NCBI RefSeq assembly: GCF_029223185.1
Contig: NZ_JARHUG010000014.1
Coordinates: 61,306-125,305, forward strand
Reading direction: 5' to 3'
DNA: 64,000 nucleotides
Origin: Aliiglaciecola sp. CAU 1673
Lineage (GTDB): Bacteria; Pseudomonadota; Gammaproteobacteria; Enterobacterales; Alteromonadaceae
Shown in pieces: positions 1-64,000 of this stretch. Within the stretch, counting starts at the first letter, position 1. The number at the start of each line of letters is the position of its first letter. The position numbers were made by a program, and so were the translations under genes. The notes beneath the pieces were generated by a model. The model made no database searches. It saw only the letters and a list, made by a program, of their open reading frames with translations, and was not told the origin of the DNA.

Positions 1-465
1 ACAGGCCACCGCCAGGTAAGTCTTACCGGTACCGGCCGGTCCTACCCCAAAGCAGATGTCATGATTAACGATATTCTGCACATACTGAGACTGATTGGGG
101 TTACGTGGCTTAATCACACCACGCTTGGTTTTGATATGTACTTCTTTGCCGTACTTACCGGCTTCAGCCTGCTCCAGGCACTTGGCTTCCTGAATAGCCA
201 GATGCACTTTTTCAGGGGCAAGGTCCGGAATAAGACCTTTGATCGGCTGGGTTTCGATATACAGCAATTTCAACAGTTCTGCGGTGGCGTTAGCCTGCTG
301 GGGGTTACCCAGGACCTTAAACTCGTTGTTGCGATAGCTGATTTCCACCCCCAAACGGCGCTCAATCTGCTTGATATTGTCATCGAAGGGACCACAGAGG
401 CTGGACAGTCGCTTGTGGTCGTTTGGTTCTAAAATAACGGCATTGCTGACGAGTTGACTGGACAA
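1..465 (-). CDS. ybeZ: PhoH-like ATPase YbeZ, 5' part only (cut by window edge)
   Basis: The first 155 codons of a PhoH/YbeZ-family P-loop NTPase are present; the gene runs off the left edge. The Walker A motif GPAGTGKT lies at the very edge, about 140 residues in. The N-terminal part (LEPND, then LSSLCGP) matches YbeZ N-termini. I chose the TTG at 463-465 because an AGGAGAG Shine-Dalgarno, overlapping the miaB stop, stands 7 bases before it and no in-frame ATG is near. YbeZ works with the rRNA endonuclease YbeY in ribosome quality control. The gene follows miaB by 12 bases in the same orientation, the usual miaB-ybeZ-ybeY order, so ybeY should lie just outside the window. Confidence 0.9.
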   Translation of the reverse strand, partial: MSSQLVSNAVILEPNDHKRLSSLCGPFDDNIKQIERRLGVEISYRNNEFKVLGNPQQANATAELLKLLYIETQPIKGLIPDLAPEKVHLAIQEAKCLEQAEAGKYGKEVHIKTKRGVIKPRNPNQSQYVQNIVNHDICFGVGPAGTGKTYLAVAC

Positions 466-477
466 GTCTGGACTCTC

Positions 478-1911
478 CTAGCTTGGCATAAACTGGCCCA
501 CGCCCAGTGCATCGGGCAAAGTAGCGGCCTGTTTGTTGATAATGGTTTGCGGGGCGATGCTGATACGCAGGCCCATGTCTTTTTCACGGCGGATCACTTC
601 GCCGCGCAGGCTGTTGGCAAATACATCGGTGATGCGTACATCTACAAATTCGCCAATCATATCTGGACTGCCTTCGAAGTTAACCACACGGTTATTCTCG
701 GTACGTCCTGACAGCTCCATCAGATCCTTACGGGACGGGCCTTCCACCAAAATGCGTTGCTCGGTACCTACCATGCCACGGGCAATGCGCAAGGCTTGCT
801 GGTTGATACGCTGCTGTAACAGATACAGACGCTGTTTCTTGGTTTCTTCAGAGACATCGTCAGGCAAATCGGCCGCCGGCGTACCGGGACGGGCGCTATA
901 AATAAAGCTGAAGCTGAGGTCATAATCGATGGCCTGGATCAAATCCATGGTGGCCTGAAAATCATCATCGGTCTCACCAGGGAAGCCGATGATAAAGTCG
1001 GACGACATACTCAGATTCGGGCGAATTTTCTTCAGACGACGGATTTTAGACTTGTACTCAATCGCCGTATGGCCACGCTTCATCAGGGTCAGAATACGGT
1101 CTGATCCGCTTTGCACCGGCAGATGCAGGTGATCCACCAACTCCGGAATATGGGCGTAGGCTTCAATAATATCGTCGGTAAATTCCACCGGGTGCGAGGT
1201 GGTGTAGCGGATACGATCGATACCGTCGATGGCAGCCACTAAATGCAACAGCTCGGCAAAGGTGCAGATGCTGCCGTCATGGTTGGCGCCACGGTAGGCA
1301 TTAACGTTCTGACCCAGCAAATTGACTTCACGCACGCCTTGCTCGGCCAACTGGGCGATTTCAAAAATCACATCGTCGGCCGGGCGGCTGACCTCTTCGC
1401 CGCGGGTGTAGGGCACCACGCAGAAAGTACAGTATTTGGAGCAGCCTTCCATAATGGAAACAAAGGCCGTAGGGCCTTCGGCACGCGGCTCGGGCAGGCG
1501 GTCAAACTTCTCGATTTCCGGGAAGCTGATATCTACCACCGGTGAGCGGTCGCCTTTGACGGAGTTAATCATCTCCGGCAGGCGGTGCAGAGTCTGCGGT
1601 CCAAATACGATATCCACATAAGGGGCGCGATCGCGAATATGCTCGCCTTCCTGAGATGCCACGCAGCCACCGACGCCGATAATCAGATCGGGATTCTTTT
1701 TCTTCAGCGTCTTCCAACGACCCAACTGGTGAAACACCTTTTCTTGTGCTTTTTCGCGGATAGAACAGGTGTTGAGCAGGATCACGTCGGCCTCTTCAGG
1801 ATTTTCAGTGGCCTGATAACCGTGGGTGGAATCCAGCAGGTCCGCCATTTTCTCCGAGTCATACTCGTTCATCTGGCAGCCCCAGGTCTTAATAAATAGT
1901 TTCTTGCTCAT
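478..1911 (-). CDS. miaB: tRNA-2-methylthio-N6-dimethylallyladenosine synthase MiaB
   Basis: Radical-SAM methylthiotransferase that converts i6A37 to ms2i6A37 in tRNAs reading UNN codons. The 477-residue length matches the E. coli enzyme. The N-terminal cluster cysteines are visible as C12 ([10 protein letters not shown]), C49 (NTCSIREKA) and C83 (GGCVASQEG). The radical-SAM CxxxCxxC is C157/C161/C164 in [21 protein letters not shown]-like RNA-binding domain ends the protein. The reading frame extends further upstream, but the start is set at the ATG preceding [11 protein letters not shown], which has CAGGG five bases before it and aligns with the family start. It is the first gene of a miaB-ybeZ operon. 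Confidence 0.97.
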
Positions 1912-2030
1912 ACAACCCTGACAAAGAAAGAATAATGAAAGGCCGAAGGCCCTTCGCAAAAAGATTAAACCGGTAACGAACCGCGCATTTTACCGCCAGG
2001 GCGGCTTGGTTGCCAGCATTCGCTTAAATA

Positions 2031-2891
2031 TCACCATAACCAGCGCTGGCGAATCGTCAGGTTGGCGGCCCAGAGGATCAGTACAAAGCCGCCGATAAGC
2101 CCCATATGCACCGGTTCATCCCAGAACCAGTAACCCAATATGGCGGCAAAGATTACACTGGAGTAAGTTAAAAGACCGATACGCACCGGCGAGGCCAGCT
2201 TAAAGGCCTTGGTCATTAATAATTGCCCCAGGGCGGCCAGCAGACCCATCAGCGCCAGCCACTGCCAGGCTTCCACCGGCATCGGCTGCCAGTTGATCAG
2301 CATGGGCACGGCAGAGACCAGGGTGGCCAGACCGGTAAAGTAGATAACGATACGGGCCGAGGGTTCGGTACCGGACAAGTGACGAATGGTGCATTTGGTA
2401 AAGGCCACCAAACAGGCGCAGCCAAGGGCCAGCACTATGTAAAAATTCATCTCTTCGCCACCTACCGGACGCAGGATAAACCCGGCGCCCACAAAGCCAA
2501 TGCCGATGGCGATCAGACTTTTCTGACCGATTTCTTCCTTTAGCCACAGCTTGGCGATTATCGGCACAATAAAAGGTGATACCAACAGCGCCATCATGGC
2601 CTGTGCCAGCGGCAAATTGGCCAGCACCACAAAAAAGCAGTACATGGCAATCAGCCCTGAAGTGGCGCGCATTAAATGTAAGTGAAAAAAATCGGTTTTA
2701 AGGCTGCGAAGTCCCGCACGCAATATCCAGGGCATAAGCGCTGCCATGGCAAACAAATTGCGGAAAAACACCAGTTGGGTTTGGCTGACGGTTTCGCTTA
2801 AGTGTTTGACCAGCGCACCGACCCCGGCAAACAGGGCTTCGGCCAGCACCAGGCAAAGGGCACCTAACAGCGGAGCGGAAAAGGGCGGCAA
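2031..2891 (-). CDS. EamA/DMT-family membrane transporter
   Basis: Hydrophobic protein of 286 residues with about ten transmembrane helices, arranged as two EamA halves (roughly residues 8-140 and 150-280). This is the drug/metabolite transporter superfamily; the substrate cannot be read from sequence. The first half contains the typical FFRNLFAM and LVSPFIVPIIAK-type segments; the second has RIGLLTYSSVIFAAILGYWF. The start is a TTG at 2889-2891 with a GGAT eight bases upstream, and no better ATG exists near the first helix. The gene sits 70 bases upstream of the miaB region but has its own spacing, so co-transcription is uncertain. Confidence 0.85.
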   Translation of the reverse strand: MPPFSAPLLGALCLVLAEALFAGVGALVKHLSETVSQTQLVFFRNLFAMAALMPWILRAGLRSLKTDFFHLHLMRATSGLIAMYCFFVVLANLPLAQAMMALLVSPFIVPIIAKLWLKEEIGQKSLIAIGIGFVGAGFILRPVGGEEMNFYIVLALGCACLVAFTKCTIRHLSGTEPSARIVIYFTGLATLVSAVPMLINWQPMPVEAWQWLALMGLLAALGQLLMTKAFKLASPVRIGLLTYSSVIFAAILGYWFWDEPVHMGLIGGFVLILWAANLTIRQRWLW

Positions 2892-2998
2892 GGGGGATTA
2901 TCCGAAATTTATCAGGGGCTTATTGTAACATTTTGAAGAGGTTAAGCATCGGCCAATTTGTGCAAACCGTATTAGCTTTGGATTATCAAAGTGCTGTC

Positions 2999-3493
2999 CT
3001 AAAACATCGAATTATCGTTTTTCGAGTCCGCCGGTACTGCCTGAATCACATTCCAGTGTTCAGCAAATTTTCCTTCTTGCATACGAAAAATATTGACCAC
3101 CGCACGACCCAAATCCTCAGGGCCACGCCTAACATGCTGGTGGATCCAGACCAGATCGCCGTCCGCCGCAGTGCGTTTGATTGAGGTGCTGATATCTGGA
3201 TGGTTTTGGTAGCGTTTGGCAAATATCGCCAACACCGCTTCCCGGCCGTCTTCCACATGAGGAGAGTGTTGAATGTAATGCTCTGAAAAACATTGCTCGC
3301 GCAAAATATCGATACGCTTTGCCGGTGCTAAATCCGGCCTGTTCTCCAGAATCTCCATGCAATACAAGGCTTTTTCAAGGTTAGCGTTTTCACTGCTTCG
3401 AGGCTGAATGTCATTTGCCTGGCAAACTCCTGTTAGCAAAAGATTTATTGCCGCAATTTTGGATACGAACCCTAATGTAGGAACAATGGCCAT
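2999..3493 (-). CDS. Secreted NTF2/SnoaL-like domain protein
   Basis: A 164-residue protein with a Sec signal peptide (cleavage probably after VCQA, residue about 24) and an NTF2/SnoaL-like alpha+beta barrel. Recognisable SnoaL-type segments are YIQHSPHVEDGREAVLAIF, then HQHVRRG and FRMQEGKFAEHWNVIQ. Related proteins are small-molecule-binding or isomerase-like, and no substrate is evident. The frame continues upstream to 3556, but that stretch holds the terminator of the neighbouring gene. The ATG at 3491-3493 has an AAGGAT six bases upstream. Two more NTF2-like domains are encoded at 10.0 and 11.7 kb. Confidence 0.8.
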   Translation of the reverse strand: MAIVPTLGFVSKIAAINLLLTGVCQANDIQPRSSENANLEKALYCMEILENRPDLAPAKRIDILREQCFSEHYIQHSPHVEDGREAVLAIFAKRYQNHPDISTSIKRTAADGDLVWIHQHVRRGPEDLGRAVVNIFRMQEGKFAEHWNVIQAVPADSKNDNSMF

Positions 3494-3530
3494 TGTGTAA
3501 TCCTTTTTCAATTGATCATCCCAGAATAGT

Positions 3531-3566
3531 AAAAAATCACCGCGGCTTGCGAACAAGCCGCCGTGA
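3531..3566 (-). terminator. Rho-independent terminator after the small secreted protein gene
   Basis: On the minus strand a 13-bp stem (12 matches; arms around CGGCTTG/CAAGCCG) with a four-base loop is followed by a T6 run. It lies just past the stop codon at 3583 and before the start of the NTF2-like gene at 3493, so these two same-strand genes are separate transcripts. Confidence 0.85.
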
Positions 3567-3582
3567 TCCAGGAAGTCAGGCC

Positions 3583-3873
3583 CTATTCAGCCATCCGACG
3601 TGAAGTATCCTCGGCGGTGGAAAGGGTACGAGCGATCATCTGCATGTCAGCGTCAGCGCTTAGATTTTCTTGCACCTGGTGCTGGATATCGGCATCCAGG
3701 CGAGCGTTGATATCTTCACTGGCTTTCAGATAATGATATTCCACCAGATTTACGCTTTTGGTGCTGTAGTAAAAGGTATGGCGACTATATTGATTATCGC
3801 TGTTTTCGGTTGCCAAGGCCGCACTGCTTAGGCCAATCAGGGCAACGGCTGTTATTTGAGTCAGGCTGTTCAT
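3583..3873 (-). CDS. Small secreted protein of unknown function
   Basis: A 96-residue protein with a signal peptide (MNSLTQITAVALIGLSSAALA, cleaved before TEN). The mature part of about 75 residues is polar, with a Tyr-rich start (HTFYYSTKSVNLVEYHYL) and an acidic, probably helical C-terminus (DADIQHQVQENLSADADMQ). I do not recognise the family. The ATG at 3871-3873 has GAGGAC five bases before it; longer upstream extensions lack a ribosome site and would destroy the signal peptide. It is transcribed away from ubiF and ends in a strong terminator. Confidence 0.65.
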   Translation of the reverse strand: MNSLTQITAVALIGLSSAALATENSDNQYSRHTFYYSTKSVNLVEYHYLKASEDINARLDADIQHQVQENLSADADMQMIARTLSTAEDTSRRMAE

Positions 3874-4101
3874 AATGTCCTCGGCTTGGGTTATTGAGGC
3901 AACAGATGTCGCCTCTTGCCTATATATGTAACCTCTGCGAGCCAAAAGGTTGTTTTGTTGTTGTAAAAGTTCATGTCAAACCGCCGACTTTCTATCGGCT
4001 TGTTACATTCGTAGCAAAAACTGTTGTTAAACGCGCCAGATCAAAGATTGGTCGACAGTCTGTGTTAAACTTTTTCTAACTGTTTGAGCGGTATATAAAA
4101 A

Positions 4102-5262
4102 ATGACCAAATTCGATGTCATTATCGGTGGCGGTAGTATGGTTGGCGCGGCCATGGCGCTGGGTCTGGCTCGTCGTCACTGGCAAGTGGCGGTGGTGGAG
4201 CCGCATCCGGTGCAGCCTTTTTCAGCCTCGCAACCACCGGATTTAAGGGTGTCTGCTATCAGTGCTGCTTCGGAAACACTGCTAGATGCGCTGGGTGCCT
4301 GGGACGCGGTATCTGCCATGCGTTTATGTCCCTATTCCCGCTTGGCGGTATGGGAAGCTCCCGGCAGTCGCACCGAGTTTGATGCTGATAAAATTAATGT
4401 CAGCCGTCTGGGCCATATTATTGAAAACCGCATATTACTGTTAGGTCTGCTCGAGGCCCTCAAAGCCTGCTCCACGGTGACCTGGTTTAATGCAGCAGTT
4501 AGCCAATTGTCTGTTGGCAAGCCATCCAGCCTGTGCTTAAGCGATCATCAGGTACTGGAAGCTCCTTTGATCATTGGCGCCGATGGTGGGCGCTCCAAAG
4601 TGCGTGAGTTGGCCGGTATCGGCACCAGTGGCTGGCAGTATAGCCAGCAAGCCATGGCGATTTCAGTAAAAACCCAAGCCCCGCAGCAGGATATTACCTG
4701 GCAGGAGTTTCATCCCAGTGGTCCGCGGGCATTTTTACCCCTTTATGATGGTTACGCCTCTTTGGTGTGGTACGACAGCGCAGATAAAATCCGTGAATTG
4801 CAGTCACTGTCACCGGCGCAGTTGAAAGCGGCAATTAAGACTGCTTTCCCACCAGAATTGGTGGATTTTGAGGTGTTGGATACGGCGGCCTTTCCCCTGG
4901 CCCGTATGCATGCCAATCAGTATGTGAAAAACAATGTGGTGTTGGTAGGCGATGCCGCTCATACCATTAATCCACTGGCCGGGCAGGGACTGAATCTGGG
5001 CTTTAAGGATGTGGCTTGTTTACTGAACGAGTTGGATGGCATTGAGGCCGGCGATAGCGAAGCACTTGGTAACGCCTTAAAACGCTATGAGCGTAAACGC
5101 CGCCCGGATAACCTGATCATGATGTCGGCCATGGATGCTTTCTACCTGGGCTTTAGCAATGATATCGCGCCATTGCGCCTTGCCCGTAATCTGGCGCTGT
5201 CACTGGCCGAGCGTAGTGGGCCGATTAAAGATAAGGTGATGAAATATGCCATCGGACTGTGA
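4102..5262 (+). CDS. ubiF: UbiF-type 2-octaprenyl-3-methyl-6-methoxy-1,4-benzoquinol hydroxylase
   Basis: FAD-dependent aromatic hydroxylase of ubiquinone biosynthesis (C6 hydroxylation), 386 residues. Family marks are the N-terminal Rossmann segment, IIGADGGRSKVRELAGI, and the second FAD motif GDAAHTINPLAGQGLNLG near residue 285. RVSAISAASETLL and GPRAFLPL(Y/F)D agree specifically with UbiF rather than UbiH or VisC. Its position divergent from miaB-ybeZ is the same as in E. coli. One oddity: the dinucleotide-binding fingerprint reads GGSMVG (residues 10-15), with Ser12 where UbiF of E. coli has the third-position Gly. The start ATG has only a weak upstream GAGCGG. Confidence 0.93.
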   Translation: MTKFDVIIGGGSMVGAAMALGLARRHWQVAVVEPHPVQPFSASQPPDLRVSAISAASETLLDALGAWDAVSAMRLCPYSRLAVWEAPGSRTEFDADKINVSRLGHIIENRILLLGLLEALKACSTVTWFNAAVSQLSVGKPSSLCLSDHQVLEAPLIIGADGGRSKVRELAGIGTSGWQYSQQAMAISVKTQAPQQDITWQEFHPSGPRAFLPLYDGYASLVWYDSADKIRELQSLSPAQLKAAIKTAFPPELVDFEVLDTAAFPLARMHANQYVKNNVVLVGDAAHTINPLAGQGLNLGFKDVACLLNELDGIEAGDSEALGNALKRYERKRRPDNLIMMSAMDAFYLGFSNDIAPLRLARNLALSLAERSGPIKDKVMKYAIGL

Positions 5263-5365
5263 GTGCGACAGTATGACCAATGCTTAAGTTTTCTGGCCTT
5301 CTAACACCGACATGGCGCTGGTAGACTGCCAGGCAATGTCTTAATCACAGGGATGCAGAACCTCA

Positions 5366-7018
5366 TTGCAACCGTTTCCTATTGGTCAGGGAGAATTTGA
5401 TAGTAAAACCGGACAATTGCGTCATGGTGATGTTTCCCATGCGCTAAAGCCCCTTCATGCCAAACTGCTTACCCATTTTGTCACGCAGCCTGGAATGGTT
5501 TTTAGCGTGGAAGCGTTAAAGACGCAGGTTTGGCAGCAGCAATATCTTACCGACAGCGCAGTAAAAAAAGCTATCAGCGAACTTCGCAAAATACTCTCCC
5601 CCTTGTTACAAGACGCCGAAGGCGGTATCGAAACGCTACCAGGTCAGGGCTATTGCTACCGCCCCGCAGAGGCTAGGAAAAGCCTTGGTTTGGCGACCCT
5701 GCTCAGATGGCCAACGGTCATCGTCGCCACGCTGGGGATGCTGATTGCGGTGATTTTGTGGTGGCAAAGGCCACAGACAATCACCTTGACCCTGGTAGAA
5801 CAAACCGATCCGCAATCGCAGCAAGGGCTGCAAATCCAATCTATTAATGAAGTGCTGCGTACCAGCTTGTTGGGATCGCTCACGCCTTATTTCGACGTTC
5901 GCCAATTGTATTCAACGCCTGTCTCTGCTGACTTGATTTTGCGTTATCAGGTATCAGGGAAAGGGCAATTAACTATGCATCTGGAGGATGAGTCGGGCGC
6001 AAGGTTATGGGAGAAACAAGCCCTAATCGATGAGGATATCCATGACTTTGTGTTGCAGGTGTTAGCTGAGCTCTCCAGCATTCTCGATGTGCCCCTGGCA
6101 TTGCCGCTAAACGCAGAAATGCATCAATCGGAGGCTTATGCCCTCTACCTGAAAGGGAAAATCATTTATTACCAAGGCGGTGCGACTGACAAGGTGAAAA
6201 CCTATTTCACCCGCAGTTTACAATTGCAGGCGGACAATAATCCAAGCCAGGGGGCGCTGTTGGATATTCTCGGCCTTGAGGTTCGTTCTTTACCCTTTGA
6301 AAAGCGCACGCCATCGAAGATGATGGCCCTTAACAACCAGGTTAAGGCGGTCGAACAGCATCTTGATGGTAATGTGGATAATCATGTGGCCCTGGCTAAA
6401 TACTTTTTGGTCAATCAAGGTGATGCCAAAGCAGCCCTCAAAGTGCTTGATGATGCGCCCATTTCACTCACCCATGCATACGACTTGCACGTGCTTGCTC
6501 TTACCTACGCGCTGAATGGCGAAAAACAGCAAAGTCGTTTCTTAATGCAACTGGCCGAACAGCGTTTCCCGCAACGTAACGTGGTGCTTTGGTATAAGGC
6601 CATGGTGCATTTGATTAATGGGGAACTCAGCGAAGCCAGGTTGCAGGTCCGCTGGGCACAGGATGTGGCACCTGATTGGTATCCGCTCAACTATATTGCT
6701 GCTCATTTGTTTAATGGGGAAGTTCAATCGGTTCTTGAGTACCTGGCCGACAGCCCATTGCAAATACTAAAAATGGATTGGAGAAAAGACCAAAAGCTTA
6801 ATGAGGAAGTAAAGCGCTACTTTAATGAGCTTAGCCTGCCGCAATGGCGCCCCTTTGAAGCGGAACTTGCCTATTTGCTGGCTGGTTATTTTGGTCTTCA
6901 ACATGAAATGGAAAAAACGGGCCAGTATATACTGGCCCAATATCCGGAGAAAAAGATGATGCTGTCGATGATCGACAGCTGGTTAGCCCTTTATGGTGCG
7001 GCTTCGTCTTCAGGCTGA
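5366..7018 (+). CDS. CadC/ToxR-like membrane-anchored winged-helix regulator with periplasmic TPR-like domain
   Basis: A 550-residue one-component regulator. Residues 1-100 form an OmpR/PhoB-type winged helix (VFSVEALKTQVW, SAVKKAISELRKIL, then the wing IETLPGQGYCYRP). One transmembrane helix lies at about 113-133. The remaining 415 residues are periplasmic and rich in helical, TPR-like repeats (AYALYLKGKIIYYQGG; HLINGELSEARLQVRWAQ). Such proteins bind DNA while still in the membrane and sense an extracytoplasmic cue, which is unknown here. The only in-frame start before the winged helix is the TTG at 5366, with a distant GGGA. The last 28 bases overlap the convergent gene that ends at 6991. 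Confidence 0.82.
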   Translation: MQPFPIGQGEFDSKTGQLRHGDVSHALKPLHAKLLTHFVTQPGMVFSVEALKTQVWQQQYLTDSAVKKAISELRKILSPLLQDAEGGIETLPGQGYCYRPAEARKSLGLATLLRWPTVIVATLGMLIAVILWWQRPQTITLTLVEQTDPQSQQGLQIQSINEVLRTSLLGSLTPYFDVRQLYSTPVSADLILRYQVSGKGQLTMHLEDESGARLWEKQALIDEDIHDFVLQVLAELSSILDVPLALPLNAEMHQSEAYALYLKGKIIYYQGGATDKVKTYFTRSLQLQADNNPSQGALLDILGLEVRSLPFEKRTPSKMMALNNQVKAVEQHLDGNVDNHVALAKYFLVNQGDAKAALKVLDDAPISLTHAYDLHVLALTYALNGEKQQSRFLMQLAEQRFPQRNVVLWYKAMVHLINGELSEARLQVRWAQDVAPDWYPLNYIAAHLFNGEVQSVLEYLADSPLQILKMDWRKDQKLNEEVKRYFNELSLPQWRPFEAELAYLLAGYFGLQHEMEKTGQYILAQYPEKKMMLSMIDSWLALYGAASSSG

Positions 7019-8175
7019 ATGGGTTGGCCCTGGTGGTCGAACTGGGTTTCTATGGCGTTGCCAGCCTCGTCGTAGCTAAAGCGACTTACGGCAACTCCCG
7101 TCTTACGCAGACCGTTATCGTCGCCAAAGTAGCTGATGGCAAGACGACGGCCATGTTCGTCACGTTCAATGTCGATGCGGGCAAAGCCAGCGTCGGGATC
7201 AACAATCAATTCGCCGTTTTTATTCAGGAATTGCCAGCCGGTGAAGTTGCCAAGTTCATCTTTAAAGGTGCCGACACGACAGACACCACTGGCTTTGCAG
7301 AAGGGCTTGCCGTCGGCTGTCTGGTAAGATTCTTCAAACATGGTGTATTGGCCCAGGCGACGATCCTGCCAGGTCATTTTATACTGCCATTGGGCGTAGC
7401 CGCCATCGGTTATGTTGCTCGCCCGGTTGGCCAACTGGCCGCCAATGTCGCGAAAATCCCAGCCCAATTCATTCCCGAACTCATCAAAATGCAGGCGCAT
7501 TTCGGCAAAACCGGCGGTTGGATGGTTTGCGCGCTTCAGGGATTGGGGATCGAGATAAATGATCTGATAAAGATGATCATTGCTGTCTACGGTGATCAAA
7601 GACTGCTCAAAGGGTAGGTATTCAAAGATAATATTGGCGCTGCCATCAGTCTTAAACTGGCGCTGGATAAACTGGTCTTTGGCAATGTACTCGGCCCTGA
7701 ACATAGCACTGCCGGTACCGACGCTAACCGGCTCGCCATCAAGTCCATAAAGGGTTAATTCAACTTTGTTACCACTTTTTCTATAGGCTTCGTGATGAAC
7801 ATTCTGGCTTTGATAATAGTGCCGCCACATGGTAGCCGGTTGACCATTTTCATCATAGTAGCGACGGTCATGGCCCTGTTCATGGTAGCTATAGCGCACT
7901 TCATGGGCACTATAATAGGCGGCGGATAATGGCGTATCGCCCTGATAGAAAGCCATACTGGTCAATCTGCCTTGGTTATCATAGGTGACCCGGTAGTGGC
8001 GGAGTGCTTTGGCTTGTTCTGCGTCAATCTCGCCACGCGGGCGGTATTCAAGCAAAGGGGTGATGACCCCGGCCAACTTGGCAAAGTAATGGATATTGTC
8101 GTTCCCAGCCATAGATGGCATCGACAGGGCAGCCAGAGTAATAATCAGACACTGCCTGAATAAGCGCACAAACAT
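6991..8175 (-). CDS. Secreted repeat-rich protein (YD/WG-repeat-like), function unknown
   Basis: A 394-residue exported protein with signal peptide MFVRLFRQCLIITLAALSMPSMA. The mature part consists of loosely repeated beta-strand units of the form (Y/F)D..G....(x)YFDDNG, for example YDNQGRLTSMAFYQGD, YDENGQPATMWRHYYQ, FDEFGNELGWDFRDIGG and KDELGNFTGWQFLNKNGE. This suggests a repetitive beta sheet like YD or WG-repeat proteins. Two close cysteines in FCKASGVC could form a disulphide. It converges on, and overlaps by 28 bases, the CadC-like gene, and diverges from the AraC regulator at 8746 across a 570-bp region with phased GTTACC repeats. No enzymatic motif was seen. Confidence 0.75.
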   Translation of the reverse strand: MFVRLFRQCLIITLAALSMPSMAGNDNIHYFAKLAGVITPLLEYRPRGEIDAEQAKALRHYRVTYDNQGRLTSMAFYQGDTPLSAAYYSAHEVRYSYHEQGHDRRYYDENGQPATMWRHYYQSQNVHHEAYRKSGNKVELTLYGLDGEPVSVGTGSAMFRAEYIAKDQFIQRQFKTDGSANIIFEYLPFEQSLITVDSNDHLYQIIYLDPQSLKRANHPTAGFAEMRLHFDEFGNELGWDFRDIGGQLANRASNITDGGYAQWQYKMTWQDRRLGQYTMFEESYQTADGKPFCKASGVCRVGTFKDELGNFTGWQFLNKNGELIVDPDAGFARIDIERDEHGRRLAISYFGDDNGLRKTGVAVSRFSYDEAGNAIETQFDHQGQPIQPEDEAAP

Positions 8176-8237
8176 ATATTTTTCCTTGTTCGGGGTAGAG
8201 TCAAACCTACCCTATTCTTTGTGTTGCCAGGAAGCCA

Positions 8238-8267
8238 GTTACCGCGGGTTACCTGAGGTTACCTCAA
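8238..8267. promoter_or_regulatory. Three GTTACC direct repeats, 10-bp phased (candidate operator)
   Basis: GTTACCGCGG, GTTACCTGAG and GTTACCTCAA follow each other with exactly 10-bp spacing, that is on one face of the helix. They lie 63-92 bp upstream of the secreted protein gene that starts at 8175. Direct repeats with about one-turn spacing are typical of winged-helix (OmpR/CadC-type) or LytTR regulators. The regulator is not known; the CadC-like and AraC proteins next door are candidates. Confidence 0.5.
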
Positions 8268-8645
8268 TAGAAAACTTATTATCCCACTGCTTGTGCATCT
8301 AACCATCTTGTTATCGGTGCAGTGCTTTGCAGGCCTTTTGCCATGGCCTACTTGCAAAGTTTGCCACATTGTTTTTCGTTTTTCGTCAATGTTTCCTCTG
8401 GGCTTCTTACAACCTTCATGCACAGAGTCAGCTGGCTCGGAATGGAGGATTCAGACCCGACAAAAATTTGAGGAACCCTCTTGTCCGGACGGTCTCAGAA
8501 TTTGTGCAGGCGTAGAACCAGTGTTGCAGTAGTACTGGGTTGTCCGGGGGCGGGGAATTTGGGCATGGCGCTTAATCCCTGCCCGGACAAGAGGCCACAC
8601 TCTGCAACTTAAGCTGCCGCTATGCCCTGTTATGCAATGAGACGG

Positions 8646-8670
8646 GTTACCTTAGGTTACCCAAGGTAAA
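8646..8670. promoter_or_regulatory. Second set of 10-bp phased GTTACC repeats (candidate operator)
   Basis: GTTACCTTAG and GTTACCCAAG, followed in phase by a degenerate GTAAAGG, about 75-100 bp upstream of the AraC regulator start at 8746. The unit and spacing are the same as at 8238-8267, at the other end of the divergent region. One regulator could therefore control both directions. Confidence 0.5.
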
Positions 8671-8745
8671 GGCACTATTGCCTGTTAGTGACCTTTGGTT
8701 AAATGGGTATACTGGGTCCATCCTGAACAATAGAGCGATGTTGAT

Positions 8746-9873
8746 GTGCTTTTAACCACTATTGCCAGTGCCGGCGTGGCAATTGGCCTGTTGTTGGTCT
8801 TCCTGTTGCTTACCTTGAAAAACGGACGGCAATACGGCAACCGCCTGCTGGCCGGCTTTGTACTGGTAGTTTGTTTGTCTCTGGCCACCACCTTCTTACA
8901 GGATCAGCCACAGTTATACTGGCTCTATGCGTTGCATATTCCCTGGTTGTTTACCCTGGGACCATTGCTTTTCTGGTATGTGCGCTGGATAACCTGCGAT
9001 GACAAGATACAGCCTTCCTGGCTTTGGCATTTTTTGCCGTTGCTGCTGGCGGCGGCAAACTGTTTTCCAGTTTATTTCTCTGCGTTATCTGGCCAGATGC
9101 TTTCCGGTCATAATGCGATGTTGTTTATCCCCGAGCCCAGAATATTCAACCTGCTGTATTTACAGATTCTGGTTTACGGCATGTTGTCGACCCGGCTTAT
9201 CAATCAATACCGCAAGAGCCTCAAAAACCGCTTCTGTGATATTCAGCATATCCAACTTCGCTGGCTCAATGCGCTAACCCTCGGATTGATGGCACTGCTG
9301 GTACTGGATGCGGTGCTCGGAAGCTGGGCGCAGTGGATGGGCGCCGGTTGGCTGATGATGCACAACAGCATGATCACGGCGCTGGTGGTCTATGTGATTT
9401 GTATGGCTTATGGTGCTCTCAAACAACCGATACTGTTGCACGGTGAACCCATCAACAAAACTGATGTGACTAAATATCAGAAGTCGGGCTTGCGCGAAGA
9501 CAGCGCCAGGTATTATCTGCAAAAACTGCAAAAGACGATGCAGGATGAACAGCTTTATCTGGATAGCGAATTAACCCTGAAGTCATTGGCCGGGAAGTTG
9601 AAGATGTCTGAGCACCACCTGTCCCAGATCCTCAATGACCACTTAGGCATGACCTTTTATGACTACATCAATCAGCACCGAATAGAACATGCCAAATCCT
9701 TGTTGGCAGACCCCGAAATTGCTGTCACCGATATCTGTTTTGCCGTGGGATATAACAATAAGGTGACGTTTTACAATGCATTTAAAAAGCGCACCCGGCT
9801 TACGCCCAGCGCCTGGCGGAAACAGCTTGTTTCCAGCCAAAGCCATGAAAGTCACTTAAAATCAATGAAGTAG
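8746..9873 (+). CDS. AraC-family regulator with N-terminal membrane domain
   Basis: A 375-residue protein. The first 220 residues hold about seven hydrophobic helices (IGLLLVFLLLTL, LFTLGPLLFWYV, LWHFLPLLLAAA and others). After a linker comes a C-terminal AraC HTH (about 265-365), with LTLKSLAGKLKMSEHHLSQILN as the first helix-turn-helix and AVTDICFAVGYNNKVTFYNAFKK as the conserved second one. These membrane-anchored AraC proteins are presumed sensors of membrane or periplasmic signals. The start is GTG at 8746; a stop codon lies 15 bases upstream in frame. A second protein of the same architecture is encoded at 11796-12830. Confidence 0.88.
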   Translation: MLLTTIASAGVAIGLLLVFLLLTLKNGRQYGNRLLAGFVLVVCLSLATTFLQDQPQLYWLYALHIPWLFTLGPLLFWYVRWITCDDKIQPSWLWHFLPLLLAAANCFPVYFSALSGQMLSGHNAMLFIPEPRIFNLLYLQILVYGMLSTRLINQYRKSLKNRFCDIQHIQLRWLNALTLGLMALLVLDAVLGSWAQWMGAGWLMMHNSMITALVVYVICMAYGALKQPILLHGEPINKTDVTKYQKSGLREDSARYYLQKLQKTMQDEQLYLDSELTLKSLAGKLKMSEHHLSQILNDHLGMTFYDYINQHRIEHAKSLLADPEIAVTDICFAVGYNNKVTFYNAFKKRTRLTPSAWRKQLVSSQSHESHLKSMK

Positions 9874-9986
9874 CCTCTTTTAAAAGGGAAGGTAAACTTC
9901 CGTTAAGCTAATGCCCGATAGGGATTAACGCCTACAAGGCCCGCATTCGATAGGTTGATGTCAGTGTCGTCAAACGGAGAATAAAG

Positions 9987-10490
9987 ATGAAACTGAAATC
10001 AATTTTGTTGCTACTAGGCTTTGTTACTTCCACGCTGGTGCAGGCCGGTGGTTGGCCAGAGACCACAGCAGAACAACGTGAAGTTGCTCTGACTTACAAC
10101 CACCTCCTCAATATTCAACAGGTTGAACAGGCCATGGCGCTGGTGGATGAGAACGTGCGGTTTTCCGATCCTACCTGGGGCGTTCACAATCAAAACAAAA
10201 CGCATCTTGCCACTGCGTACAGCTCAATGTCAGGCAGTTACCATAATATGCAGTTCGATATCCGTAAGGTGAGCAGCAGCAAAGGCACCCTGGTCATCCA
10301 TATGATTGGCAGTGCCGATGTTGATCTCAGCCCGGATGCCAGCGCCGATCAACGTGTCCACCTGTTTGCCGATTTTATCCGCGTATTGGAAGTTAAAGAC
10401 GGTAAGATCGTCCGGCATTTGGATTTGTCAGATTACGACAAGTTTATGCCGTCACTTATGCCCTCTACAGGAGACTCTTCAGGGCAGTAG
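9987..10490 (+). CDS. Secreted NTF2/SnoaL-like protein
   Basis: A 167-residue protein with signal peptide MKLKSILLLLGFVTSTLVQA and an NTF2-like fold: VALTYNHLLNIQQVEQAMALV, then FSDPTWG, a central variable region, and a final strand pair FADFIRVLEVKDGKIVRHLDLSD. It has the layout of the nuclear-transport-factor-2/SnoaL superfamily. Ligand and role are unknown. A GGAG ribosome site stands 8 bases before the ATG. It directly follows the AraC regulator at 8746 and converges on another NTF2-containing gene, so the two may belong to one regulon. Confidence 0.8.
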   Translation: MKLKSILLLLGFVTSTLVQAGGWPETTAEQREVALTYNHLLNIQQVEQAMALVDENVRFSDPTWGVHNQNKTHLATAYSSMSGSYHNMQFDIRKVSSSKGTLVIHMIGSADVDLSPDASADQRVHLFADFIRVLEVKDGKIVRHLDLSDYDKFMPSLMPSTGDSSGQ

Positions 10491-10568
10491 AATGTCAGGC
10501 CGTGAACGACCTGACACAACAGCGGCTTGATAAGATTAAGATCAATAACCTTGCAGGCGAACGCTGTC

Positions 10569-11711
10569 TTAGCTTGCAGGGTTATCTTGCCGTGTGAGTT
10601 GTTCGATGATCTTTCTGGCCACCCCGGCAGAGGACAGGTAGTTCTGGCCGGTAATAATGCGACCATCCACTTCCACATGAGCAGTATTTCTGGGGCTATG
10701 CAGGAAGATTCCGCCGCGCGCTTCAATGGTTTTCTGGATCAGGAAGGGGAATTCTTTGAAGTATGCTTTGGTCTGGTTTTCAAAGGCCTCCGGGTAACCA
10801 CTGATGCGTTTCCCGCTGACCAGATAGTCGCCATTTTTAAGCTTTAAGTGGGCAATTCCGGCCGTGCCATGGCAAACCGCCGAGATTATGCCGTTGTGCT
10901 TTTCATAGATGGCCATGGATATCTGCTGAAGCTGCGGATTGTCGGCCACCCCATACATGGCGTTGGTGCCGCCCACATAATGTACGGCCCGATAGTTTTC
11001 AGCCTGCACCTGCTCCGGACGCAACGTATTGCCGATGGCATACATAAAATCGTTATCGTAGAGATACTTTTTGTGCAGTTGATCAGATGTATTGATATAA
11101 GCCAGGGGTAAGGCGCCGCCCTTAGGACTGACAAAGTCCACATTGAAACCGGCCTGGATAAACTCCTCATAGGCATTCACTATTTCTGAGAAGCTAACCC
11201 CGGTTGGTAGGTCAGTATCACCGTGGAAGTGGGCGCTGGACAGGATAAACAGGATGCGCTGGCCATTGTTAGCGCTGTGAGTGCCCGCGGCCGACTTGCT
11301 GATGATTTGCCATTGGTCTTCCAGCTTTTTCAGCAAGAACATATCGATATAGCGCAGCTGCTTATTGGGCATCAGGATCTCGGCTTTGACGCTGGCCAGG
11401 CCTCCTTCTACATCCATACTCAGGATACGTCCGACCCGGCCATTAAACCGGCCCCTGTTTTCTTCCTTATGCCAGCCAATGTAGTCTTTGGCACTGACTT
11501 CCCAATAAGGCATGCCGGACTTCTCAAGATACAGCCTGGCATTGTCATGAAAGGCTTTTTGCAAGCTGCCCTGGTCGCTGTGGGCGCTGCCATAAAAATA
11601 GTGCTTAATGACCTTTTCTATGGCTTGCCTGTCTGCGTTAGTGTTGTCGATTGCCTTTGCATCTGAACACGGTAATGCCAGAAAAAGGAATAAGAATGTA
11701 AAATATTTCAA
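10569..11711 (-). CDS. Exported NTF2-like plus DJ-1/PfpI-domain fusion protein
   Basis: A 380-residue two-domain protein. After a signal peptide (LKYFTFLFLFLALPCSDAKA) comes an NTF2/lumazine-binding-like domain (ADRQAIEKVIKHYFYGSAH to WQIISKSAAGTHS, about residues 25-150). A DJ-1/PfpI glutamine-amidotransferase-like domain fills about 150-375. Its nucleophile elbow is AVCHGTAG; the loop VSPKGGALPL and the segment GGTNAMYGV are also visible. DJ-1 relatives include glyoxalase III and chaperone-type enzymes; the exact activity is not predictable. The start is TTG at 11709-11711 with a strong GGAGGG seven bases before it. The longer frame's upstream codons encode that ribosome site itself. Confidence 0.82.
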   Translation of the reverse strand: MKYFTFLFLFLALPCSDAKAIDNTNADRQAIEKVIKHYFYGSAHSDQGSLQKAFHDNARLYLEKSGMPYWEVSAKDYIGWHKEENRGRFNGRVGRILSMDVEGGLASVKAEILMPNKQLRYIDMFLLKKLEDQWQIISKSAAGTHSANNGQRILFILSSAHFHGDTDLPTGVSFSEIVNAYEEFIQAGFNVDFVSPKGGALPLAYINTSDQLHKKYLYDNDFMYAIGNTLRPEQVQAENYRAVHYVGGTNAMYGVADNPQLQQISMAIYEKHNGIISAVCHGTAGIAHLKLKNGDYLVSGKRISGYPEAFENQTKAYFKEFPFLIQKTIEARGGIFLHSPRNTAHVEVDGRIITGQNYLSSAGVARKIIEQLTRQDNPAS

Positions 11712-11795
11712 GTGATTACCCTCCGAATTAAGCAAGGGCAATGTATCGAAATCAGGGCAAATGACAGTACGAAATCATAAATCCGAAGTCCGGTT

Positions 11796-12830
11796 TTATG
11801 GATTGGTAATGTCTGTTTTCTGTTGTTGACGAAACTTAGCAGGTGTGGTGCCGGTAAACTTTTTAAAGGCGCTATAAAAGGTGGATTGGGAGTTAAAGCC
11901 AGCCGCCTCACCGATTTGCTCCATGCTCATCGACTTATTAGATAGCAGCAAGGCTTTTGCATGGTCAATACGCAGTTCGTTTAGATAGTGGGGAAAAGTG
12001 CTGCTGAGATTGTCATTTACAAACTGGGATAAGCGGGAGGTATTGGTGCCCAGTTTCTTCGCCAGTTGCGCCAGGGTCAGATTGGCATCGAGATAAAGCT
12101 GCTCCTCACGCATCAGTCGGGTTAGCTTTGCCGCCAGCTGCTGTGCTTCATCCGGCTCGATTTTCTTATCCTGGTATTTTGCCTGCCGGCTCTCCCGCCG
12201 GGAAAACAATACAATCAGAACGCTTAGGTAAAGTATCAATGAAAAACTCAGCGCCCCACTGATATAGGAGGTATAGGAGCCGGTCACATAGGCCAGCCAA
12301 ATCAGGCTTGTACCGATAGCCGCACTTATGCAGAGGGTCTGTGCTGGATGTAAGCGGCTATTGCCTTTAAACAGGTCAAGCAGTAATGGCCTAATCAGTA
12401 AAAAGCTAAAAGCCAGGTAGGCAAACCAGACATAGTTCACCAACTTGTATAAATAGCTTCCCCAAAGCACTTCATGCTGTTGGTAGGGAAAAAGGACGCC
12501 AATGAGCACAATCGTCGCGAATGGCAGCAGAAAATGTAACCAGCGTAGGCGGCTGATTGTTTCTGAGCGCATTATGAAAAAGCAATACAGATACAAACTG
12601 GGCCCAATCAGCAGGCAGGCTGACAGACCGATTTGCAGATAAATCTTGGCCAGAGCCGGAGAGAAGAAGAAAAACACCGACTTGCCGACCCTGATGCTCA
12701 GCATAAACAGCAATAAAGCCAATAGCGCATTGCCAAGGTTTCGGGGCGTCTTCAGTAGCAGATAAGCACTCAGTAAAAGTCCGTTAAAGACGCCTAAGGC
12801 ACTGAAAAAGAATAAAATTTGTGCTGTCAT
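11796..12830 (-). CDS. AraC-family regulator with N-terminal membrane domain
   Basis: A 344-residue protein with about seven transmembrane helices in residues 1-215 (ILFFFSALGVFNGLLLSAYLLL; WLHFLLPFATIVLIGVLF; SFSLILYLSVLIVLF) and a C-terminal AraC HTH (about 240-340). The HTH includes LTLAQLAKKLGTNTSRLSQFVND and SMEQIGEAAGFNSQSTFYSAFKK. The layout matches the regulator at 8746, and both share the EEQLYLD(S/A)(E/N)LTL linker, so they are paralogues. It lies 84 bases upstream of the NTF2/DJ-1 gene on the same strand and probably controls it. The ribosome site is weak. Confidence 0.88.
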   Translation of the reverse strand: MTAQILFFFSALGVFNGLLLSAYLLLKTPRNLGNALLALLLFMLSIRVGKSVFFFFSPALAKIYLQIGLSACLLIGPSLYLYCFFIMRSETISRLRWLHFLLPFATIVLIGVLFPYQQHEVLWGSYLYKLVNYVWFAYLAFSFLLIRPLLLDLFKGNSRLHPAQTLCISAAIGTSLIWLAYVTGSYTSYISGALSFSLILYLSVLIVLFSRRESRQAKYQDKKIEPDEAQQLAAKLTRLMREEQLYLDANLTLAQLAKKLGTNTSRLSQFVNDNLSSTFPHYLNELRIDHAKALLLSNKSMSMEQIGEAAGFNSQSTFYSAFKKFTGTTPAKFRQQQKTDITNP

Positions 12831-12863
12831 GCCGGATAATGATTCACGCTGACGATTCGCTAG

Positions 12864-13112
12864 TTAAAAGGCGGTGGGCTTTTCAATATCGCCAATGGCT
12901 TCCTGGATAGATTCCAGGCGTCCTTGCAACATGGCCTGGGCGTCGTGCAGGCCCTGATTGTAGAAATAGGCGCCGAACTCCTTGCCGATAAAATCCAGCA
13001 GGAATTCGGCGTCAAACTGGCCCAGTTCCACATCTAGCTCTTCCATCAAATAGCACCGCAGCTTAGTGCAGAGGTGATCCCTGACTTCCTTGGGAAAGTC
13101 GACACTGGACAT
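12864..13112 (-). CDS. DUF2164 family small protein
   Basis: An 82-residue cytoplasmic protein matching the DUF2164 pattern: a short N-terminal FPKEVRDHL, an acidic helix EELDVELGQFDAEFLLDFIGKEF, and the signature YNQGLHDAQAML. The function of the family is unknown. The start ATG has GGGAG six bases upstream. It begins 24 bases after the symporter gene stop on the same strand, so it is probably co-transcribed with it. Confidence 0.85.
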   Translation of the reverse strand: MSSVDFPKEVRDHLCTKLRCYLMEELDVELGQFDAEFLLDFIGKEFGAYFYNQGLHDAQAMLQGRLESIQEAIGDIEKPTAF

Positions 13113-13136
13113 ACTACTCCCTTTCTTAAAACGCGT

Positions 13137-14561
13137 TCACGGGCGCGAGTCGCCAGACTCGTGCCAAATGCCATTTTCCGTCTCACCCTGAATAGGGCAG
13201 TTACCGGTTTTATATTCCGGGGTTTGGCCGCGTTTACGTTGCGCAAGGTAATCCTTACTGACAGATACGATAGTCGGGGTGAGCCAGATAATGGCGATGG
13301 TGTTGATCACTGTCATCAGGCCCAAGGCCATATCGGCCATGGCCCACACATGGGGCAGGGAGGCCATGGCACCCCATAAAATCATGGCCAGATAGCCTGC
13401 CGTGTAGCAGCTGCGGCCAATTTTATTGTCCAACTTAAACATATGCAGGTTACTTTCGCCGTATGCGTAGTTGGCGACCACCGAGGTAAAGGCAAACAGG
13501 CTGATGGCGGCGGCCACAAAGTCAGTGCCACCTTCGCCCAAGTGGAAGGTCATGGCGTCCTGGGTCATACGGATGCCTTCCATTTTTTCGCCCATGCCGC
13601 CACCGGCCAACAGGATGATGATGGCAGTACAGGTACAGAGCACCAGGGTATCGAAGAACACCCCCAGCATTTGCACATAGCCCTGACTTGCAGGGTGGTT
13701 GGGATTAGGGGTGGCGCTGGCCGCGGCATGGGGCACCGAGCCGGAGCCGGCCTCGTTGGAATACAAACCGCGTTGAATACCATTTTTGATGGCGGCACCT
13801 AACAGGCCACCACCGGCTTCCTGTAAGCCAAAGGCGGAGGTAATGATGTTGTACAGCATGGCCGGTACCTGCTCGATATTGATGGCGGTGATAACGAGCG
13901 CCACCAACACATAGCTGATGCCCATAAATGGCACCATCCATTCGGCAAAGCGGGCGATGCCGCGCAGGCCACCGATCACAATGACCCCGGCCAGCATAAT
14001 AATGACCACGCCTGCGTTTAGCGTTGAGACCCCATAGGCATGATTTAAGGCATCGGTAATGGAGTTTGCCTGTACGGCGCTGAAGATAAAGCCATAACCC
14101 ATAAACAGGCAGAGTGAGAAGGTGATGGCCAGCCAACGCTGATTAAGTCCTTGCTGAATGTAATAAGCAGGGCCACCACGATATTCGCCGTTGCGATCTT
14201 TAACCTTGTACAACTGGCCCAACAGGCTTTCGGCAAAGCCGGTGGCCATACCCAAAAGGGCAATCATCCACATCCAGAATATAGCGCCGGCGCCGCCTAA
14301 GGAAATGGCGACCGCCACCCCTGCCAGATTGCCGGTGCCAACCCGGGCTGAGAGACTGGTGCATAAGGCACCGAAGGAGCTGATCCCGGCTTTATCGCTT
14401 TTGCCGCTGCCTTTCATCAGGCTGAACATATGGAAGAATTGGCGGAATTGGATGGCACCGAGGTGGTAGGTAAACCACAGGCCGGTAGCGACCAGAATGA
14501 CGATTAGCAGTCCGCCCCATAACACGCCATTAATGGCATTAACAATTTCGTGGATAAACAT
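13137..14561 (-). CDS. AGCS-family sodium:alanine/glycine symporter
   Basis: A 474-residue integral membrane protein with about ten helices. AGCS signatures include SFGALCTSLSARVGTGNLAG near residue 62 (the sodium and substrate site region), GPAYYIQQGL, and the later GIQRGLYSNEAGSGSVPHAAA. These proteins import alanine or glycine with Na+. The C-terminus is a soluble tail. The start ATG at 14559-14561 has a weak ribosome site. It heads a two-gene unit with the DUF2164 protein and lies just downstream of the tRNA cluster terminator on the same strand. Confidence 0.93.
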   Translation of the reverse strand: MFIHEIVNAINGVLWGGLLIVILVATGLWFTYHLGAIQFRQFFHMFSLMKGSGKSDKAGISSFGALCTSLSARVGTGNLAGVAVAISLGGAGAIFWMWMIALLGMATGFAESLLGQLYKVKDRNGEYRGGPAYYIQQGLNQRWLAITFSLCLFMGYGFIFSAVQANSITDALNHAYGVSTLNAGVVIIMLAGVIVIGGLRGIARFAEWMVPFMGISYVLVALVITAINIEQVPAMLYNIITSAFGLQEAGGGLLGAAIKNGIQRGLYSNEAGSGSVPHAAASATPNPNHPASQGYVQMLGVFFDTLVLCTCTAIIILLAGGGMGEKMEGIRMTQDAMTFHLGEGGTDFVAAAISLFAFTSVVANYAYGESNLHMFKLDNKIGRSCYTAGYLAMILWGAMASLPHVWAMADMALGLMTVINTIAIIWLTPTIVSVSKDYLAQRKRGQTPEYKTGNCPIQGETENGIWHESGDSRP

Positions 14562-14656
14562 CAGGATTTTGCGTTCTTGTTCTTTTATCCGACATAGTCG
14601 CAGAGAAGCCGGCCGGGTGGCAAGGGATTGGTGAGCAGTGGCAAAATCAACAAAGC

Positions 14657-14684
14657 AAAAAGCCGGTCATTGACCGGCTTTTCA
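14657..14684 (-). terminator. Terminator of the tRNA cluster
   Basis: A stem AGCCGGT/ACCGGCT with a short loop is followed on the minus strand by TTTTTG. It sits 6 bases after the last tRNA-Gln and closes the Met-Leu-Gln-Gln transcript. Confidence 0.85.
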
Positions 14685-14689
14685 GAAGA

Positions 14690-14764
14690 TGGCTGGGGTG
14701 GCTGGATTTGAACCAACGCATGGCGGGATCAAAACCCGCTGCCTTACCGCTTGGCGACACCCCA
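14690..14764 (-). tRNA. tRNA-Gln (TTG), copy 2
   Basis: 75 nt including encoded CCA. The acceptor arm is TGGGGTG/CACCCCA, and the anticodon arm GCGGG-TTTTGAT-CCCGC gives anticodon TTG (Gln, CAA). Its sequence is identical to the copy at 14801-14875. Confidence 0.97.
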
Positions 14765-14800
14765 ATTGGGCACTAAAACGAATTATACCAAAGAAGAGAA

Positions 14801-14875
14801 TGGCTGGGGTGGCTGGATTTGAACCAACGCATGGCGGGATCAAAACCCGCTGCCTTACCGCTTGGCGACACCCCA
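14801..14875 (-). tRNA. tRNA-Gln (TTG), copy 1
   Basis: 75 nt including CCA, identical to the neighbouring copy: anticodon loop TTTTGAT, anticodon TTG, and the TGGGGTGTCGCCAAGC 5' end typical of gammaproteobacterial tRNA-Gln. The two copies are 36 bases apart, which suggests a recent tandem duplication or conversion. Confidence 0.97.
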
Positions 14876-14878
14876 ACA

Positions 14879-14963
14879 TGGTGCGGAAGGAGAGACTCGA
14901 ACTCTCACGCCGTGAAGCACTGGAACCTAAATCCAGCGTGTCTACCAATTTCACCACTTCCGC
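14879..14963 (-). tRNA. tRNA-Leu (TAG)
   Basis: 85 nt including CCA, with the long variable arm of tRNA-Leu. The acceptor stem is GCGGAAG/CTTCCGC. The anticodon arm CTGGA-TTTAGGT-TCCAG gives anticodon TAG (Leu, CUA/CUN). Its place next to tRNA-Met corresponds to leuW in the E. coli metT-leuW-gln cluster. Confidence 0.97.
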
Positions 14964-14969
14964 ATAAAA

Positions 14970-15046
14970 TGGTGGCTACGGCGGGAATCGAACCTGCGAC
15001 CCCAGCATTATGAGTGCTGTGCTCTAACCAGCTGAGCTACGTAGCC
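14970..15046 (-). tRNA. tRNA-Met (CAT), elongator type
   Basis: 77 nt including CCA. The acceptor GGCTACG/CGTAGCC, and anticodon stem CAGCA/TGCTG around loop CTCATAA give anticodon CAT. The sequence is close to E. coli metT (GGCTACGTAGCTCAG start), so it is the elongator and not the initiator. It is the first tRNA of the cluster. Confidence 0.97.
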
Positions 15047-15074
15047 ACTTTGGTACTCGCTTTGAGTGGCGCGT

Positions 15075-15103
15075 ATTATGCTGATCCCCCCTTTGAGCGT
15101 CAA
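15075..15103 (-). promoter_or_regulatory. Sigma-70 promoter of the tRNA cluster
   Basis: On the minus strand, TTGACG (15098-15103), a 17-bp spacer and CATAAT (15075-15080), followed by the GC-rich discriminator ACGCGCC. It lies about 30 bases before tRNA-Met. The strong -35 and GC-rich discriminator are typical of stringently controlled stable-RNA promoters. Confidence 0.85.
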
Positions 15104-15238
15104 CCCCTTTTTTGCCAACAAATGCGTGAGTGGTCAGTATCTGGACAATCTTCATCCCTTAGCGCTGATATTGGGTGTGTTTGATGATTTTATCGACTAT
15201 GTTTGCAGTGAGTTTGGGTCGTCAACGGACATAAAACC

Positions 15239-15994
15239 ATGTTTGTCGCCAGCCGTCGTCGTCTTTTATTGAGCGTACTGTTTAGTGCTTTTCTGTGCAG
15301 CGCAGCCACTTTTGCCGAGGAAGCCCCGCTGAGGGTATTGTTTTATCAGCCCGGCAATCCACCGTATACGTTGTTTGATGGGAATAAACCTCAAGGTATC
15401 TTTGCCGATCTGTTCGCCAGGATTGAAGAGATCAGTGACTTGAAGTTTGAGTTAATGACCTACCCGGTGGCGCGGGGATTGGCCGAATTCGACGCCGGTA
15501 ATGTGGATATTGAACCCGGAGTTAACCCTGACTGGCGCAGGCATATGCGGGTGTTGGGGGTGTTCAGTATTCCCTACGCCATTTCCGAAGAGGTGGTAGT
15601 GTTTGCGCCGGGCAAACTGGTGGCGGTCAACGAACCGGCAGATTTATTCGACAAGGTAGTGGGAATCGTAAGGGGCTTCTCATATCCGCGCTTTGACGCA
15701 GCATTTAGTACCGGGCTGATTACCCGACTGGATAATTTGTCTTACGACCTGTTAGCCGAGCAGCTGCTGCTGGGGCGGCTCAATCAAATATTTATCGGCC
15801 TCAATACCATCTTGTACTTTCAGAAAATGCGGCCCGAGTACCAAGCTCTGGAAGTGGGCGATGTGGTGGACTCACAGCAGGTAATGCTGCGCATTCATCC
15901 GAGTAAGGAGCATCTGTTACCCGTCATCAATCAGGCCCTGGAGCAGATGAAGACGGATGGGGAAATTGAAGCTATCTACGCCCGTTACCGCTAG
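15239..15994 (+). CDS. Periplasmic solute-binding protein, family 3 type
   Basis: A 251-residue protein with signal peptide MFVASRRRLLLSVLFSAFLCS ending near TFA-EE. The SBP_bac_3-like fold is shown by the first strand LRVLFYQPGNPPYTLFDGNKPQGIFADLF, the hinge region KVVGIVRGFSYPRF, and the C-terminal INQALEQMKTDGEIEAIYARYR. No ABC permease or ATPase genes are adjacent, so it may be an orphan receptor-like binding protein as is common in Alteromonadales. A second such protein is encoded at 19551. The ligand is unknown. Confidence 0.85.
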   Translation: MFVASRRRLLLSVLFSAFLCSAATFAEEAPLRVLFYQPGNPPYTLFDGNKPQGIFADLFARIEEISDLKFELMTYPVARGLAEFDAGNVDIEPGVNPDWRRHMRVLGVFSIPYAISEEVVVFAPGKLVAVNEPADLFDKVVGIVRGFSYPRFDAAFSTGLITRLDNLSYDLLAEQLLLGRLNQIFIGLNTILYFQKMRPEYQALEVGDVVDSQQVMLRIHPSKEHLLPVINQALEQMKTDGEIEAIYARYR

Positions 15995-16080
15995 TTCCTG
16001 TTGATTTAGCTAATGCGCCTTGTATTAGTCTGGCTAGCTTTTAATAGTGGAAATCCACTTAATCTCGTTAGGCTCGTCTG

Positions 16081-16536
16081 ATGAAACCGATACTGTTGTT
16101 ACTATCCCTGATGTCTTTTATCTGTGTTTCCGCCCATGCTAACTCTGATACACCTGTAACAGCTATAGAAAGACATTTTAGTCATACTTGGGAGCAGGAG
16201 ATCGGCTACACCCAGGTGGTCAGGGTGGGGCCTTGGTTGATGCTGTCCGGGGTCACCGCACCGGGGAATGATATGGCCGAGCAACTCAACCGGGTTTACG
16301 GCAATATTGAAAAGTTGCTTTAACGGCATCACCTTGGGATGGGGGATGTGGTTAAGGAAACCCTGTTCACCAAAGATATGGAGGAGATGAAGGCCAACAT
16401 GGGAGTACGAAAGGCCTTTTATCCTGACGGTCAGTATCCCGCAGCCAGTTGGGTGCAGATAAACAGGTTGTTTATGCCTGACAGCCTGGTGGAGGTAGAA
16501 GTGATGGCTTATCTGGGAGAAAAGGATAAAAACTAA
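16081..16536 (+). pseudogene. RidA-like secreted protein gene interrupted by an in-frame TAA
   Basis: Translation starts MKPILLLLSLMSFICVSAHANS (signal peptide) and continues as a RidA/YjgF-like domain: VRVGPWLMLSGVTAPGND, then QLNRVYGNIEKLL. A TAA at 16321-16323 interrupts it. The same frame then continues without any shift as RHHLGMGDVVKETLFTKDM to PAASWVQINRLFMPDSLVEVEVMAYL, which is the expected C-terminal half of the family. A single C-to-T change of a CAA codon would explain it. Either the gene is dead or the base is a sequencing error; both halves remain otherwise intact, so the lesion looks recent. Confidence 0.82.
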
Positions 16537-16560
16537 AAAGGCCCGCAAGGGCCTTTTGGG
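16534..16560. terminator. Bidirectional terminator between RidA-like pseudogene and ychF
   Basis: AAAGGCCC-GCAA-GGGCCTTT stem-loop with an A run on one side and TTTT on the other. It lies between two convergent genes and can serve both. Confidence 0.8.
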
Positions 16561-16571
16561 TTTCTGTCTGC

Positions 16572-17663
16572 TTAGACGTTGAAGCGGAAGTGAATGACAT
16601 CGCCATCTTTAACGATATATTCCTTACCTTCCAGACGCCATTTACCGGCATCCTTGGCCCCTTGTTCGCCTTTGAACTCCACAAAGTTGTCATAGGCAAT
16701 GACTTCGGCGCGGATAAAGCCTTTTTCGAAGTCGGTGTGGATCTTACCGGCTGCTTGCGGTGCGGTGGAGCCTTTGGGGAAGGTCCAGGCACGCACTTCT
16801 TTTACCCCGGCGGTAAAGTAAGTGCTTAAGTTCAGCAGGCTGTAACCGGCGCGGATGACGCGGTTCAGGCCCGGCTCTTCCAAGCCCATGTCAGCCATAA
16901 ACTCTGCGCGCTCGTCTTCTTCCAGTTCGGCGATTTCTGATTCCATAGCGGCGCAGACGGCAACCACCACGGCATTCTCAGCCGCCGCGATTTCCCTGAC
17001 CTTATCCAGGTAAGGGTTGTTTTCGTAGCCGTCTTCATTGACGTTGGCAATGTACATGGTCGGCTTCAGAGTCAGGAAGTTCATGTAGGCAATGGCGGCC
17101 AGCTCTTCTTTTTCGAGTGGCACGGCGCGCAGCAGCTTACCTTCATCCAGATGCGGTTTGATTTTTTCCAGCACCTGCATTTCAAATTTGGCGTCTTTGT
17201 CACCACCTTTGGCGCGCTTACCTACGCGAAGCAGGGCCTTTTCACAGGTTTCCAAATCGGCCAGGGCCAATTCGGTGTTGATCACCTCGATATCATCGGC
17301 CGGGTCAACCGCACCGGCGACGTGCACGATGTTGTCATTTTCAAAGCAGCGTACCACATGGCCGATGGCGTCGGTTTCACGGATATTGGCCAGGAATTTG
17401 TTACCCAGGCCTTCACCTTTGGAAGCGCCTTCCACCAGACCGGCGATATCCACGAATTCCATGGTGGTGGGGATCACGCGTTGGGGCTTAACGATTTCTG
17501 CCAGCTTGTCCAGACGCAGATCGGGCACAGGTACCACGCCGGTGTTGGGCTCAATGGTACAAAACGGGAAATTGGCCGCTTCGATGCCGGCTTTGGTCAG
17601 GGCGTTGAACAGGGTGGATTTACCCACATTCGGCAGGCCAACGATGCCACATTTAAATCCCAT
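16572..17663 (-). CDS. ychF: Ribosome-associated ATPase/GTPase YchF
   Basis: An Obg-family translation-associated P-loop NTPase of 363 residues, exactly the family length. Walker A is GLPNVGKST (about 8-16). The switch/G3 region [20 protein letters not shown] is near residue 70, and the G4-equivalent YIANVNEDG supports ATP preference as in YchF/OLA1. The C-terminal TGS-like domain ends in [13 protein letters not shown]. The start ATG has GAGGA seven bases upstream. It follows pth by 14 bases and forms the rplY-pth-ychF transcription unit. Confidence 0.97.
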
Positions 17664-17677
17664 GGTAATTCCTCAGG

Positions 17678-18256
17678 TTATTCTGCTTTGAATGAGTGCA
17701 GACGGTTCATGGCTTTAGTCATGCCGTCTTTGATCAAAATATCGGTACAACGCACCGCCTCATCGATGGCGGCGTCTATCAATTGCTGTTCTTCGCTTCT
17801 GGCACGGCCCAGTACATGGCCGGTGACTTTTTGTTTATCACCCGGATGGCCGATACCGATGCGAAGGCGATGGAACTCTTTGTTATTGCCCAACTTGCTG
17901 ACGATATCGCGAATACCGTTTTGGCTGGAGCTACCGCCGGTTTTTAGTTTTGCCACGCCAGGAGGTAAGTCTAACTCGTCAAAAGCCACCAGAATATTGT
18001 CCACCGGAATACGATAAAACTTCGCCATGGCACCAACGGCCTGGCCACTGAGATTCATAAAGGTGGTGGGGAGCAACAGTCGGATATCCTGACCGGCAAT
18101 TTGCATGCGACCGGTGAATCCGGAGAATTTGGCTTCGAGTTTAAGCGGACAATTATAGTGGCGGGAGAGTGCATTGAGATACCAGGCACCAGCGTTGTGC
18201 CTGGTATGCTCGTATTCTGGGCCTGGGTTACCCAGGCCCACAATCAGCTCGATCAA
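17678..18256 (-). CDS. pth: Peptidyl-tRNA hydrolase
   Basis: Releases peptides from peptidyl-tRNA dropped by ribosomes. It has 192 residues against 194 in E. coli. Active-site residues Asn10 (GLGNPG), His20 (TRHNAGAW), Asn68 (PTTFMNLSG) and Asp93 (DELDLPPG) are present. The usual GGHGGHNG loop is GGSSSQNG (107-114), one residue shorter, so the conserved His113 of E. coli is Gln112 here. The start is TTG at 18254-18256, nine bases after the GAGGA that overlaps the rplY stop; five bases separate the two genes, implying coupling. Confidence 0.95.
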
Positions 18257-18261
18257 GAGGA

Positions 18262-18897
18262 TTATTCCTCAGATTTAGCTTCTTCGTCACCTTCTGCATC
18301 GGCAGCGGTGGTGCCTTTGGCAGTTTTCACAGTCACAACGGCTTGGTCATGGTCTGCGCCTTTGGCCAGCTCTACCAGGGTAACACCCTTAGGCAGTTTC
18401 AGATCAGACAAGTGCAGGGTTTGACCCAGAGCAACGTTCATCAGATCTACTTCGATGAACTCTGGCAGGTTTGCAGGCAAGCAGCTGATGGCTACGTCAG
18501 CAATGTGGTGCTCAGCGTGACCGCCCTGAATCTTGATAGAAGGCGCCTTGGCTTCATTGATGAAGTGCAAAGGAACGTTAGTGGTAATGGCTTGCTTGGC
18601 ATCTACGCGCAAAAAGTCGATGTGAGTGACTTTGGGCTTATAAGCGTGACGCTGCATGTCTTTAACCAGGGCTTCTACTTTCTTGCCGCCGATGTTCAGA
18701 GTCAGAACATGGCTGTAGAAAGCTTCGAAAGCTTGGGCTTGCAACACTTTGCTGTGATCCAGGGTCAGAGACACAGGGGCTTCACCAGCACCGTACAGGA
18801 TAGCAGGTACTTTATCTTCACGACGCAGGCGGCGGCTCGCACCTTTCCCCAGGTCTGTGCGGATCTCTGCATCCAGGTTAAAAATCGCTTCAGACAT
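18262..18897 (-). CDS. rplY: 50S ribosomal protein L25 (long, Ctc/TL5 type)
   Basis: 5S rRNA-binding ribosomal protein of 211 residues. The N-terminal L25 domain (about 1-92) begins [21 protein letters not shown] and contains VPAILYG. The C-terminal TL5-like beta domain (about 95-185) is followed by an acidic Ala/Glu tail ([12 protein letters not shown]). E. coli L25 has only the first domain. The start ATG has TTTGGAG seven bases upstream. It is the first gene of rplY-pth-ychF. Confidence 0.95.
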
Positions 18898-18979
18898 AAT
18901 TTACTCCAAATAAGGACATGGGCGGGATTTCGCGACCAAATTCCCGCAATAAGGTTTATCCCTTAAAAAAGGGCGGCGA

Positions 18980-19009
18980 ATTCTACCACCGCGAAGCGAT
19001 AAGAAACAA
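18980..19009 (-). promoter_or_regulatory. Candidate sigma-70 promoter of rplY-pth-ychF
   Basis: On the minus strand TTGTTT (19004-19009), 18-bp spacer, TAGAAT (18980-18985), then a GC-rich discriminator TCGCCGCCC. It lies about 85 bases before the rplY start. Assigned by consensus match only. Confidence 0.5.
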
Positions 19010-19039
19010 GCTTTTAACTGACAAGAGAAGCGAACCTGA

Positions 19040-19453
19040 TCAGATAGAACGCGGGTCGACACCGACCTTAGTGTCGTCCACGATGTTGATATTCAGCACC
19101 CGCACTGGTGTACCATGCTGTTGAATAGTCATCACGTCCGGCTCCAACCGGCCTTCTATCTCTACTATCAGTCCATGACGTTTGAATTCTTTGGCCAGAT
19201 TCAACGGGTAATAAGCTTTGCCGCGCTTGTCATAGATAGCGAAAAAGCCGCCCTCCAAATCCAGATAGCGGACTTCACCGACAATACGGATGACCTGCTT
19301 ATCTGAGCCTTTGACTGTTGGCGTGGTCTTAGAGGTATCACTCAAGCTGCTTTCCTTTACAGGAGTATCGCCAGATTCGGAGGTTGGTGCTTGAGACAGT
19401 TCCTGCTGACATCCCAGCAATACCAACACCATGGCAATGGTTGTTTTTTTCAA
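19040..19453 (-). CDS. Small lipoprotein with a C-terminal beta-rich (OB-like) domain
   Basis: A 137-residue protein starting at TTG (19451-19453), chosen because it yields a perfect lipoprotein signal, LKKTTIAMVLVLLGC, with the lipobox Cys at residue 15. Longer upstream codons would bury that signal. A Ser/Thr-rich linker (ESGDTPVKESSLSDTSKTT) leads to a compact beta-rich domain of about 75 residues: VIRIVGEVRYLDLEGGFFAI, then YYPLNLAKEFKRHGLIVEIEG and TPVRVLNINIVDD. Its size and strand pattern resemble small OB-fold lipoproteins. The role is unknown. It diverges from the solute-binding protein gene at 19551. Confidence 0.7.
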   Translation of the reverse strand: MKKTTIAMVLVLLGCQQELSQAPTSESGDTPVKESSLSDTSKTTPTVKGSDKQVIRIVGEVRYLDLEGGFFAIYDKRGKAYYPLNLAKEFKRHGLIVEIEGRLEPDVMTIQQHGTPVRVLNINIVDDTKVGVDPRSI

Positions 19454-19550
19454 GGTTTCACAAGGCCGTTTTCTGATTTCTGCTGATAAGGTTAAAACAG
19501 ATTGATTCCGTTGACTAATCTTAAAGCCGAACTTGGGATAAAGGTGTGAA

Positions 19551-20261
19551 ATGAGATCTTGTTTGCTTTTGCTCTTCCTTTTCTTCTGTGGACTCAACGC
19601 TGCCCATTCTGCAGAGCCGAAATTGCTGGTTGTCACAGAGAGTTTGCCGCCCTTCCAGATACAGCGGGCAGGGGGAAATATAGAAGGCATTGCAACCAAC
19701 AAGGTACGGCAACTGTTGTCCGGATTGGCACTGGACGCGGAGATCGAAATGATGCCCTGGGCCAGAGCCTATCTGATGGCGCAGAGCGAGCCCAATGTTC
19801 TTATCTACTCCATTGTTCGAACCCCATTTCGTGAGAATTTGTTCCACTGGATTGGGGTTTTGGTCAGTACTAAAACCCACTTTATTGCGCTACGTGACAG
19901 GCAAGATATCCATATCACGGACGTTGATGATTTGAGTCAGTATCGTATCGCCGTGAAGCGGGACGATGTGATTACCGAATGGCTGGAGCGCAGCGGTATT
20001 CGCAGCAACCTAGTGCAGATTAAGAATACACAAAGTACCTTAGCCATGTTGCTTCTGGGGCGGGTGGATCTGATCCCCGGCTCTAAAATCCATATTGAAT
20101 ACATGTGCCAGCTTGAGGGATGTACTCTGGACCAGTTGGCCTTTTTGTACGAAATAAAAGAGGTGAATAACGACTTCTACCTGGCTGCCAGTCTTGGCAC
20201 GCCACTGCCGCTTGTTGAAACCTTGAGAACCGCCTTATCGGCTATCAATGCTGAGGAATGA
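19551..20261 (+). CDS. Periplasmic solute-binding protein, family 3 type
   Basis: A 236-residue protein with signal peptide MRSCLLLLFLFFCGLNAAHS and an SBP_bac_3-like fold: LLVVTESLPPFQIQRAGGNIEGIATNKV, then MMPWARAYLMAQSEPNVLIYSI, and the hinge segment LSQYRIAVKRDDVITEWL. The MPWARAY signature is common in the subfamily found in many copies in Alteromonadales and Shewanella. No transporter partner is adjacent. An AAAGGT ribosome site precedes the ATG. It stands between the lipoprotein gene and prs. Confidence 0.85.
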   Translation: MRSCLLLLFLFFCGLNAAHSAEPKLLVVTESLPPFQIQRAGGNIEGIATNKVRQLLSGLALDAEIEMMPWARAYLMAQSEPNVLIYSIVRTPFRENLFHWIGVLVSTKTHFIALRDRQDIHITDVDDLSQYRIAVKRDDVITEWLERSGIRSNLVQIKNTQSTLAMLLLGRVDLIPGSKIHIEYMCQLEGCTLDQLAFLYEIKEVNNDFYLAASLGTPLPLVETLRTALSAINAEE

Positions 20262-20275
20262 AATGGACTGGCAAT

Positions 20276-20302
20276 AAAAAAGCCGCTCGAAAGCGGCTTT
20301 TA
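20276..20302. terminator. Bidirectional terminator between solute-binding protein gene and prs
   Basis: AGCCGCT-CGAA-AGCGGCT stem with A5 before and TTTT after, between convergent genes. Confidence 0.85.
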
Positions 20303-20316
20303 CAAGACGTACTCTA

Positions 20317-21264
20317 TCAGTATTCAAACATTGCAGAGATAGACTCTTCGTTGCTGACCCGGCGAATGGCTTCGGCCAACATATTGGACAGGCTAAGTTG
20401 CTTAACCTTACCTAATGCCTGAATTTCAGGACGCAGAGGGATACTGTCGGTAACCACAATCTCATCAATCACGGAGTCGGCCAGATTTTGCGGTGCATTA
20501 CCGGAGAAAATCGGGTGGGTAGCGTAGGCGAATACGCGCTTGGCGCCGTGCTCTTTCAATGCGATAGCGGCTTTGCACAAGGTGCCGCCGGTATCAATCA
20601 TGTCATCAACGATAATGCAGTCACGGTCCTGCACATCACCGATAATATGCATCACCTGAGACACATTGGCCTTAGGACGACGTTTATCGATAATGGCCAA
20701 ATCCAGATCATTCAGGACCTTGGCCAAAGCGCGGGCACGCACCACACCACCGATATCCGGTGATACCACCACTGGGTTATGGAATTCGCGCTGACGCATA
20801 TCTTCAAGCAGGATCGGAGTACCGAAGGCGTTATCCACCGGCACGTCGAAAAAGCCCTGGATCTGCTCGGCGTGCAGGTCGACGGTCAATACGCGGTCAA
20901 CGCCGACGTTTGACAGAAAATCGGCAACCACCTTGGCGGTAATCGGCACACGGGCGCTGCGTACGCGGCGGTCCTGACGGGCATAACCGAAGTAGGGCAG
21001 TACGGCGGTGATACGACCGGCTGATGCACGACGCAGGGCGTCGATCATCACGATCAGTTCCATCAGGTTATCGTTAGTAGGGGCACAGGTAGATTGGATA
21101 ATAAAGACATCGGAACCGCGGACATTTTCATGGATTTCGACGCTGATTTCTCCGTCGCTGAATCGTCCTACACTGGCGTGGCCCAGTTTGGTGTAGAGTC
21201 TGTTGGCTACTTTCTGGGCGAGTTCTGGAATGGCATTACCAGCAAAAAGCTTCATGTCCGGCAC
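20317..21264 (-). CDS. prs: Ribose-phosphate pyrophosphokinase
   Basis: Makes PRPP from ribose 5-phosphate and ATP for purine, pyrimidine, His, Trp and NAD synthesis. Its 315 residues equal E. coli Prs. Motifs are [14 protein letters not shown] at the N-terminus, the flexible loop [18 protein letters not shown], and the PRPP-binding [11 protein letters not shown] near residue 220. The start is GTG at 21262-21264 with GAGGA seven bases before; the ATG three codons later would remove residues conserved in E. coli. It is the last gene of lolB-ispE-prs. Confidence 0.97.
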
Positions 21265-21308
21265 AGTAGGATCCTCAGTGGGCGGTCTAAATTGTATCGA
21301 CACCGGAC

Positions 21309-22169
21309 TTATTCTAGCCGTTTTAACCTCTCAAGCAGGCTGTGCACAGGTGAATAATTCACTCCTTGCGCCACGAAACCCCGGCAACCCTCTGGCAGGG
21401 CCGCCAGCAGCCTTTCGGCCTGAACTTTATCGGGGAAAACGGCAAATAAACAGGACCCTGTGCCTGTCATTCGCGACGGCGCGTATTCTAGCAACCACTG
21501 TAATATCTTTGCAACTTTAGGGTGCAGCTTACAAACCAGTTCCTGGCAGTCATTATGGGTACTTTCGAACTGATAATCCTGCCAGCGAAGGGGGGGGGTG
21601 TTTCTTGGTAGGTCAGGATGGGTAAAGATATCTTTAGTCGCCACATGGATGCCGGGACTGACCACCAGATACCATAACCCAGGTTGGGACACCGGATAAA
21701 GATGCTCGCCCACGCCCTCGGCAAAGGCGGTATGCCCCCTGACAAAGACCGGGACATCGGCACCAAGACGCAGGCCAATTTCGGCCAGTTTGTCGATGCC
21801 AAGATCCAACTGCCACAGATGATCCAACGCCAGCAATGTGGTTGCCGCATTGGACGAGCCACCGCCGATACCACCGCCCATGGGCAGCTTTTTATCCAGA
21901 TAAATCCGGCAGCCCTTTGTGCCCTTGCCGTGTTTTTGCAGCAATCTGGCCGCTTTGACCACCAGATTATCTTCATCGGGTACGCCGGGTATGGGGGTTA
22001 CTAACTGAATCTGACTATCGTCAGTAACCTCAAACTGCAGGCTGTCGCCTTGATCTAAGAGTTGAAACAGACTTTGCAGGCGATGATAGCCGTCTTCACG
22101 GCGTCCTAATATATGCAGGAACAGATTGAGCTTGGCCGGAGACGGCCAGCGGATCAGTTGAGTGTCCAT
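21309..22169 (-). CDS. ispE: 4-diphosphocytidyl-2-C-methyl-D-erythritol kinase
   Basis: GHMP kinase of the non-mevalonate (MEP) isoprenoid pathway, 286 residues. It phosphorylates CDP-ME at the 2-hydroxyl. Visible are the N-terminal [20 protein letters not shown], the ATP-binding glycine loop [15 protein letters not shown] near residue 95, the [18 protein letters not shown] segment, and the C-terminal [12 protein letters not shown]. Its start overlaps the end of lolB by 16 bases, and prs follows after 44 bases, matching the gammaproteobacterial lolB-ispE-prs operon. Confidence 0.96.
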
Positions 22170-22747
22170 TGATTTACCCGGATCTTTATCTGGTTTTGAC
22201 CTGCCGTTAATTGCAAAGAGTAAGGCAGCGCATAGTTATCTACCTGACGGTAGTCCGCCAATTCCACCAACCAGCCCTGTGGTGATTCCAACTGATAAAT
22301 CAGTCCCTTATCTGCCTGTAATATTCGCGTGCCGTCGGTGCGCTGGCCCTTTAGCCACAGCGGTAAATCATTCACCGGCATTTGCCAGCCGGTGAGGCTG
22401 TGTAAAAGTGAAGCCGCATCATAGTGCTGATAGTCCTTACCATCATATTGAAGCTCCACCAGACCCTGATGCTGGGTCATTTTCAGCAAGGTCGTGCCAA
22501 ATAAATTGCTGAGCAGCAATTCATAGTCTGTGTCGGATTGTCGCCAATTCAGGGCGGCGCTGAACTTGTCATTTTCGCCTTTAAAGGCCAGTTTACCGTT
22601 GATGCGCCACTGCTTCAGCTGGGCCAGCGCTTGCTGGTGTTCACTGGCATCCACAACCTGCTCCACCCTGGGCACGCTGGCGCAAGCACTGAGTAAAGTC
22701 AGCAGTATCAAAAGAAAGGGGAAGCCGAGAACCTGGGAGCGGGGCAT
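22154..22747 (-). CDS. lolB: Outer-membrane lipoprotein LolB
   Basis: Accepts lipoproteins from LolA and inserts them into the outer membrane. It has 197 residues, a lipoprotein signal with lipobox LLSAC (Cys about residue 22), and family segments LKQWRINGKLAFKGENDKFSA, FNWRQ-like LNWRQSDTDYELLLSNLFGTTLL, and GWQMPVNDLPLWLKG. The start is the ATG at 22745-22747; the frame continues upstream but into the hemA control region. It diverges from hemA across 131 bases. Confidence 0.93.
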   Translation of the reverse strand: MPRSQVLGFPFLLILLTLLSACASVPRVEQVVDASEHQQALAQLKQWRINGKLAFKGENDKFSAALNWRQSDTDYELLLSNLFGTTLLKMTQHQGLVELQYDGKDYQHYDAASLLHSLTGWQMPVNDLPLWLKGQRTDGTRILQADKGLIYQLESPQGWLVELADYRQVDNYALPYSLQLTAGQNQIKIRVNQWTLN

Positions 22748-22878
22748 CACAAACCTGCCACAAATAGAGTTGGCGCTATGGGAACACAGAACGCCAAGCG
22801 CTTTCAATAGGTTTGGCTTTTGCGTACAATGCCACGCCGAAATTGACGGCTTAAACAGGTCTTGCGCTCGACATCCAC

Positions 22879-24141
22879 ATGGCCCTAATTGCATTTGGTA
22901 TCAATCACAACACGGCCCCAGTGGAGGTCAGAGAAAAGGTTGCCTTCACGCCAGACAACGTGATGGACGCACTGCTGTCTATTCGTCAAGAGTTGCAGGC
23001 CAATGAATCGGTGATCCTCTCCACCTGTAATCGCACTGAAATTTATGCTGACCTGGATGATGCCCAAGTAGCAGGTTTAAGGGCCTGGATTGCCGGTTTT
23101 CATGGCATCGAGCATCCGGTATTGGAAAAAAGCAGTTATTTTCATGCCCAGCAAGACGCGGTGAAACACCTGATGCGGGTAGCCTGTGGTTTAGACTCCA
23201 TGGTGCTCGGCGAGCCGCAAATCCTGGGGCAGGTCAAGCAGGCCTATACCCAAGCTAAGGACAGCGGTGCCGTGGGTGCCAATTTCGAGCGTTTATTCCA
23301 GCATACCTTTGCCATTGCCAAGAAGGTCCGCACCCAGACCGATATTGGCGCCAATGCCGTGTCGGTGGCGTTTGCCTCGGTGCAACTGGCCAAGCACATA
23401 TTCTCGTCGCTGGAAAAAGTAAAAGTATTGTTGATAGGTGCCGGGGAGACCATCGAACTGGTCGCCAGGCATTTGTCGGAACAAGGCGTAAGCCAGATGA
23501 TGGTGGCCAACCGCACCTTGGCCAGAGCCAATGAGCTGGCCGAGCCCTTAGGGGCGCAGGTGATGACCTTGTCGCAAATTCCGGAGCATTTGGCCCAGGC
23601 CGACGTGGTGATCAGTTCCACTGCCAGTCAGTTGCCGATTCTGGGTAAAGGGGTGGTGGAAACGGCCCTCAAGCAGCGCCGCCATCAACCCATGTTCTTA
23701 GTGGATTTGGCCGTGCCAAGGGATATCGAGGCAGAAGTAGCCGAGTTGGACGATGCTTATCTGTATACCGTGGACGATTTGCAGGAAATCGTGCAGCAAA
23801 ACCTGGCGTCCAGACAAACCGCTGCCGAGGCAGCAGAGCTGATTGTCGACGCCGGTGTGGTGGAATTTACTCAGTGGCAGGAAGCGCGGGGCGCCATCGA
23901 TCTGGTCCGCCAATACCGCGAGCAAAGTGAATCCTTCAAAGCCAAGCTCCATGAAAAGGCATTGAAACAGCTGGCTGAGGGACGTCCTGCCGAACAGGTA
24001 GTCACCGAGTTGGCCAATAAATTAACCAGTAATTTGATCCACGCGCCGACCCAGGCCATTCGCCGGGCAGCGCTGGACCAGGATGAGAACCTGTTAAACC
24101 TGTTGCAGCAAGTCTTCGGACTGTCGCAGGACAAGACATAG
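22879..24141 (+). CDS. hemA: Glutamyl-tRNA reductase
   Basis: First committed step of C5-pathway haem synthesis: reduces Glu-tRNA(Glu) to glutamate-1-semialdehyde with NADPH. It has 420 residues. The catalytic Cys50 is in ILSTCNRTEIY; the FGINHNTAP start and the GLDSMVLGEPQILGQVKQAY signature follow. The NADPH domain contains LLIGAGETIELVARHL. The C-terminal dimerisation helix bundle is complete. It heads hemA-prfA-prmC. Confidence 0.97.
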   Translation: MALIAFGINHNTAPVEVREKVAFTPDNVMDALLSIRQELQANESVILSTCNRTEIYADLDDAQVAGLRAWIAGFHGIEHPVLEKSSYFHAQQDAVKHLMRVACGLDSMVLGEPQILGQVKQAYTQAKDSGAVGANFERLFQHTFAIAKKVRTQTDIGANAVSVAFASVQLAKHIFSSLEKVKVLLIGAGETIELVARHLSEQGVSQMMVANRTLARANELAEPLGAQVMTLSQIPEHLAQADVVISSTASQLPILGKGVVETALKQRRHQPMFLVDLAVPRDIEAEVAELDDAYLYTVDDLQEIVQQNLASRQTAAEAAELIVDAGVVEFTQWQEARGAIDLVRQYREQSESFKAKLHEKALKQLAEGRPAEQVVTELANKLTSNLIHAPTQAIRRAALDQDENLLNLLQQVFGLSQDKT

Positions 24142-24189
24142 ACCATTAAACAAGGGCTGCCGGCCCTTGTGGCAGACACCGGGAAAGTC

Positions 24190-25278
24190 ATGAAATTATC
24201 CGTACAGCGCAAGCTAGAGTCGTTGATTGAACGCTTCGAGGAAGTGCAAGCCTTACTCAGCGACGCGCAAACCATTGCCAACCAGGACAAGTTCCGCGCC
24301 CTGTCGAAGGAGTATGCGCAGCTTGAAGATTTGGCCAAATGCTTCGGTCAATACCAGCAAGCACAGGACGATTTGGCCAGTGCCCAGGACATGCTAAAGG
24401 AAGACGACGCCGAGATGCGTGAAATGGCCGAGGACGAAATCAAATCCGCGAAGGCCAAGATGCAGGCATTGGAAAGCGAGCTGCAGCTTTTACTGTTGCC
24501 CAAAGATCCCAATGATGAGCGTAACTGCTTCCTGGAAATCCGTGCCGGGGCCGGTGGTGACGAGGCAGCCATTTTTGCCGGTGACTTGTTCCGTATGTAC
24601 AGCCGCTATGCCGAGCGTCGCCGCTGGAAAGTTGAGGTTGTCAGTGCCAACGAAGGCGAGCACGGTGGTTATAAGGAAGTGATTGCTAACGTAATTGGCG
24701 AAGGCGCCTACGGCATTCTGAAATTTGAATCCGGCGGTCACCGCGTGCAACGGGTCCCGGAAACCGAATCCCAGGGCCGTATCCATACCTCAGCTTGCAC
24801 AGTTGCTGTGTTGCCGGAGTTGCCTGAATCTGAAGCCATTCAGATCAACCCGGCCGATCTTCGGGTCGACACATTCCGCGCCAGCGGCGCCGGTGGTCAG
24901 CACGTTAACAAGACTGACTCAGCAATTCGTATTACCCACCTGCCATCGGGCCTCGTGGTGGAATGCCAGGACGAACGTTCGCAGCATAAAAACCGCGCCA
25001 AGGCCATGTCGGTGTTGGCCGCCAGGTTAAACCAGGTGGAGCAGGACAAGCGCGCTGCTGAAGAAGCCACAACCCGTCGTAATCTGGTGGGTAGCGGCGA
25101 TCGCTCCGAGCGAATCCGCACCTATAACTACCCGCAAGGCCGGATCACCGACCATCGCATCAATCTGACCCTGTATCGTCTGGATGAAGTGGTAGAAGGG
25201 GACTTGGACAGCATCATCGAACCCATTCGCCAGGAGCACCAGGCCGACCTGTTGGCGTCATTGTCAGATGAGGCCTGA
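24190..25278 (+). CDS. prfA: Peptide chain release factor 1
   Basis: RF1 recognises UAA and UAG. It has 362 residues. The tripeptide-anticodon region [20 protein letters not shown] and the catalytic loop [14 protein letters not shown] (GGQ) are intact. The chosen ATG at 24190 matches the family start (MKxSVxxKLExL); an in-frame ATG seven codons upstream has no homologous support. Its stop overlaps the prmC start, the methyltransferase that modifies this GGQ. Confidence 0.97.
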
Positions 25279-26116
25279 GACGCCGGTTAGCATTGCCCAG
25301 GCATTGACCTGGGCCAAATCCCAATTTGCAGCATCAGAAAGCCCGGCCCTGGATGCCAAGGTGCTGTTGGCTCATTGCCTGGAAAAACCCGCTATCTACC
25401 TGCATACATGGCCGGAGCGCGCCTTGAGTGAAGCGCAGTGGCAGCAGTTTCAGAGCATGGTGGTCAAGCGCGAAGCGGGCCATCCCATTGCCCATCTGAT
25501 AGGTTATCGGGATTTCTGGAGTTTGCGCCTCAACGTCAGTCCACACACCCTGATCCCAAGACCAGAAACCGAGTTGTTGGTGGAAACTGCCCTGTCGCTT
25601 TGTGAGCAAAGAGCAGCCAATGTGCTCGACCTTGGCACCGGTACCGGCGCTATCGCGTTAGCCCTCGCCAGCGAGCGGCCTGACTGGCAGGTGCTTGGTG
25701 TTGATATCAAAGCTGAGGCTGTGGCACTGGCCAATGACAATGCCAGAATCAACCAGGTTACTAATGCGCGCTTTTTGCAAAGCGACTGGTTTGACGCCAT
25801 AGAAGCACAGCGTTTCGATCTTATCCTCAGCAATCCGCCGTACGTGGACCCCGCCAGTCCTTATCTGGCCCAAGGTGATGTGCGCTTTGAGCCCTTAAGT
25901 GCGCTTATCGCCGATAATGCCGGGATGGCGGATTTGTTAAAAATAATTCAACTTTCTGTTCAATATCTTGTTGATTCTGGTTTGCTGCTGCTGGAACATG
26001 GGTACGATCAAGGCGAAAATGTGCGCGACTTGCTAAACGCCCATGGCTTTACAGATGTGCGCACAGTGCAGGATTTGGCCGGGCTTGACCGCGTCACTTT
26101 GGGACGGCTGGGCTAA
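25268..26116 (+). CDS. prmC: Release factor glutamine methyltransferase
   Basis: Methylates the GGQ glutamine of RF1 and RF2 with SAM. It has 282 residues. The N-terminal helical domain includes [16 protein letters not shown]. The SAM site is [16 protein letters not shown], and the catalytic NPPY lies in [11 protein letters not shown] (about residue 187). It overlaps the prfA stop by 11 bases, so the two are translationally coupled. Confidence 0.96.
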
Positions 26117-26208
26117 ACCACTTCAACGCCGTCTTTGGTCGTAATTGCTTAGGCATGGTTGGCGAAATGAGCCCCATGGTGTCAGAGTTGCTGCACGGAG
26201 ATGTTTGA

Positions 26209-27759
26209 ATGTCCGATGATTTGTTGTTCATGGATGAGTCTGATGATGACTTGCCAGTTAGTCGTGACAATTGGAAGATTTTAATTGTCGACGACGAACC
26301 CGAAGTTCATGCGGTCACCAAGCTGGCCTTAAGTGATTTTGTGTTTCAGGAAAAGGGCATCGAATTCTTAAGCGCTTACTCTGGTCAAGAAGCCAAGCAA
26401 CTCTTTATGCAGCACAAGGATATCGCCATCACCCTGTTAGATGTGGTGATGGAAACCGACGATGCAGGCTTGCGGGTGGCGGAATTTATTCGCAATGAAG
26501 CCAACAACCATTTCACCCGCATCATTCTGCGTACAGGCCAGCCCGGTCAGGCGCCGGAAAAAGACATTATCATCAATTACGATATCAACGATTACAAATC
26601 CAAGACCGAACTGACCGCACAAAAGCTGTTTACCGTAGTGATTTCCACCTTGCGCTCCTACCGTGACATTATTGCCATAGAGGAAAACCGCGAAGGTCTG
26701 GAGAAAATCATTTCAGCTTCCGCCAACCTTTTCAGCATCCACAGTCTTGAGCATTTTCTTAACGGTATTATCCAGCAATTGTCATCGCTCCTTGGGGGTA
26801 CCCATGAGGCGGCCTATATTACCTCGGCGGTTGCTGGTCCCAAGCCTATTACCAACACCGAATCCTCCGATTTTTACGTGTTCACCGCCAAAGGCGAGTT
26901 GGAGGAATACGAAGGTAAACTGTTGGAGCAGGCGCTGGATGGCGAGCAACTGGAGGCTTGTCACAAAGCCTTGAAGCAAAAGCGTATTATTTATGCCGAT
27001 GAATATTTGGTGGCCTATTGCGATAGCAAGTCGCACCGTGGCTCCTTGTTGTATCTGTCTGGATTGCCACGCAAGCTCAATGAACTAGACAAGCATTTAC
27101 TGGAGATTTTCTCGCAAAACGTACAGATTGCCTTTGATAACGTGATGTTGACCAAAGATATCGAAGACACCCAGCGAGAGATTGTTGAGCGTCTCGGTCA
27201 GGCCATGGAAAAGCAGTACGAAGGCAGTTGCCATATTGAGCGTATGCGTCTTATCTGTGAATTGCTGGGAACCGAATACGGCCTTAATGAAGAAGAGGTG
27301 GAGATCCTCAAGCTGGCGGTGCCTTTGCACGATATTGGCAAAATCAGTATTCCCGATAACGTGTTGGGCAAGCCCGGTAGACTGAATGAGCAGGAGAAAG
27401 CCATTGTTCGCAATCATGCAAAATTTGGCTACGAGTTGCTGAAGGATTCCAAGCGCCCGATTATCAAAACCGCCGCATTGCTGGCCCGCGACCACCATGA
27501 GCATTGGGATGGTAACGGCTATCCACAGGGGCTCAAAGGCGATGAAATCGATATCAATTGCCGGATCACGGCAATTGCCGATGTAATAGATGCCTTGATC
27601 AGTAAAAATTGCTACAAGGAAGCCTGGCCTTTGGACAAAGTGCTGGAAACCATCCAGGCCCAGCGCGCCAAGCAGTTTGATCCCAAGTTAGTGGATATTT
27701 TGATGTCCAACAAAGGCCGCTTAGAGGAAATTCTCTCAGCCCATCCTCAGCCTGACTGA
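26209..27759 (+). CDS. Response regulator with DUF3369 and HD-GYP phosphodiesterase domain
   Basis: A 516-residue protein. Residues 22-150 are a receiver domain (ILIVDDEPEVHAV; phospho-acceptor Asp78 in ITLLDVV). A DUF3369 GAF-like middle follows, about 170-320. A C-terminal HD-GYP domain (about 330-510) has LHDIGKISIPD (HD near 374) and DHHEHWDGNGYPQGL (GYP near 438). HD-GYP enzymes hydrolyse c-di-GMP, and all visible catalytic residues are present. A GGAG ribosome site precedes the ATG. No histidine kinase gene is adjacent. It interrupts the usual prmC-sirB2 order. Confidence 0.92.
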   Translation: MSDDLLFMDESDDDLPVSRDNWKILIVDDEPEVHAVTKLALSDFVFQEKGIEFLSAYSGQEAKQLFMQHKDIAITLLDVVMETDDAGLRVAEFIRNEANNHFTRIILRTGQPGQAPEKDIIINYDINDYKSKTELTAQKLFTVVISTLRSYRDIIAIEENREGLEKIISASANLFSIHSLEHFLNGIIQQLSSLLGGTHEAAYITSAVAGPKPITNTESSDFYVFTAKGELEEYEGKLLEQALDGEQLEACHKALKQKRIIYADEYLVAYCDSKSHRGSLLYLSGLPRKLNELDKHLLEIFSQNVQIAFDNVMLTKDIEDTQREIVERLGQAMEKQYEGSCHIERMRLICELLGTEYGLNEEEVEILKLAVPLHDIGKISIPDNVLGKPGRLNEQEKAIVRNHAKFGYELLKDSKRPIIKTAALLARDHHEHWDGNGYPQGLKGDEIDINCRITAIADVIDALISKNCYKEAWPLDKVLETIQAQRAKQFDPKLVDILMSNKGRLEEILSAHPQPD

Positions 27760-27900
27760 CTACCAAATTAAACCGCCTATCAGCTAGTTAGAATAAAGTC
27801 TTCAAACAGGGCTCGATTTTACTGTCGCAGCACAGTAAAGTTGGGCCCGCATCGGCAAATTTTTTGTACCTGCTAAAAAAATAATAAAAAGGAAGCGTCT

Positions 27901-28278
27901 ATGTATATGCTGGTTAAGCATCTGCACCTCAGCCTTATATCTATTAGCCTCGCTCTGTTTATTCTGCGCTTTTACTGGCGTTTAAAAGATTCCCCGCAAT
28001 TGCAACGAAAGTGGGTAAAAGTGCTGCCCCATGTGGTGGATACGCTACTACTCGCTTCTGCTGCCGCACTGTGCGTACTGATTGCGCAATATCCTTTTGT
28101 GCATTTGTGGGTCACAGAAAAACTGTTCGCCGTATTGCTGTATATCCTGATGGGGCTGGTTGCACTTAAATTGGGTCGTACCACAGCCATGCGTTGGGTG
28201 GGCTTCATCGGTGCTATCAGCTGGCTGGCGTTCGCCGCGAAAGTCGCGGTATTGAAGCAGCCTTTGCTGTTCTCCTGA
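27901..28278 (+). CDS. sirB2: SirB2 family membrane protein
   Basis: A 125-residue protein with four transmembrane helices, of the SirB2 family named for an effect on Salmonella invasion gene expression. Its true function is unknown. Family features are the N-terminal KHLHLSLISISLALFILRFYWRL, LPHVVDTLLLASA, and the C-terminal FAAKVAVLKQPL. AAAAGGAAG stands before the ATG. It lies 20 bases before sirB1. Confidence 0.9.
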   Translation: MYMLVKHLHLSLISISLALFILRFYWRLKDSPQLQRKWVKVLPHVVDTLLLASAAALCVLIAQYPFVHLWVTEKLFAVLLYILMGLVALKLGRTTAMRWVGFIGAISWLAFAAKVAVLKQPLLFS

Positions 28279-28297
28279 TTGTGATGAGGTTGGTGTT

Positions 28298-29101
28298 TTG
28301 ACCCTGACACAAGCCATTCAGGAAGAGCAGTCCCTGCTTGGGGCGCTATTGGTGGCCAAGGCTTTTAACCCGGCGCTGGATATTGAAAAGTATCTGGCGC
28401 AGGTCGCCCAATGGCAACAGTTTTGCTTCTCCCGCATCAATACAGACGACAACGAGCGCACCAAGTTATTGCAATTGGTACATCTGTTTTACCGTGAATT
28501 GGCCTTTGGTGTGGACGAATATGCACCGCTTTCTTCACGCCATGGTTTGATTGACATGGTGATGGATCACCATACCGGCAGCCCGGTGACCCTGGCGATC
28601 TTGTTTTGCAACATCGGTCGCAGCTTGGGCCTTAATCTTCGCGAAGTAATTCTGCCAGGCTACTGTCTTATCCGCTGTGAGCTCGGCGGTGCACGCTTAA
28701 TGTTTTTCGATGCCCTGGACGGGCGTCAGTTGAGCTGGCGACAACTGGAGCAGTTGTATCAGCAACACAGCGACGAAGACAGTGATATGAGCTTGAAGGA
28801 CGTTGCTCCGGCTGGTTGTAAGGCGCTGATGATCCGTTTACTGAATAACCTTAAAGCGGCCTGCTTTGACGAACAACGTTACCAGCAAGCCCTGGTTGCC
28901 ACCGATTTGTTGGTGCAGCTTTGTCCTGACGATCCCTATGAGCGTCGTGACAGAGGCTTTTTATATCAACAACTTGATTGTCATGGCGTGGCACTGGCAG
29001 ACTACCGCTTTTTTATCCGCCATTGCCCCAAAGATCCCGCCGCTCAGTTGCTGAAAATGCAGCTTTGGCGTTATCAGACTGAACCTGTCGTATTGCACTA
29101 G
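28298..29101 (+). CDS. sirB1: SirB1 family protein (transglutaminase-like fold plus TPR)
   Basis: A 267-residue protein of the SirB1/YchA family: an N-terminal transglutaminase-like region (HGLIDMVMDHHTGSPVTLAILF, then LREVILPGYCLIR) and C-terminal TPR-like helices (RYQQALVATDLLVQLCPDDPYERRDRG). The biochemical role is unknown. The start is TTG at 28298 with a GAGG about 9 bases upstream; no ATG fits the conserved N-terminus. Its linkage with sirB2 and kdsA is the same as in E. coli. Confidence 0.9.
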   Translation: MTLTQAIQEEQSLLGALLVAKAFNPALDIEKYLAQVAQWQQFCFSRINTDDNERTKLLQLVHLFYRELAFGVDEYAPLSSRHGLIDMVMDHHTGSPVTLAILFCNIGRSLGLNLREVILPGYCLIRCELGGARLMFFDALDGRQLSWRQLEQLYQQHSDEDSDMSLKDVAPAGCKALMIRLLNNLKAACFDEQRYQQALVATDLLVQLCPDDPYERRDRGFLYQQLDCHGVALADYRFFIRHCPKDPAAQLLKMQLWRYQTEPVVLH

Positions 29102-29135
29102 CTAGTGCTATTGGGCCATTTTCACAGGAGAATTC

Positions 29136-31231
<2,096 letters not shown>

Positions 31232-31233
31232 CG

Positions 31234-31863
31234 ATGCAGGCTAATCAGGTGCCCGTAAGGGCGCTACTAGTCACTGATATTTTCGGGCCAGGCGCCGGTA
31301 TCAACGGCCTGGCCACTTTCCTTGAAGAGGCTGGAATGGCTTGTTCCATTCTTGGTCCTTATCCCCAACCTATCCTCTTCGCCGACGAACAAAGCGCCTA
31401 TCAGCGCTTTCTACAAGAATGTGGGCATGACGGCTATTTGGCATTGGTCACAAAAGCGCTGGATAACTTCACTGAACCGACAGTGGTGATTGCTTTTAGT
31501 GCAGGCGCATCTGCCGTGTGGCGCGCTGTAGCGAGTCATTCGCGGCAATATTTGCAGCATGTTATTGGTTTCTATCCGGGCCAGATAAGGCATCACACTG
31601 ACCTTAGTCCCAAGGTGCCGACGAGTCTGATTTTCCCGCGCCAGGAAGCGCATTTTGATGTGTTGGCAGTGATGGCAAAACTAACCGCCAAGCCACAGCT
31701 GCATTACATGCAAACCGCGTATGAGCATGGCTTTATGAATCCATTATCAAAAGGCTATTCAGAAAAGGCCTGTAGAAGCGTTTGTCAGGCGCTGCTGACA
31801 ATAGCCGTTACAAGTGATCTGACACAGACCAGGCAAGCACTGGCTTGTGCTGTGGTATCTTAG
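31234..31863 (+). CDS. Dienelactone-hydrolase-like alpha/beta hydrolase
   Basis: A 209-residue protein with the alpha/beta hydrolase pattern: first strand ALLVTDIFG, nucleophile elbow AFSAGA (Ser in AFSAGASAVWRA), the strand VIGFYPGQIRHHTDL, and a C-terminal His in YEHGFMNP. YPGQIR resembles dienelactone hydrolases. The substrate is unknown. It begins two bases after the kdsA stop, so it is in the same transcript. Confidence 0.75.
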   Translation: MQANQVPVRALLVTDIFGPGAGINGLATFLEEAGMACSILGPYPQPILFADEQSAYQRFLQECGHDGYLALVTKALDNFTEPTVVIAFSAGASAVWRAVASHSRQYLQHVIGFYPGQIRHHTDLSPKVPTSLIFPRQEAHFDVLAVMAKLTAKPQLHYMQTAYEHGFMNPLSKGYSEKACRSVCQALLTIAVTSDLTQTRQALACAVVS

Positions 31864-31932
31864 GACGAAACAAGACATTATCTGCCTGGCAGTGCTCCCG
31901 AAGGAGCACACCCATTGCAGATGAGAGCGGTC

Positions 31933-32184
31933 TTAGTCGGCCAGTTTGGGCGTTGCAGCTTCCTGCTCTGATTGGGCGATTAGTATCGCTTGTTCGCTTT
32001 CTGGCAAGTTGATAGCCAATGATTCAGAAGTTAACGGGTTGATATCCAGTTCAGCGATGGCAATTTGTAAATAGTCAGCCGCTTGTACTTCAGCCCAATT
32101 TTTGTCCAGATTGTCATCGGCAAAAAGGGGCAGGGCAACGATGGCGGCTAGGCCGGCGAGAAGAAATTTGTTACACTTTTTCAT
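31933..32184 (-). CDS. Small secreted acidic protein of unknown function
   Basis: An 83-residue protein with signal peptide MKKCNKFLLAGLAAIVALPLFA. The mature region is about 60 residues, acidic and rich in Ala/Glu/Leu (NWAEVQAADYLQIAIAELD; LPESEQAILIAQSEQEAA), probably helical. There is no recognisable family. The start ATG at 32182-32184 has AAGGA seven bases before it. It diverges from the LysR gene at 32379. A small hairpin (GTGCTCC/GGAGCAC, 31892-31909) lies between its stop and the convergent hydrolase gene. Confidence 0.6.
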   Translation of the reverse strand: MKKCNKFLLAGLAAIVALPLFADDNLDKNWAEVQAADYLQIAIAELDINPLTSESLAINLPESEQAILIAQSEQEAATPKLAD

Positions 32185-32378
32185 CTGCAATTCCTTAAGT
32201 AAAAATAATGTTAAAAATACATCCGTGTGAGACGTTTATTACAGTGACATGTCAGTAAGGTCGCTTTTCTTAAGCATTTTTCAATCTCACGGTTAAAATA
32301 TAAACTAAGGTTTTGCAGAGTTAAATTGACATTATCTCGGGCATGTTCATTAAAAAAACTAATGGAAAATACATCTAA

Positions 32379-33281
32379 ATGTCACGTCGTTTACCGCCCC
32401 TGAATTCCCTCAAGGCATTTGAGGCTGCTGCCAGGCATTTAAGCTTTACACGGGCGGCCGACGAGCTGTTTGTGACTCAGGCGGCAGTCAGCCATCAAAT
32501 CAAGTCGCTGGAAGAATTTCTCGGCATCAAGCTGTTCCTGCGCAAAAACCGCTCCTTGCTGCTGACCGAGGAAGGTCAGAGTTATTACCTTGATATCAAA
32601 GATATTTTTGCTTCGTTACAGGATGCCACCCAGCGCCTGTTGGCCCGCGGTGCCAAAGGCGCTATCACCGTGGCCTTGCCGCCGAGTTTTGCCATTCAGT
32701 GGCTGGTGCCCAGGGTCAATAAATTTAGTGCTGCTCACCCGGAGATAGATGTGCGCATCAAGGCCGTGGACTTCGATGAAGGCCATCTTACCGATGATGT
32801 GGATGTGGCGATTTACTATGGCCGCGGTAAATGGCCGGGGTTGCAATCGGATAAGCTGCATACCGAATATCTGACGCCCATGTGTTCTCCCTTGTTGTTC
32901 CAGTCGGGTAAGCCGCTGGATAGCCTCGATGATCTGCGCCATCACATGCTGTTGCACGATTCATCCCGCGAAGCCTGGAAGCAATGGATCCGCCATTTCA
33001 ATGTGCTCGGGGTCAATGTGAACCAAGGGCCCATATTCAGCCACTCGATGCTGGTGTTACAGGCCGCAGCCCTAGGGCAGGGGATTGCTTTGGGCCACAG
33101 CGTGTTGGCACGGGCCGAAATCCAGTCAGGGCGCCTTGTCTGTCCGTTCGAAGAGAAACTCATCACCCGCAATGCCTATTATCTGGTATGTCACGAGTCC
33201 ATGTCGGAGTTGGGTAAAATTAAAGCCTTCCGCGATTGGATGCTGGCCCAGGTAGAAGAAGAGCAGGAGGGGGAAATTTAA
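32379..33281 (+). CDS. gcvA: GcvA-like LysR-family transcriptional regulator
   Basis: A 300-residue LysR regulator. The N-terminal wHTH reads RRLPPLNSLKAFEAAARHLSFTRAADEL, then VTQAAVSHQIKSLEEFLGIKLF, the hallmark GcvA subgroup start. The effector domain contains LPPSFAIQWLVPRVNKF and DVAIYYGRGKWPGL. E. coli GcvA controls the glycine cleavage operon, but no gcv genes are in the window, so the target is inferred only from family and from linkage to ygdD and rlmM as in E. coli. Confidence 0.88.
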   Translation: MSRRLPPLNSLKAFEAAARHLSFTRAADELFVTQAAVSHQIKSLEEFLGIKLFLRKNRSLLLTEEGQSYYLDIKDIFASLQDATQRLLARGAKGAITVALPPSFAIQWLVPRVNKFSAAHPEIDVRIKAVDFDEGHLTDDVDVAIYYGRGKWPGLQSDKLHTEYLTPMCSPLLFQSGKPLDSLDDLRHHMLLHDSSREAWKQWIRHFNVLGVNVNQGPIFSHSMLVLQAAALGQGIALGHSVLARAEIQSGRLVCPFEEKLITRNAYYLVCHESMSELGKIKAFRDWMLAQVEEEQEGEI

Positions 33282-33898
33282 TGTATCTGGTGGATAAAGC
33301 CAAAGGCGAAGCTAAGGCCAAGCTGTTATTGGCCCATGGTGCCGGTAGCGGCATGCACAGTGACTTTATGCAGCAGATAGCGGCGTTGATTGCTGCCCAG
33401 GGTTTCGATGTTTATCGTTTCGACTTCCCTTATATGCAGCGCGCTATGCAGGAAGGCAAACGTCGCCCGCCGGATCCCATGGCCAAGCTTGAAGCCGCCT
33501 TTATGGAAGCCATAGCGCAGTTACCCAAAGCGCTGTCCTTGTTTATTGGTGGCAAGTCTATGGGCGGTCGGGTAGCGTCAATGTTGCTTGAACAGACCCA
33601 GGCCAAAGGCGCTATTTGCCTTGGTTATCCCTTTCATCCACCGGGTAAGCCAGACAAATTGCGCACAGAGCACCTGCGTAAAGCCCGCAAGCCGATGCTG
33701 ATCATTCAGGGGGAACGCGATACCTTCGGTAATCAGCAGGAAGTTGGCGCATATGATTTGGCCCCTTGCATCGAGGTAAAGTTTTTGGCCGATGGCGATC
33801 ATAGTTTTAAACCCCGCAAAGCCTCAGGCTTTACCCAAGAACAACATATGCAACAGGCTGCCCTGTGGGCGGCGGCCTTTATGGAGAAAAACAGATGA
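33281..33898 (+). CDS. Alpha/beta hydrolase (KANL3/Tex30-like family)
   Basis: A 205-residue protein: AKLLLAHGAGSGMHSDFM (oxyanion region), the nucleophile elbow GGKSMGGRVA, strand GAICLGYPFHPPGKP, the acid strand PMLIIQGERDTFG and a catalytic His in DGDHSF. It is a complete small hydrolase of unknown substrate. The start ATG shares one base with the gcvA stop (TAATG) and has a strong GGAGGGGG before it. Its own stop overlaps the next start (ATGA), so gcvA, this gene and ygdD are coupled. Confidence 0.88.
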   Translation: MYLVDKAKGEAKAKLLLAHGAGSGMHSDFMQQIAALIAAQGFDVYRFDFPYMQRAMQEGKRRPPDPMAKLEAAFMEAIAQLPKALSLFIGGKSMGGRVASMLLEQTQAKGAICLGYPFHPPGKPDKLRTEHLRKARKPMLIIQGERDTFGNQQEVGAYDLAPCIEVKFLADGDHSFKPRKASGFTQEQHMQQAALWAAAFMEKNR

Positions 33899-34269
33899 AT
33901 TGGATGTTGGCGCTGGCCGCCTTTTTTGGCATGACCGGCGTGATGCTGGGCGCTTTTGCAGCCCATGGCCTCAAGGGGCGTTTAGACGCGGCGATGCTGA
34001 GTGCCTTTCAAACCGGCGTGCAATACCAGCTATGGCACGCGCTGGCCGTATTGCTGTTGGTGGTGCTTTACCGCCAACAACCCCAGCCACTGTTAAGTTG
34101 GGCGGCGATGGCCATGCTCACCGGCATTTTGTTATTCAGTGGCAGCTTATATTTACTGGCCTTAACCGGTATCAAGTGGTTCGGCCCGGTGACACCTATG
34201 GGCGGCCTGTGCATGATCCTTGGCTGGGGATTGCTGCTGATAGCCGCCTTTAAAGGAGCGACACACTGA
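33895..34269 (+). CDS. ygdD: DUF423 family membrane protein YgdD
   Basis: A 124-residue protein with four transmembrane helices, the DUF423 family. Typical are GMTGVMLGAFAAHGLKGRL, FQTGVQYQLWHALAVLL and GPVTPMGGLCMILGW. The function is unknown. The start overlaps the previous stop by four bases. The gene sits between gcvA and rlmM as in E. coli. Confidence 0.92.
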   Translation: MNWMLALAAFFGMTGVMLGAFAAHGLKGRLDAAMLSAFQTGVQYQLWHALAVLLLVVLYRQQPQPLLSWAAMAMLTGILLFSGSLYLLALTGIKWFGPVTPMGGLCMILGWGLLLIAAFKGATH

Positions 34270-35327
34270 TGGCCGGATTACTTGCCTATTGCCGTCCGGG
34301 CTTTGAAGCGGATTTGGCCAAAGAGCTTGGCGATAAAAGTGCCGCGCTGGGCCGTTATGGCTTCGCCCGTACCGAAAGCGGTAGTGGTTTTGTCTATTTT
34401 GAATGTTATCAGGCTGAGGATGCACAGGCTCTTTATGCGGCCTTGCCCTTGAGTCAGCTGATCTTTGCCCGTCAGCTCTTTGTGCTGATATCTCATCTGT
34501 CTGACTTGGATGCTGCCGATCGCATCGGCCCCATTCTTGACGCCTGCAGTGATATGCCACGCTGCGGCGATCTTAGGGTGGAGTATCCCGATACCACAGA
34601 AGGACGTGAGCTATCTAAGTTTTGCCGCAAGTTCTCGGTGCCGCTGCGTCAGGCACTGCGCAAAAAAGGCCAGCTTACCCCAAAAGAAGATAACCGAAAG
34701 CCCGTGCTGTTTGCCTTTTTCACCCGCTCCGACCGTGTGTATCTGGGTTATGCCGAGCGCAATCAATGCTCACCTTTTGAACTTGGCATTATGCGCCTTA
34801 AAACCCCGGCAGAGGCACCGAGTCGTTCCAGCTTGAAGTTGGATGAAGCGATTCAACTCTTTCTCAGTCCCAAAGAGCAGGAAGCGCGTATGCAGGCGGG
34901 CATGCAGGCAGTGGATTTGGGCGCCTGTCCCGGTGGCTGGACCTATCAGTTGGTGCGCCGTGGCTTGTTTGTACAGGCGGTAGACAATGGCGCCATGGCT
35001 GACAGCCTGATGGAAACCGGCCAGGTCAGGCACTTTGCGGAAGACGGCTTTAAATTCCGCCCTAAAAAGAAAAACGTGCATTGGCTGGTGTGCGATATGG
35101 TCGAGCAGCCAACCCGGGTGGCCAAACTGATGAGCCAATGGCTGCTGGAAGGCTTATGCAAAGAAGCCATCTTTAACCTTAAGCTGCCCATGAAGCGCCG
35201 CTATGAATCGGTGCAGGAAGCCTTGGCCGTCATCGATGAAATGCTGTCGCCCAAAGCCTATCTGCTTCAAGCCAAGCACCTCTACCACGACCGCGAAGAG
35301 ATCACGCTGCATCTGCGTTTGTTATAG
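34269..35327 (+). CDS. rlmM: 23S rRNA (cytidine-2498-2'-O)-methyltransferase
   Basis: RlmM methylates C2498 of 23S rRNA with SAM. It has 352 residues, with an N-terminal THUMP-like region (LLAYCRPGFEADLAKEL) and a C-terminal Rossmann-type RrmJ-like domain. The SAM loop is VDLGACPGGWTYQLVRRG; the catalytic KDKE-type residues include VCDMVEQP and FNLKLPMKRR. It overlaps ygdD by one base. It ends the conserved gcvA-ygdD-rlmM group, and the repeat-rich region begins right after it. Confidence 0.96.
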   Translation: MAGLLAYCRPGFEADLAKELGDKSAALGRYGFARTESGSGFVYFECYQAEDAQALYAALPLSQLIFARQLFVLISHLSDLDAADRIGPILDACSDMPRCGDLRVEYPDTTEGRELSKFCRKFSVPLRQALRKKGQLTPKEDNRKPVLFAFFTRSDRVYLGYAERNQCSPFELGIMRLKTPAEAPSRSSLKLDEAIQLFLSPKEQEARMQAGMQAVDLGACPGGWTYQLVRRGLFVQAVDNGAMADSLMETGQVRHFAEDGFKFRPKKKNVHWLVCDMVEQPTRVAKLMSQWLLEGLCKEAIFNLKLPMKRRYESVQEALAVIDEMLSPKAYLLQAKHLYHDREEITLHLRLL

Positions 35328-35357
35328 GTTGGCTCCCGTATCCGTTAGCACAAGTGT

Positions 35358-35560
35358 CAAAGGTCGTCATTCCCACTTACTACATGTGGGAATGACAGGA
35401 TATATATTCGCAAATTGTTACTGGCGGTCGTGCCCGAGTGTAGTTATCGGGCATCCATAAAGAGGTTCGTTCCTTTCGGATATAGACTCCCGCTTACTAC
35501 ATGTGGGAACATGCCCGGATGTTCTCGCCACGAAGTAGTAAGCGGGCATCCATAAGGCAT
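35358..35560. repeat. Hairpin intergenic repeats, cluster 1
   Basis: Several modules of the repeat family seen throughout 35-62 kb: GTCATTCCC...GGGAATGAC, TAGACTCCCGC...GTGGGAA, and a CGGGCATCCATAA end. The centres often read TTCTCGCCACGAAGTGGTTA or CTACATG. All are GC-rich imperfect palindromes. This cluster ends 10 bases past the stop of the GIY-YIG gene. Confidence 0.85.
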
Positions 35561-35570
35561 CAACCAAAAC

Positions 35571-35864
35571 TCAACCAGAAGCAATATCCGGCCATAAATC
35601 CCGCCATTCAGGGTTGGCTTTCTCAATCAGTTGGATCTTCCATGCACGGTTCCATTTTTTTAGCTGCTTTTCACGCACGATGGCCTGATACATATCTTCG
35701 AATTGCTCAAAGTAAACCAATCTTTTCACGCCATACTTCTTGGTAAATCCTTCGGCCAGGCTCTCCCGGTGCTGCCATATTCGTTGCACCAGGTTTGACG
35801 TTACGCCGATATAGAGCGTGCCATAAGGTTTACTGGCCAGGATATAAACGGTGGGTGAGAACAT
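35571..35864 (-). CDS. Small GIY-YIG endonuclease family protein
   Basis: A 97-residue single-domain GIY-YIG protein. The signature appears as VYILASKPYGTLYIGVT (VYI...LYIG), followed by the catalytic Arg in NLVQRIWQHR and a Glu in QAIVREKQLKKWNR. This stand-alone class (UPF0213/YhbQ-like) has uncertain cellular roles; the fold is a DNA-nicking or cleaving nuclease. It is enclosed on both sides by the hairpin repeats: 10 bases beyond its stop and about 60 bases upstream of its start. That suggests it travels with them or acts on them, which is inference. Confidence 0.88.
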   Translation of the reverse strand: MFSPTVYILASKPYGTLYIGVTSNLVQRIWQHRESLAEGFTKKYGVKRLVYFEQFEDMYQAIVREKQLKKWNRAWKIQLIEKANPEWRDLWPDIASG

Positions 35865-35924
35865 TAGTCTTGGGCATACAATGTTTAAATTGAGTGTAGC
35901 CCGTCCTTAAATGTCACTGCCTGT

Positions 35925-36905
35925 CATTCCCGAATGTGGTAATCGGGAACATTCCCACAAGTAGTAAGTGGGAACATTCCCACTTACGACCTGTGGAAAT
36001 GACAAGATATCTATTCGCATTGTTGTTACAGGATGTCTTGCCCGCATGTAGTAAGCGGGCATCCATAAAGCACCTCTGTTGTATTTAAAATAGACTCCCG
36101 CTAACTACAGCGGGAGTGACCGAGTGTTTTATTTAAGAGGGGCGCAGATTCGGGCTTGTCGTCGGGGCCTAGTAGGATGTCGTGCCCGAATGTTCTCGCC
36201 ACGAAGTGGTTATCGGGCATCCATAAAAAGTTTGGTTTTATCTGAAATAGGTTCCCGCTTACAACATGCGGGAACGACCAAAAAGAGAACACCGTCATTC
36301 CCAAATGTTCTCGCCACGAAGTGGTTAGTGGGAACATTCCCACATACGACCTGTGGAAATGACAAGATATCTATTCGCATTGTTGTTACAGGATGTCTTG
36401 CCCGCATGCAGTAAGCGGGCATCCATAAAGCACCTCTGTTGTATTTAAAATAGACTCCCGCTAACTACAGCGGGAGTGACCGAGTGTTTTATTTAAGAGG
36501 GGCGCAGATTCGGGCTTGTCGTCGGGGCCTTGTAGGATGTCGTGCCCGAATGTTCTCGCCACGAAGTGGTTATCGGGCATCCATAAAAAGTTTGGTTTTA
36601 TCTGAGATAGGTTCCCGCTTAAAACATGCGGGAACGACCGAGCAAGACCGTCATTCCCACATGTTCTCGCCACGAAGTGGTTAGTGGGAACATTCCCACT
36701 TACGACCTGTGGAAATGACAAGATATCTATTCGCATTGTTGTTACAGGATGTCTTGCCCGCATGCAGTAAGCGGGCATCCATAAAGCACCTCTGTTGGAT
36801 TTAAAATAGACTCCCGCTAACTACACGCGGGAGTGACCGAGCAAGACCGTCATTCCCACACGTAGTAAGTGGGAACATGCCCGCATGCAGTAAGCGGGCA
36901 TCCAT
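35925..36905. repeat. Hairpin-repeat cluster 2, organised as a ~360-bp tandem array
   Basis: The stretch from ATCCATAAAGCACCTCTGTT at 36061 recurs at 36421 and again (partial) at 36779, giving a 360-bp period with about 2.4 copies. Each copy holds four or five palindromic modules (TAGACTCCCGC...GCGGGAGTGACCG; GCCCGAATGTTCTCGCCACGAAGTGGTTATCGGGC broken into arms; ATTCCCACTTACGACCTGTGG). Copies differ by only a few bases. There is no gene in this stretch; open frames here are translations of the repeats. Confidence 0.9.
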
Positions 36906-36925
36906 TGAGTAACTGATCTAGTTAA

Positions 36926-38959
36926 CTACGGCTGTTGACGAAAAGAAGGCGCGGTGCGCAACGCCTTTTTCAGGCGCTTAAGCAGCAAACGCATTTTTTG
37001 CAGGCTTTGCTTTTGTGCCTGTGCAGAAGCAGGCCGGTATTGATGGCTGCTATAAAGCGCCGATAACTGTTTAAAGTACACAGCGGCCTGTGGTGAGAGC
37101 TGGGCAGTGGCCACCTCGGAAAAATCCTGTGGACCCTGCCATTCAGGCCGTTCGATCCCTTGTGCTGCCAACATTGTTAAGGCTTTCTGATAATAGCGGG
37201 TAGCGGGGGCGTGTCTGTGTGGCAGCCACTGCTTCAATTGATACAGGCCCAGCAACAAGGCAATAAGGGCTACCACGGCCAGGCCGAATAGGGCCAATCG
37301 ACCTGGGGTCAGCTGGCCGAGAATACTTCTGAGTAATGCCTGCTGATTTTGCCGATCGAAGCCCAGCACCATGCGGCTCCAATAGTAGTCCATATCGGCC
37401 AGCAGCAGACGCACCTGGTTGAGCCAGGCAATATTCTTAAGGGCGGCCAGGTTAAAAGGCGCATCGGCCAAAAAGCTGTTTTCATAGGCCACCGCCTGCT
37501 CCAAACCAAAATCCAGGCGCATGGGCGACACCAACACTGTAGGGTCGAGCCGTTGCCACCCCGTATCCGACAGCCATTCCACCCAGGCATGGGCATCGTA
37601 TTGATGCACGCTCATATAAGCTTCGCCGCGCATTTCACCGCCTAAATAGCCGGTTACCATCCGTGCAGGAATACCGCCCAGGCGCAGCAAATAGGTCATG
37701 GCGCTGGCATAGTGAGAGCAAAAACCGGCCCTGTCATCAAACAGGAACTGGTCTACCGGATCTACCGGCATCGGGTTAGGTCGTAAGGTATAGCGAAAGC
37801 CATTACTGGTGAAATAGCTTTCAATGGCGGCAATATAGTCTTTTGGATCCGGGTGTTCTTGCAGCAGTTTGGCAGCCCATTCGCGGGTGCGTGGATTGCC
37901 GTTCTTCGGCACTTGCAGGTTAATGTTGTCGTCAATGCCTGGATAGGCCGCCACTAATGGTGTGTTGTAGTAAGAGCGCACCTGATAACTAAAGGTGGAT
38001 TGCAGCGGAATCTGACTGATCAGCTGATAGTCATGGCTGTGATACACCAAGGGTGCGTCAGAGCGGGCAATATCCAAGCCATACAGCCATTTTTGCTGAG
38101 TGGGTTGGGCAATAATCTGATAATCAAAGGTGGGGCCGGCCACCGGCGGTGCAAAACTGAAGCGGCTGCTTTGCATACGCTCACGAAACTTGCTGCGATA
38201 AGGGTGTACTTGCCAACTGCGCCCGTCAAACTCTTCCAGCACCAGCGCCCGCCAATAACGTTGCCCTTCTTTGGGGACGGCTCCGGAGAAGGTCGCCCGA
38301 AAGGCTAAATCTGCCGAGCGCGCCAGATTGGCGATATCACCGGGGGTGACCTTTTCACTTAAGCCTGATTTGCTGCTGCCGGCGTTGGGCATCTGCCACA
38401 GCGGGCCGAGCTTGGGGATCACCAAAAACAACAGCAGGCTTAAGGGTAACGCTTGCAAACAGAGCTTACCAACCCGTTTCAGCTGGGTCACAAAGCGCGT
38501 AGAGGGGCTGATATGAAAGGCCAGGCTAAGCAGCAGCATCAGTGCCAGTACGGCATAAAACAGGCTAAAGGCGATGTTTTGCTGGAATACCAGGCCGGTA
38601 CCGAGCAGGAAAAACTGCACGCCGACTAATTGGAAGTAGTCACGTCGGCTGCCCAGTAGCATCAGCTTTAAACTCGACGCCATCACCAGCAGGTTCAACA
38701 TGCCAAGTAACAGCCCCAACTGCCAGCCGAAATAGGCCAGGGCAATGGCGCTTAGGATGGCGAGCAGATTCAGCGTACGCAGCGAAATCTGATGTTTTTG
38801 CCAGTTCATATACAAACTCAGGCGAATCGCCACGCTGCACAGTACCAATACCAAAATCCACAGCTGTAACGGCTGATACAAACTCCCGGTCAGGCACAGC
38901 AATACCAGCGTTAACAGCAGATGGGCTTTGTTATGGGCAGAGGGGTTAAGCCTGGGCAT
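36926..38959 (-). CDS. TgpA-like membrane transglutaminase (DUF3488 + transglutaminase core + DUF4129)
   Basis: A 677-residue protein. Six or seven N-terminal helices (DUF3488, to about residue 190) are followed by an extracytoplasmic transglutaminase-like domain (about 230-530). Its Cys is in DRAGFCSHYASAMTYLLRLGGIPARMVTGY, and the His/Asp follow in YDAHAWVEWL. Then come one helix near 555-575 and a cytoplasmic tail. In Pseudomonas, TgpA is an essential periplasmic transglutaminase. The ATG at 38957-38959 has GAGAG six bases before it; a TTG four codons upstream is the alternative. It overlaps the DUF58 gene, last in a MoxR-DUF58-TgpA operon. Confidence 0.9.
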   Translation of the reverse strand: MPRLNPSAHNKAHLLLTLVLLCLTGSLYQPLQLWILVLVLCSVAIRLSLYMNWQKHQISLRTLNLLAILSAIALAYFGWQLGLLLGMLNLLVMASSLKLMLLGSRRDYFQLVGVQFFLLGTGLVFQQNIAFSLFYAVLALMLLLSLAFHISPSTRFVTQLKRVGKLCLQALPLSLLLFLVIPKLGPLWQMPNAGSSKSGLSEKVTPGDIANLARSADLAFRATFSGAVPKEGQRYWRALVLEEFDGRSWQVHPYRSKFRERMQSSRFSFAPPVAGPTFDYQIIAQPTQQKWLYGLDIARSDAPLVYHSHDYQLISQIPLQSTFSYQVRSYYNTPLVAAYPGIDDNINLQVPKNGNPRTREWAAKLLQEHPDPKDYIAAIESYFTSNGFRYTLRPNPMPVDPVDQFLFDDRAGFCSHYASAMTYLLRLGGIPARMVTGYLGGEMRGEAYMSVHQYDAHAWVEWLSDTGWQRLDPTVLVSPMRLDFGLEQAVAYENSFLADAPFNLAALKNIAWLNQVRLLLADMDYYWSRMVLGFDRQNQQALLRSILGQLTPGRLALFGLAVVALIALLLGLYQLKQWLPHRHAPATRYYQKALTMLAAQGIERPEWQGPQDFSEVATAQLSPQAAVYFKQLSALYSSHQYRPASAQAQKQSLQKMRLLLKRLKKALRTAPSFRQQP

Positions 38960-39947
38960 GGTCGCTCTCAAAAACCGCCAGGGCTGTCAGACAAGCCTGC
39001 TGATGAGCATTGCCGCTGTCAGGCTCGATGATCACGCTGCCGAGATCCAGGCCAAAGGTCTGGCCGATGGCACTTAGCTCCAGCACCATAAAACACAGCT
39101 GTGACAAGCGCTTTTCCAGCTCCGCTTTGGCGCCATGGCCGAGGCTGAGCCATACCGCGCGCTGGCTGTTACTGGAAAATTTCTTGCTGACCATGCCCTG
39201 GCCCTTGGCCACTTGCTTCCAGGCCACATGATAAAGCGGCTGGCCGAGGCGATACTCGGTCAAACTGTCGAAATTGTCATAGCCGTCTTCTTGCGCTAAC
39301 TGCCCTTCCGACTCGCCGGGGCTTTTGCGGTTTTCCACGCTAAGCGGGCAGGGCAGCGGCGTGGGGTAAACGATAAGCTCACAATCAAAACTTAAGTGGG
39401 TCCAGCAGCGGAACAGGCCCAGGGGATAATAGCTGCAAAGGGTGATACGCGGCGGCCGAAAACGGCCCCGTGCCGGGGTAGGGATTTCCACTTCCACCGG
39501 ATTATTGAGGCCATCCAAATCCACTGAGGTCTGCACCGGCTCGCCATACAGCGAAAGATGTAACCGGCCAAATTTTTTCTGCTCTTTTTCCGCGGTTATC
39601 CATAGGGGCAGGCAGGCACTGTCGCCGGCAAAGCTGTTTCCCACCTTACCTTGCTGGATCTCCAAGCCGGCAAAGTTAAAGTAGGTCACCATCAGGCTGA
39701 CTAAAAACAAACTCAGCAAAAAGAAGCTCAGCAGCAGGATCAGGTTGTTCTGATAGTTAGTGCCAAGCAGAAACAAACACAGGCATAAGGCTGTAAACAG
39801 CCAGCCAAAGCGTGACGGGAAGATAAAAACATTATTCAGATCCAGGCGAAACATACGATTGCGTGGAATACGTTGTTGCAACCAGCTGTCAAAGTAGCGT
39901 TGTAGCCATCTGGACCTGAGCGATTTGCCAAGCACGCTTTGCTTCAT
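38946..39947 (-). CDS. DUF58 domain protein (MoxR-associated)
   Basis: A 333-residue protein with two N-terminal transmembrane helices (RFGWLFTALCLCLFLLGTNYQNNLILLLSFFLLSLFLVSL is one long hydrophobic block) and a C-terminal DUF58/VWA-like domain that includes EYRLGQPLYHVAWKQVAKGQ. These proteins are paired with MoxR ATPases and transglutaminases, and are thought to take part in assembly or maturation of envelope complexes. It starts one base after the MoxR stop and overlaps the transglutaminase gene. Confidence 0.88.
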   Translation of the reverse strand: MKQSVLGKSLRSRWLQRYFDSWLQQRIPRNRMFRLDLNNVFIFPSRFGWLFTALCLCLFLLGTNYQNNLILLLSFFLLSLFLVSLMVTYFNFAGLEIQQGKVGNSFAGDSACLPLWITAEKEQKKFGRLHLSLYGEPVQTSVDLDGLNNPVEVEIPTPARGRFRPPRITLCSYYPLGLFRCWTHLSFDCELIVYPTPLPCPLSVENRKSPGESEGQLAQEDGYDNFDSLTEYRLGQPLYHVAWKQVAKGQGMVSKKFSSNSQRAVWLSLGHGAKAELEKRLSQLCFMVLELSAIGQTFGLDLGSVIIEPDSGNAHQQACLTALAVFESDHAQA

Positions 39948-39948
39948 C

Positions 39949-40878
39949 TTAGGCTGCCAGCGGATCCACCTGTTCCAGCAAAATGCGACTCAGGCTGGTC
40001 TGGGTGGGATGGTCGGTTAGTGCCGAACGTAAGCGGTGCTCGGCGACTGCCGGCAATACCGCCTGTACATCCTCCGGAATTAAATAATCCCTTCCTTCCA
40101 CCACCGCCCAGCTTCTGGCAGCCTGTAACAGCGCTTTAGTAGCCCTGGGTGACAAGGCATTGGGGAATTGTTCGGATTCGCGGCTTAGGGTAACCAGGCG
40201 CAGAATATAATCCAGGATCCCTTCTGCTGCGTGCACCTTGGGGATGCTTTGCTGGATTTGTGCGAGCAGCGTCTCATCCAGCACTGGCTTGATGGTGGTG
40301 GCATTGTCTTGCATGGGTTGCTGCAACATGGCTTTTTCTGCCTGCCAGCTGGGGTAGCCAAGCTGGATGCGCATTAAAAAACGATCCAATTGGGATTCGG
40401 GTAAGGGATAGGTGCCGGCCTGGTGGATGGGGTTTTGGGTACCAATCACAAAAAAGGGGGAGGGCAGTTTATGGGTCTCTCCATCGAGACTCACCTGGCG
40501 CTCCTCCATGGCCTCTAACAACGCACTTTGGGTTTTGGGGCTGGCCCGGTTAATTTCATCGGCCAGCACTACCTGACTAAACAAGGGGCCTGGGTGAAAC
40601 ACAAAGGCCTGGGTTTGACTGTTGAAGATGTTCACCCCCAACATATCCGCCGGCAGTAAGTCCGAAGTGAACTGCACCCGCGAAAAGTCCAGTCCAAACA
40701 CCCGTGCCAGGGCATGGGAGAGGGTGGTTTTACCCATGCCGGGTAAATCTTCAATAAGCAGATGGCCACCGGCCAATAAGCAAGTCAGCGCCAGCTTGAT
40801 CTCGCGCTGCTTACCGATAATTAATTGGCTTATTTCGACCACCGCCTGTTGAATTTGGTTTTGCATGGCCATTCTCAT
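39949..40878 (-). CDS. MoxR-family AAA+ ATPase
   Basis: A 309-residue MoxR ATPase (AAA_3). Walker A is EDLPGMGKTTLSHAL near residue 45; Walker B is VVLADEINRASPKTQSALLEAMEE; the sensor region is VIGTQNP, and the arginine-finger region is SQLDRFLMR. It is a predicted chaperone for VWA-domain partners, here DUF58. Several in-frame ATGs cluster at the start; the one at 40876-40878 is chosen because GGCGAG stands seven bases before it. It is the first gene of the operon. Confidence 0.92.
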   Translation of the reverse strand: MRMAMQNQIQQAVVEISQLIIGKQREIKLALTCLLAGGHLLIEDLPGMGKTTLSHALARVFGLDFSRVQFTSDLLPADMLGVNIFNSQTQAFVFHPGPLFSQVVLADEINRASPKTQSALLEAMEERQVSLDGETHKLPSPFFVIGTQNPIHQAGTYPLPESQLDRFLMRIQLGYPSWQAEKAMLQQPMQDNATTIKPVLDETLLAQIQQSIPKVHAAEGILDYILRLVTLSRESEQFPNALSPRATKALLQAARSWAVVEGRDYLIPEDVQAVLPAVAEHRLRSALTDHPTQTSLSRILLEQVDPLAA

Positions 40879-41035
40879 GTGCAATCTCGCCTTATGCTGA
40901 AAATAGAGTGTTTTAGCGATTTTGTATGCAAGAAATCATAGCTTGTTCAGCAGCAGAGAATGACAAGACTGGCGTATTGGGGTCGATAACCTGCGGATAT
41001 TTGGGATAAGTGAGGGGCTTTGAAAAATTGAAACA

Positions 41036-41060
41036 AAAAAGCCGGCAACGCCGGCTTTAG
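41036..41060 (-). terminator. Terminator of the hns-like gene
   Basis: AAAGCCGGC-AAC-GCCGGCTTT. Read on the minus strand it is followed by TTTTTTG. It lies 27 bases past the stop of the H-NS gene. Confidence 0.88.
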
Positions 41061-41086
41061 CAAAATTAACGCTGCAACGCCGCTAT

Positions 41087-41482
41087 TTAGATAGCAAAGT
41101 CTTGCAGCTTTTTACCCTGTTCCAGGGCATGGGCAAACACCTTTGGCATGCGGCCAATACCGGTCCAGGTATGTTCGCCGTCCTTATCGGTCAGCTTGTA
41201 CTTGACTGGGCGCTTGGCACCCACACGCTTAGACGGTGCAGCGACTTCGCCGCCGGCCAAATCGTTCAGATCCAGACCTGCTTCCTGCATCTGCTTGAGA
41301 ATGGCATCTTTGAGTGCCTGTTTCTTTTCTGCTTCGCGACGCGCTTCGGCTTCCTGTGCCTTTCTGTTTTCAATCGCGCTTTCCAGCTTTTCTTTTACTT
41401 GCTCAAGCTCTTCTACAGATAAATCTTTAACGGCGGCTTGCAGGCGGCGGGCGTGGGTCAGGATTTTCAGGAATTCGTTCAT
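41087..41482 (-). CDS. hns: H-NS family nucleoid-associated protein
   Basis: A 131-residue H-NS-like DNA-binding silencer. The N-terminal coiled-coil oligomerisation region is charged (LEQVKEKLESAIENRKAQEAEARREAEKKQ). The C-terminal domain has YKLTDKDGEHTWTGIGRMPKVFAHAL, with the usual AT-hook-like QGR here as IGR. A gene for an AT-silencing protein lies about 1.6 kb from the AT-rich island that begins at 43.1 kb. The start ATG has AAGGTGA before it. Confidence 0.92.
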   Translation of the reverse strand: MNEFLKILTHARRLQAAVKDLSVEELEQVKEKLESAIENRKAQEAEARREAEKKQALKDAILKQMQEAGLDLNDLAGGEVAAPSKRVGAKRPVKYKLTDKDGEHTWTGIGRMPKVFAHALEQGKKLQDFAI

Positions 41483-42102
41483 TCGTCACCTTATTAAAAT
41501 AAGTTGTAGTGAAAGACAAGGATGGGGTCGCTAATAAAAATATAACTTGATGAAAAATAATGCAATAAGTTTTAGTGCCAATTGATTCTAATTAGGTGGA
41601 TAACTGAATTAAGGAGATAACCATTTGTTAATGGCAAGATGTCTGTTATTAACGCCTCGTACTTAATTGGTAAAAAGCAGGGATTTAAAAGTAATAAATG
41701 CGCCTCTTACGATTGTCATGATATAAGCTTTTGAAAAATAAGGATAAAAAATCGGAATGGACTGGCAAGGGCTTAAGGGTCCTGATCCCTCCAAGTCCTG
41801 TTTTTATTACGCTAAACAAGATAATCTTCATCAAAAGAAAGGGATAACAAATAGCTACAGTTAGGTGAATGCATTGGCTCTACTGTCATTGTAAAAGGAT
41901 GTTAGATGAGGCAAATAGCAACAAAAATCCTTTGTGGAAATCGCTTTCAAAAAGCCAAAGATAAGCAGAGTGAGATTAGGACAAACCTTTCACTAATTAG
42001 CCGGGAAAGTGAGCATTGGTCAAAATGGTGGGGAACAATCCATTTGCTTTCACTCGATGTCTGCGGGAAGGAAAGATTATAAATGTACACCGCTATTCCA
42101 GA
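41483..42102. other. 620-bp AT-rich intergenic region upstream of hns
   Basis: Low-GC region with one small candidate gene (41906-42082, separate entry). The minus-strand side should contain the hns promoter, for which I see no clear consensus. There is otherwise nothing recognisable before the repeats begin at 42103. Confidence 0.4.
41906..42082 (+). CDS. Possible small protein (58 residues), unknown
   Basis: An ATG with a good AAAAGGAT ribosome site five bases upstream opens a 58-codon frame. The product is basic and contains two cysteines and a KWWG segment (MRQIATKILCGNRFQKAK at the start). There are no hydrophobic segments and no recognised family. The flanks are AT-rich non-coding DNA and repeats. 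It could be chance; the ribosome site is the only positive evidence. Confidence 0.3.
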   Translation: MRQIATKILCGNRFQKAKDKQSEIRTNLSLISRESEHWSKWWGTIHLLSLDVCGKERL

Positions 42103-42358
42103 CCGTCATTCCCGAATGCTGTAATCGGGAGCTTGCCCGCATGCAGTAAGCGGGCATCCATCAAGCACCTCTGTTGTATTTAAAATAGACTCCCGCTAAC
42201 TACATGCGGGAGCGACCGAGTAGTCTGATGAAAAAGAGACCACCAAACACATTGCAAGTCCCTTGCAGGTCGTCATGCCCGAATGTGGTTATCGGGCATC
42301 CATCAGATCGCAGAGTATTGTCAGACATAGACTCCCGCTAACTACATGCGGGAGCGTA
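42103..42358. repeat. Hairpin-repeat cluster 3
   Basis: Modules GTCATTCCCGAATGCTGTAATCGGGA, GCCCGCATGCAGTAAGCGGGC, two copies of TAGACTCCCGCTAACTACATGCGGGAGCG broken by spacer, and GCCCGAATGTGGTTATCGGGC (each palindromic). The part at 42140-42215 matches the 360-bp array unit at 36 kb (CATCAAGCACCTCTGTTGTATTTAAAATAG). It ends 8 bases after the stop of the diguanylate cyclase gene. Confidence 0.85.
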
Positions 42359-42365
42359 AGGTGCC

Positions 42366-44114
42366 TTATTGCGGCCGTAAATCCATTTTCAGGTTCAGGT
42401 CTTCTTCATAGCGGTAAACCCGGTTGCGGCCCTGCTCCTTGGAATGGTAAAGGGCCTTATCCGCACAGCCATAGAGGCTGTCAAAGACATAGCCACAGAC
42501 AGTAGAGTCAGATACGCCAAAACTGGCGGTGATCTGAAATTTCTCACCGCTGGGGCGGGTATCAATAGCGGCAATGGCCTTACGGCAGGCCTCGGCAATT
42601 TCCATGGCTTTATTTAAGCTACAGCCAGGCAGCACCAGACCAAATTCTTCACCGCCCATACGGCCGATAATATCCTGCTGGCGACAAACGCTTTGACAGG
42701 CGGCCACAGCAGCCTTTAACGCCCAGTCACCGACCTGATGGCCATAGGTGTCGTTAATCCGTTTAAACAGATCCAAATCGAAAATAATAAAGCTAAGGGG
42801 CTGCGCACTTTTTTGATGGTACTTAAGCGCAGATTCGGCCATCTGGGTAAAATGATGGCGATTAGCAATGCCAGTCAGATCATCAGTTTGTGCCTGTTGG
42901 CGCATCTGTAAATGCAAACGACGGTTTTTATAGGCCCAAAGCACAACCAGCAGGATCACCAGCATTAAAAAGGCCATAAAGAGACGATCGTTTTGCTGCT
43001 CCTGCTTAGTTAAACGCGCTTCGGTCTTAAGCAGGGAGTTCTCTTTGTCCAACAGGGCAATCTGATTGGCCCTTTCTATGGCATCGTGTTTGGCTTGTTG
43101 GATGGCTAGTTGTTTGGCCTTAACTTCGTCTATATAAGCTCTATCAGCTTCAGCAAACTTTTTGTAATAAAATAATGCTTCATCTGGCTTTCCTTGAAGT
43201 TCAGCAACTTGATATAGAGTTCTGAAAGCACTGACAGTTGGTCTCGTGTTTCCAAGGTTTTTTGCAACATCTAAAGACTTATTTGCACTTTCCACTGCTT
43301 TAGAGTACTCACCCTCATGCATATGTATGAGAGCTGTGAGAGAATAATGTTCTGAAATGGCCGGTGGATAATGTGTATTGTTAACTAGTTCCAAACTAGC
43401 TTGAAGTTTACTTTTGGCACGCTCAAATTCTGATTTCCCTATCAAATTATTCGCTTCCCAAATGAATGCCATGCTACTCGCAACAAATTCTTTTTCTTTG
43501 TCACAAACTTCAATGAGCTTACTTAGAGCTTCCTCCGATACGTCTTTTTTTAACTCGAATTTTGCTTCTATGGAAAGGTTGAGTGCGAAGCAAAGATTTC
43601 TGGGGTCAGGAGCATCGTCAATGACACCCTCAGCATAACTTAATCCCGACTCATATTCTCCCACTTGATTTAAAAATATTGCCAGCGCCACCAAACCGAT
43701 GTGTTTAATTTTTCCTGATGAGTTTTGGATTTTTTTTTGTAACTCTAGAACCCATGAGTATCCATTTTCAAAATCTCTCATAAGTCCGTACAGATTTACT
43801 ATTGATGCAGCAGACCTAACCTTCAAGTCTTCATGCTTAGAGTTTTTATATACGGCTTTGTATCCAGATATTCCGTCCTCTAAGTTCCCTGAATAAGCAG
43901 TCATGTAACTTTCTAAGAAATGTAAATAGTCAAGTTCTTTCTGTGATAAACTTTCTTTCTTACCGTCAAGCTCTTGCAGTATTTTTTTGAAAGTAAATGT
44001 GTCTTTGCTTTTTATGGAGTCTGCGTATTCAAGAGAGTTGAACTCATCGCCGGCGAATGAAATCCCGACGATGAAATTCATAACAAGGAAAATTATAAGA
44101 AAAGAGGCGTTCAT
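42366..44114 (-). CDS. Diguanylate cyclase with periplasmic TPR-like sensor
   Basis: A 582-residue protein. A signal peptide (SFLIIFLVMNFIVGISFA) precedes about 340 residues of periplasmic helical repeats (AFIWEANNLIGKSEFERAKSKL; HEGEYSKAVESANKSLDVAKNL; GKPDEALFYYKKFAEA), then a coiled coil, one transmembrane helix (LFMAFLMLVILLVVLWAY) and a GGDEF domain. The active site is GRMGGEEFGLVLPG, with the inhibitory I-site RQQD five residues before it. It should make c-di-GMP in response to a periplasmic signal. Its ATG overlaps the TAA of the upstream peptide gene (TAATG). Composition changes abruptly near 43.12 kb: the sensor part is AT-rich, the GGDEF part has host composition. Confidence 0.92.
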   Translation of the reverse strand: MNASFLIIFLVMNFIVGISFAGDEFNSLEYADSIKSKDTFTFKKILQELDGKKESLSQKELDYLHFLESYMTAYSGNLEDGISGYKAVYKNSKHEDLKVRSAASIVNLYGLMRDFENGYSWVLELQKKIQNSSGKIKHIGLVALAIFLNQVGEYESGLSYAEGVIDDAPDPRNLCFALNLSIEAKFELKKDVSEEALSKLIEVCDKEKEFVASSMAFIWEANNLIGKSEFERAKSKLQASLELVNNTHYPPAISEHYSLTALIHMHEGEYSKAVESANKSLDVAKNLGNTRPTVSAFRTLYQVAELQGKPDEALFYYKKFAEADRAYIDEVKAKQLAIQQAKHDAIERANQIALLDKENSLLKTEARLTKQEQQNDRLFMAFLMLVILLVVLWAYKNRRLHLQMRQQAQTDDLTGIANRHHFTQMAESALKYHQKSAQPLSFIIFDLDLFKRINDTYGHQVGDWALKAAVAACQSVCRQQDIIGRMGGEEFGLVLPGCSLNKAMEIAEACRKAIAAIDTRPSGEKFQITASFGVSDSTVCGYVFDSLYGCADKALYHSKEQGRNRVYRYEEDLNLKMDLRPQ

Positions 44115-44320
44115 TACTGAATTATATTTTCGTCTTTCTTCTCTTCATCTTTCTCGTCGCTGGACTCATCCTTATCATCTTCTGCAGGAACCATGAGGCA
44201 CCATATCTTTTGACTGCCTAGATCTTCAATATCAAGTGATGATAAATCTATTCCTGAACCTTGATGATTCTTTAAAGAAGCTGTAGAGCCAATTTTCTCT
44301 AATATTTGAATTGCTGTCAT
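44114..44320 (-). CDS. 68-residue peptide with LExIG leader, single Cys and acidic tail, coupled to the diguanylate cyclase
   Basis: The product starts MTAIQILEKIGSTASLKNHQ, continues through a short middle (DLSSLDIEDLGSQ), then KIWCLMVPAEDD, with Cys41, and ends in about 20 mostly Asp/Glu/Lys residues. It has no signal peptide or membrane helix. The leader, compact hydrophobic/Cys segment and charged tail resemble a precursor-type or signalling peptide, but I cannot name a family. GAGGTG stands six bases before the ATG. Its TAA overlaps the cyclase ATG, so the two are translated together. A decayed relative with the same LExIG motif is at 45042-45209. Confidence 0.72.
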   Translation of the reverse strand: MTAIQILEKIGSTASLKNHQGSGIDLSSLDIEDLGSQKIWCLMVPAEDDKDESSDEKDEEKKDENIIQ

Positions 44321-44374
44321 TATAACACCTCAGTTTTAATGTTGCTTGTGGTAGGTTTATTTTAAAAATAAAAA

Positions 44375-44917
44375 TTAGTTAAATTTCTTTGTGGAAGTTT
44401 GATTGTACCATTTTTCTTTACTAAGAACGTATAGAGATACGTTCTTATCAAGCGCTGCTTTTTTTATAGGTTGTTCAACAAATCCAAGCCTTCTGACAAT
44501 TCTTAAGCTTGCGTAATGCGAAGGCTGGAATGATGCTCGTATAGCATCTAATCTTATGTTATCAAAAGCGTATTCTATTACACCTGTTAAAGCCTCTCTC
44601 GGAATGTTTTTCCCATTGGCATTGGGAATAATCATTATTCCAAGATCTGCCTGCTTATCCCCTGGAGATAACCACTGTAAACCTTGAACGCCGATAAACT
44701 GCCCTGAATCTTTGTTCTCAATTACCCATGTCAGGCGCGTTAATGAAGGGGAGTTGTTTTGTATTAGAGCTGAATTAAAATGCTGTTCTGATTTCTCTCG
44801 GTTAAACGGTGCAACAATCTTTCGCATTATTTTCTTATCCATGTAGAGGGCGCAGTAATTATCTCTATCGGATTCTAAAAGTGGGCGGCAGATGAGTCTT
44901 TTAGTTTGAAATTCCAT
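44375..44917 (-). CDS. GNAT acetyltransferase, RimJ/RimL type
   Basis: A 180-residue GNAT-fold protein: FQTKRLICRPLLESDRDNYCAL (typical RimJ/RimL start), WVIENKDSGQFIGVQGL, the acetyl-CoA-binding region IMIIPNANGKNIPREALTGVIEYAF, and SHYASLRIVRRLGFVEQ at the end. The substrate is unknown. The family acetylates N-termini of proteins as well as small molecules. It lies 54 bases upstream of the 68-residue peptide gene on the same strand, in the same AT-rich DNA, so it may be part of that unit. Confidence 0.85.
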   Translation of the reverse strand: MEFQTKRLICRPLLESDRDNYCALYMDKKIMRKIVAPFNREKSEQHFNSALIQNNSPSLTRLTWVIENKDSGQFIGVQGLQWLSPGDKQADLGIMIIPNANGKNIPREALTGVIEYAFDNIRLDAIRASFQPSHYASLRIVRRLGFVEQPIKKAALDKNVSLYVLSKEKWYNQTSTKKFN

Positions 44918-45041
44918 TTTTAAGTTACACTCAAATATTGAAAGTTGAGAAATTCATCATTGATTGCACTGTTCGTCAACAAATTTCAAGGTGTAATTTA
45001 AGCTGTTAACATGGCTGATTTCAATGCGCATTTATTGTTTC

Positions 45042-45209
45042 CTATTCTTCACCTACAGCAAAAGCGGCTCTGAAGTTGTGGGCAACGAACGCTGCTTTAT
45101 ATTCCTCGTCTTTTAATCTCTCTAACTCTTCACTTTCTATGGAGAATTTAGAATAGCGCTTTTCAGCATTCTTACCAATAGATTCCAGCTATTTAATCAG
45201 TTGTGACAT
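45042..45209 (-). pseudogene. Decayed small peptide gene with LExIG leader (in-frame TAG at codon 7)
   Basis: From the ATG at 45207-45209 the frame reads MSQLIK, TAG (45189-45191), then LESIGKNAEKRYSKFSIE, SEELERLKDEEYKAAFVA and HNFRAAFAVGEE before the final TAG at 45042. Apart from the one stop it is a clean 55-codon frame. The LESIGKNA segment matches LEKIGSTA of the peptide at 44320 at the same distance from the start. The TAG probably replaces CAG. It overlaps the end of the 50-codon frame upstream. Confidence 0.5.
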
Positions 45210-45349
45210 GATTTTTTCTTTTTTGTTTTGGTTGCTCTACTTGTTGTAACTAACACATCCATGTGGCTTGGTTCCAGCTGCGCCATCCAAGGTGCATCGT
45301 TCATATCTCTCGAAGTCATGTTAAATGACTTCTCATTCGCCTTGCTCAC
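45197..45349 (-). CDS. Possible 50-residue protein upstream of the decayed peptide gene
   Basis: A GTG at 45347-45349 with GGGGGTG upstream opens a 50-codon frame: MSKANEKSFNMTSRDMNDAP, then WMAQLEPSHMDVLVTTSR and a Lys-rich end ATKTKKKKSCHN. Its last codons overlap the start of the decayed peptide (45209). No family is recognised. It is the first frame downstream of the SonM-like methyltransferase, but hairpin repeats lie between. The codon pattern looks plausible; the evidence is otherwise thin. Confidence 0.35.
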   Translation of the reverse strand: MSKANEKSFNMTSRDMNDAPWMAQLEPSHMDVLVTTSRATKTKKKKSCHN

Positions 45350-45356
45350 CGATATT

Positions 45357-45470
45357 CACCCCCGCTAACCACATACGGGGAAGACGGTGCTAGCTTTTGC
45401 CACACCCGCAGTTTGTTAGCGGGAATCCAGCATTCCTAACCTCTGTGCTCTCTGTGGCTCTGTGGTTATT
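45357..45470. repeat. Hairpin repeats (cluster 4) plus a CTCTGTG-type repeat end
   Basis: CCCGCTAACCACATACGGGG and CCCGCAGTTTGTTAGCGGG-like modules of the main repeat family, followed at 45439-45470 by CTCTGTGCTCTCTGTGGCTC-type sequence. The latter is the same motif that ends the element duplicated at 60.8-61.0 kb. Both lie between the methyltransferase stop and the small genes of the AT-rich island. Confidence 0.7.
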
Positions 45471-45477
45471 TCTAGCC

Positions 45478-46287
45478 TTAGTTAGACTGAGCAAACTGCC
45501 TATCCAATTCCGCCAATCGATCAATTATCGCCTGGTTCTTTTGCATTTCTATGGCAGGCGGAATGGCCATGGTGGTGTGCTGATTAACCACCACGCTGGC
45601 GAAGTCCTTAAGCGCTATCCAATCAATCCGCGTGGGGTCGATAGGCAGCGTCGGGGCTTCATACAGCGCCACCTTATGCCCGGGCGGATAAATTTCCAGC
45701 AGCATTTCCAGCAGCACCTGGCGATAGGCGTTATCGGTAGAAAAACGCGCCGCCGAGCGGTCGCCGGCAATGCCTACCTGCCAAAGGATTAAATAAGCGC
45801 TGGCATCGATATTGCGTTTATAAAACATAAACTGGCTTGCTTCGAAATGCTGGCAGCCCACTTTGCCGGGATCGATACCCAAATCCGCATACAGGCAGTC
45901 TTCGGCGGACACGCCGGGCTCCATATGGGCGTCATAGCCTTCACTTCGGGCCACTTCAATCACTTTATGGGGCGCCCAGGCGAATACGCCGGGGTGACCA
46001 TAAAACGCGCCGACCACTTTTTTACCGGCGCGCACCTCGGTCATCATGGCTTCCACCATTTCCCGGTAAGTAATGCGGCGATCTTTACCTTCCTGATAAT
46101 GCACTTGCAGGCTGCGTACATCGGGGTTCATTTCTTTAACCCACATTTCCACTATGGCGTTAGACACTCCACAAAAGACCACATCGGCCTGTTCGATATA
46201 GCTACGGCACAATGGTGCGATATGGGAGCCTAAGGTCATGCCGATCCCGACACAGACGATACTGCCTTGCTGTTGTTGGTTTTCCAT
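45478..46287 (-). CDS. SonM-like (borosin-type) SAM-dependent peptide N-methyltransferase, tetrapyrrole-methylase fold
   Basis: A 269-residue protein of the tetrapyrrole-methylase fold. The N-terminal SAM region is IVCVGIGMTLGSHIAPLCRSY. The core ALYGHPGVFA is seen as FYGHPGVFAWAPHKVIEVA, then MEPGVSAEDCLYADLGIDPG, CQHFEASQFMFY and HKVALYEAPTLPI. From memory these match SonM of Shewanella, which alpha-N-methylates the backbone of its separate borosin precursor SonA, better than cobalamin enzymes. Catalytic Tyr/Arg residues are plausible in YREMVEAMM and RRITYREM. No SonA-like precursor lies next to it. An alternative is a related methyltransferase with another peptide substrate. Confidence 0.8.
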   Translation of the reverse strand: MENQQQQGSIVCVGIGMTLGSHIAPLCRSYIEQADVVFCGVSNAIVEMWVKEMNPDVRSLQVHYQEGKDRRITYREMVEAMMTEVRAGKKVVGAFYGHPGVFAWAPHKVIEVARSEGYDAHMEPGVSAEDCLYADLGIDPGKVGCQHFEASQFMFYKRNIDASAYLILWQVGIAGDRSAARFSTDNAYRQVLLEMLLEIYPPGHKVALYEAPTLPIDPTRIDWIALKDFASVVVNQHTTMAIPPAIEMQKNQAIIDRLAELDRQFAQSN

Positions 46288-46420
46288 GACTGCTGCTTTT
46301 TTTATCAGCCTGACGGCCGTTTTTTTAATTCGGCCTATAAGATACGGATTTGTTTCAAAATTTCAGCAAAAAAATGAGTTTATTGAGTGAGCCGAGGGTT
46401 TTGCATTGGTTTCAAAGTTG

Positions 46421-46701
46421 GTCTTGCCCGAGGTTGTTATCGGGCATCCATCATGTGGTTTGGTTGTGACCGAAATAGACTCCCGCTAGGGACATGCGGG
46501 AGTGACGGAACCTGAACGGGGGGAGTGTTCCCGATTAAGACCTTCGGGAATGCCCCCGATAACCACTTCGTGGCGAGAACATTCGGGGGTGTTCCCACTA
46601 ACTAAACGTGGGAATGACATGATAGCTATTCGCAAAGTTGTGTCAGGCCGTCATTCCCGAATGCTGTTATCGGGAACATGCACGAAGTAGTTATCGGGCA
46701 T
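46421..46701. repeat. Hairpin-repeat cluster 5
   Basis: Modules GCCCGAGGTTGTTATCGGGC, ACTCCCGCTAGGGACATGCGGGAGTGAC (arms), CCCGATAACCACTTCGTGGC, and GTCATTCCCGAATGCTGTTATCGGGAA (arms). It lies downstream of the beta-propeller lipoprotein and its terminator, and upstream of the methyltransferase. No gene is seen in the 490 bases 46288-46777. Confidence 0.85.
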
Positions 46702-46708
46702 CCACAAA

Positions 46709-46740
46709 ACAAAAAAGGGGACATCCTGTCCCCCTTTTTG
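46709..46740. terminator. Terminator after the beta-propeller lipoprotein gene
   Basis: AAAAAGGGGACA-TCC-TGTCCCCCTTTTT: a 12-bp stem with A and T runs on the two sides, 38 bases past the stop codon on the minus strand. Confidence 0.88.
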
Positions 46741-46777
46741 TCCCGTCCCTGGGTCTTCTCCCAAGTTCAGACAGGCC

Positions 46778-48733
46778 TCAGTAAGGCCCGGTGATCTCGG
46801 CGTCGGCCTGCCATTGGCTGTGCCAGACGCTGTTGCCGTGGATATAGTAGAGATGGTCGCCGTGGATCACGCTGCGATCATTACCGCCAAAGAAGTAATA
46901 CTCTTCGTCCTGTTTTACTTCCAATTGGCGCAGTTCAGTGAGGCTTCCGTCGGCGGTTGTGTCCACATCCAGCATCAGCAGGCTGTTACGGGGTTGCCAT
47001 ACGGCGGTGCACACCTCTTCACAGCTTTGCCACTGTTCCAGGGGCATGGCGAAACGATAGCCGTTGTCGGTTTGCAATACGGTCAGTGCTTTGTAGTCAT
47101 ATTCCACCGGGGTATAACCGTCTCCTTTGACCAGGGTGCCCACTTCCTTGGGATTGGCCGGGTCGCGCACATCAAAGAGGCTGACCTTAACGCCGCTACG
47201 TACCGGGTTATCTACCGGGATGCCGTTGCCGTCGGGCAGGCTCTCTATTGACACTTCCTGGCCTATGCCAAGCAGATAGCCGTTTTCCAGCGGGTGCAGA
47301 TAGCTGGAGAAACCGGGAATTTCCAGGCTACCGGCAATACTTGGCTGTGTGGGATCACTTAAATCCAGCACATACAGCGGGTCGATGCGCTCAAAGGTGA
47401 CCACATAGCCTTTATTGCCCATGTAGCGCACCGCGTAGATATCTTCGCCAGGCTTGCCGATGGCCTCGGGTTGCTGCTCATTGGGCAATCGTGAAATCTG
47501 CACCAGTTCCTGGCCTTGCTGGGTCAGCACGCTCAGGTGATGACTGATACTTTCACCATAGTGGCTGGTCATAATGCGCAGGTTGCCGTCAAACTCTGAC
47601 AGGCGCAGATAAGGATTGGCCTGCCAGCCCAGGGTGCCGTCCACCTCGCCGCTGGCGGCATAGGTAAAGTTGCTGAGACTGATTTTGTGCAGTTGGGTGC
47701 TTTCTTTCAGGGTGGCGGTCAGATACAGGCTGTCGATGGACATATACATCTGCTCGGCTTCCTGCACCATACACAGGCTTTGAATGTCGCTGGGTGCGGC
47801 CAGGTTAACCTTGGTAATGCTGATAATTTGCGCCGAGCCATCTTTCTCTTCGGCCTCTTTGGGAATAAAGCAATCTTCGGCGTTATGCAGCGGCTGGCTT
47901 TGACCATTGATACTGATTTTGGGCATTAAATCGGCCATTGCCTGGGCCTGCACCAGGTTATAGTTGCGCCAGCGGGTATCATTGTCGCTGCTGCCAATTT
48001 CAAGGCCTGCTACCTGCGGGTAATGACTGGTGACCAGATACAAATCATCGCCGATACGTCTGCTCGACAATAGCCAGCCGTCGATTTCCACATCCGTTAG
48101 CTTAGTGGCCTGCTCTGGATCCGCGGTATTAAACAGGGTCAGATCCACTTTGTTTTCGGAAGGTACAAAGGGGCCGCGAATATCGGCCAGCATCATCATC
48201 GGGTAACCACTGGCTACTACTGCCACCCGGTCAGTATGCTGATAGATGCCATTGATATTGCTGTCGGCTTCATCGAGCGTCAGTCGATTCACTTCATTTA
48301 AAGAAAAATCGTCCTGGCGTTTCAATACGCGAATATAAGGCGGCTGTGGCTCGGTTTGATCCGGTGTCCACACAGGGTATTCGGCCACATACAGGTAGTT
48401 GCCGTCATACTCCATGCGATCCGCTTCATCCACGCCACCTTCCTGAGTAGTAGTAGTGGAGAAGGCACTGCGTGAATCAGAGGCTTCCGGAATTGCCGTT
48501 TGGTAAATTACCGGGTTCTGCCCGGCGCCGTACAGGCCGTTCTTAATAAAGCGGGATACGGTAGAAAGACCTGGCTGCACCAACGCACCGCTGATAGGCG
48601 CAGGAGGATTGACTTCCGGGGCCAGTTGCACCGCCGGTGGCGTAGGTTTAGGGGCGCTGACATCACTGCCGCCACCACAGGCGGCAAGCACGCATGCTGT
48701 ACTTAGCAGAGAAAGGGTCACTGTAGTTTTCAT
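46778..48733 (-). CDS. Lipoprotein with C-terminal beta-propeller domain
   Basis: A 651-residue protein with a lipoprotein signal (TVTLSLLSTACVLAAC, Cys about residue 18), a Pro-rich linker (APKPTPPAVQLAPEVNPPAP), and then a long beta-propeller distantly like WD40. The family hallmark TQEGGVDEADRMEYDGNYLYV is at about residue 95. Repeated blades such as GNKGYVVTFERIDPLYVLDLSDP and VKVSLFDVRDPANPKEVGTL follow. Its function is unknown, presumably binding or adhesion at the cell surface. The ATG at 48731-48733 has AGGAG seven bases before it; an upstream TTG in frame would encode that ribosome site. Confidence 0.88.
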   Translation of the reverse strand: MKTTVTLSLLSTACVLAACGGGSDVSAPKPTPPAVQLAPEVNPPAPISGALVQPGLSTVSRFIKNGLYGAGQNPVIYQTAIPEASDSRSAFSTTTTQEGGVDEADRMEYDGNYLYVAEYPVWTPDQTEPQPPYIRVLKRQDDFSLNEVNRLTLDEADSNINGIYQHTDRVAVVASGYPMMMLADIRGPFVPSENKVDLTLFNTADPEQATKLTDVEIDGWLLSSRRIGDDLYLVTSHYPQVAGLEIGSSDNDTRWRNYNLVQAQAMADLMPKISINGQSQPLHNAEDCFIPKEAEEKDGSAQIISITKVNLAAPSDIQSLCMVQEAEQMYMSIDSLYLTATLKESTQLHKISLSNFTYAASGEVDGTLGWQANPYLRLSEFDGNLRIMTSHYGESISHHLSVLTQQGQELVQISRLPNEQQPEAIGKPGEDIYAVRYMGNKGYVVTFERIDPLYVLDLSDPTQPSIAGSLEIPGFSSYLHPLENGYLLGIGQEVSIESLPDGNGIPVDNPVRSGVKVSLFDVRDPANPKEVGTLVKGDGYTPVEYDYKALTVLQTDNGYRFAMPLEQWQSCEEVCTAVWQPRNSLLMLDVDTTADGSLTELRQLEVKQDEEYYFFGGNDRSVIHGDHLYYIHGNSVWHSQWQADAEITGPY

Positions 48734-48845
48734 TGTTGCTCTCCTTTTCAAAATTAAGCCTCGAACGACACTCAGCCTAATCCTGCAGACAGCAATTCGC
48801 CTGCTGATAATTTCAGCAATTTGTGAATAGTTGTAACTGCGAGTC

Positions 48846-49765
48846 CCCGCTTACCACTTCGTGGCGGAATATGCCCGAATGTTCATGATACGAAGCAGTA
48901 ATCGGGCATCCATATTCAATCGGTACAGCTTCGAAAATAGACTCCCGCTTAAAGCATGCGGGAGTGACCAAACCCAAACGGTGGGGGATAGGTTCCCGCT
49001 AACCACTTTGTGACGGGAATATGCGGGAGTGTTCCCTTTTACTACATAAGGGAACGACGGGGAGGGATGCACAAATGTTTCATGCTGTCATTCCCGAATG
49101 CTGTTATCGGGAACATGCCCGAATGTAGTAATCGGGCATCTACCACACAGTTTGGTTGAATTTGAAATAGACTCCCGCTTAAAGCATGCGGGAGTGACCA
49201 AACCCAAACGGTGGGGGATAGGTTCCCGCTAACCACTTTGTGACGGGAATATGCGGGAGTGTTCCCTTTTACTACATAAGGGAACGACGGGGAGGGATGC
49301 ACAAATGTTTCATGCTGTCATTCCCGAATGCTGTTATCGGGAACATGCCCGAATGTAGTAATCGGGCATCTACCACACAGTTTGGTTGAGTTTGAAATAG
49401 ACTCCCGCTAAAGGCATGCGGGAGTGACCAAACCCGAACGGTGGGGGGATAGGTTCCCGCTTACCACTTCGTGACGGGAATATGCGGGAGTGTTCCCTTT
49501 TACTACATAAGGGAACGACGGGGAGGGATGCACAAATGTTTCATGCTGTCATTCCCGAATGCTGTTATCGGGAACATGCCCGAATGCTGTTATCGGGCAT
49601 CTACCACACAGTTTGGTTGAATTTGAAATAGACTCCCGCTAAAGGCATGCGGGAGTGACCAAACCCCAACGATGGGAATGTTCCCATACATATCGGAGGT
49701 GACAGAAAGGACTCCTGTCATCCCCGCATGTTCTCGTCACGAAGTGGTTAGCGGGGATCCATTAT
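48846..49765. repeat. Hairpin-repeat cluster 6, a ~230-bp tandem array
   Basis: The block beginning ACTCCCGCTTAAAGCATGCG at 48941 recurs at 49171, 49401 and (partial) 49632: three full copies of about 230 bp that differ by a few bases. Each carries the modules CCCGC...GCGGGAGTGACC, GGTTCCCGCT...CGGGAATATGCGG, GTTCCC TTTTACTACAT AAGGGAAC and GTCATTCCCG...CGGGAAC. Flanking single modules complete the cluster. There is no gene in the 1,028 bases; apparent frames repeat with the array. Confidence 0.9.
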
Positions 49766-51057
49766 GAAGAAAAGGTATTCACCAAATGCTCTTGAAGCAC
49801 AGCTGGCACCGGGGCTTTCTGGGCAAAGTGGATAACGCCGGTGGTGTCTTCACTACGATCAAAAATGCTGTAGTAGTTATTTAAAAAGGGCAGGCCGACA
49901 ATAGTCTGATTGGGCCACCCCGGCACCTGGGTAAACTTAAAATAGGCCTGGTTGGGCTTAGGGGCATGCACCTGCCAATAGGTATCCGGGCTCATTGTCA
50001 GGGTCACCGGCTCAGCGCGTTCGCCTGCAAAGGTAAAATGAATGGGCGGCCATTGTGTCAAATCCAGCCCGGCCATATCGATACCTACTTCTTCGCCGGT
50101 GAAGGTTTCAAAGGGTTTAAGCAGAGTGGCAAAGTCGGCATTGATATCGGTCAGCGCGGTCAGCAAAGCGCTGAATAATGAGCTTGGCAGCACCATGATA
50201 CTGGCGCCGCTGTCGACTATGGCATTGGTGCGATAGCCTTGAATATCCTTGGCATCCAGTGGTGGCGCGGCAATGGGCTCAGCCTCCCCGACCTGCATAC
50301 TCAACAGATTGACGTTGTAGTATTTGTCATCCAGCACTTTGATGGTTTTTGGCTCACCTTGATAGAGGTCGCGATGCAGCTTGGGTTTACCCAGCACAAA
50401 CAGGCCGTGATTAAGCGGATGGGCCGCCAGCTGCTCTTGGCTTCGCTCCTTATCTGTTTGGTAAATGCTGGAGCGGTGGGTCAGCAGGGCAAATTGATTT
50501 CCCACCACGCCCTGTTCTTCTAATTGGCTAAAGTAGGGCTGAATGGTGTCTCTGGGATATTGGTGTAGAAAATGCAGATAATCGCTGACCGATTGCGCCT
50601 GATGCTCGGCAGACATTAAGTAGGGATAGCTCTGTAATGGCGACACCTGCTGTTGCTGTAAGTAGGCGCTGATATCATAGGCCGGATTCAACCCCGCATA
50701 CGCCAGCCCCATAATGCCATCGGCCTGGCCAAAACTGCCCGCTTGCTCCTTGGCGGTCACCGCCACATGCACGTCGTTAAGGTCTGCGGCGTGCTCTAAC
50801 AGGCCAATACCCACTTTGGTTTGGATCAGCGGACCATACCATCCCCCTTTGCCGTAGCGAACATCCTGTGCCAGGGTAGACGCCTTAAGGCTCTTATCGC
50901 TTTCAGGTTGATAACGATGATTACTGACCACCAGGGTACTGCTGCCTGTATCCAAGACCAAATTGGCCGGATGGGCAGGATGACCGATATGGACTCTGGC
51001 GCTGTAGCCGCCCTTGGTAAACACATTTACCAGTGGCACGCGAACCGAATGAGGCAT
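49762..51057 (-). CDS. Pepsin-like (family A1) aspartic protease, shewasin type
   Basis: A 431-residue protein with both catalytic motifs of two-lobed aspartic proteases: NLVLDTGSSTLVVS (Asp36) and AIVDSGASIMVLPSS (near residue 281). A flap Tyr region YGKGGWYGP and the C-terminal TIVGLPFLNNYYSIFDRSE are also present. No signal peptide or propeptide is visible, as in the bacterial pepsin homologue shewasin A from Shewanella, so a cytoplasmic enzyme is likely. Bacterial A1 proteases are rare. The gene has repeats at both ends, reading into its last codon at the 3' side. The ribosome site is weak. Confidence 0.9.
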   Translation of the reverse strand: MPHSVRVPLVNVFTKGGYSARVHIGHPAHPANLVLDTGSSTLVVSNHRYQPESDKSLKASTLAQDVRYGKGGWYGPLIQTKVGIGLLEHAADLNDVHVAVTAKEQAGSFGQADGIMGLAYAGLNPAYDISAYLQQQQVSPLQSYPYLMSAEHQAQSVSDYLHFLHQYPRDTIQPYFSQLEEQGVVGNQFALLTHRSSIYQTDKERSQEQLAAHPLNHGLFVLGKPKLHRDLYQGEPKTIKVLDDKYYNVNLLSMQVGEAEPIAAPPLDAKDIQGYRTNAIVDSGASIMVLPSSLFSALLTALTDINADFATLLKPFETFTGEEVGIDMAGLDLTQWPPIHFTFAGERAEPVTLTMSPDTYWQVHAPKPNQAYFKFTQVPGWPNQTIVGLPFLNNYYSIFDRSEDTTGVIHFAQKAPVPAVLQEHLVNTFSS

Positions 51058-51127
51058 GTTAACAGACTGTTTTGACTACGAATTTATGCAGGCTAACAGA
51101 AAAATGGTAAGAAAGGGTCTTTCTATG

Positions 51128-51573
51128 TTGTCATTCCCGCGTGTACCTGCCATGAAATGGTAAGCGGGAATCTATTCCGGATATCCATGGATGCCCGATA
51201 AATACTTCGTATCATGAGCATTCGGGCATGGCAGCCTGTGACACCGGTACAAATTCTGACCTGGCTTTCCCTTATGTAGTAAGCGGGAATGACGGTATCC
51301 ATCAAAAAACGTCGCGCACAGATGTTGTAATCGGCAAAAACGAATACGATGTATGATTTTATCTGTTATTCATCCGCCTTTAAGGCCGGTAGGCTATCCC
51401 CGCTAACAATCCGCGGGGATGACGAGAAGCACCCGCTGACAATCCGCGGGGATGTTCCCGCTTTCGCGGGAATGACTTTTTAACTGAACACCATTGTTCC
51501 CATATGTTGTAAATGGGAACATTCTGAATGTATTAATCGGGAACAATCCCGCCGAAGCGGGAGTCTGGAAAAG
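51128..51573. repeat. Hairpin-repeat cluster 7
   Basis: Modules include TCATTCCCGCGTGTACCTGC with its partner GGTAAGCGGGAA, GCCCGATAAATACTTCG, and three short ones ending ATCCGCGGGGATGA. GTTCCCGCTTTCGCGGGAATGAC is present as arms, as are CCCATATGTTGTAAATGGGAAC and AATCCCGCCGAAGCGGGAG. It lies between the aspartic protease gene and yhbY; no gene is seen in 51058-51595. Confidence 0.85.
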
Positions 51574-51595
51574 GCGAATGCCGCTTTAGTTGGTA

Positions 51596-51892
51596 TCAGC
51601 CTTTGGGAATGCGGATCTTCTTCTCTTCGCTTTCGCGATAGAGCACCAGCACGTGGCCGATTACCTGCACGTTGACGGCTTTGGTTTCGCGCACGATGGC
51701 ATCCATGATCAGGCGCTTTTGCTCGCGATCATCGGTGGGGATACGCACTTTAATCAGTTCGTGGAAGGCCAGGGCACTGTCAATTTCGGCCACAACGCCT
51801 TCAGTGAGGCCGCTGGAGCCAAGCTGAACCACGGGTTTCAGGGAATGGGCCAGGCCCTTGAGGTATTGCTTTTGTTTGGTGGAGAGAATCAT
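51596..51892 (-). CDS. yhbY: Ribosome assembly RNA-binding protein YhbY (CRS1-YhbY domain)
   Basis: A 98-residue single CRM-domain protein that binds pre-50S particles. Typical are LSTKQKQYLKGLAHSLKPVV, the GxxG loop as QLGSSGLT, and ELIKVRIPTDDREQKRLI. It diverges from ftsH as in E. coli, but the rlmE gene that separates them there is missing here. Confidence 0.95.
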   Translation of the reverse strand: MILSTKQKQYLKGLAHSLKPVVQLGSSGLTEGVVAEIDSALAFHELIKVRIPTDDREQKRLIMDAIVRETKAVNVQVIGHVLVLYRESEEKKIRIPKG

Positions 51893-52311
51893 TGAGTTAC
51901 AAATATAATTGGGGGTTAATGCTTGAAAAACGCTATTTTAGCGCCATCTGAGCACTATGCCTAATGAACTTATGGACAAAGGCAAAAAAAGCCGCCGCTT
52001 GCTGATGGCTGACGGGGCAAAATGATCAAGGCGCACAGTTTTAGCGTAGATCGAAAGGCAATACCTGATGATGTCCTTGAAAAAGGCCAACAGGTATGGA
52101 AATCCGGCGACCATTTTGTGGTCAAAGGGTAGATGTAAATCGGGCTGATTAGCGTTTTGTGTATTCATATCAAGCGCTTAGTGTTGCATCAGAGCCCACA
52201 AAACCGAACCCCCGGAAGTCCATTTTCTGAGGGCCTATCTGGTAGCGACAGGCTGCAAACTGTAGTAGTCTTGGTGCTGCCAAACTTGGTTTATAGACAG
52301 AGGTTACAGCG
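51893..52311 (+). other. 419-bp region where rlmE would be expected; only short frames
   Basis: Two plus-strand frames overlap by ATGA: 51957-52024 (MPNELMDKGKKSRRLLMADG, then AK) and 52022-52132 (36 residues: MIKAHSFSVDRKAIPDDVLE, then KGQQVWKSGDHFVVKG). Neither has a clear ribosome site nor resembles RlmE (no DLGAAPGGWS motif in any frame). They may be a frameshifted small gene or chance. The ftsH promoter must lie in the last 200 bases; I see no clear consensus. Confidence 0.45.
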
Positions 52312-54246
52312 TTGAGCGACATGGCAAAAAATTTAATCCTGTGGTTGGTGATCGCCGTTGTGTTGATGACGGTGTTCCAGAGCTTTACGCCTGGAGATTC
52401 GTCCAGCCGCCAGTACGACTATACCCAGTTCATTAATGAAGTGAACCAGGGCATGGTGCGCGAAGTGCGCATCGATGGTCGTGAAATTAAGGGTAGTAAG
52501 CGCAGTGGGGAAACCTTTGTTACCTACGTGCCCACCCTATACGACGAAGACTTGCTCAACGATTTGTTGAAAAATGATGTGCGGGTCATTGGCGAGCCAC
52601 CGGAGAAGCCCTCCATGCTGGCCAATATCTTCATTTCCTGGTTCCCCATGTTGCTCCTGATTGGCGTATGGATTTTCTTTATGCGCCAGATGCAAGGTGG
52701 CGGTGGCCGTGGCGCCATGTCCTTTGGTAAGAGTAAAGCCCGTTTGCTGGGTGAAGATCAGATCAAAACCACCTTTGCCGATGTGGCCGGTTGCGACGAA
52801 GCCAAAGAAGAAGTGTCTGAGCTGGTAGACTTCCTGCGCGACCCCTCTAAGTTCCAGAAACTGGGCGGTAAAATTCCTAAGGGCGTGCTGATGGTAGGTC
52901 CTCCTGGTACCGGTAAAACCTTGCTGGCCAAAGCCATTGCTGGTGAAGCCAAGGTGCCGTTCTTCACCATTTCCGGCTCTGACTTTGTGGAAATGTTTGT
53001 TGGTGTGGGCGCGTCCCGCGTGCGCGATATGTTCGAACAAGCGAAGAAATCTGCCCCCTGCATCATCTTTATTGATGAGATCGACGCCGTAGGCCGTCAG
53101 CGCGGTGCTGGACTTGGTGGTGGCCATGACGAGCGTGAGCAAACCCTGAACCAGATGCTGGTGGAAATGGACGGTTTCGAAGGTCATGAAGGTATTATCG
53201 TGATTGCCGCGACCAACCGTCCTGATGTTCTTGACCCTGCCTTACTGCGTCCCGGCCGTTTCGACCGTCAGGTCGTGGTTGGTCTGCCCGATATCCGTGG
53301 TCGTGAACAGATCCTTAAAGTGCATATGCGCAAAGTCCCTGTTTCTGACAACGTGGATGCCGCAGTGATTGCCCGTGGTACGCCTGGTTTCTCCGGTGCC
53401 GATTTGGCTAACCTGGTCAACGAAGCAGCCTTGTTTGCTGCCCGTGCCAACAAGCGCCTGGTGGCCATGGAAGAATTCGACAAAGCCAAAGACAAGATCA
53501 TGATGGGTGCCGAGCGCAAGTCTATGGTTATGTCCGAAAGCGAGAAAGAAATGACCGCCTATCACGAAGCCGGTCACGCCATTGTCGGCCGTTTGGTGCC
53601 CGAGCACGATCCGGTTTACAAGGTGTCCATCATTCCTCGCGGACGCGCCTTGGGTGTGACCATGTACCTGCCTGAACAGGACAGATTCAGTTACACCAAA
53701 CAGCATCTGGAGAGCATGATTTCCAGTTTGTACGGTGGTCGTATTGCCGAAGACATTATTTATGGCGGCGAGAAGGTGACGACCGGCGCTTCTAACGATA
53801 TTGAGCGTGCTACTGACCTGGCCCGCAAGATGGTGACCCAATGGGGTCTGTCCGACAAGATGGGTCCGATGTTGTACGCCGAAGAAGAAGGCGAAGTGTT
53901 CCTGGGACGCAGCATGGCGCGCGCCAAGCATATGTCCGATGACACCGCCCGTGCTATTGATGCCGAAATCAAATCGGTGATCGATCGCAACTACGGCCGC
54001 GCCGAAACCATACTGCGTGAAAACATGGACATCCTGCATGCCATGAAAGACGCGCTGATGAAGTATGAAACCATCGATGCCCATCAGATTGATGACTTGA
54101 TGGCCCGTCGCGATGTGCGCCCGCCAGCGGATTGGGACAATGACAATAAGCCCAAGGGTGACAACACGGCTAAGCCTGAGAAAAAGGAAAAGGCCGAGAG
54201 TAAAAAGCCTGCCGATATCGGCAAACCGGGTGATATCACCGGCTAA
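52312..54246 (+). CDS. ftsH: ATP-dependent zinc metalloprotease FtsH
   Basis: Inner-membrane AAA+ protease that degrades sigma-32, LpxC and unassembled membrane proteins. It has 644 residues. Two N-terminal helices ([32 protein letters not shown]) flank a periplasmic domain. Walker A is GPPGTGKT, Walker B is IIFIDEID, the SRH is [20 protein letters not shown], and the zinc site is HEAGH. The start is TTG at 52312, with AGAGG eight bases before; the ATG three codons on (52321) is an equally likely start. The C-terminal tail is charged ([17 protein letters not shown]). Confidence 0.97.
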
Positions 54247-54262
54247 ACTTAAGCCTCAATAA

Positions 54263-54291
54263 TAAGGGCAGCGAGAGCTGCCCTTTTTTAT
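54263..54291 (+). terminator. Terminator after ftsH
   Basis: AAGGGCAGC-GAGA-GCTGCCCTT stem followed by a T run, 17 bases after the ftsH stop. It separates ftsH from folP, so folP needs read-through or its own promoter. Confidence 0.85.
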
Positions 54292-54303
54292 CTTCGCGTT
54301 TAA

Positions 54304-54405
54304 GATCCCCGCTAACCGCTTCATGGCGAGAATATGCGGGGGTGTTCCCGCTTACTACATGCGGGAATGCCCCCGATTAATACATTCGGGGGTGACGGTT
54401 GGAAT
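54304..54405. repeat. Hairpin repeat between ftsH and folP (cluster 8)
   Basis: Modules CCCCGCTAACCGCTTCATGG with partner ATGCGGGGG, GTTCCCGCTTACTACATGCG (then GGAAT), and CCCCCGATTAATACATTCGG (then GGG). The insertion splits the normally tight ftsH-folP pair. It ends about 20 bases before the folP start. Confidence 0.85.
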
Positions 54406-54426
54406 GATTATTTACTTGGCAACAAG

Positions 54427-55254
54427 ATGAAATTTAAAAACCAAAGTTTAACGCTGGACCAACCCAGGGTGATGGGCATCCTCAACGTTACCCCTGACTC
54501 CTTCTCTGACGGTGGTCGTTTTCAGCATATAGAGGCTGCCTTACGACAGGCACAAAAAATGATGGAAGACGGTGCCCACTTTATCGATGTGGGCGGCGAG
54601 TCCACCCGCCCAGGTGCTGCAGAAGTGTCTGAGCAGCAAGAATTGGACAGGGTTATCCCGGTGATTGAGGCAATTAAGGCCAACCTGGATACCATTGTCT
54701 CTATCGACACCAGCAAAGCGGCGGTAATGACCGAAGCAGTAAAAGCGGGCGCTGGTTTGATCAATGATGTGCGCGCCTTGCAGGAGCCCGGTGCTTTGCA
54801 AGCCGCTGCCGATTCGGGCGCTGCTGTGTGTTTGATGCATATGCAGGGGCAGCCGCGCACCATGCAAAGCAATCCGCAATACGAGGATGTGGTAAAAGAG
54901 GTCATGCAGTTTTTAGGACAGCGTGCTGATGCCTGTGTGGCAGCGGGCATTGCAGAGGATACAATTCTGCTGGACCCTGGCTTTGGCTTCGGTAAGACTA
55001 TTGAACACAATTATCGTTTGCTGGCAGTCCTGGCGCGTTTTCATCAGTTGAACAAGCCGCTGCTGGTAGGTATGTCACGTAAGTCTATGGTTGGTAATCT
55101 GCTGAATCGGACCGTGGATGAACGATTGGCAGGCAGCCTGGCCTGCGCATTGATTGCCGCCCAACAGGGCGCGCAAATCCTGCGTGTGCATGATGTGCAG
55201 CAGACAGTGGATATGCTTAAAGTGTTAGCGGCCACAACGGCCCAACAGGATTAA
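54427..55254 (+). CDS. folP: Dihydropteroate synthase
   Basis: Joins 6-hydroxymethyl-dihydropterin diphosphate and p-aminobenzoate in folate synthesis; target of sulfonamides. It has 275 residues. Motifs are VMGILNVTPDSFSDGG, HFIDVGGESTRPGA, IDTSKAAV, and LDPGFGFGKTIEHN, then LVGMSRKSM. The ATG at 54427 matches the family start; the frame extends upstream through the repeat but that part is not homologous. Confidence 0.95.
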   Translation: MKFKNQSLTLDQPRVMGILNVTPDSFSDGGRFQHIEAALRQAQKMMEDGAHFIDVGGESTRPGAAEVSEQQELDRVIPVIEAIKANLDTIVSIDTSKAAVMTEAVKAGAGLINDVRALQEPGALQAAADSGAAVCLMHMQGQPRTMQSNPQYEDVVKEVMQFLGQRADACVAAGIAEDTILLDPGFGFGKTIEHNYRLLAVLARFHQLNKPLLVGMSRKSMVGNLLNRTVDERLAGSLACALIAAQQGAQILRVHDVQQTVDMLKVLAATTAQQD

Positions 55255-55317
55255 TGTGACGGCCACAGGCCGCATATCAACAACTAGAATAAGATTCACG
55301 AATCAGGGGTAAATAAG

Positions 55318-56676
55318 ATGAGTGAAAGAAAGTATTTCGGAACAGACGGCATCCGCGGCAAGGTCGGCGAGAGTGCCATTAACCCGGAGTTTGTAACCAA
55401 ACTCGGTTGGGCCGCAGGTAAAGTACTGGCCGGCCGTGGCACCAACAAGGTGTTGATTGGTAAGGATACCCGGATTTCCGGCTATATGCTGGAATCGGCG
55501 CTGGAAGCCGGTTTGTCGGCTGCCGGTATCAATATCGGCTTGCTGGGCCCCATGCCTACACCGGCCATCGCTTATCTGACCAAGACCTTCCGCTCTGAGG
55601 CGGGGATTGTTATCAGTGCTTCCCACAACCCTTTCTATGACAACGGCATCAAGTTCTTCTCTGCCGACGGTTTTAAGCTGGATGATGATATCGAGCTGGC
55701 TATCGAAGCTGAGTTGGAAAAGCCGATGGTCTGTGTGGCTTCCGACAAGTTGGGTAAAGCTACCCGTATTAATGATGCGGCGGGCCGTTATATCGAATTT
55801 TGTAAAGGCACTTTCCCGTCAGATTTATCCTTAACCGGCATGAAAATCGTGGTCGATTGCGCCCATGGTGCAACCTACCATATTGCTCCTAACGTGCTGC
55901 GTGAACTGGGTGCCGACGTGATTGAAGTAGGCACCAGTCCTAACGGACTGAACATCAACGACAAGGTCGGCGCCACCTCAATGCAGGCGATTACTGAAAA
56001 GGTTCTTGCCGAGCAGGCTGATCTGGGCTTTGCCCTGGATGGTGACGGTGACCGTATTATGATGGTGGATCACAAGGGCAACGTGGTGGACGGTGATGAG
56101 ATTGTTTATATCATCGCCCGTGATGCCCTTAAATCCGGTCGTCTTCAAGGCGGCGGTGTGGTGGGCACCCTGATGAGCAACCTGGGCCTGGAAGTGGCAC
56201 TGAGTAAACTGTCTATTCCCTTTGCCCGCAGTAAGGTGGGTGACCGCTACGTGATGGAAATGCTGCAGGATAAAGGCTGGAATATCGGTGGAGAAAGCTC
56301 AGGCCATGTGCTTAATCTGTCAGTGGCCAGCACCGGTGACGGTATTGTCTCCGGTTTGCAGGTACTTACCTCTATGCTGCGCGCCGGTATGAGTTTGTAT
56401 GAACTTCGCCGCGGTATGGAAAAATTCCCGCAAACCCTGATCAACGTGCGCTACAGCGGTGGCGTTTCACCTTTGGATGCCTTGGAAGTGCAGACAGCGG
56501 TGAAAGCCGCCGAGCAGGATATGGGCGATGAAGGCAGGGTATTGCTGCGCAAGAGTGGTACCGAGCCGTTGATCAGGGTCATGGTGGAATCCCATACTGA
56601 TGACATGGCACGCAAATGGGCTGAGACCATTGCCGATGCCGTGCGCAAAGTTACCGCCGAACAAAAAATCGCCTAA
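55318..56676 (+). CDS. glmM: Phosphoglucosamine mutase
   Basis: Interconverts glucosamine-6- and glucosamine-1-phosphate for UDP-GlcNAc synthesis. It has 452 residues. N-terminal [13 protein letters not shown] is standard; the phospho-Ser loop is [19 protein letters not shown] (Ser about 102), the Mg loop is [12 protein letters not shown], the sugar-specificity loop is GGESSGHV, and the phosphate loop is [14 protein letters not shown]. It follows folP by 63 bases, with AGGGG before the ATG. Confidence 0.96.
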
Positions 56677-56689
56677 GCAGGCAGTCAAA

Positions 56690-56724
56690 GGCGATTCGCT
56701 CAGTTTTTGACTGATTGAATCGCC
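56690..56724 (+). other. Hairpin between glmM and tpiA
   Basis: GGCGATTCGCTCAG (56690-56703) pairs with CTGATTGAATCGCC (56711-56724), 12 of 14 positions, with a 7-base T-rich loop. There is no T run after it, so it is not a classical terminator. It could be an mRNA processing or stability element. Confidence 0.45.
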
Positions 56725-56817
56725 CCTTACTTGTAACTTTGGAGTGGGTTGGGTAAACTCTCGCGCGCTCTGAAATGACACCCCGAGAAGGGTGATCACC
56801 TTAGCACTGGAGTCACC

Positions 56818-57567
56818 ATGACAGTGAGCAGTAGACGCCCGTTAGTTGCAGGCAACTGGAAGCTAAATGCCAGTTTGGAACTGGTCAGGGACATGCAGCA
56901 GGCTTTACAGCAAAGTCGGCTAGAGAAAATGGATGTGGTTGTTTGCCCACCTTTTCCCTACCTGAGTCTGTTCGAGAAAAACGGATTTGCACTGGGAGGT
57001 CAAAACCTCAGTCAGTTCGAATCCGGCGCCCATACTGGTGAAGTATCTGCACAGATGCTCCGTGAATTGGGTTGTGACTACGTGATCATCGGCCACTCCG
57101 AGCGACGTGCCGAGCAAGGTGAAAACGACGACATGGTTGCACAAAAAGTGCAGCAAGCACTGGAAAATGGGCTTACTCCTATCCTGTGTGTCGGCGAGTC
57201 GGAGCAGGTGCGTGAATCAGGCCAGGTGTTTGAATTCATTGCCCGGCAGTTAGATGCGGTGCTGACAAAGATCGGCGCAGCGGGACTGGCAAAAATAGTG
57301 ATTGCTTACGAACCCATTTGGGCTATCGGTACCGGCAACACCGCCACTCCCGAGCAGGCGCAAGAAGTGCATGGCTTTATTCGTAGTCATGTGGCCAAAG
57401 TGGAAAAAACCGCGGCCAGCGCATTGAGAATACTTTACGGCGGCAGCGTCAAAGCGGATAATGCCGCGCTACTGTTCGCTCAGGCAGATGTAGATGGTGG
57501 CCTTATCGGTGGCGCCAGCCTGAAGACGGATGAATTTATTGCGATTTGCCAGGCGGCAAATAGTTAG
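56818..57567 (+). CDS. tpiA: Triosephosphate isomerase
   Basis: Glycolytic TIM-barrel enzyme of 249 residues. The N-terminal VAGNWKLNAS has the catalytic Lys and Asn, His is in IIGHSERRAEQGE, the catalytic Glu is in AYEPIWAIGTG, and the phosphate-binding loops are LYGGSVKADN and GGLIGGASL. GGAG stands before the ATG. It lies between glmM and secG, as in many marine gammaproteobacteria. Confidence 0.97.
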   Translation: MTVSSRRPLVAGNWKLNASLELVRDMQQALQQSRLEKMDVVVCPPFPYLSLFEKNGFALGGQNLSQFESGAHTGEVSAQMLRELGCDYVIIGHSERRAEQGENDDMVAQKVQQALENGLTPILCVGESEQVRESGQVFEFIARQLDAVLTKIGAAGLAKIVIAYEPIWAIGTGNTATPEQAQEVHGFIRSHVAKVEKTAASALRILYGGSVKADNAALLFAQADVDGGLIGGASLKTDEFIAICQAANS

Positions 57568-57576
57568 AGGTAAAGC

Positions 57577-57930
57577 ATGCTTTACGAAGTATTGATGGTA
57601 ATTTATTTGTTGGTGGCCATGGCCCTGATTGGCCTGGTGTTGATCCAGCGTGGTAAGGGTGCTGACATGGGCGCGTCTTTTGGCGCTGGCGCTTCTAATA
57701 CTGTGTTCGGTTCCACGGGTTCCGGAAACTTCCTGACTCGCAGTACTGCTGTGTTGGCCACACTGTTCTTCGCAATCAGCCTGGTGCTGGGCGCGATGAC
57801 GGCCGGTAAAGAAAAGCAGGTTGATGAGTGGCAGGATCTGGAAGTACCAGTATCTCAGGCCCCAGCCGCTATGCCAGCTGACAGTGATGTACCTGCTGAG
57901 CAGCAAGAGCCTTCCGACGTTCCTAATTAA
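57577..57930 (+). CDS. secG: Protein translocase subunit SecG
   Basis: A 117-residue auxiliary subunit of the SecYEG channel. Two transmembrane helices (VIYLLVAMALIGLVLIQ and AVLATLFFAISLVLGAM) are joined by the family's Gly-rich loop RGKGADMGASFGAGASNTVFG. The C-terminus is acidic and Pro/Ala-rich. It starts 9 bases after the tpiA stop with AGAGG before the ATG; a tRNA-Leu gene follows. Confidence 0.95.
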   Translation: MLYEVLMVIYLLVAMALIGLVLIQRGKGADMGASFGAGASNTVFGSTGSGNFLTRSTAVLATLFFAISLVLGAMTAGKEKQVDEWQDLEVPVSQAPAAMPADSDVPAEQQEPSDVPN

Positions 57931-57973
57931 GAACGCCGCGACCGCCTCGGTCGTTAAACAGAGAGCAGATTTT

Positions 57974-58058
57974 GCGGATGTGGTGGAATTGGTAGACACG
58001 CCATCTTGAGGGGGTGGTGTCGCAAGACGTGCGAGTTCGAGTCTCGCCATCCGCACCA
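57974..58058 (+). tRNA. tRNA-Leu (GAG)
   Basis: 85 nt including CCA, with a long variable arm. The acceptor is GCGGATG/CATCCGC; the anticodon arm CCATC-TTGAGGG-GGTGG gives anticodon GAG. Location right after secG is as for E. coli leuU. Confidence 0.97.
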
Positions 58059-58063
58059 AATAA

Positions 58064-58093
58064 TAAAAAACCCGGCTTCGGCCGGGTTTTTTG
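58064..58093 (+). terminator. Terminator of secG-tRNA-Leu
   Basis: AACCCGGC-TTCG-GCCGGGTT with A6 before and T6 after, six bases past the tRNA 3' end. Confidence 0.92.
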
Positions 58094-58206
58094 TTTTCCA
58101 GCCCCTGCAAGTGTTTCTTTATCCCCGCCGTTTGTTTTTTGCGCTGAATCAATGCTAAAAAAGGGATTGGCAGCCAGACTTGGTATTGGGTCACTAAGGG
58201 GAAGAC

Positions 58207-59697
58207 ATGGGTAGTTCAATTGAAACGGATGCGGTAAAGCAGGGGGATGTGGAGGCGTTTTCCCGGCGGCTGGATGAGCAGCTGGGGTTATTAAAGCAAG
58301 CAGTCAGGACCCCTGGCTTTGGTGGCGATCCCCTGTGTATTGGTGCAGAGCTGGAAATGTACCTGGTGGATAACGATGCCAAAGTCTCGCCCAGCAACCA
58401 CATACTGCTGGAAGCCCTTAATGACTCCCAGTTTCAGGCAGAGATCAACCAATACAACCTGGAACTGAACTTGTCGGTGTTTCAGCAAAAGGGCCGACCC
58501 TTCTCAAAGCTTCGAGAAGAGATGCAACGCAAAACCGATCACTTACAGCGTCTGGCCGAGCATACCGGCGTCAATGTGGTACCCATCGGCATTTTGCCCA
58601 CCTTACGCCAGCATCACCTCAGTAAAGAGTTTATGACCCCTTTGCCCCGCTATCAGGCACTGGCAGACAGGTTATATCATCTGCGAGGCGAGCCTTTCAG
58701 ATTAAATATCACTGGTGAAGAGCCGGTTTCCATTACCTGCGACGATGTTACCGCAGAGGGTGCCAATACCTCCTTCCAGGTACATATGATGGTGCAGCAT
58801 AGTCAATTCGCCGAACTCTTTAATGCGGTGCAGCTGACCCAGCCTTTTGTGACGGCGGTCGCCGCCAATTCCGGGGTGTTGCTGGGCAATCTCAGCTGGG
58901 ATGAGACCCGGGTGGCACTCTTTAAACAAGCCCTCGATACCAGGTTACCTGAGCAGCGCAGCCGCTGGCGGCAGCCCACCCGCGTGGCTTTTGGTTTTGG
59001 CTGGGTACGGCATGACGCCTGGGAGCTTTTTGCCGAAGCGGTGTCGTTAAATACGCCGCTTTTGCCTGTCTTAAGCGATGAAGATTCGGCTCAGGTACTG
59101 GCCTCCGGCAAACTACCGAAATTTAAAGAGCTTTGTGTGCATATGGGCACCATCTGGCCCTGGAATAGGCCGGTATATTGTCATCAGGGTAAAGGTCATG
59201 TGCGTATTGAGCTCAGGGCCATTCCTGCCGGTCCCACTTCTATGGATATGCTGGCCAATGCGGCCTTTGCCATCGGCCTGGCTAACGGTATCGCCCCGCA
59301 GATGGAAACCTATCTGGCGGCGCTGCCCTTTAGATTTGCCGAATATAACTTTTATCGCGCCGCGCAAAATGGCTTGGATGCCCATATTCTCTGGCCCAAG
59401 GCCGGTAGTCATCAACTTTCTGAAATTCCCTTAATCAGTCTGATGGAAGAAATGCTGACCTATGCCCATGATGGTTTACTGAAAATAGGTGTCGAGTCAG
59501 AGGAGGTCCAATTTTTCCTGGATGTCATCGCTAAGCGCATGGCTTGTGGTGTTAACGGGGCCCGCTGGCAGAAGCGTACCCTCAGCACCTTGTCGCAGTC
59601 CATGGAGCGCGACAAAGCCTGTCAGGAAATGGTGCGCCGCTATATGGAAAATGCACGCAGCTGTCAGCCGGTAAGTCAGTGGCCGCGCATATGGTAG
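58207..59697 (+). CDS. GCS2-family carboxylate-amine ligase (glutamate-cysteine-ligase-like)
   Basis: A 496-residue protein of the GCS2/YbdK type. Visible are an N-terminal IGAELEMYLVDND (the conserved ExE-like metal site), then INQYNLELNLSVFQ, SFQVHMMVQHSQFAELFNAVQ, and GHVRIELRAIPAGPTSMDMLANAAF. Members ligate an amino group to a glutamate-type carboxylate using ATP; Cys is not necessarily the substrate. It is distinct from the main E. coli GshA. AAGGGG stands before the ATG. It overlaps the aspartoacylase-family gene, so the two form one unit. Confidence 0.82.
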   Translation: MGSSIETDAVKQGDVEAFSRRLDEQLGLLKQAVRTPGFGGDPLCIGAELEMYLVDNDAKVSPSNHILLEALNDSQFQAEINQYNLELNLSVFQQKGRPFSKLREEMQRKTDHLQRLAEHTGVNVVPIGILPTLRQHHLSKEFMTPLPRYQALADRLYHLRGEPFRLNITGEEPVSITCDDVTAEGANTSFQVHMMVQHSQFAELFNAVQLTQPFVTAVAANSGVLLGNLSWDETRVALFKQALDTRLPEQRSRWRQPTRVAFGFGWVRHDAWELFAEAVSLNTPLLPVLSDEDSAQVLASGKLPKFKELCVHMGTIWPWNRPVYCHQGKGHVRIELRAIPAGPTSMDMLANAAFAIGLANGIAPQMETYLAALPFRFAEYNFYRAAQNGLDAHILWPKAGSHQLSEIPLISLMEEMLTYAHDGLLKIGVESEEVQFFLDVIAKRMACGVNGARWQKRTLSTLSQSMERDKACQEMVRRYMENARSCQPVSQWPRIW

Positions 59698-60695
59698 ATG
59701 GATTTCAGTGTCTTCATGCTAATGAGTTGGAGATAGGAGAGAGTCCAACCGACTTACTCAGGCGCTTAGGTGGGCCAACCGTGATCGATGTGCCTGGTCT
59801 TGATGGCAGTCGCACCAGGGTTGTCTGCACCCTTATTCATGGTAACGAACCTTCTGGTTTTTTTGCCTTACATCGTTTTTTGAAAGAGGGGCGTCAGGGG
59901 CAAACAAACCTTCGATTTATTCTGCCGTCGGTGCCAGCCGCCTTGGAGCCACCACTGTTCACCCATCGCTATCTGCCTTGGGAAATGGACCTGAATCGTT
60001 GCTTCCCCGGTGATACAAGAACTGCCTTGCATCAACGAGCGCAGGCGGTGATGAAAGCCGTTGAAGAAGTGAATCCCGAGTGTACCTGGGATCTGCACAA
60101 CACCTCTGGCTCCGGCCCTGCTTTTTCCGTTTCCCTCTATGATTCGCCTGTGCACCTGGCCATGGCAGGTTATTTCACAGATCGCATGATCCTGACCGGC
60201 CTGCGAATGGGGGCGCTGATGGAGCAGGAACTCGCAGACCCCATCATTACCATCGAATGCGGTGGTGCGATGGATAGTGGCTCTCACGAAACCGCTTTTC
60301 GAGGTCTTTGTGCCTTGGCACAAGCCAAGGATTTGCAGCTTGGGACAATCCAGAAAGTGGAGCTGCTTCGCCACCCTATTCGCGTGGAGTTGCGTCAGGA
60401 GCAAAGCCTCGCTTATGGCTATGACCGGGTATCGGATGTGGATGTCAGTATCTGCGCCAGCATAGAGCACAAAAACCAGGGAATAACCCCACAAGGCAGT
60501 TTTCTGGGGTGGATTAATAATGGCGGCCTGGACAATCTGATTGTGCGCGATGAGGCCGGAAATGAACTGCCCCAGCAAATGTTTACACTGGATGGCGATA
60601 AACTGCATACGGCAAAGCCGTTACGCTTTTTTATGGCCACCACCCGCGCCGATATCGCGGTCAATGACTGTTTGTTTTATGTAGTGGAGGTTTGA
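59691..60695 (+). CDS. Aspartoacylase/succinylglutamate desuccinylase-family zinc hydrolase
   Basis: A 334-residue M14-like protein. Zinc ligands are in LIHGNEPSGFFALHRFL (HxxE) and WDLHNTSGSGP (His); a substrate Arg region MDLNRCFPGD and a catalytic Glu in IITIECGGAMDSGS are also seen. The family removes acyl groups from amino acids such as N-acetylaspartate or succinylglutamate. The start is taken as the ATG at 59691, overlapping the ligase stop by 7 bases; a GTG four codons earlier (59679) is the alternative. The actual substrate is unknown and may be the product of the neighbouring ligase. Confidence 0.85.
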   Translation: MVDGFQCLHANELEIGESPTDLLRRLGGPTVIDVPGLDGSRTRVVCTLIHGNEPSGFFALHRFLKEGRQGQTNLRFILPSVPAALEPPLFTHRYLPWEMDLNRCFPGDTRTALHQRAQAVMKAVEEVNPECTWDLHNTSGSGPAFSVSLYDSPVHLAMAGYFTDRMILTGLRMGALMEQELADPIITIECGGAMDSGSHETAFRGLCALAQAKDLQLGTIQKVELLRHPIRVELRQEQSLAYGYDRVSDVDVSICASIEHKNQGITPQGSFLGWINNGGLDNLIVRDEAGNELPQQMFTLDGDKLHTAKPLRFFMATTRADIAVNDCLFYVVEV

Positions 60696-60708
60696 CCCAC
60701 GGAGACCA

Positions 60709-60738
60709 GGATTCCCGCTTAAAACATGCAGGAATGAC
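60709..60738. repeat. Single hairpin-repeat module (cluster 9)
   Basis: ATTCCCGCTTAAAACATGCA with partner GGAATGAC: one isolated module of the main repeat family, just after the aspartoacylase-family stop. Confidence 0.7.
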
Positions 60739-60764
60739 CATTACTTTGGGACTTGCGAGTCGGG

Positions 60765-61036
60765 GAATTGAACCACAGAGACACAGAGGGTTGAAGAAAG
60801 GTTTATTTGGGGGGATAACAAGTGTTTTGTGAACTCTACTAGTATCGTCCTGCTTTCAATTAGGTCATCTCCGCGACCTCTGTGTCTCTGAGATAGGCGA
60901 ATTGAACCACAGGGACACAGAGAACACAGAGGGTTGAAGAAAGGTTTATTTGGGGGGATAACAAGTGTTTTGTGAATTCTACTAGTATCGTCCTGCTTTC
61001 AATTAGGTCACCTCCGTGACCTCCGTGTCTCTGTGG
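60765..61036. repeat. Tandemly duplicated inverted-repeat (MITE-like) element with CACAGAG ends
   Basis: Two copies, about 60765-60891 and 60899-61036, share nearly identical interiors (GGGTTGAAGAAAGGTTTATT ... TCCTGCTTTCAATTAGGTCA). Each begins with AACCACAGAGACACAGAG-type and ends with CCTCTGTGTCTCTG-type sequence, that is terminal inverted repeats. No coding capacity is seen. The same end motif occurs once at 45439-45470. Confidence 0.82.
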
Positions 61037-61054
61037 TAAAAAAAGGAATAGAAA

Positions 61055-61441
61055 ATGAATTATCAACAAACCAGGGAATATCTGCTTAACAAACCTGAAG
61101 CGCTGGAGGATTTTCCTTTCGGACCCGATGTGGCAGTGATGAAGATCCAAGGCAAGATGTTTGCGACCCTGGCCACTGAGAAAGGGGAGGGGCGGATGAA
61201 CCTCAAATGCGACCCCCATCAGGCGCTGATGCTGCGAGATCTCTTCGCATCTGTAATCCCCGGCTACCATATGAACAAAAAGCATTGGAATACCATTAAG
61301 CTGGATGGCTCTATTCCTGAGGGCGAAATCCAGCGCATGATCGATCATTCGTATGCCCTGGTAGTAAATAGCCTGACCAAATCGGTTCGCAATGGACTGA
61401 TTACCCGTTTTGGCGAGGATGCCCTGCGCCTCAATGCATAA
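61055..61441 (+). CDS. MmcQ/YjbR family protein
   Basis: A 128-residue protein of the MmcQ/YjbR family, with a CyaY-like fold and a putative DNA-binding role. Pattern: NYQQTREYLLNKPEALEDFPFG, VMKIQGKMFATLA, MNLKCDPHQALMLRD, YHMNKKHWNTIKLDG and IDHSYALVVNSL. AAAAGGAA stands before the ATG. It begins 19 bases after the duplicated repeat element and is separated from pnp by repeats. Confidence 0.9.
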   Translation: MNYQQTREYLLNKPEALEDFPFGPDVAVMKIQGKMFATLATEKGEGRMNLKCDPHQALMLRDLFASVIPGYHMNKKHWNTIKLDGSIPEGEIQRMIDHSYALVVNSLTKSVRNGLITRFGEDALRLNA

Positions 61442-61479
61442 ATCAATGGCGCAGCCCTGCCCAAAGGACTTCCTTAACG

Positions 61480-61537
61480 CTGTCATTCCCATATGTTGTA
61501 AATGGGAACATCCCCGCATGTAGTTAGCGGGGACCCG
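61480..61537. repeat. Hairpin repeats upstream of pnp (cluster 10)
   Basis: TCATTCCCATATGTTGTAAA with partner TGGGAAC, then TCCCCGCATGTAGTTAGCGG (then GGA). It is the last cluster in the window, immediately upstream of the presumed pnp promoter region. Confidence 0.8.
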
Positions 61538-61706
61538 AATTTGACACTGTTTTTGCCCCCCCTTAGCCGCTATACTATGCGCCGCGTTAAAAAGCGATAG
61601 AAACTATCAATAGCAAGAACCCTAATCAGTGTCCTCAAGCCGTGAGGCTCCGAATAAGCCCGAATGGGTGTTGGAACTGATGAAGGTTCGCCAAAAGGAA
61701 AGACAA

Positions 61707-63830
61707 GTGACTCCGATTACTAAAACGTTCCAATATGGACAACACACAGTTACGCTGGAAACCGGCGTAATCGCTCGTCAGGCCACTGCGGCCGTGATGG
61801 CCAGCATGGACGACACTGCTGTGCTGGTAACAGTGGTTGGCAAAAAAGAAGCCAAAGCTGACCAGGATTTCTTCCCCCTGACTGTTAACTATCAGGAAAA
61901 AACTTACGCTGCCGGTAAAATCCCCGGTGGTTTCTTCAAGCGTGAAGGCCGTCCTTCTGAGAATGAGACCCTGACTGCCCGCTTGATTGACCGTCCTATT
62001 CGTCCTCTGTTCCCAGAAGGCTTTAAGAACGAAGTTCAGGTTGTTATCACCGTCGTATCTTCTAACCCGGATATCCCTACCGACATCATCTCCATGATCG
62101 GTACTTCTGCAGCCCTGGCCATTTCCGGTATCCCCTTCAATGGTCCTATTGGTGCGGCCCGTGTTGGTTATAAAGACGGCCAGTACATTCTGAACACCCG
62201 TAACAGCGAAATGGCTGACAGCGACCTGGACTTGGTGGTTGCCGGTACCCAAGGCGCGGTATTGATGGTGGAATCAGAAGCCAAGATCCTGTCTGAAGAA
62301 GTGATGCTGGGCGCGGTGATGTACGGCCACGACGAAATGCAAACTGTGATTAAAGCCGTTAGCGAATTCGCAGAGCAAGTGAACACGCCTAAGTGGGACT
62401 GGCAGCCAGAAGCCGAGAACACTGAACTGAAAGCCAAGATCAAAGAACTGGCTGAAGCCGGTATGACTGAGGCTTACCAGATTTCTGACAAGATGGCGCG
62501 TAAAGATGCCGTGACTGCTGTGACCGACAAAGTCGCCGCACAAATCCTTGAAGCAAATCCTGAGCAGGATGCCAAGGAAGTCAAAGAGCTGCTGCACGAG
62601 CTGGAAAGTGACGTAGTACGTTCTCGCATCCTGGCCGGTCAGCCGCGTATCGACGGTCGCGACCCACAGATGATCCGTGCCCTGAACGTGGCCACGGGTA
62701 TTCTGCCTCGTACCCACGGTTCTTCACTGTTCACCCGTGGTGAGACGCAGGCCCTGGTAACCGCTACATTGGGTACCGAGCGTGACGCACAGATGATTGA
62801 TGAGCTGGGCGGCACTTCCAACAGCCGCTTTATGCTGCACTATAACTTCCCTCCATACTGCGTAGGCGAAACCGGCATGATGGGTTCGCCCAAGCGTCGT
62901 GAAATCGGCCACGGTCGTCTGGCCAAGCGCGGTATCCAGGCAGTTATGCCTACTGAGGAAGAGTTCCCGTACGTTGTGCGTGTAGTATCTGAAATCACCG
63001 AATCTAATGGTTCATCCTCCATGGCTTCTGTGTGCGGTAGCTCACTGGCGCTGATGGATGCCGGTGTACCGATTAAGGCTTCTGTAGCCGGTATCGCCAT
63101 GGGCTTGGTCAAGAGCGACGATAACTTCGTAGTATTGTCTGACATCCTGGGTGACGAAGATCACCTGGGTGATATGGACTTTAAAGTGGCAGGTACTGCT
63201 ACCGGTGTTACCGCGCTGCAGATGGACATCAAGATCGAAGGTATCACCAAAGAAATCATGCAGATCGCCCTGAAACAGGCCAAAGAAGCCCGTCTGCATA
63301 TTCTTGGCGTAATGGATCAGGCCATCAACTCACACCGTGAGGAAATGTCTGAATTCGCCCCTCGCATCTACACCCTGAAGATCGAACAGGACAAGATCCG
63401 CGAAGTTATCGGTAAAGGCGGCGCGGTTATCCGCTCCATCACCGAGAAGTCTGATACCAGCATCGAAATTGAAGATGACGGTACCATCAAGATCTTCGCC
63501 ACCGAGCGTGCCAAGGCGCAGATCGCCATCGATATGATCGAAGGCATCACCGCCGACGTGGAAGTAGGCAAGACCTACCACGGTAAAGTGACCCGTTGCG
63601 TAGACTTCGGCGCTTTCGTTGAGGTTCTGCCTGGTAAAGAAGGTCTGGTACATATTTCCCAGATCGCTCACGAGCGCGTAGCCAAGGTAACCGACTACCT
63701 CAAAGAAGGTCAGATGGTCGACGTGAAGGTGATGGAAATCGATCGCCAGAACCGTATCCGTCTGAGCATCAAAGAGTTGCTGGAAAAGCCTGCGGCCGCT
63801 GAAGCTGCCCAGGATGAGTCTCAGGACTAA
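61707..63830 (+). CDS. pnp: Polyribonucleotide nucleotidyltransferase (PNPase)
   Basis: 3'-5' phosphorolytic exoribonuclease of the RNA degradosome, 707 residues. Two RNase PH domains are visible ([38 protein letters not shown]), then the KH domain ([17 protein letters not shown], GxxG) and S1 domain ([20 protein letters not shown]). The GTG at 61707 is chosen because AAGGAA stands six bases before it and the product aligns with E. coli Pnp; the frame is open 26 codons further up. A TATACT -10-like box is at 61571-61576. A small hairpin (CCTCA/TGAGG, 61633-61647) lies in the leader. rpsO is not upstream. Confidence 0.97.
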
Positions 63831-63860
63831 TCTGCAAATTCAAAGCGGATAAAAGACATA

Positions 63861-63882
63861 AAGGCATCCTTCGGGATGCCTC
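63861..63882 (+). terminator. First hairpin after pnp
   Basis: AGGCATCC-TTCG-GGATGCCT, a perfect 8-bp stem with a UUCG tetraloop 31 bases after the stop. There is no strong T run, so it may act as a stability hairpin before the next terminator. Confidence 0.65.
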
Positions 63883-63892
63883 AGATTGATGA

Positions 63893-63926
63893 TAAACCCC
63901 ACCATTTTGGTGGGGTTTTGTTTTTT
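63893..63926 (+). terminator. Rho-independent terminator after pnp
   Basis: AAACCCCACC-ATTTT-GGTGGGGTTTT followed by GTTTTTT. A strong canonical terminator. Nothing further is recognisable up to the window end. Confidence 0.92.
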
Positions 63927-64000
63927 AGGGCCATCCAGTGAGTTTTCCGTGGCTCCTTACCTATTGATGGGATCGGCTGATTTTTTCTTAAGCGTGATTG

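What the first reader, a model, noticed from the sequence alone, without database searches (positions are those of the whole stretch)
42366..44320. Small acidic-tailed peptide translationally coupled to a periplasmic-TPR diguanylate cyclase: candidate peptide-signal/receptor pair
Seen: a 68-residue peptide (LEKIG leader, KIWCLMVPAEDD core with one Cys, very acidic tail) whose TAA overlaps the ATG of a diguanylate cyclase with a secreted TPR-like sensor and an intact GGEEF active site and I-site. Known: TPR proteins of the RRNPP type bind short peptide pheromones in Gram-positives. Inference: the peptide, after processing or export, could be the ligand (or an inhibitor) of the cyclase sensor, giving peptide control of c-di-GMP. 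I know no described system of this layout.
Basis: partly seen in the sequence, partly recalled or inferred. Interest (0 to 1): 0.78.

Follow-up and report, generated by a model that had tools for sequence, protein, structure and literature searches.

The report
Borosin peptide paired with c-di-GMP sensor
In a marine bacterium a small gene, conserved across many relatives, encodes the likely precursor of a backbone-methylated peptide; it sits beside the enzyme predicted to methylate it and a receptor-like protein that likely senses the finished peptide and would then make the bacterial second messenger c-di-GMP.

Summary
The 68-aa peptide and TPR-GGDEF gene are as described, and the peptide is real: relatives sit beside the cyclase across Gammaproteobacteria, with purifying selection in close pairs (pooled dN/dS 0.20). 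Two genes upstream lies a SonM-like alpha-N-methyltransferase (PDB match E 2e-71), and the peptide family's leader matches the SonA borosin-binding domain (E 2.7e-5), so this is the likely precursor of a split-borosin RiPP. A GNAT and, in 39 of 48 peptide genomes, a shewasin-type pepsin go with it; the pepsin is in 0 of 207 other genomes probed. The exported TPR domain is the constant partner (79 of 80 named methyltransferase loci; 51 of 53 peptide places), while its output varies: GGDEF, histidine kinase or none seen. Peptide tail divergence tracks the TPR, leader divergence the methyltransferase, though the short core tracks GGDEF. Best reading: a methylated peptide signal read by a periplasmic TPR receptor that drives c-di-GMP. 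Borosin membership is strong; methylation, cleavage, transport and binding are inferred. A published legend already names GGDEF in a borosin architecture and key borosin papers were unreadable, so the link may be partly known. The window's own leader is short.

The parts
44114..44320 (-). precursor peptide gene (68 aa + stop)
   Evidence: relatives; selection on relatives
44210..44320 (-). leader, residues 1-37 (LEKIG), shortened borosin-binding-domain-like part
   Evidence: family profile A4 matches SonA 1-55, E 2.7e-5; window's own model poor, pLDDT 65
44174..44209 (-). putative core KIWCLMVPAEDD, residues 38-49
   Evidence: Cys in 81 of 109 and Pro in 94 of 107 letters of those columns of the 118-row alignment; methylation not shown
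44117..44173 (-). acidic tail, residues 50-68
   Evidence: sequence; tail divergence tracks TPR
42366..44114 (-). exported TPR sensor - TM - GGDEF diguanylate cyclase (582 aa)
   Evidence: PF00990 E 6e-43; GGEEF 487, RQQD, TM near 378-396
42984..44048 (-). TPR sensor domain, residues 23-377; Cys175 and Cys204 invariant in 29 of 29
   Evidence: alignment A3; AF2 pLDDT 93.6; fold matches
42420..42893 (-). GGDEF domain, residues 408-565
44375..44917 (-). GNAT acetyltransferase (180 aa); a relative lies within 3 kb in 53 of 80 named loci
   Evidence: PF13302 E 1.2e-25
45478..46287 (-). SonM-like peptide backbone alpha-N-methyltransferase (269 aa); Y64, R70, Y74, Y96 = SonM Y58, R67, Y71, Y93
   Evidence: PDB 7ltc E 2.1e-71; PF00590
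49762..51057 (-). shewasin-type pepsin-like aspartic protease (431 aa), DTGS 36 / DSGA 282, no signal peptide seen; candidate leader protease
   Evidence: PF00026 E 1.7e-19; BACE2/BACE1 in PDB; co-occurrence

Best explanation
The small gene encodes the likely precursor of a split-borosin peptide (a ribosomal peptide predicted to be methylated on its backbone by the SonM-like enzyme encoded two genes upstream), and the finished peptide is likely the signal for the periplasmic TPR domain of the adjoining cyclase, which would then make c-di-GMP. Proposed steps. (1) The leader docks on the methyltransferase and the hydrophobic core (KIWCLMVP) is alpha-N-methylated: predicted from homology to SonM/SonA. 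(2) A cytosolic shewasin-type pepsin would free the core/tail and the GNAT might cap it: inferred from linkage and co-occurrence only. (3) The product reaches the periplasm by an unknown route. (4) It binds the TPR superhelix: inferred from linkage, output-domain swapping, co-variation and fold. (5) The GGDEF domain (active site intact) would change c-di-GMP; in other loci a histidine kinase takes its place.
Confidence: 0.6

Rival explanations
1. Split-borosin locus in which the TPR-GGDEF protein is not the receptor of the product but a regulator of production or a sensor of another ligand.
For: Intracellular synthesis with no steady exporter in the cassette; five of the 65 strongest TPR rows lie away from any methyltransferase; the short core tracks GGDEF better than TPR.
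Against: The TPR half is kept while the output changes; tandem peptide-receptor pairs beside one methyltransferase; tail tracks TPR and not GGDEF.
Confidence: 0.22
2. The product is an outward-acting natural product (metallophore or antimicrobial) and the TPR cyclase gives feedback or self-protection.
For: The fungal borosin omphalotin A is nematocidal (PMC11285071 passages); GNATs can be tailoring or self-protection enzymes (recalled).
Against: Core motif is kept over many genera, unlike usual weapons (general expectation); no steady exporter.
Confidence: 0.12
3. The peptide works unmodified in the cytosol, e.g. as a small partner or brake of the cyclase's GGDEF domain or a translational leader of the cyclase gene.
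For: TAATG coupling and no Shine-Dalgarno motif seen before the cyclase in the window; no signal peptide seen on the peptide; core tracks GGDEF.
Against: Methyltransferase within 5 kb of all 53 peptide places; BBD match; spacing varies; tail tracks TPR, not GGDEF; TPR-only partners exist.
Confidence: 0.05
4. Chance open frame beside the cyclase.
For: Single-sequence search found no relative.
Against: 118 distinct peptide/cyclase/methyltransferase triples at the same place; dN/dS 0.195 among relatives.
Confidence: 0.01

Closest known systems
Split (type IV) borosin SonM/SonA of Shewanella oneidensis (PMC8429565: abstract, sections 6, 9, 16 and passages read)
   Same: Separate alpha-N-methyltransferase and short precursor with BBD leader; Y58, R67, Y71, Y93 kept; hydrophobic stretch after the leader. 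SonA-like precursors in L240, L241, L250, L252, L257 are also followed by TPR-GGDEF (L241 and L252 matched to SonA).
   Different: Core CxxxPAEDDE plus acidic tail instead of SonA's core; GNAT and pepsin in the cassette; leader of the window peptide shortened. 'ggdef', 'diguanylate' and 'acetyltransferase' have 0 occurrences in the main text of that paper.
Borosin type drawn with a GGDEF domain (PMC11395268: abstract, sections 3, 5, 9, references, legends and passages read; Figure 1 legend)
   Same: A GGDEF domain is part of a published borosin architecture.
   Different: The figure itself is not held, so which type and layout cannot be told; 'tpr' and 'acetyltransferase' have 0 occurrences in the main text.
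RRNPP receptors (Rap, NprR, PlcR, AimR)
   Different: Here the TPR is exported (signal-like N-terminus, invariant Cys pair) and joined by a TM helix to GGDEF or HisKA; no N-terminal HTH or phosphatase bundle (family features recalled); the peptide lacks a Sec signal.
Shewasins, bacterial pepsins (PMC4814920: abstract with introduction and passages read)
   Same: Family A1, BACE-like, second motif with Ala (DSGA), no signal peptide.
   Different: Shewasin A and D themselves were not compared here. Their in vivo function was open in that paper; 'operon', 'methylase' and 'ggdef' have 0 occurrences there.

Membership tests
Split borosin | separate OphM/SonM-type alpha-N-methyltransferase near the precursor | tested here: met
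Split borosin | short discrete precursor peptide encoded nearby | tested here: met
   68 aa; 53 of 53 places within 5 kb of a methyltransferase
Split borosin | BBD leader, at family level | tested here: met
   profile A4 vs SonA E 2.7e-5 over SonA 1-55
Split borosin | complete five-helix BBD in the window's own peptide | tested here: inconclusive
   shortened; one helix 3-14 in a pLDDT-65 model
Split borosin | alpha-N-methylated core | not testable with these tools
   needs LC-MS/MS
RRNPP receptor | TPR peptide-binding domain of RRNPP-like fold | tested here: inconclusive
   Rap rows at the top but tied with or close to other TPRs
RRNPP receptor | cytosolic, with HTH or phosphatase-type N-terminal domain | tested here: not met
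   signal-like N-terminus directly before TPR; TM then GGDEF
RRNPP receptor | binds a cognate short peptide | not testable with these tools
   co-variation only
Diguanylate cyclase | GGDEF domain with GG(D/E)EF and RxxD I-site | tested here: met
Shewasin-type pepsin | PF00026, DTG/DSGA motifs, no signal peptide | tested here: met
Shewasin-type pepsin | proteolytic activity on the precursor | not testable with these tools
   needs assay

The most novel reading that the evidence does not exclude
A widespread Gram-negative peptide-signalling system: split-borosin precursors are backbone-methylated in the cytosol, cut free by a cytosolic pepsin (the missing role of shewasins), reach the periplasm and are read by a dedicated RRNPP-like TPR receptor whose output is modular (c-di-GMP, phosphorelay or a soluble binding protein). 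This would be the function of most gammaproteobacterial split borosins.
Probability: 0.4. Interest if true: 0.92.

Novelty: new variant of a known kind. Interest (0 to 1): 0.68.

Why it matters
The 2021 SonMA paper says none of the type IV pathways was yet tied to a final product (later work that I could not open may have changed this), and the 2016 shewasin paper leaves the in vivo role of bacterial pepsins open. One cassette may answer both: it names a receptor domain, an output and a protease for a methylated peptide. If right, it adds ribosomal N-methylated peptides to the inputs of c-di-GMP signalling and gives Gram-negatives a counterpart of the RRNPP pheromone systems with a periplasmic receptor.

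Tried and rejected
Nif11-type leader: one of 12 members gave a Nif11 match, E 0.15, rejected. No NCBIfam family fits the peptide. Unmodified secreted pheromone: not first choice because the methyltransferase is near all 53 places. Apparent loss of the cyclase in L055, L057, L059, L066 was an artefact of my ORF picking; it overlaps the peptide call there. L072 (G345) looks like a decayed locus: pepsin cut to 104 aa, no TPR-GGDEF, two peptides without the core Cys. PF00026 at E 1e-5 found pepsins in 40 of 394 genomes, 34 of them peptide genomes, but it missed some cassette pepsins (G231, G392, G467 have one), so I repeated the test with the window's own protein. The six PF00026 genomes without the peptide carry another subfamily: the cassette pepsin profile matches 24 of the 30 fetched pepsin loci at E 1e-3 and not these six. 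Exporter: neighbours clustered in the 80 loci; an ABC ATPase in 10 of 80 is the only transporter-like family among the 22 printed. Plasmids: one 53-bp match, nothing relevant. AF2 of the window peptide was too weak for a fold search; none was run. Single-sequence PDB hits of the L252 precursor also include TAL-effector repeats at E 3e-10 and weaker, so short-peptide E-values need care; L241 hits SonA chains only.

Papers: ten searches used. 'borosin' with 'diguanylate cyclase' 0 papers, with 'tetratricopeptide' 0; tetratricopeptide, diguanylate cyclase, signaling peptide and periplasmic together 0. 32 papers hold 'borosin' (30 listed); I opened three. Imani 2022, Cho 2022, Lee 2024 and a fourth borosin paper (DOI recalled) are not held; they are the likeliest place for earlier notice of the GGDEF link.

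Full report
WHAT IS THERE. The peptide frame 44114-44320(-) ends in TAATG, sharing one base with the start of the 582-aa TPR-GGDEF gene 42366-44114(-). GGEEF and an RxxD I-site are intact, with a signal-like N-terminus and one TM helix before the GGDEF domain. A same-genus genome (G002) has a cassette contig of the same length as a Bowmanella dokdonensis record with the same cassette, so the window is very likely Bowmanella.

THE PEPTIDE IS A REAL GENE. Alone it finds nothing but itself. A search of 147 genomes of the family gave 40 weak places in 37 genomes; of the 20 fetched, 12 (own included) hold a peptide directly before a TPR-GGDEF gene and 8 do not. Their profile (A1) finds 43 proteins, own included, and 53 places in 48 of 394 genomes of the order. 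In 25 pairs of relatives (no peptide used twice, the window's not among them), picked at 60% or more amino-acid identity, a choice that favours low values, pooled dN/dS is 0.195.

THE MISSED FRAME: A SPLIT BOROSIN. Wider contexts of 39 peptide loci show a repeated cassette: GNAT, methyltransferase, peptide, TPR-GGDEF, often with a pepsin-like gene ahead. In the window the 269-aa protein 45478-46287(-) is a TP_methylase whose best solved relatives are SonM of the SonM-SonA complex (E 2.1e-71) and OphMA-type enzymes. SonM Y58, R67, Y71 and Y93, which PMC8429565 tested by mutation, are kept in 41 of 41 aligned proteins. A profile of 76 peptides (A4) hits the SonA chains first, E 2.7e-5, over residues 1-55 of SonA, the borosin-binding domain (1-53 in the paper); the next unrelated hit has E 0.54. 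So the family's leader is a BBD. The (I/V)-V-C-x-x-x-P-A-E-(D/E) block follows it about where SonA's methylated core lies (placement by eye). Against this, the window's own leader is short, the smaller profile A1 missed SonA and AF2 models only one helix.

THE TPR DOMAIN IS THE CONSTANT PARTNER. Of 80: TPR 79, TPR-GGDEF 77, peptide 77, GNAT 53, pepsin within 8 kb 24; 18 have two or more peptides and 13 two or more TPR-GGDEF genes, several as peptide-receptor-peptide-receptor. They include Shewanella, Rheinheimera, Colwellia, Rhodanobacter, Dyella and Lysobacter. In the 394-genome sample, all 53 peptide places have a methyltransferase within 5 kb and 51 a TPR; the two without are both in the decayed locus of G345. 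Of 143 methyltransferase places 109 have a TPR within 5 kb (the TPR table was cut at 150 rows, so this is a lower bound); 130 of those 150 TPR rows have a methyltransferase within 5 kb. Some loci keep the TPR but change its output: histidine kinase in L082 (664 aa; HisKA and HATPase by Pfam), L248 and L249; no output domain detected in the 2-4 tandem TPR genes of L244-L246. SonA-like precursors precede TPR-GGDEF in L241 and L252 (E 9.7e-22 and 7e-18 to SonA; the L252 search also gave TAL-repeat matches at E 3e-10 and weaker). A sensor kept while outputs change is what a ligand-receptor pair predicts.

CO-VARIATION. With 118 triples, the peptide's divergence follows the TPR (partial r 0.40) more than GGDEF (0.19) or methyltransferase (0.15); 0 of 500 shuffles reached any of the three, so the shuffles do not rank them. 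Cutting the TPR to the GGDEF's length, six draws, leaves 0.32-0.38 against 0.18-0.23. Split by region, the leader follows the methyltransferase (0.38, bootstrap 0.27-0.49) and not GGDEF (0.00); the tail follows the TPR (0.29, 0.17-0.39) and not GGDEF (0.00) or methyltransferase (-0.12). Points against: the leader also follows TPR (0.33); the 13-column core alone follows GGDEF (0.36) more than TPR (0.16); core+tail follows GGDEF (0.28) as well as TPR (0.30). These are distance correlations without phylogenetic correction.

PEPSIN. The 431-aa protein 49762-51057(-) is PF00026, nearest BACE2/BACE1 in the PDB, with DTGS/DSGA and no signal peptide seen, as described for marine bacterial pepsins (shewasins), one of which is cytosolic, with open function (PMC4814920). 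With Pfam at E 1e-5: 40 of 394 genomes, 34 of them among the 48 peptide genomes (Fisher p 1e-31; by genus 12 shared, of 18 pepsin and 17 peptide genera among 115, p 1.4e-8; no tree correction). With the window's protein as probe at E 1e-10: 39 of 48 peptide genomes (G345 only a remnant), 0 of 47 genomes that have the methyltransferase but not this peptide, 0 of 160 sampled genomes without the methyltransferase; the window genome is the positive control. Within genus g57 it is 9 of 10 against 0 of 16, within g58 11 of 11 against 0 of 7, so common descent alone does not explain it. In several genomes pepsin and peptide lie far apart or on different contigs (e.g. G347, G409, G400, G224). Nine peptide genomes lack it, and in the 80 named loci it is near only 24. 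A leader-protease role is my inference.

MECHANISM AND LIMITS. Shown by sequence: cassette, homology, conservation, linkage, co-occurrence, co-variation. Inferred: methylation, cleavage, capping by GNAT, passage to the periplasm, binding, change of c-di-GMP. No exporter is a steady member (an ABC ATPase in 10 of 80 loci, mostly 4-8 kb off); backbone methylation is said to aid membrane permeability (PMC8429565 abstract), so unaided passage is possible but unproven.

NOVELTY. Split borosins are known, and a GGDEF domain is named in a published figure of borosin architectures (PMC11395268 legend). In the held library no paper joins borosin with diguanylate cyclase or tetratricopeptide. Central borosin papers could not be read. 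New here, as far as I could see: the TPR as the constant partner with swapped outputs, leader/tail co-variation, and the pepsin link.

Noticed in passing
L190:11373-11792: A Tahibacter precursor has four near-identical C-terminal units (DKDEEEIRxAAxxGG-like), suggesting that the C-terminal segment, not only the Cys-Pro block, may be a released unit.
   Followed up: no
L244-L246: Small-genome genus g58 (unnamed; Idiomarina is a guess): methyltransferase and SonA-like precursor with 2-4 tandem TPR proteins of about 355 aa in which no output domain was detected.
   Followed up: partly
L072 (G345): Apparently decayed cassette: truncated pepsin, no TPR-GGDEF, two almost identical peptides without the core Cys.
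   Followed up: partly
L146, L150: Steroidobacter and Povalibacter precursors end in long Lys-rich tails instead of acidic ones.
   Followed up: no
window 42109-42356 and 48935-49678: REP-like palindromic repeats (CCCGC...GCGGG); the second block is three to four copies of a 230-bp direct repeat between the beta-propeller gene and the pepsin gene.
   Followed up: partly
window 46778-48751: 657-aa beta-propeller protein (PF09826) sits between pepsin and methyltransferase in the window but not in the Bowmanella dokdonensis locus L087/L122.
   Followed up: no
L251, L253, L254, L258: TPR-GGDEF genes of the same family with no methyltransferase in the 11-12 kb fetched: possible orphan receptors.
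   Followed up: no
upstream side of some of L122-L201: An ABC-transporter ATPase family occurs in 10 of 80 named loci, mostly 4-8 kb from the methyltransferase; whether it belongs to the pathway in those lineages is open.
   Followed up: no
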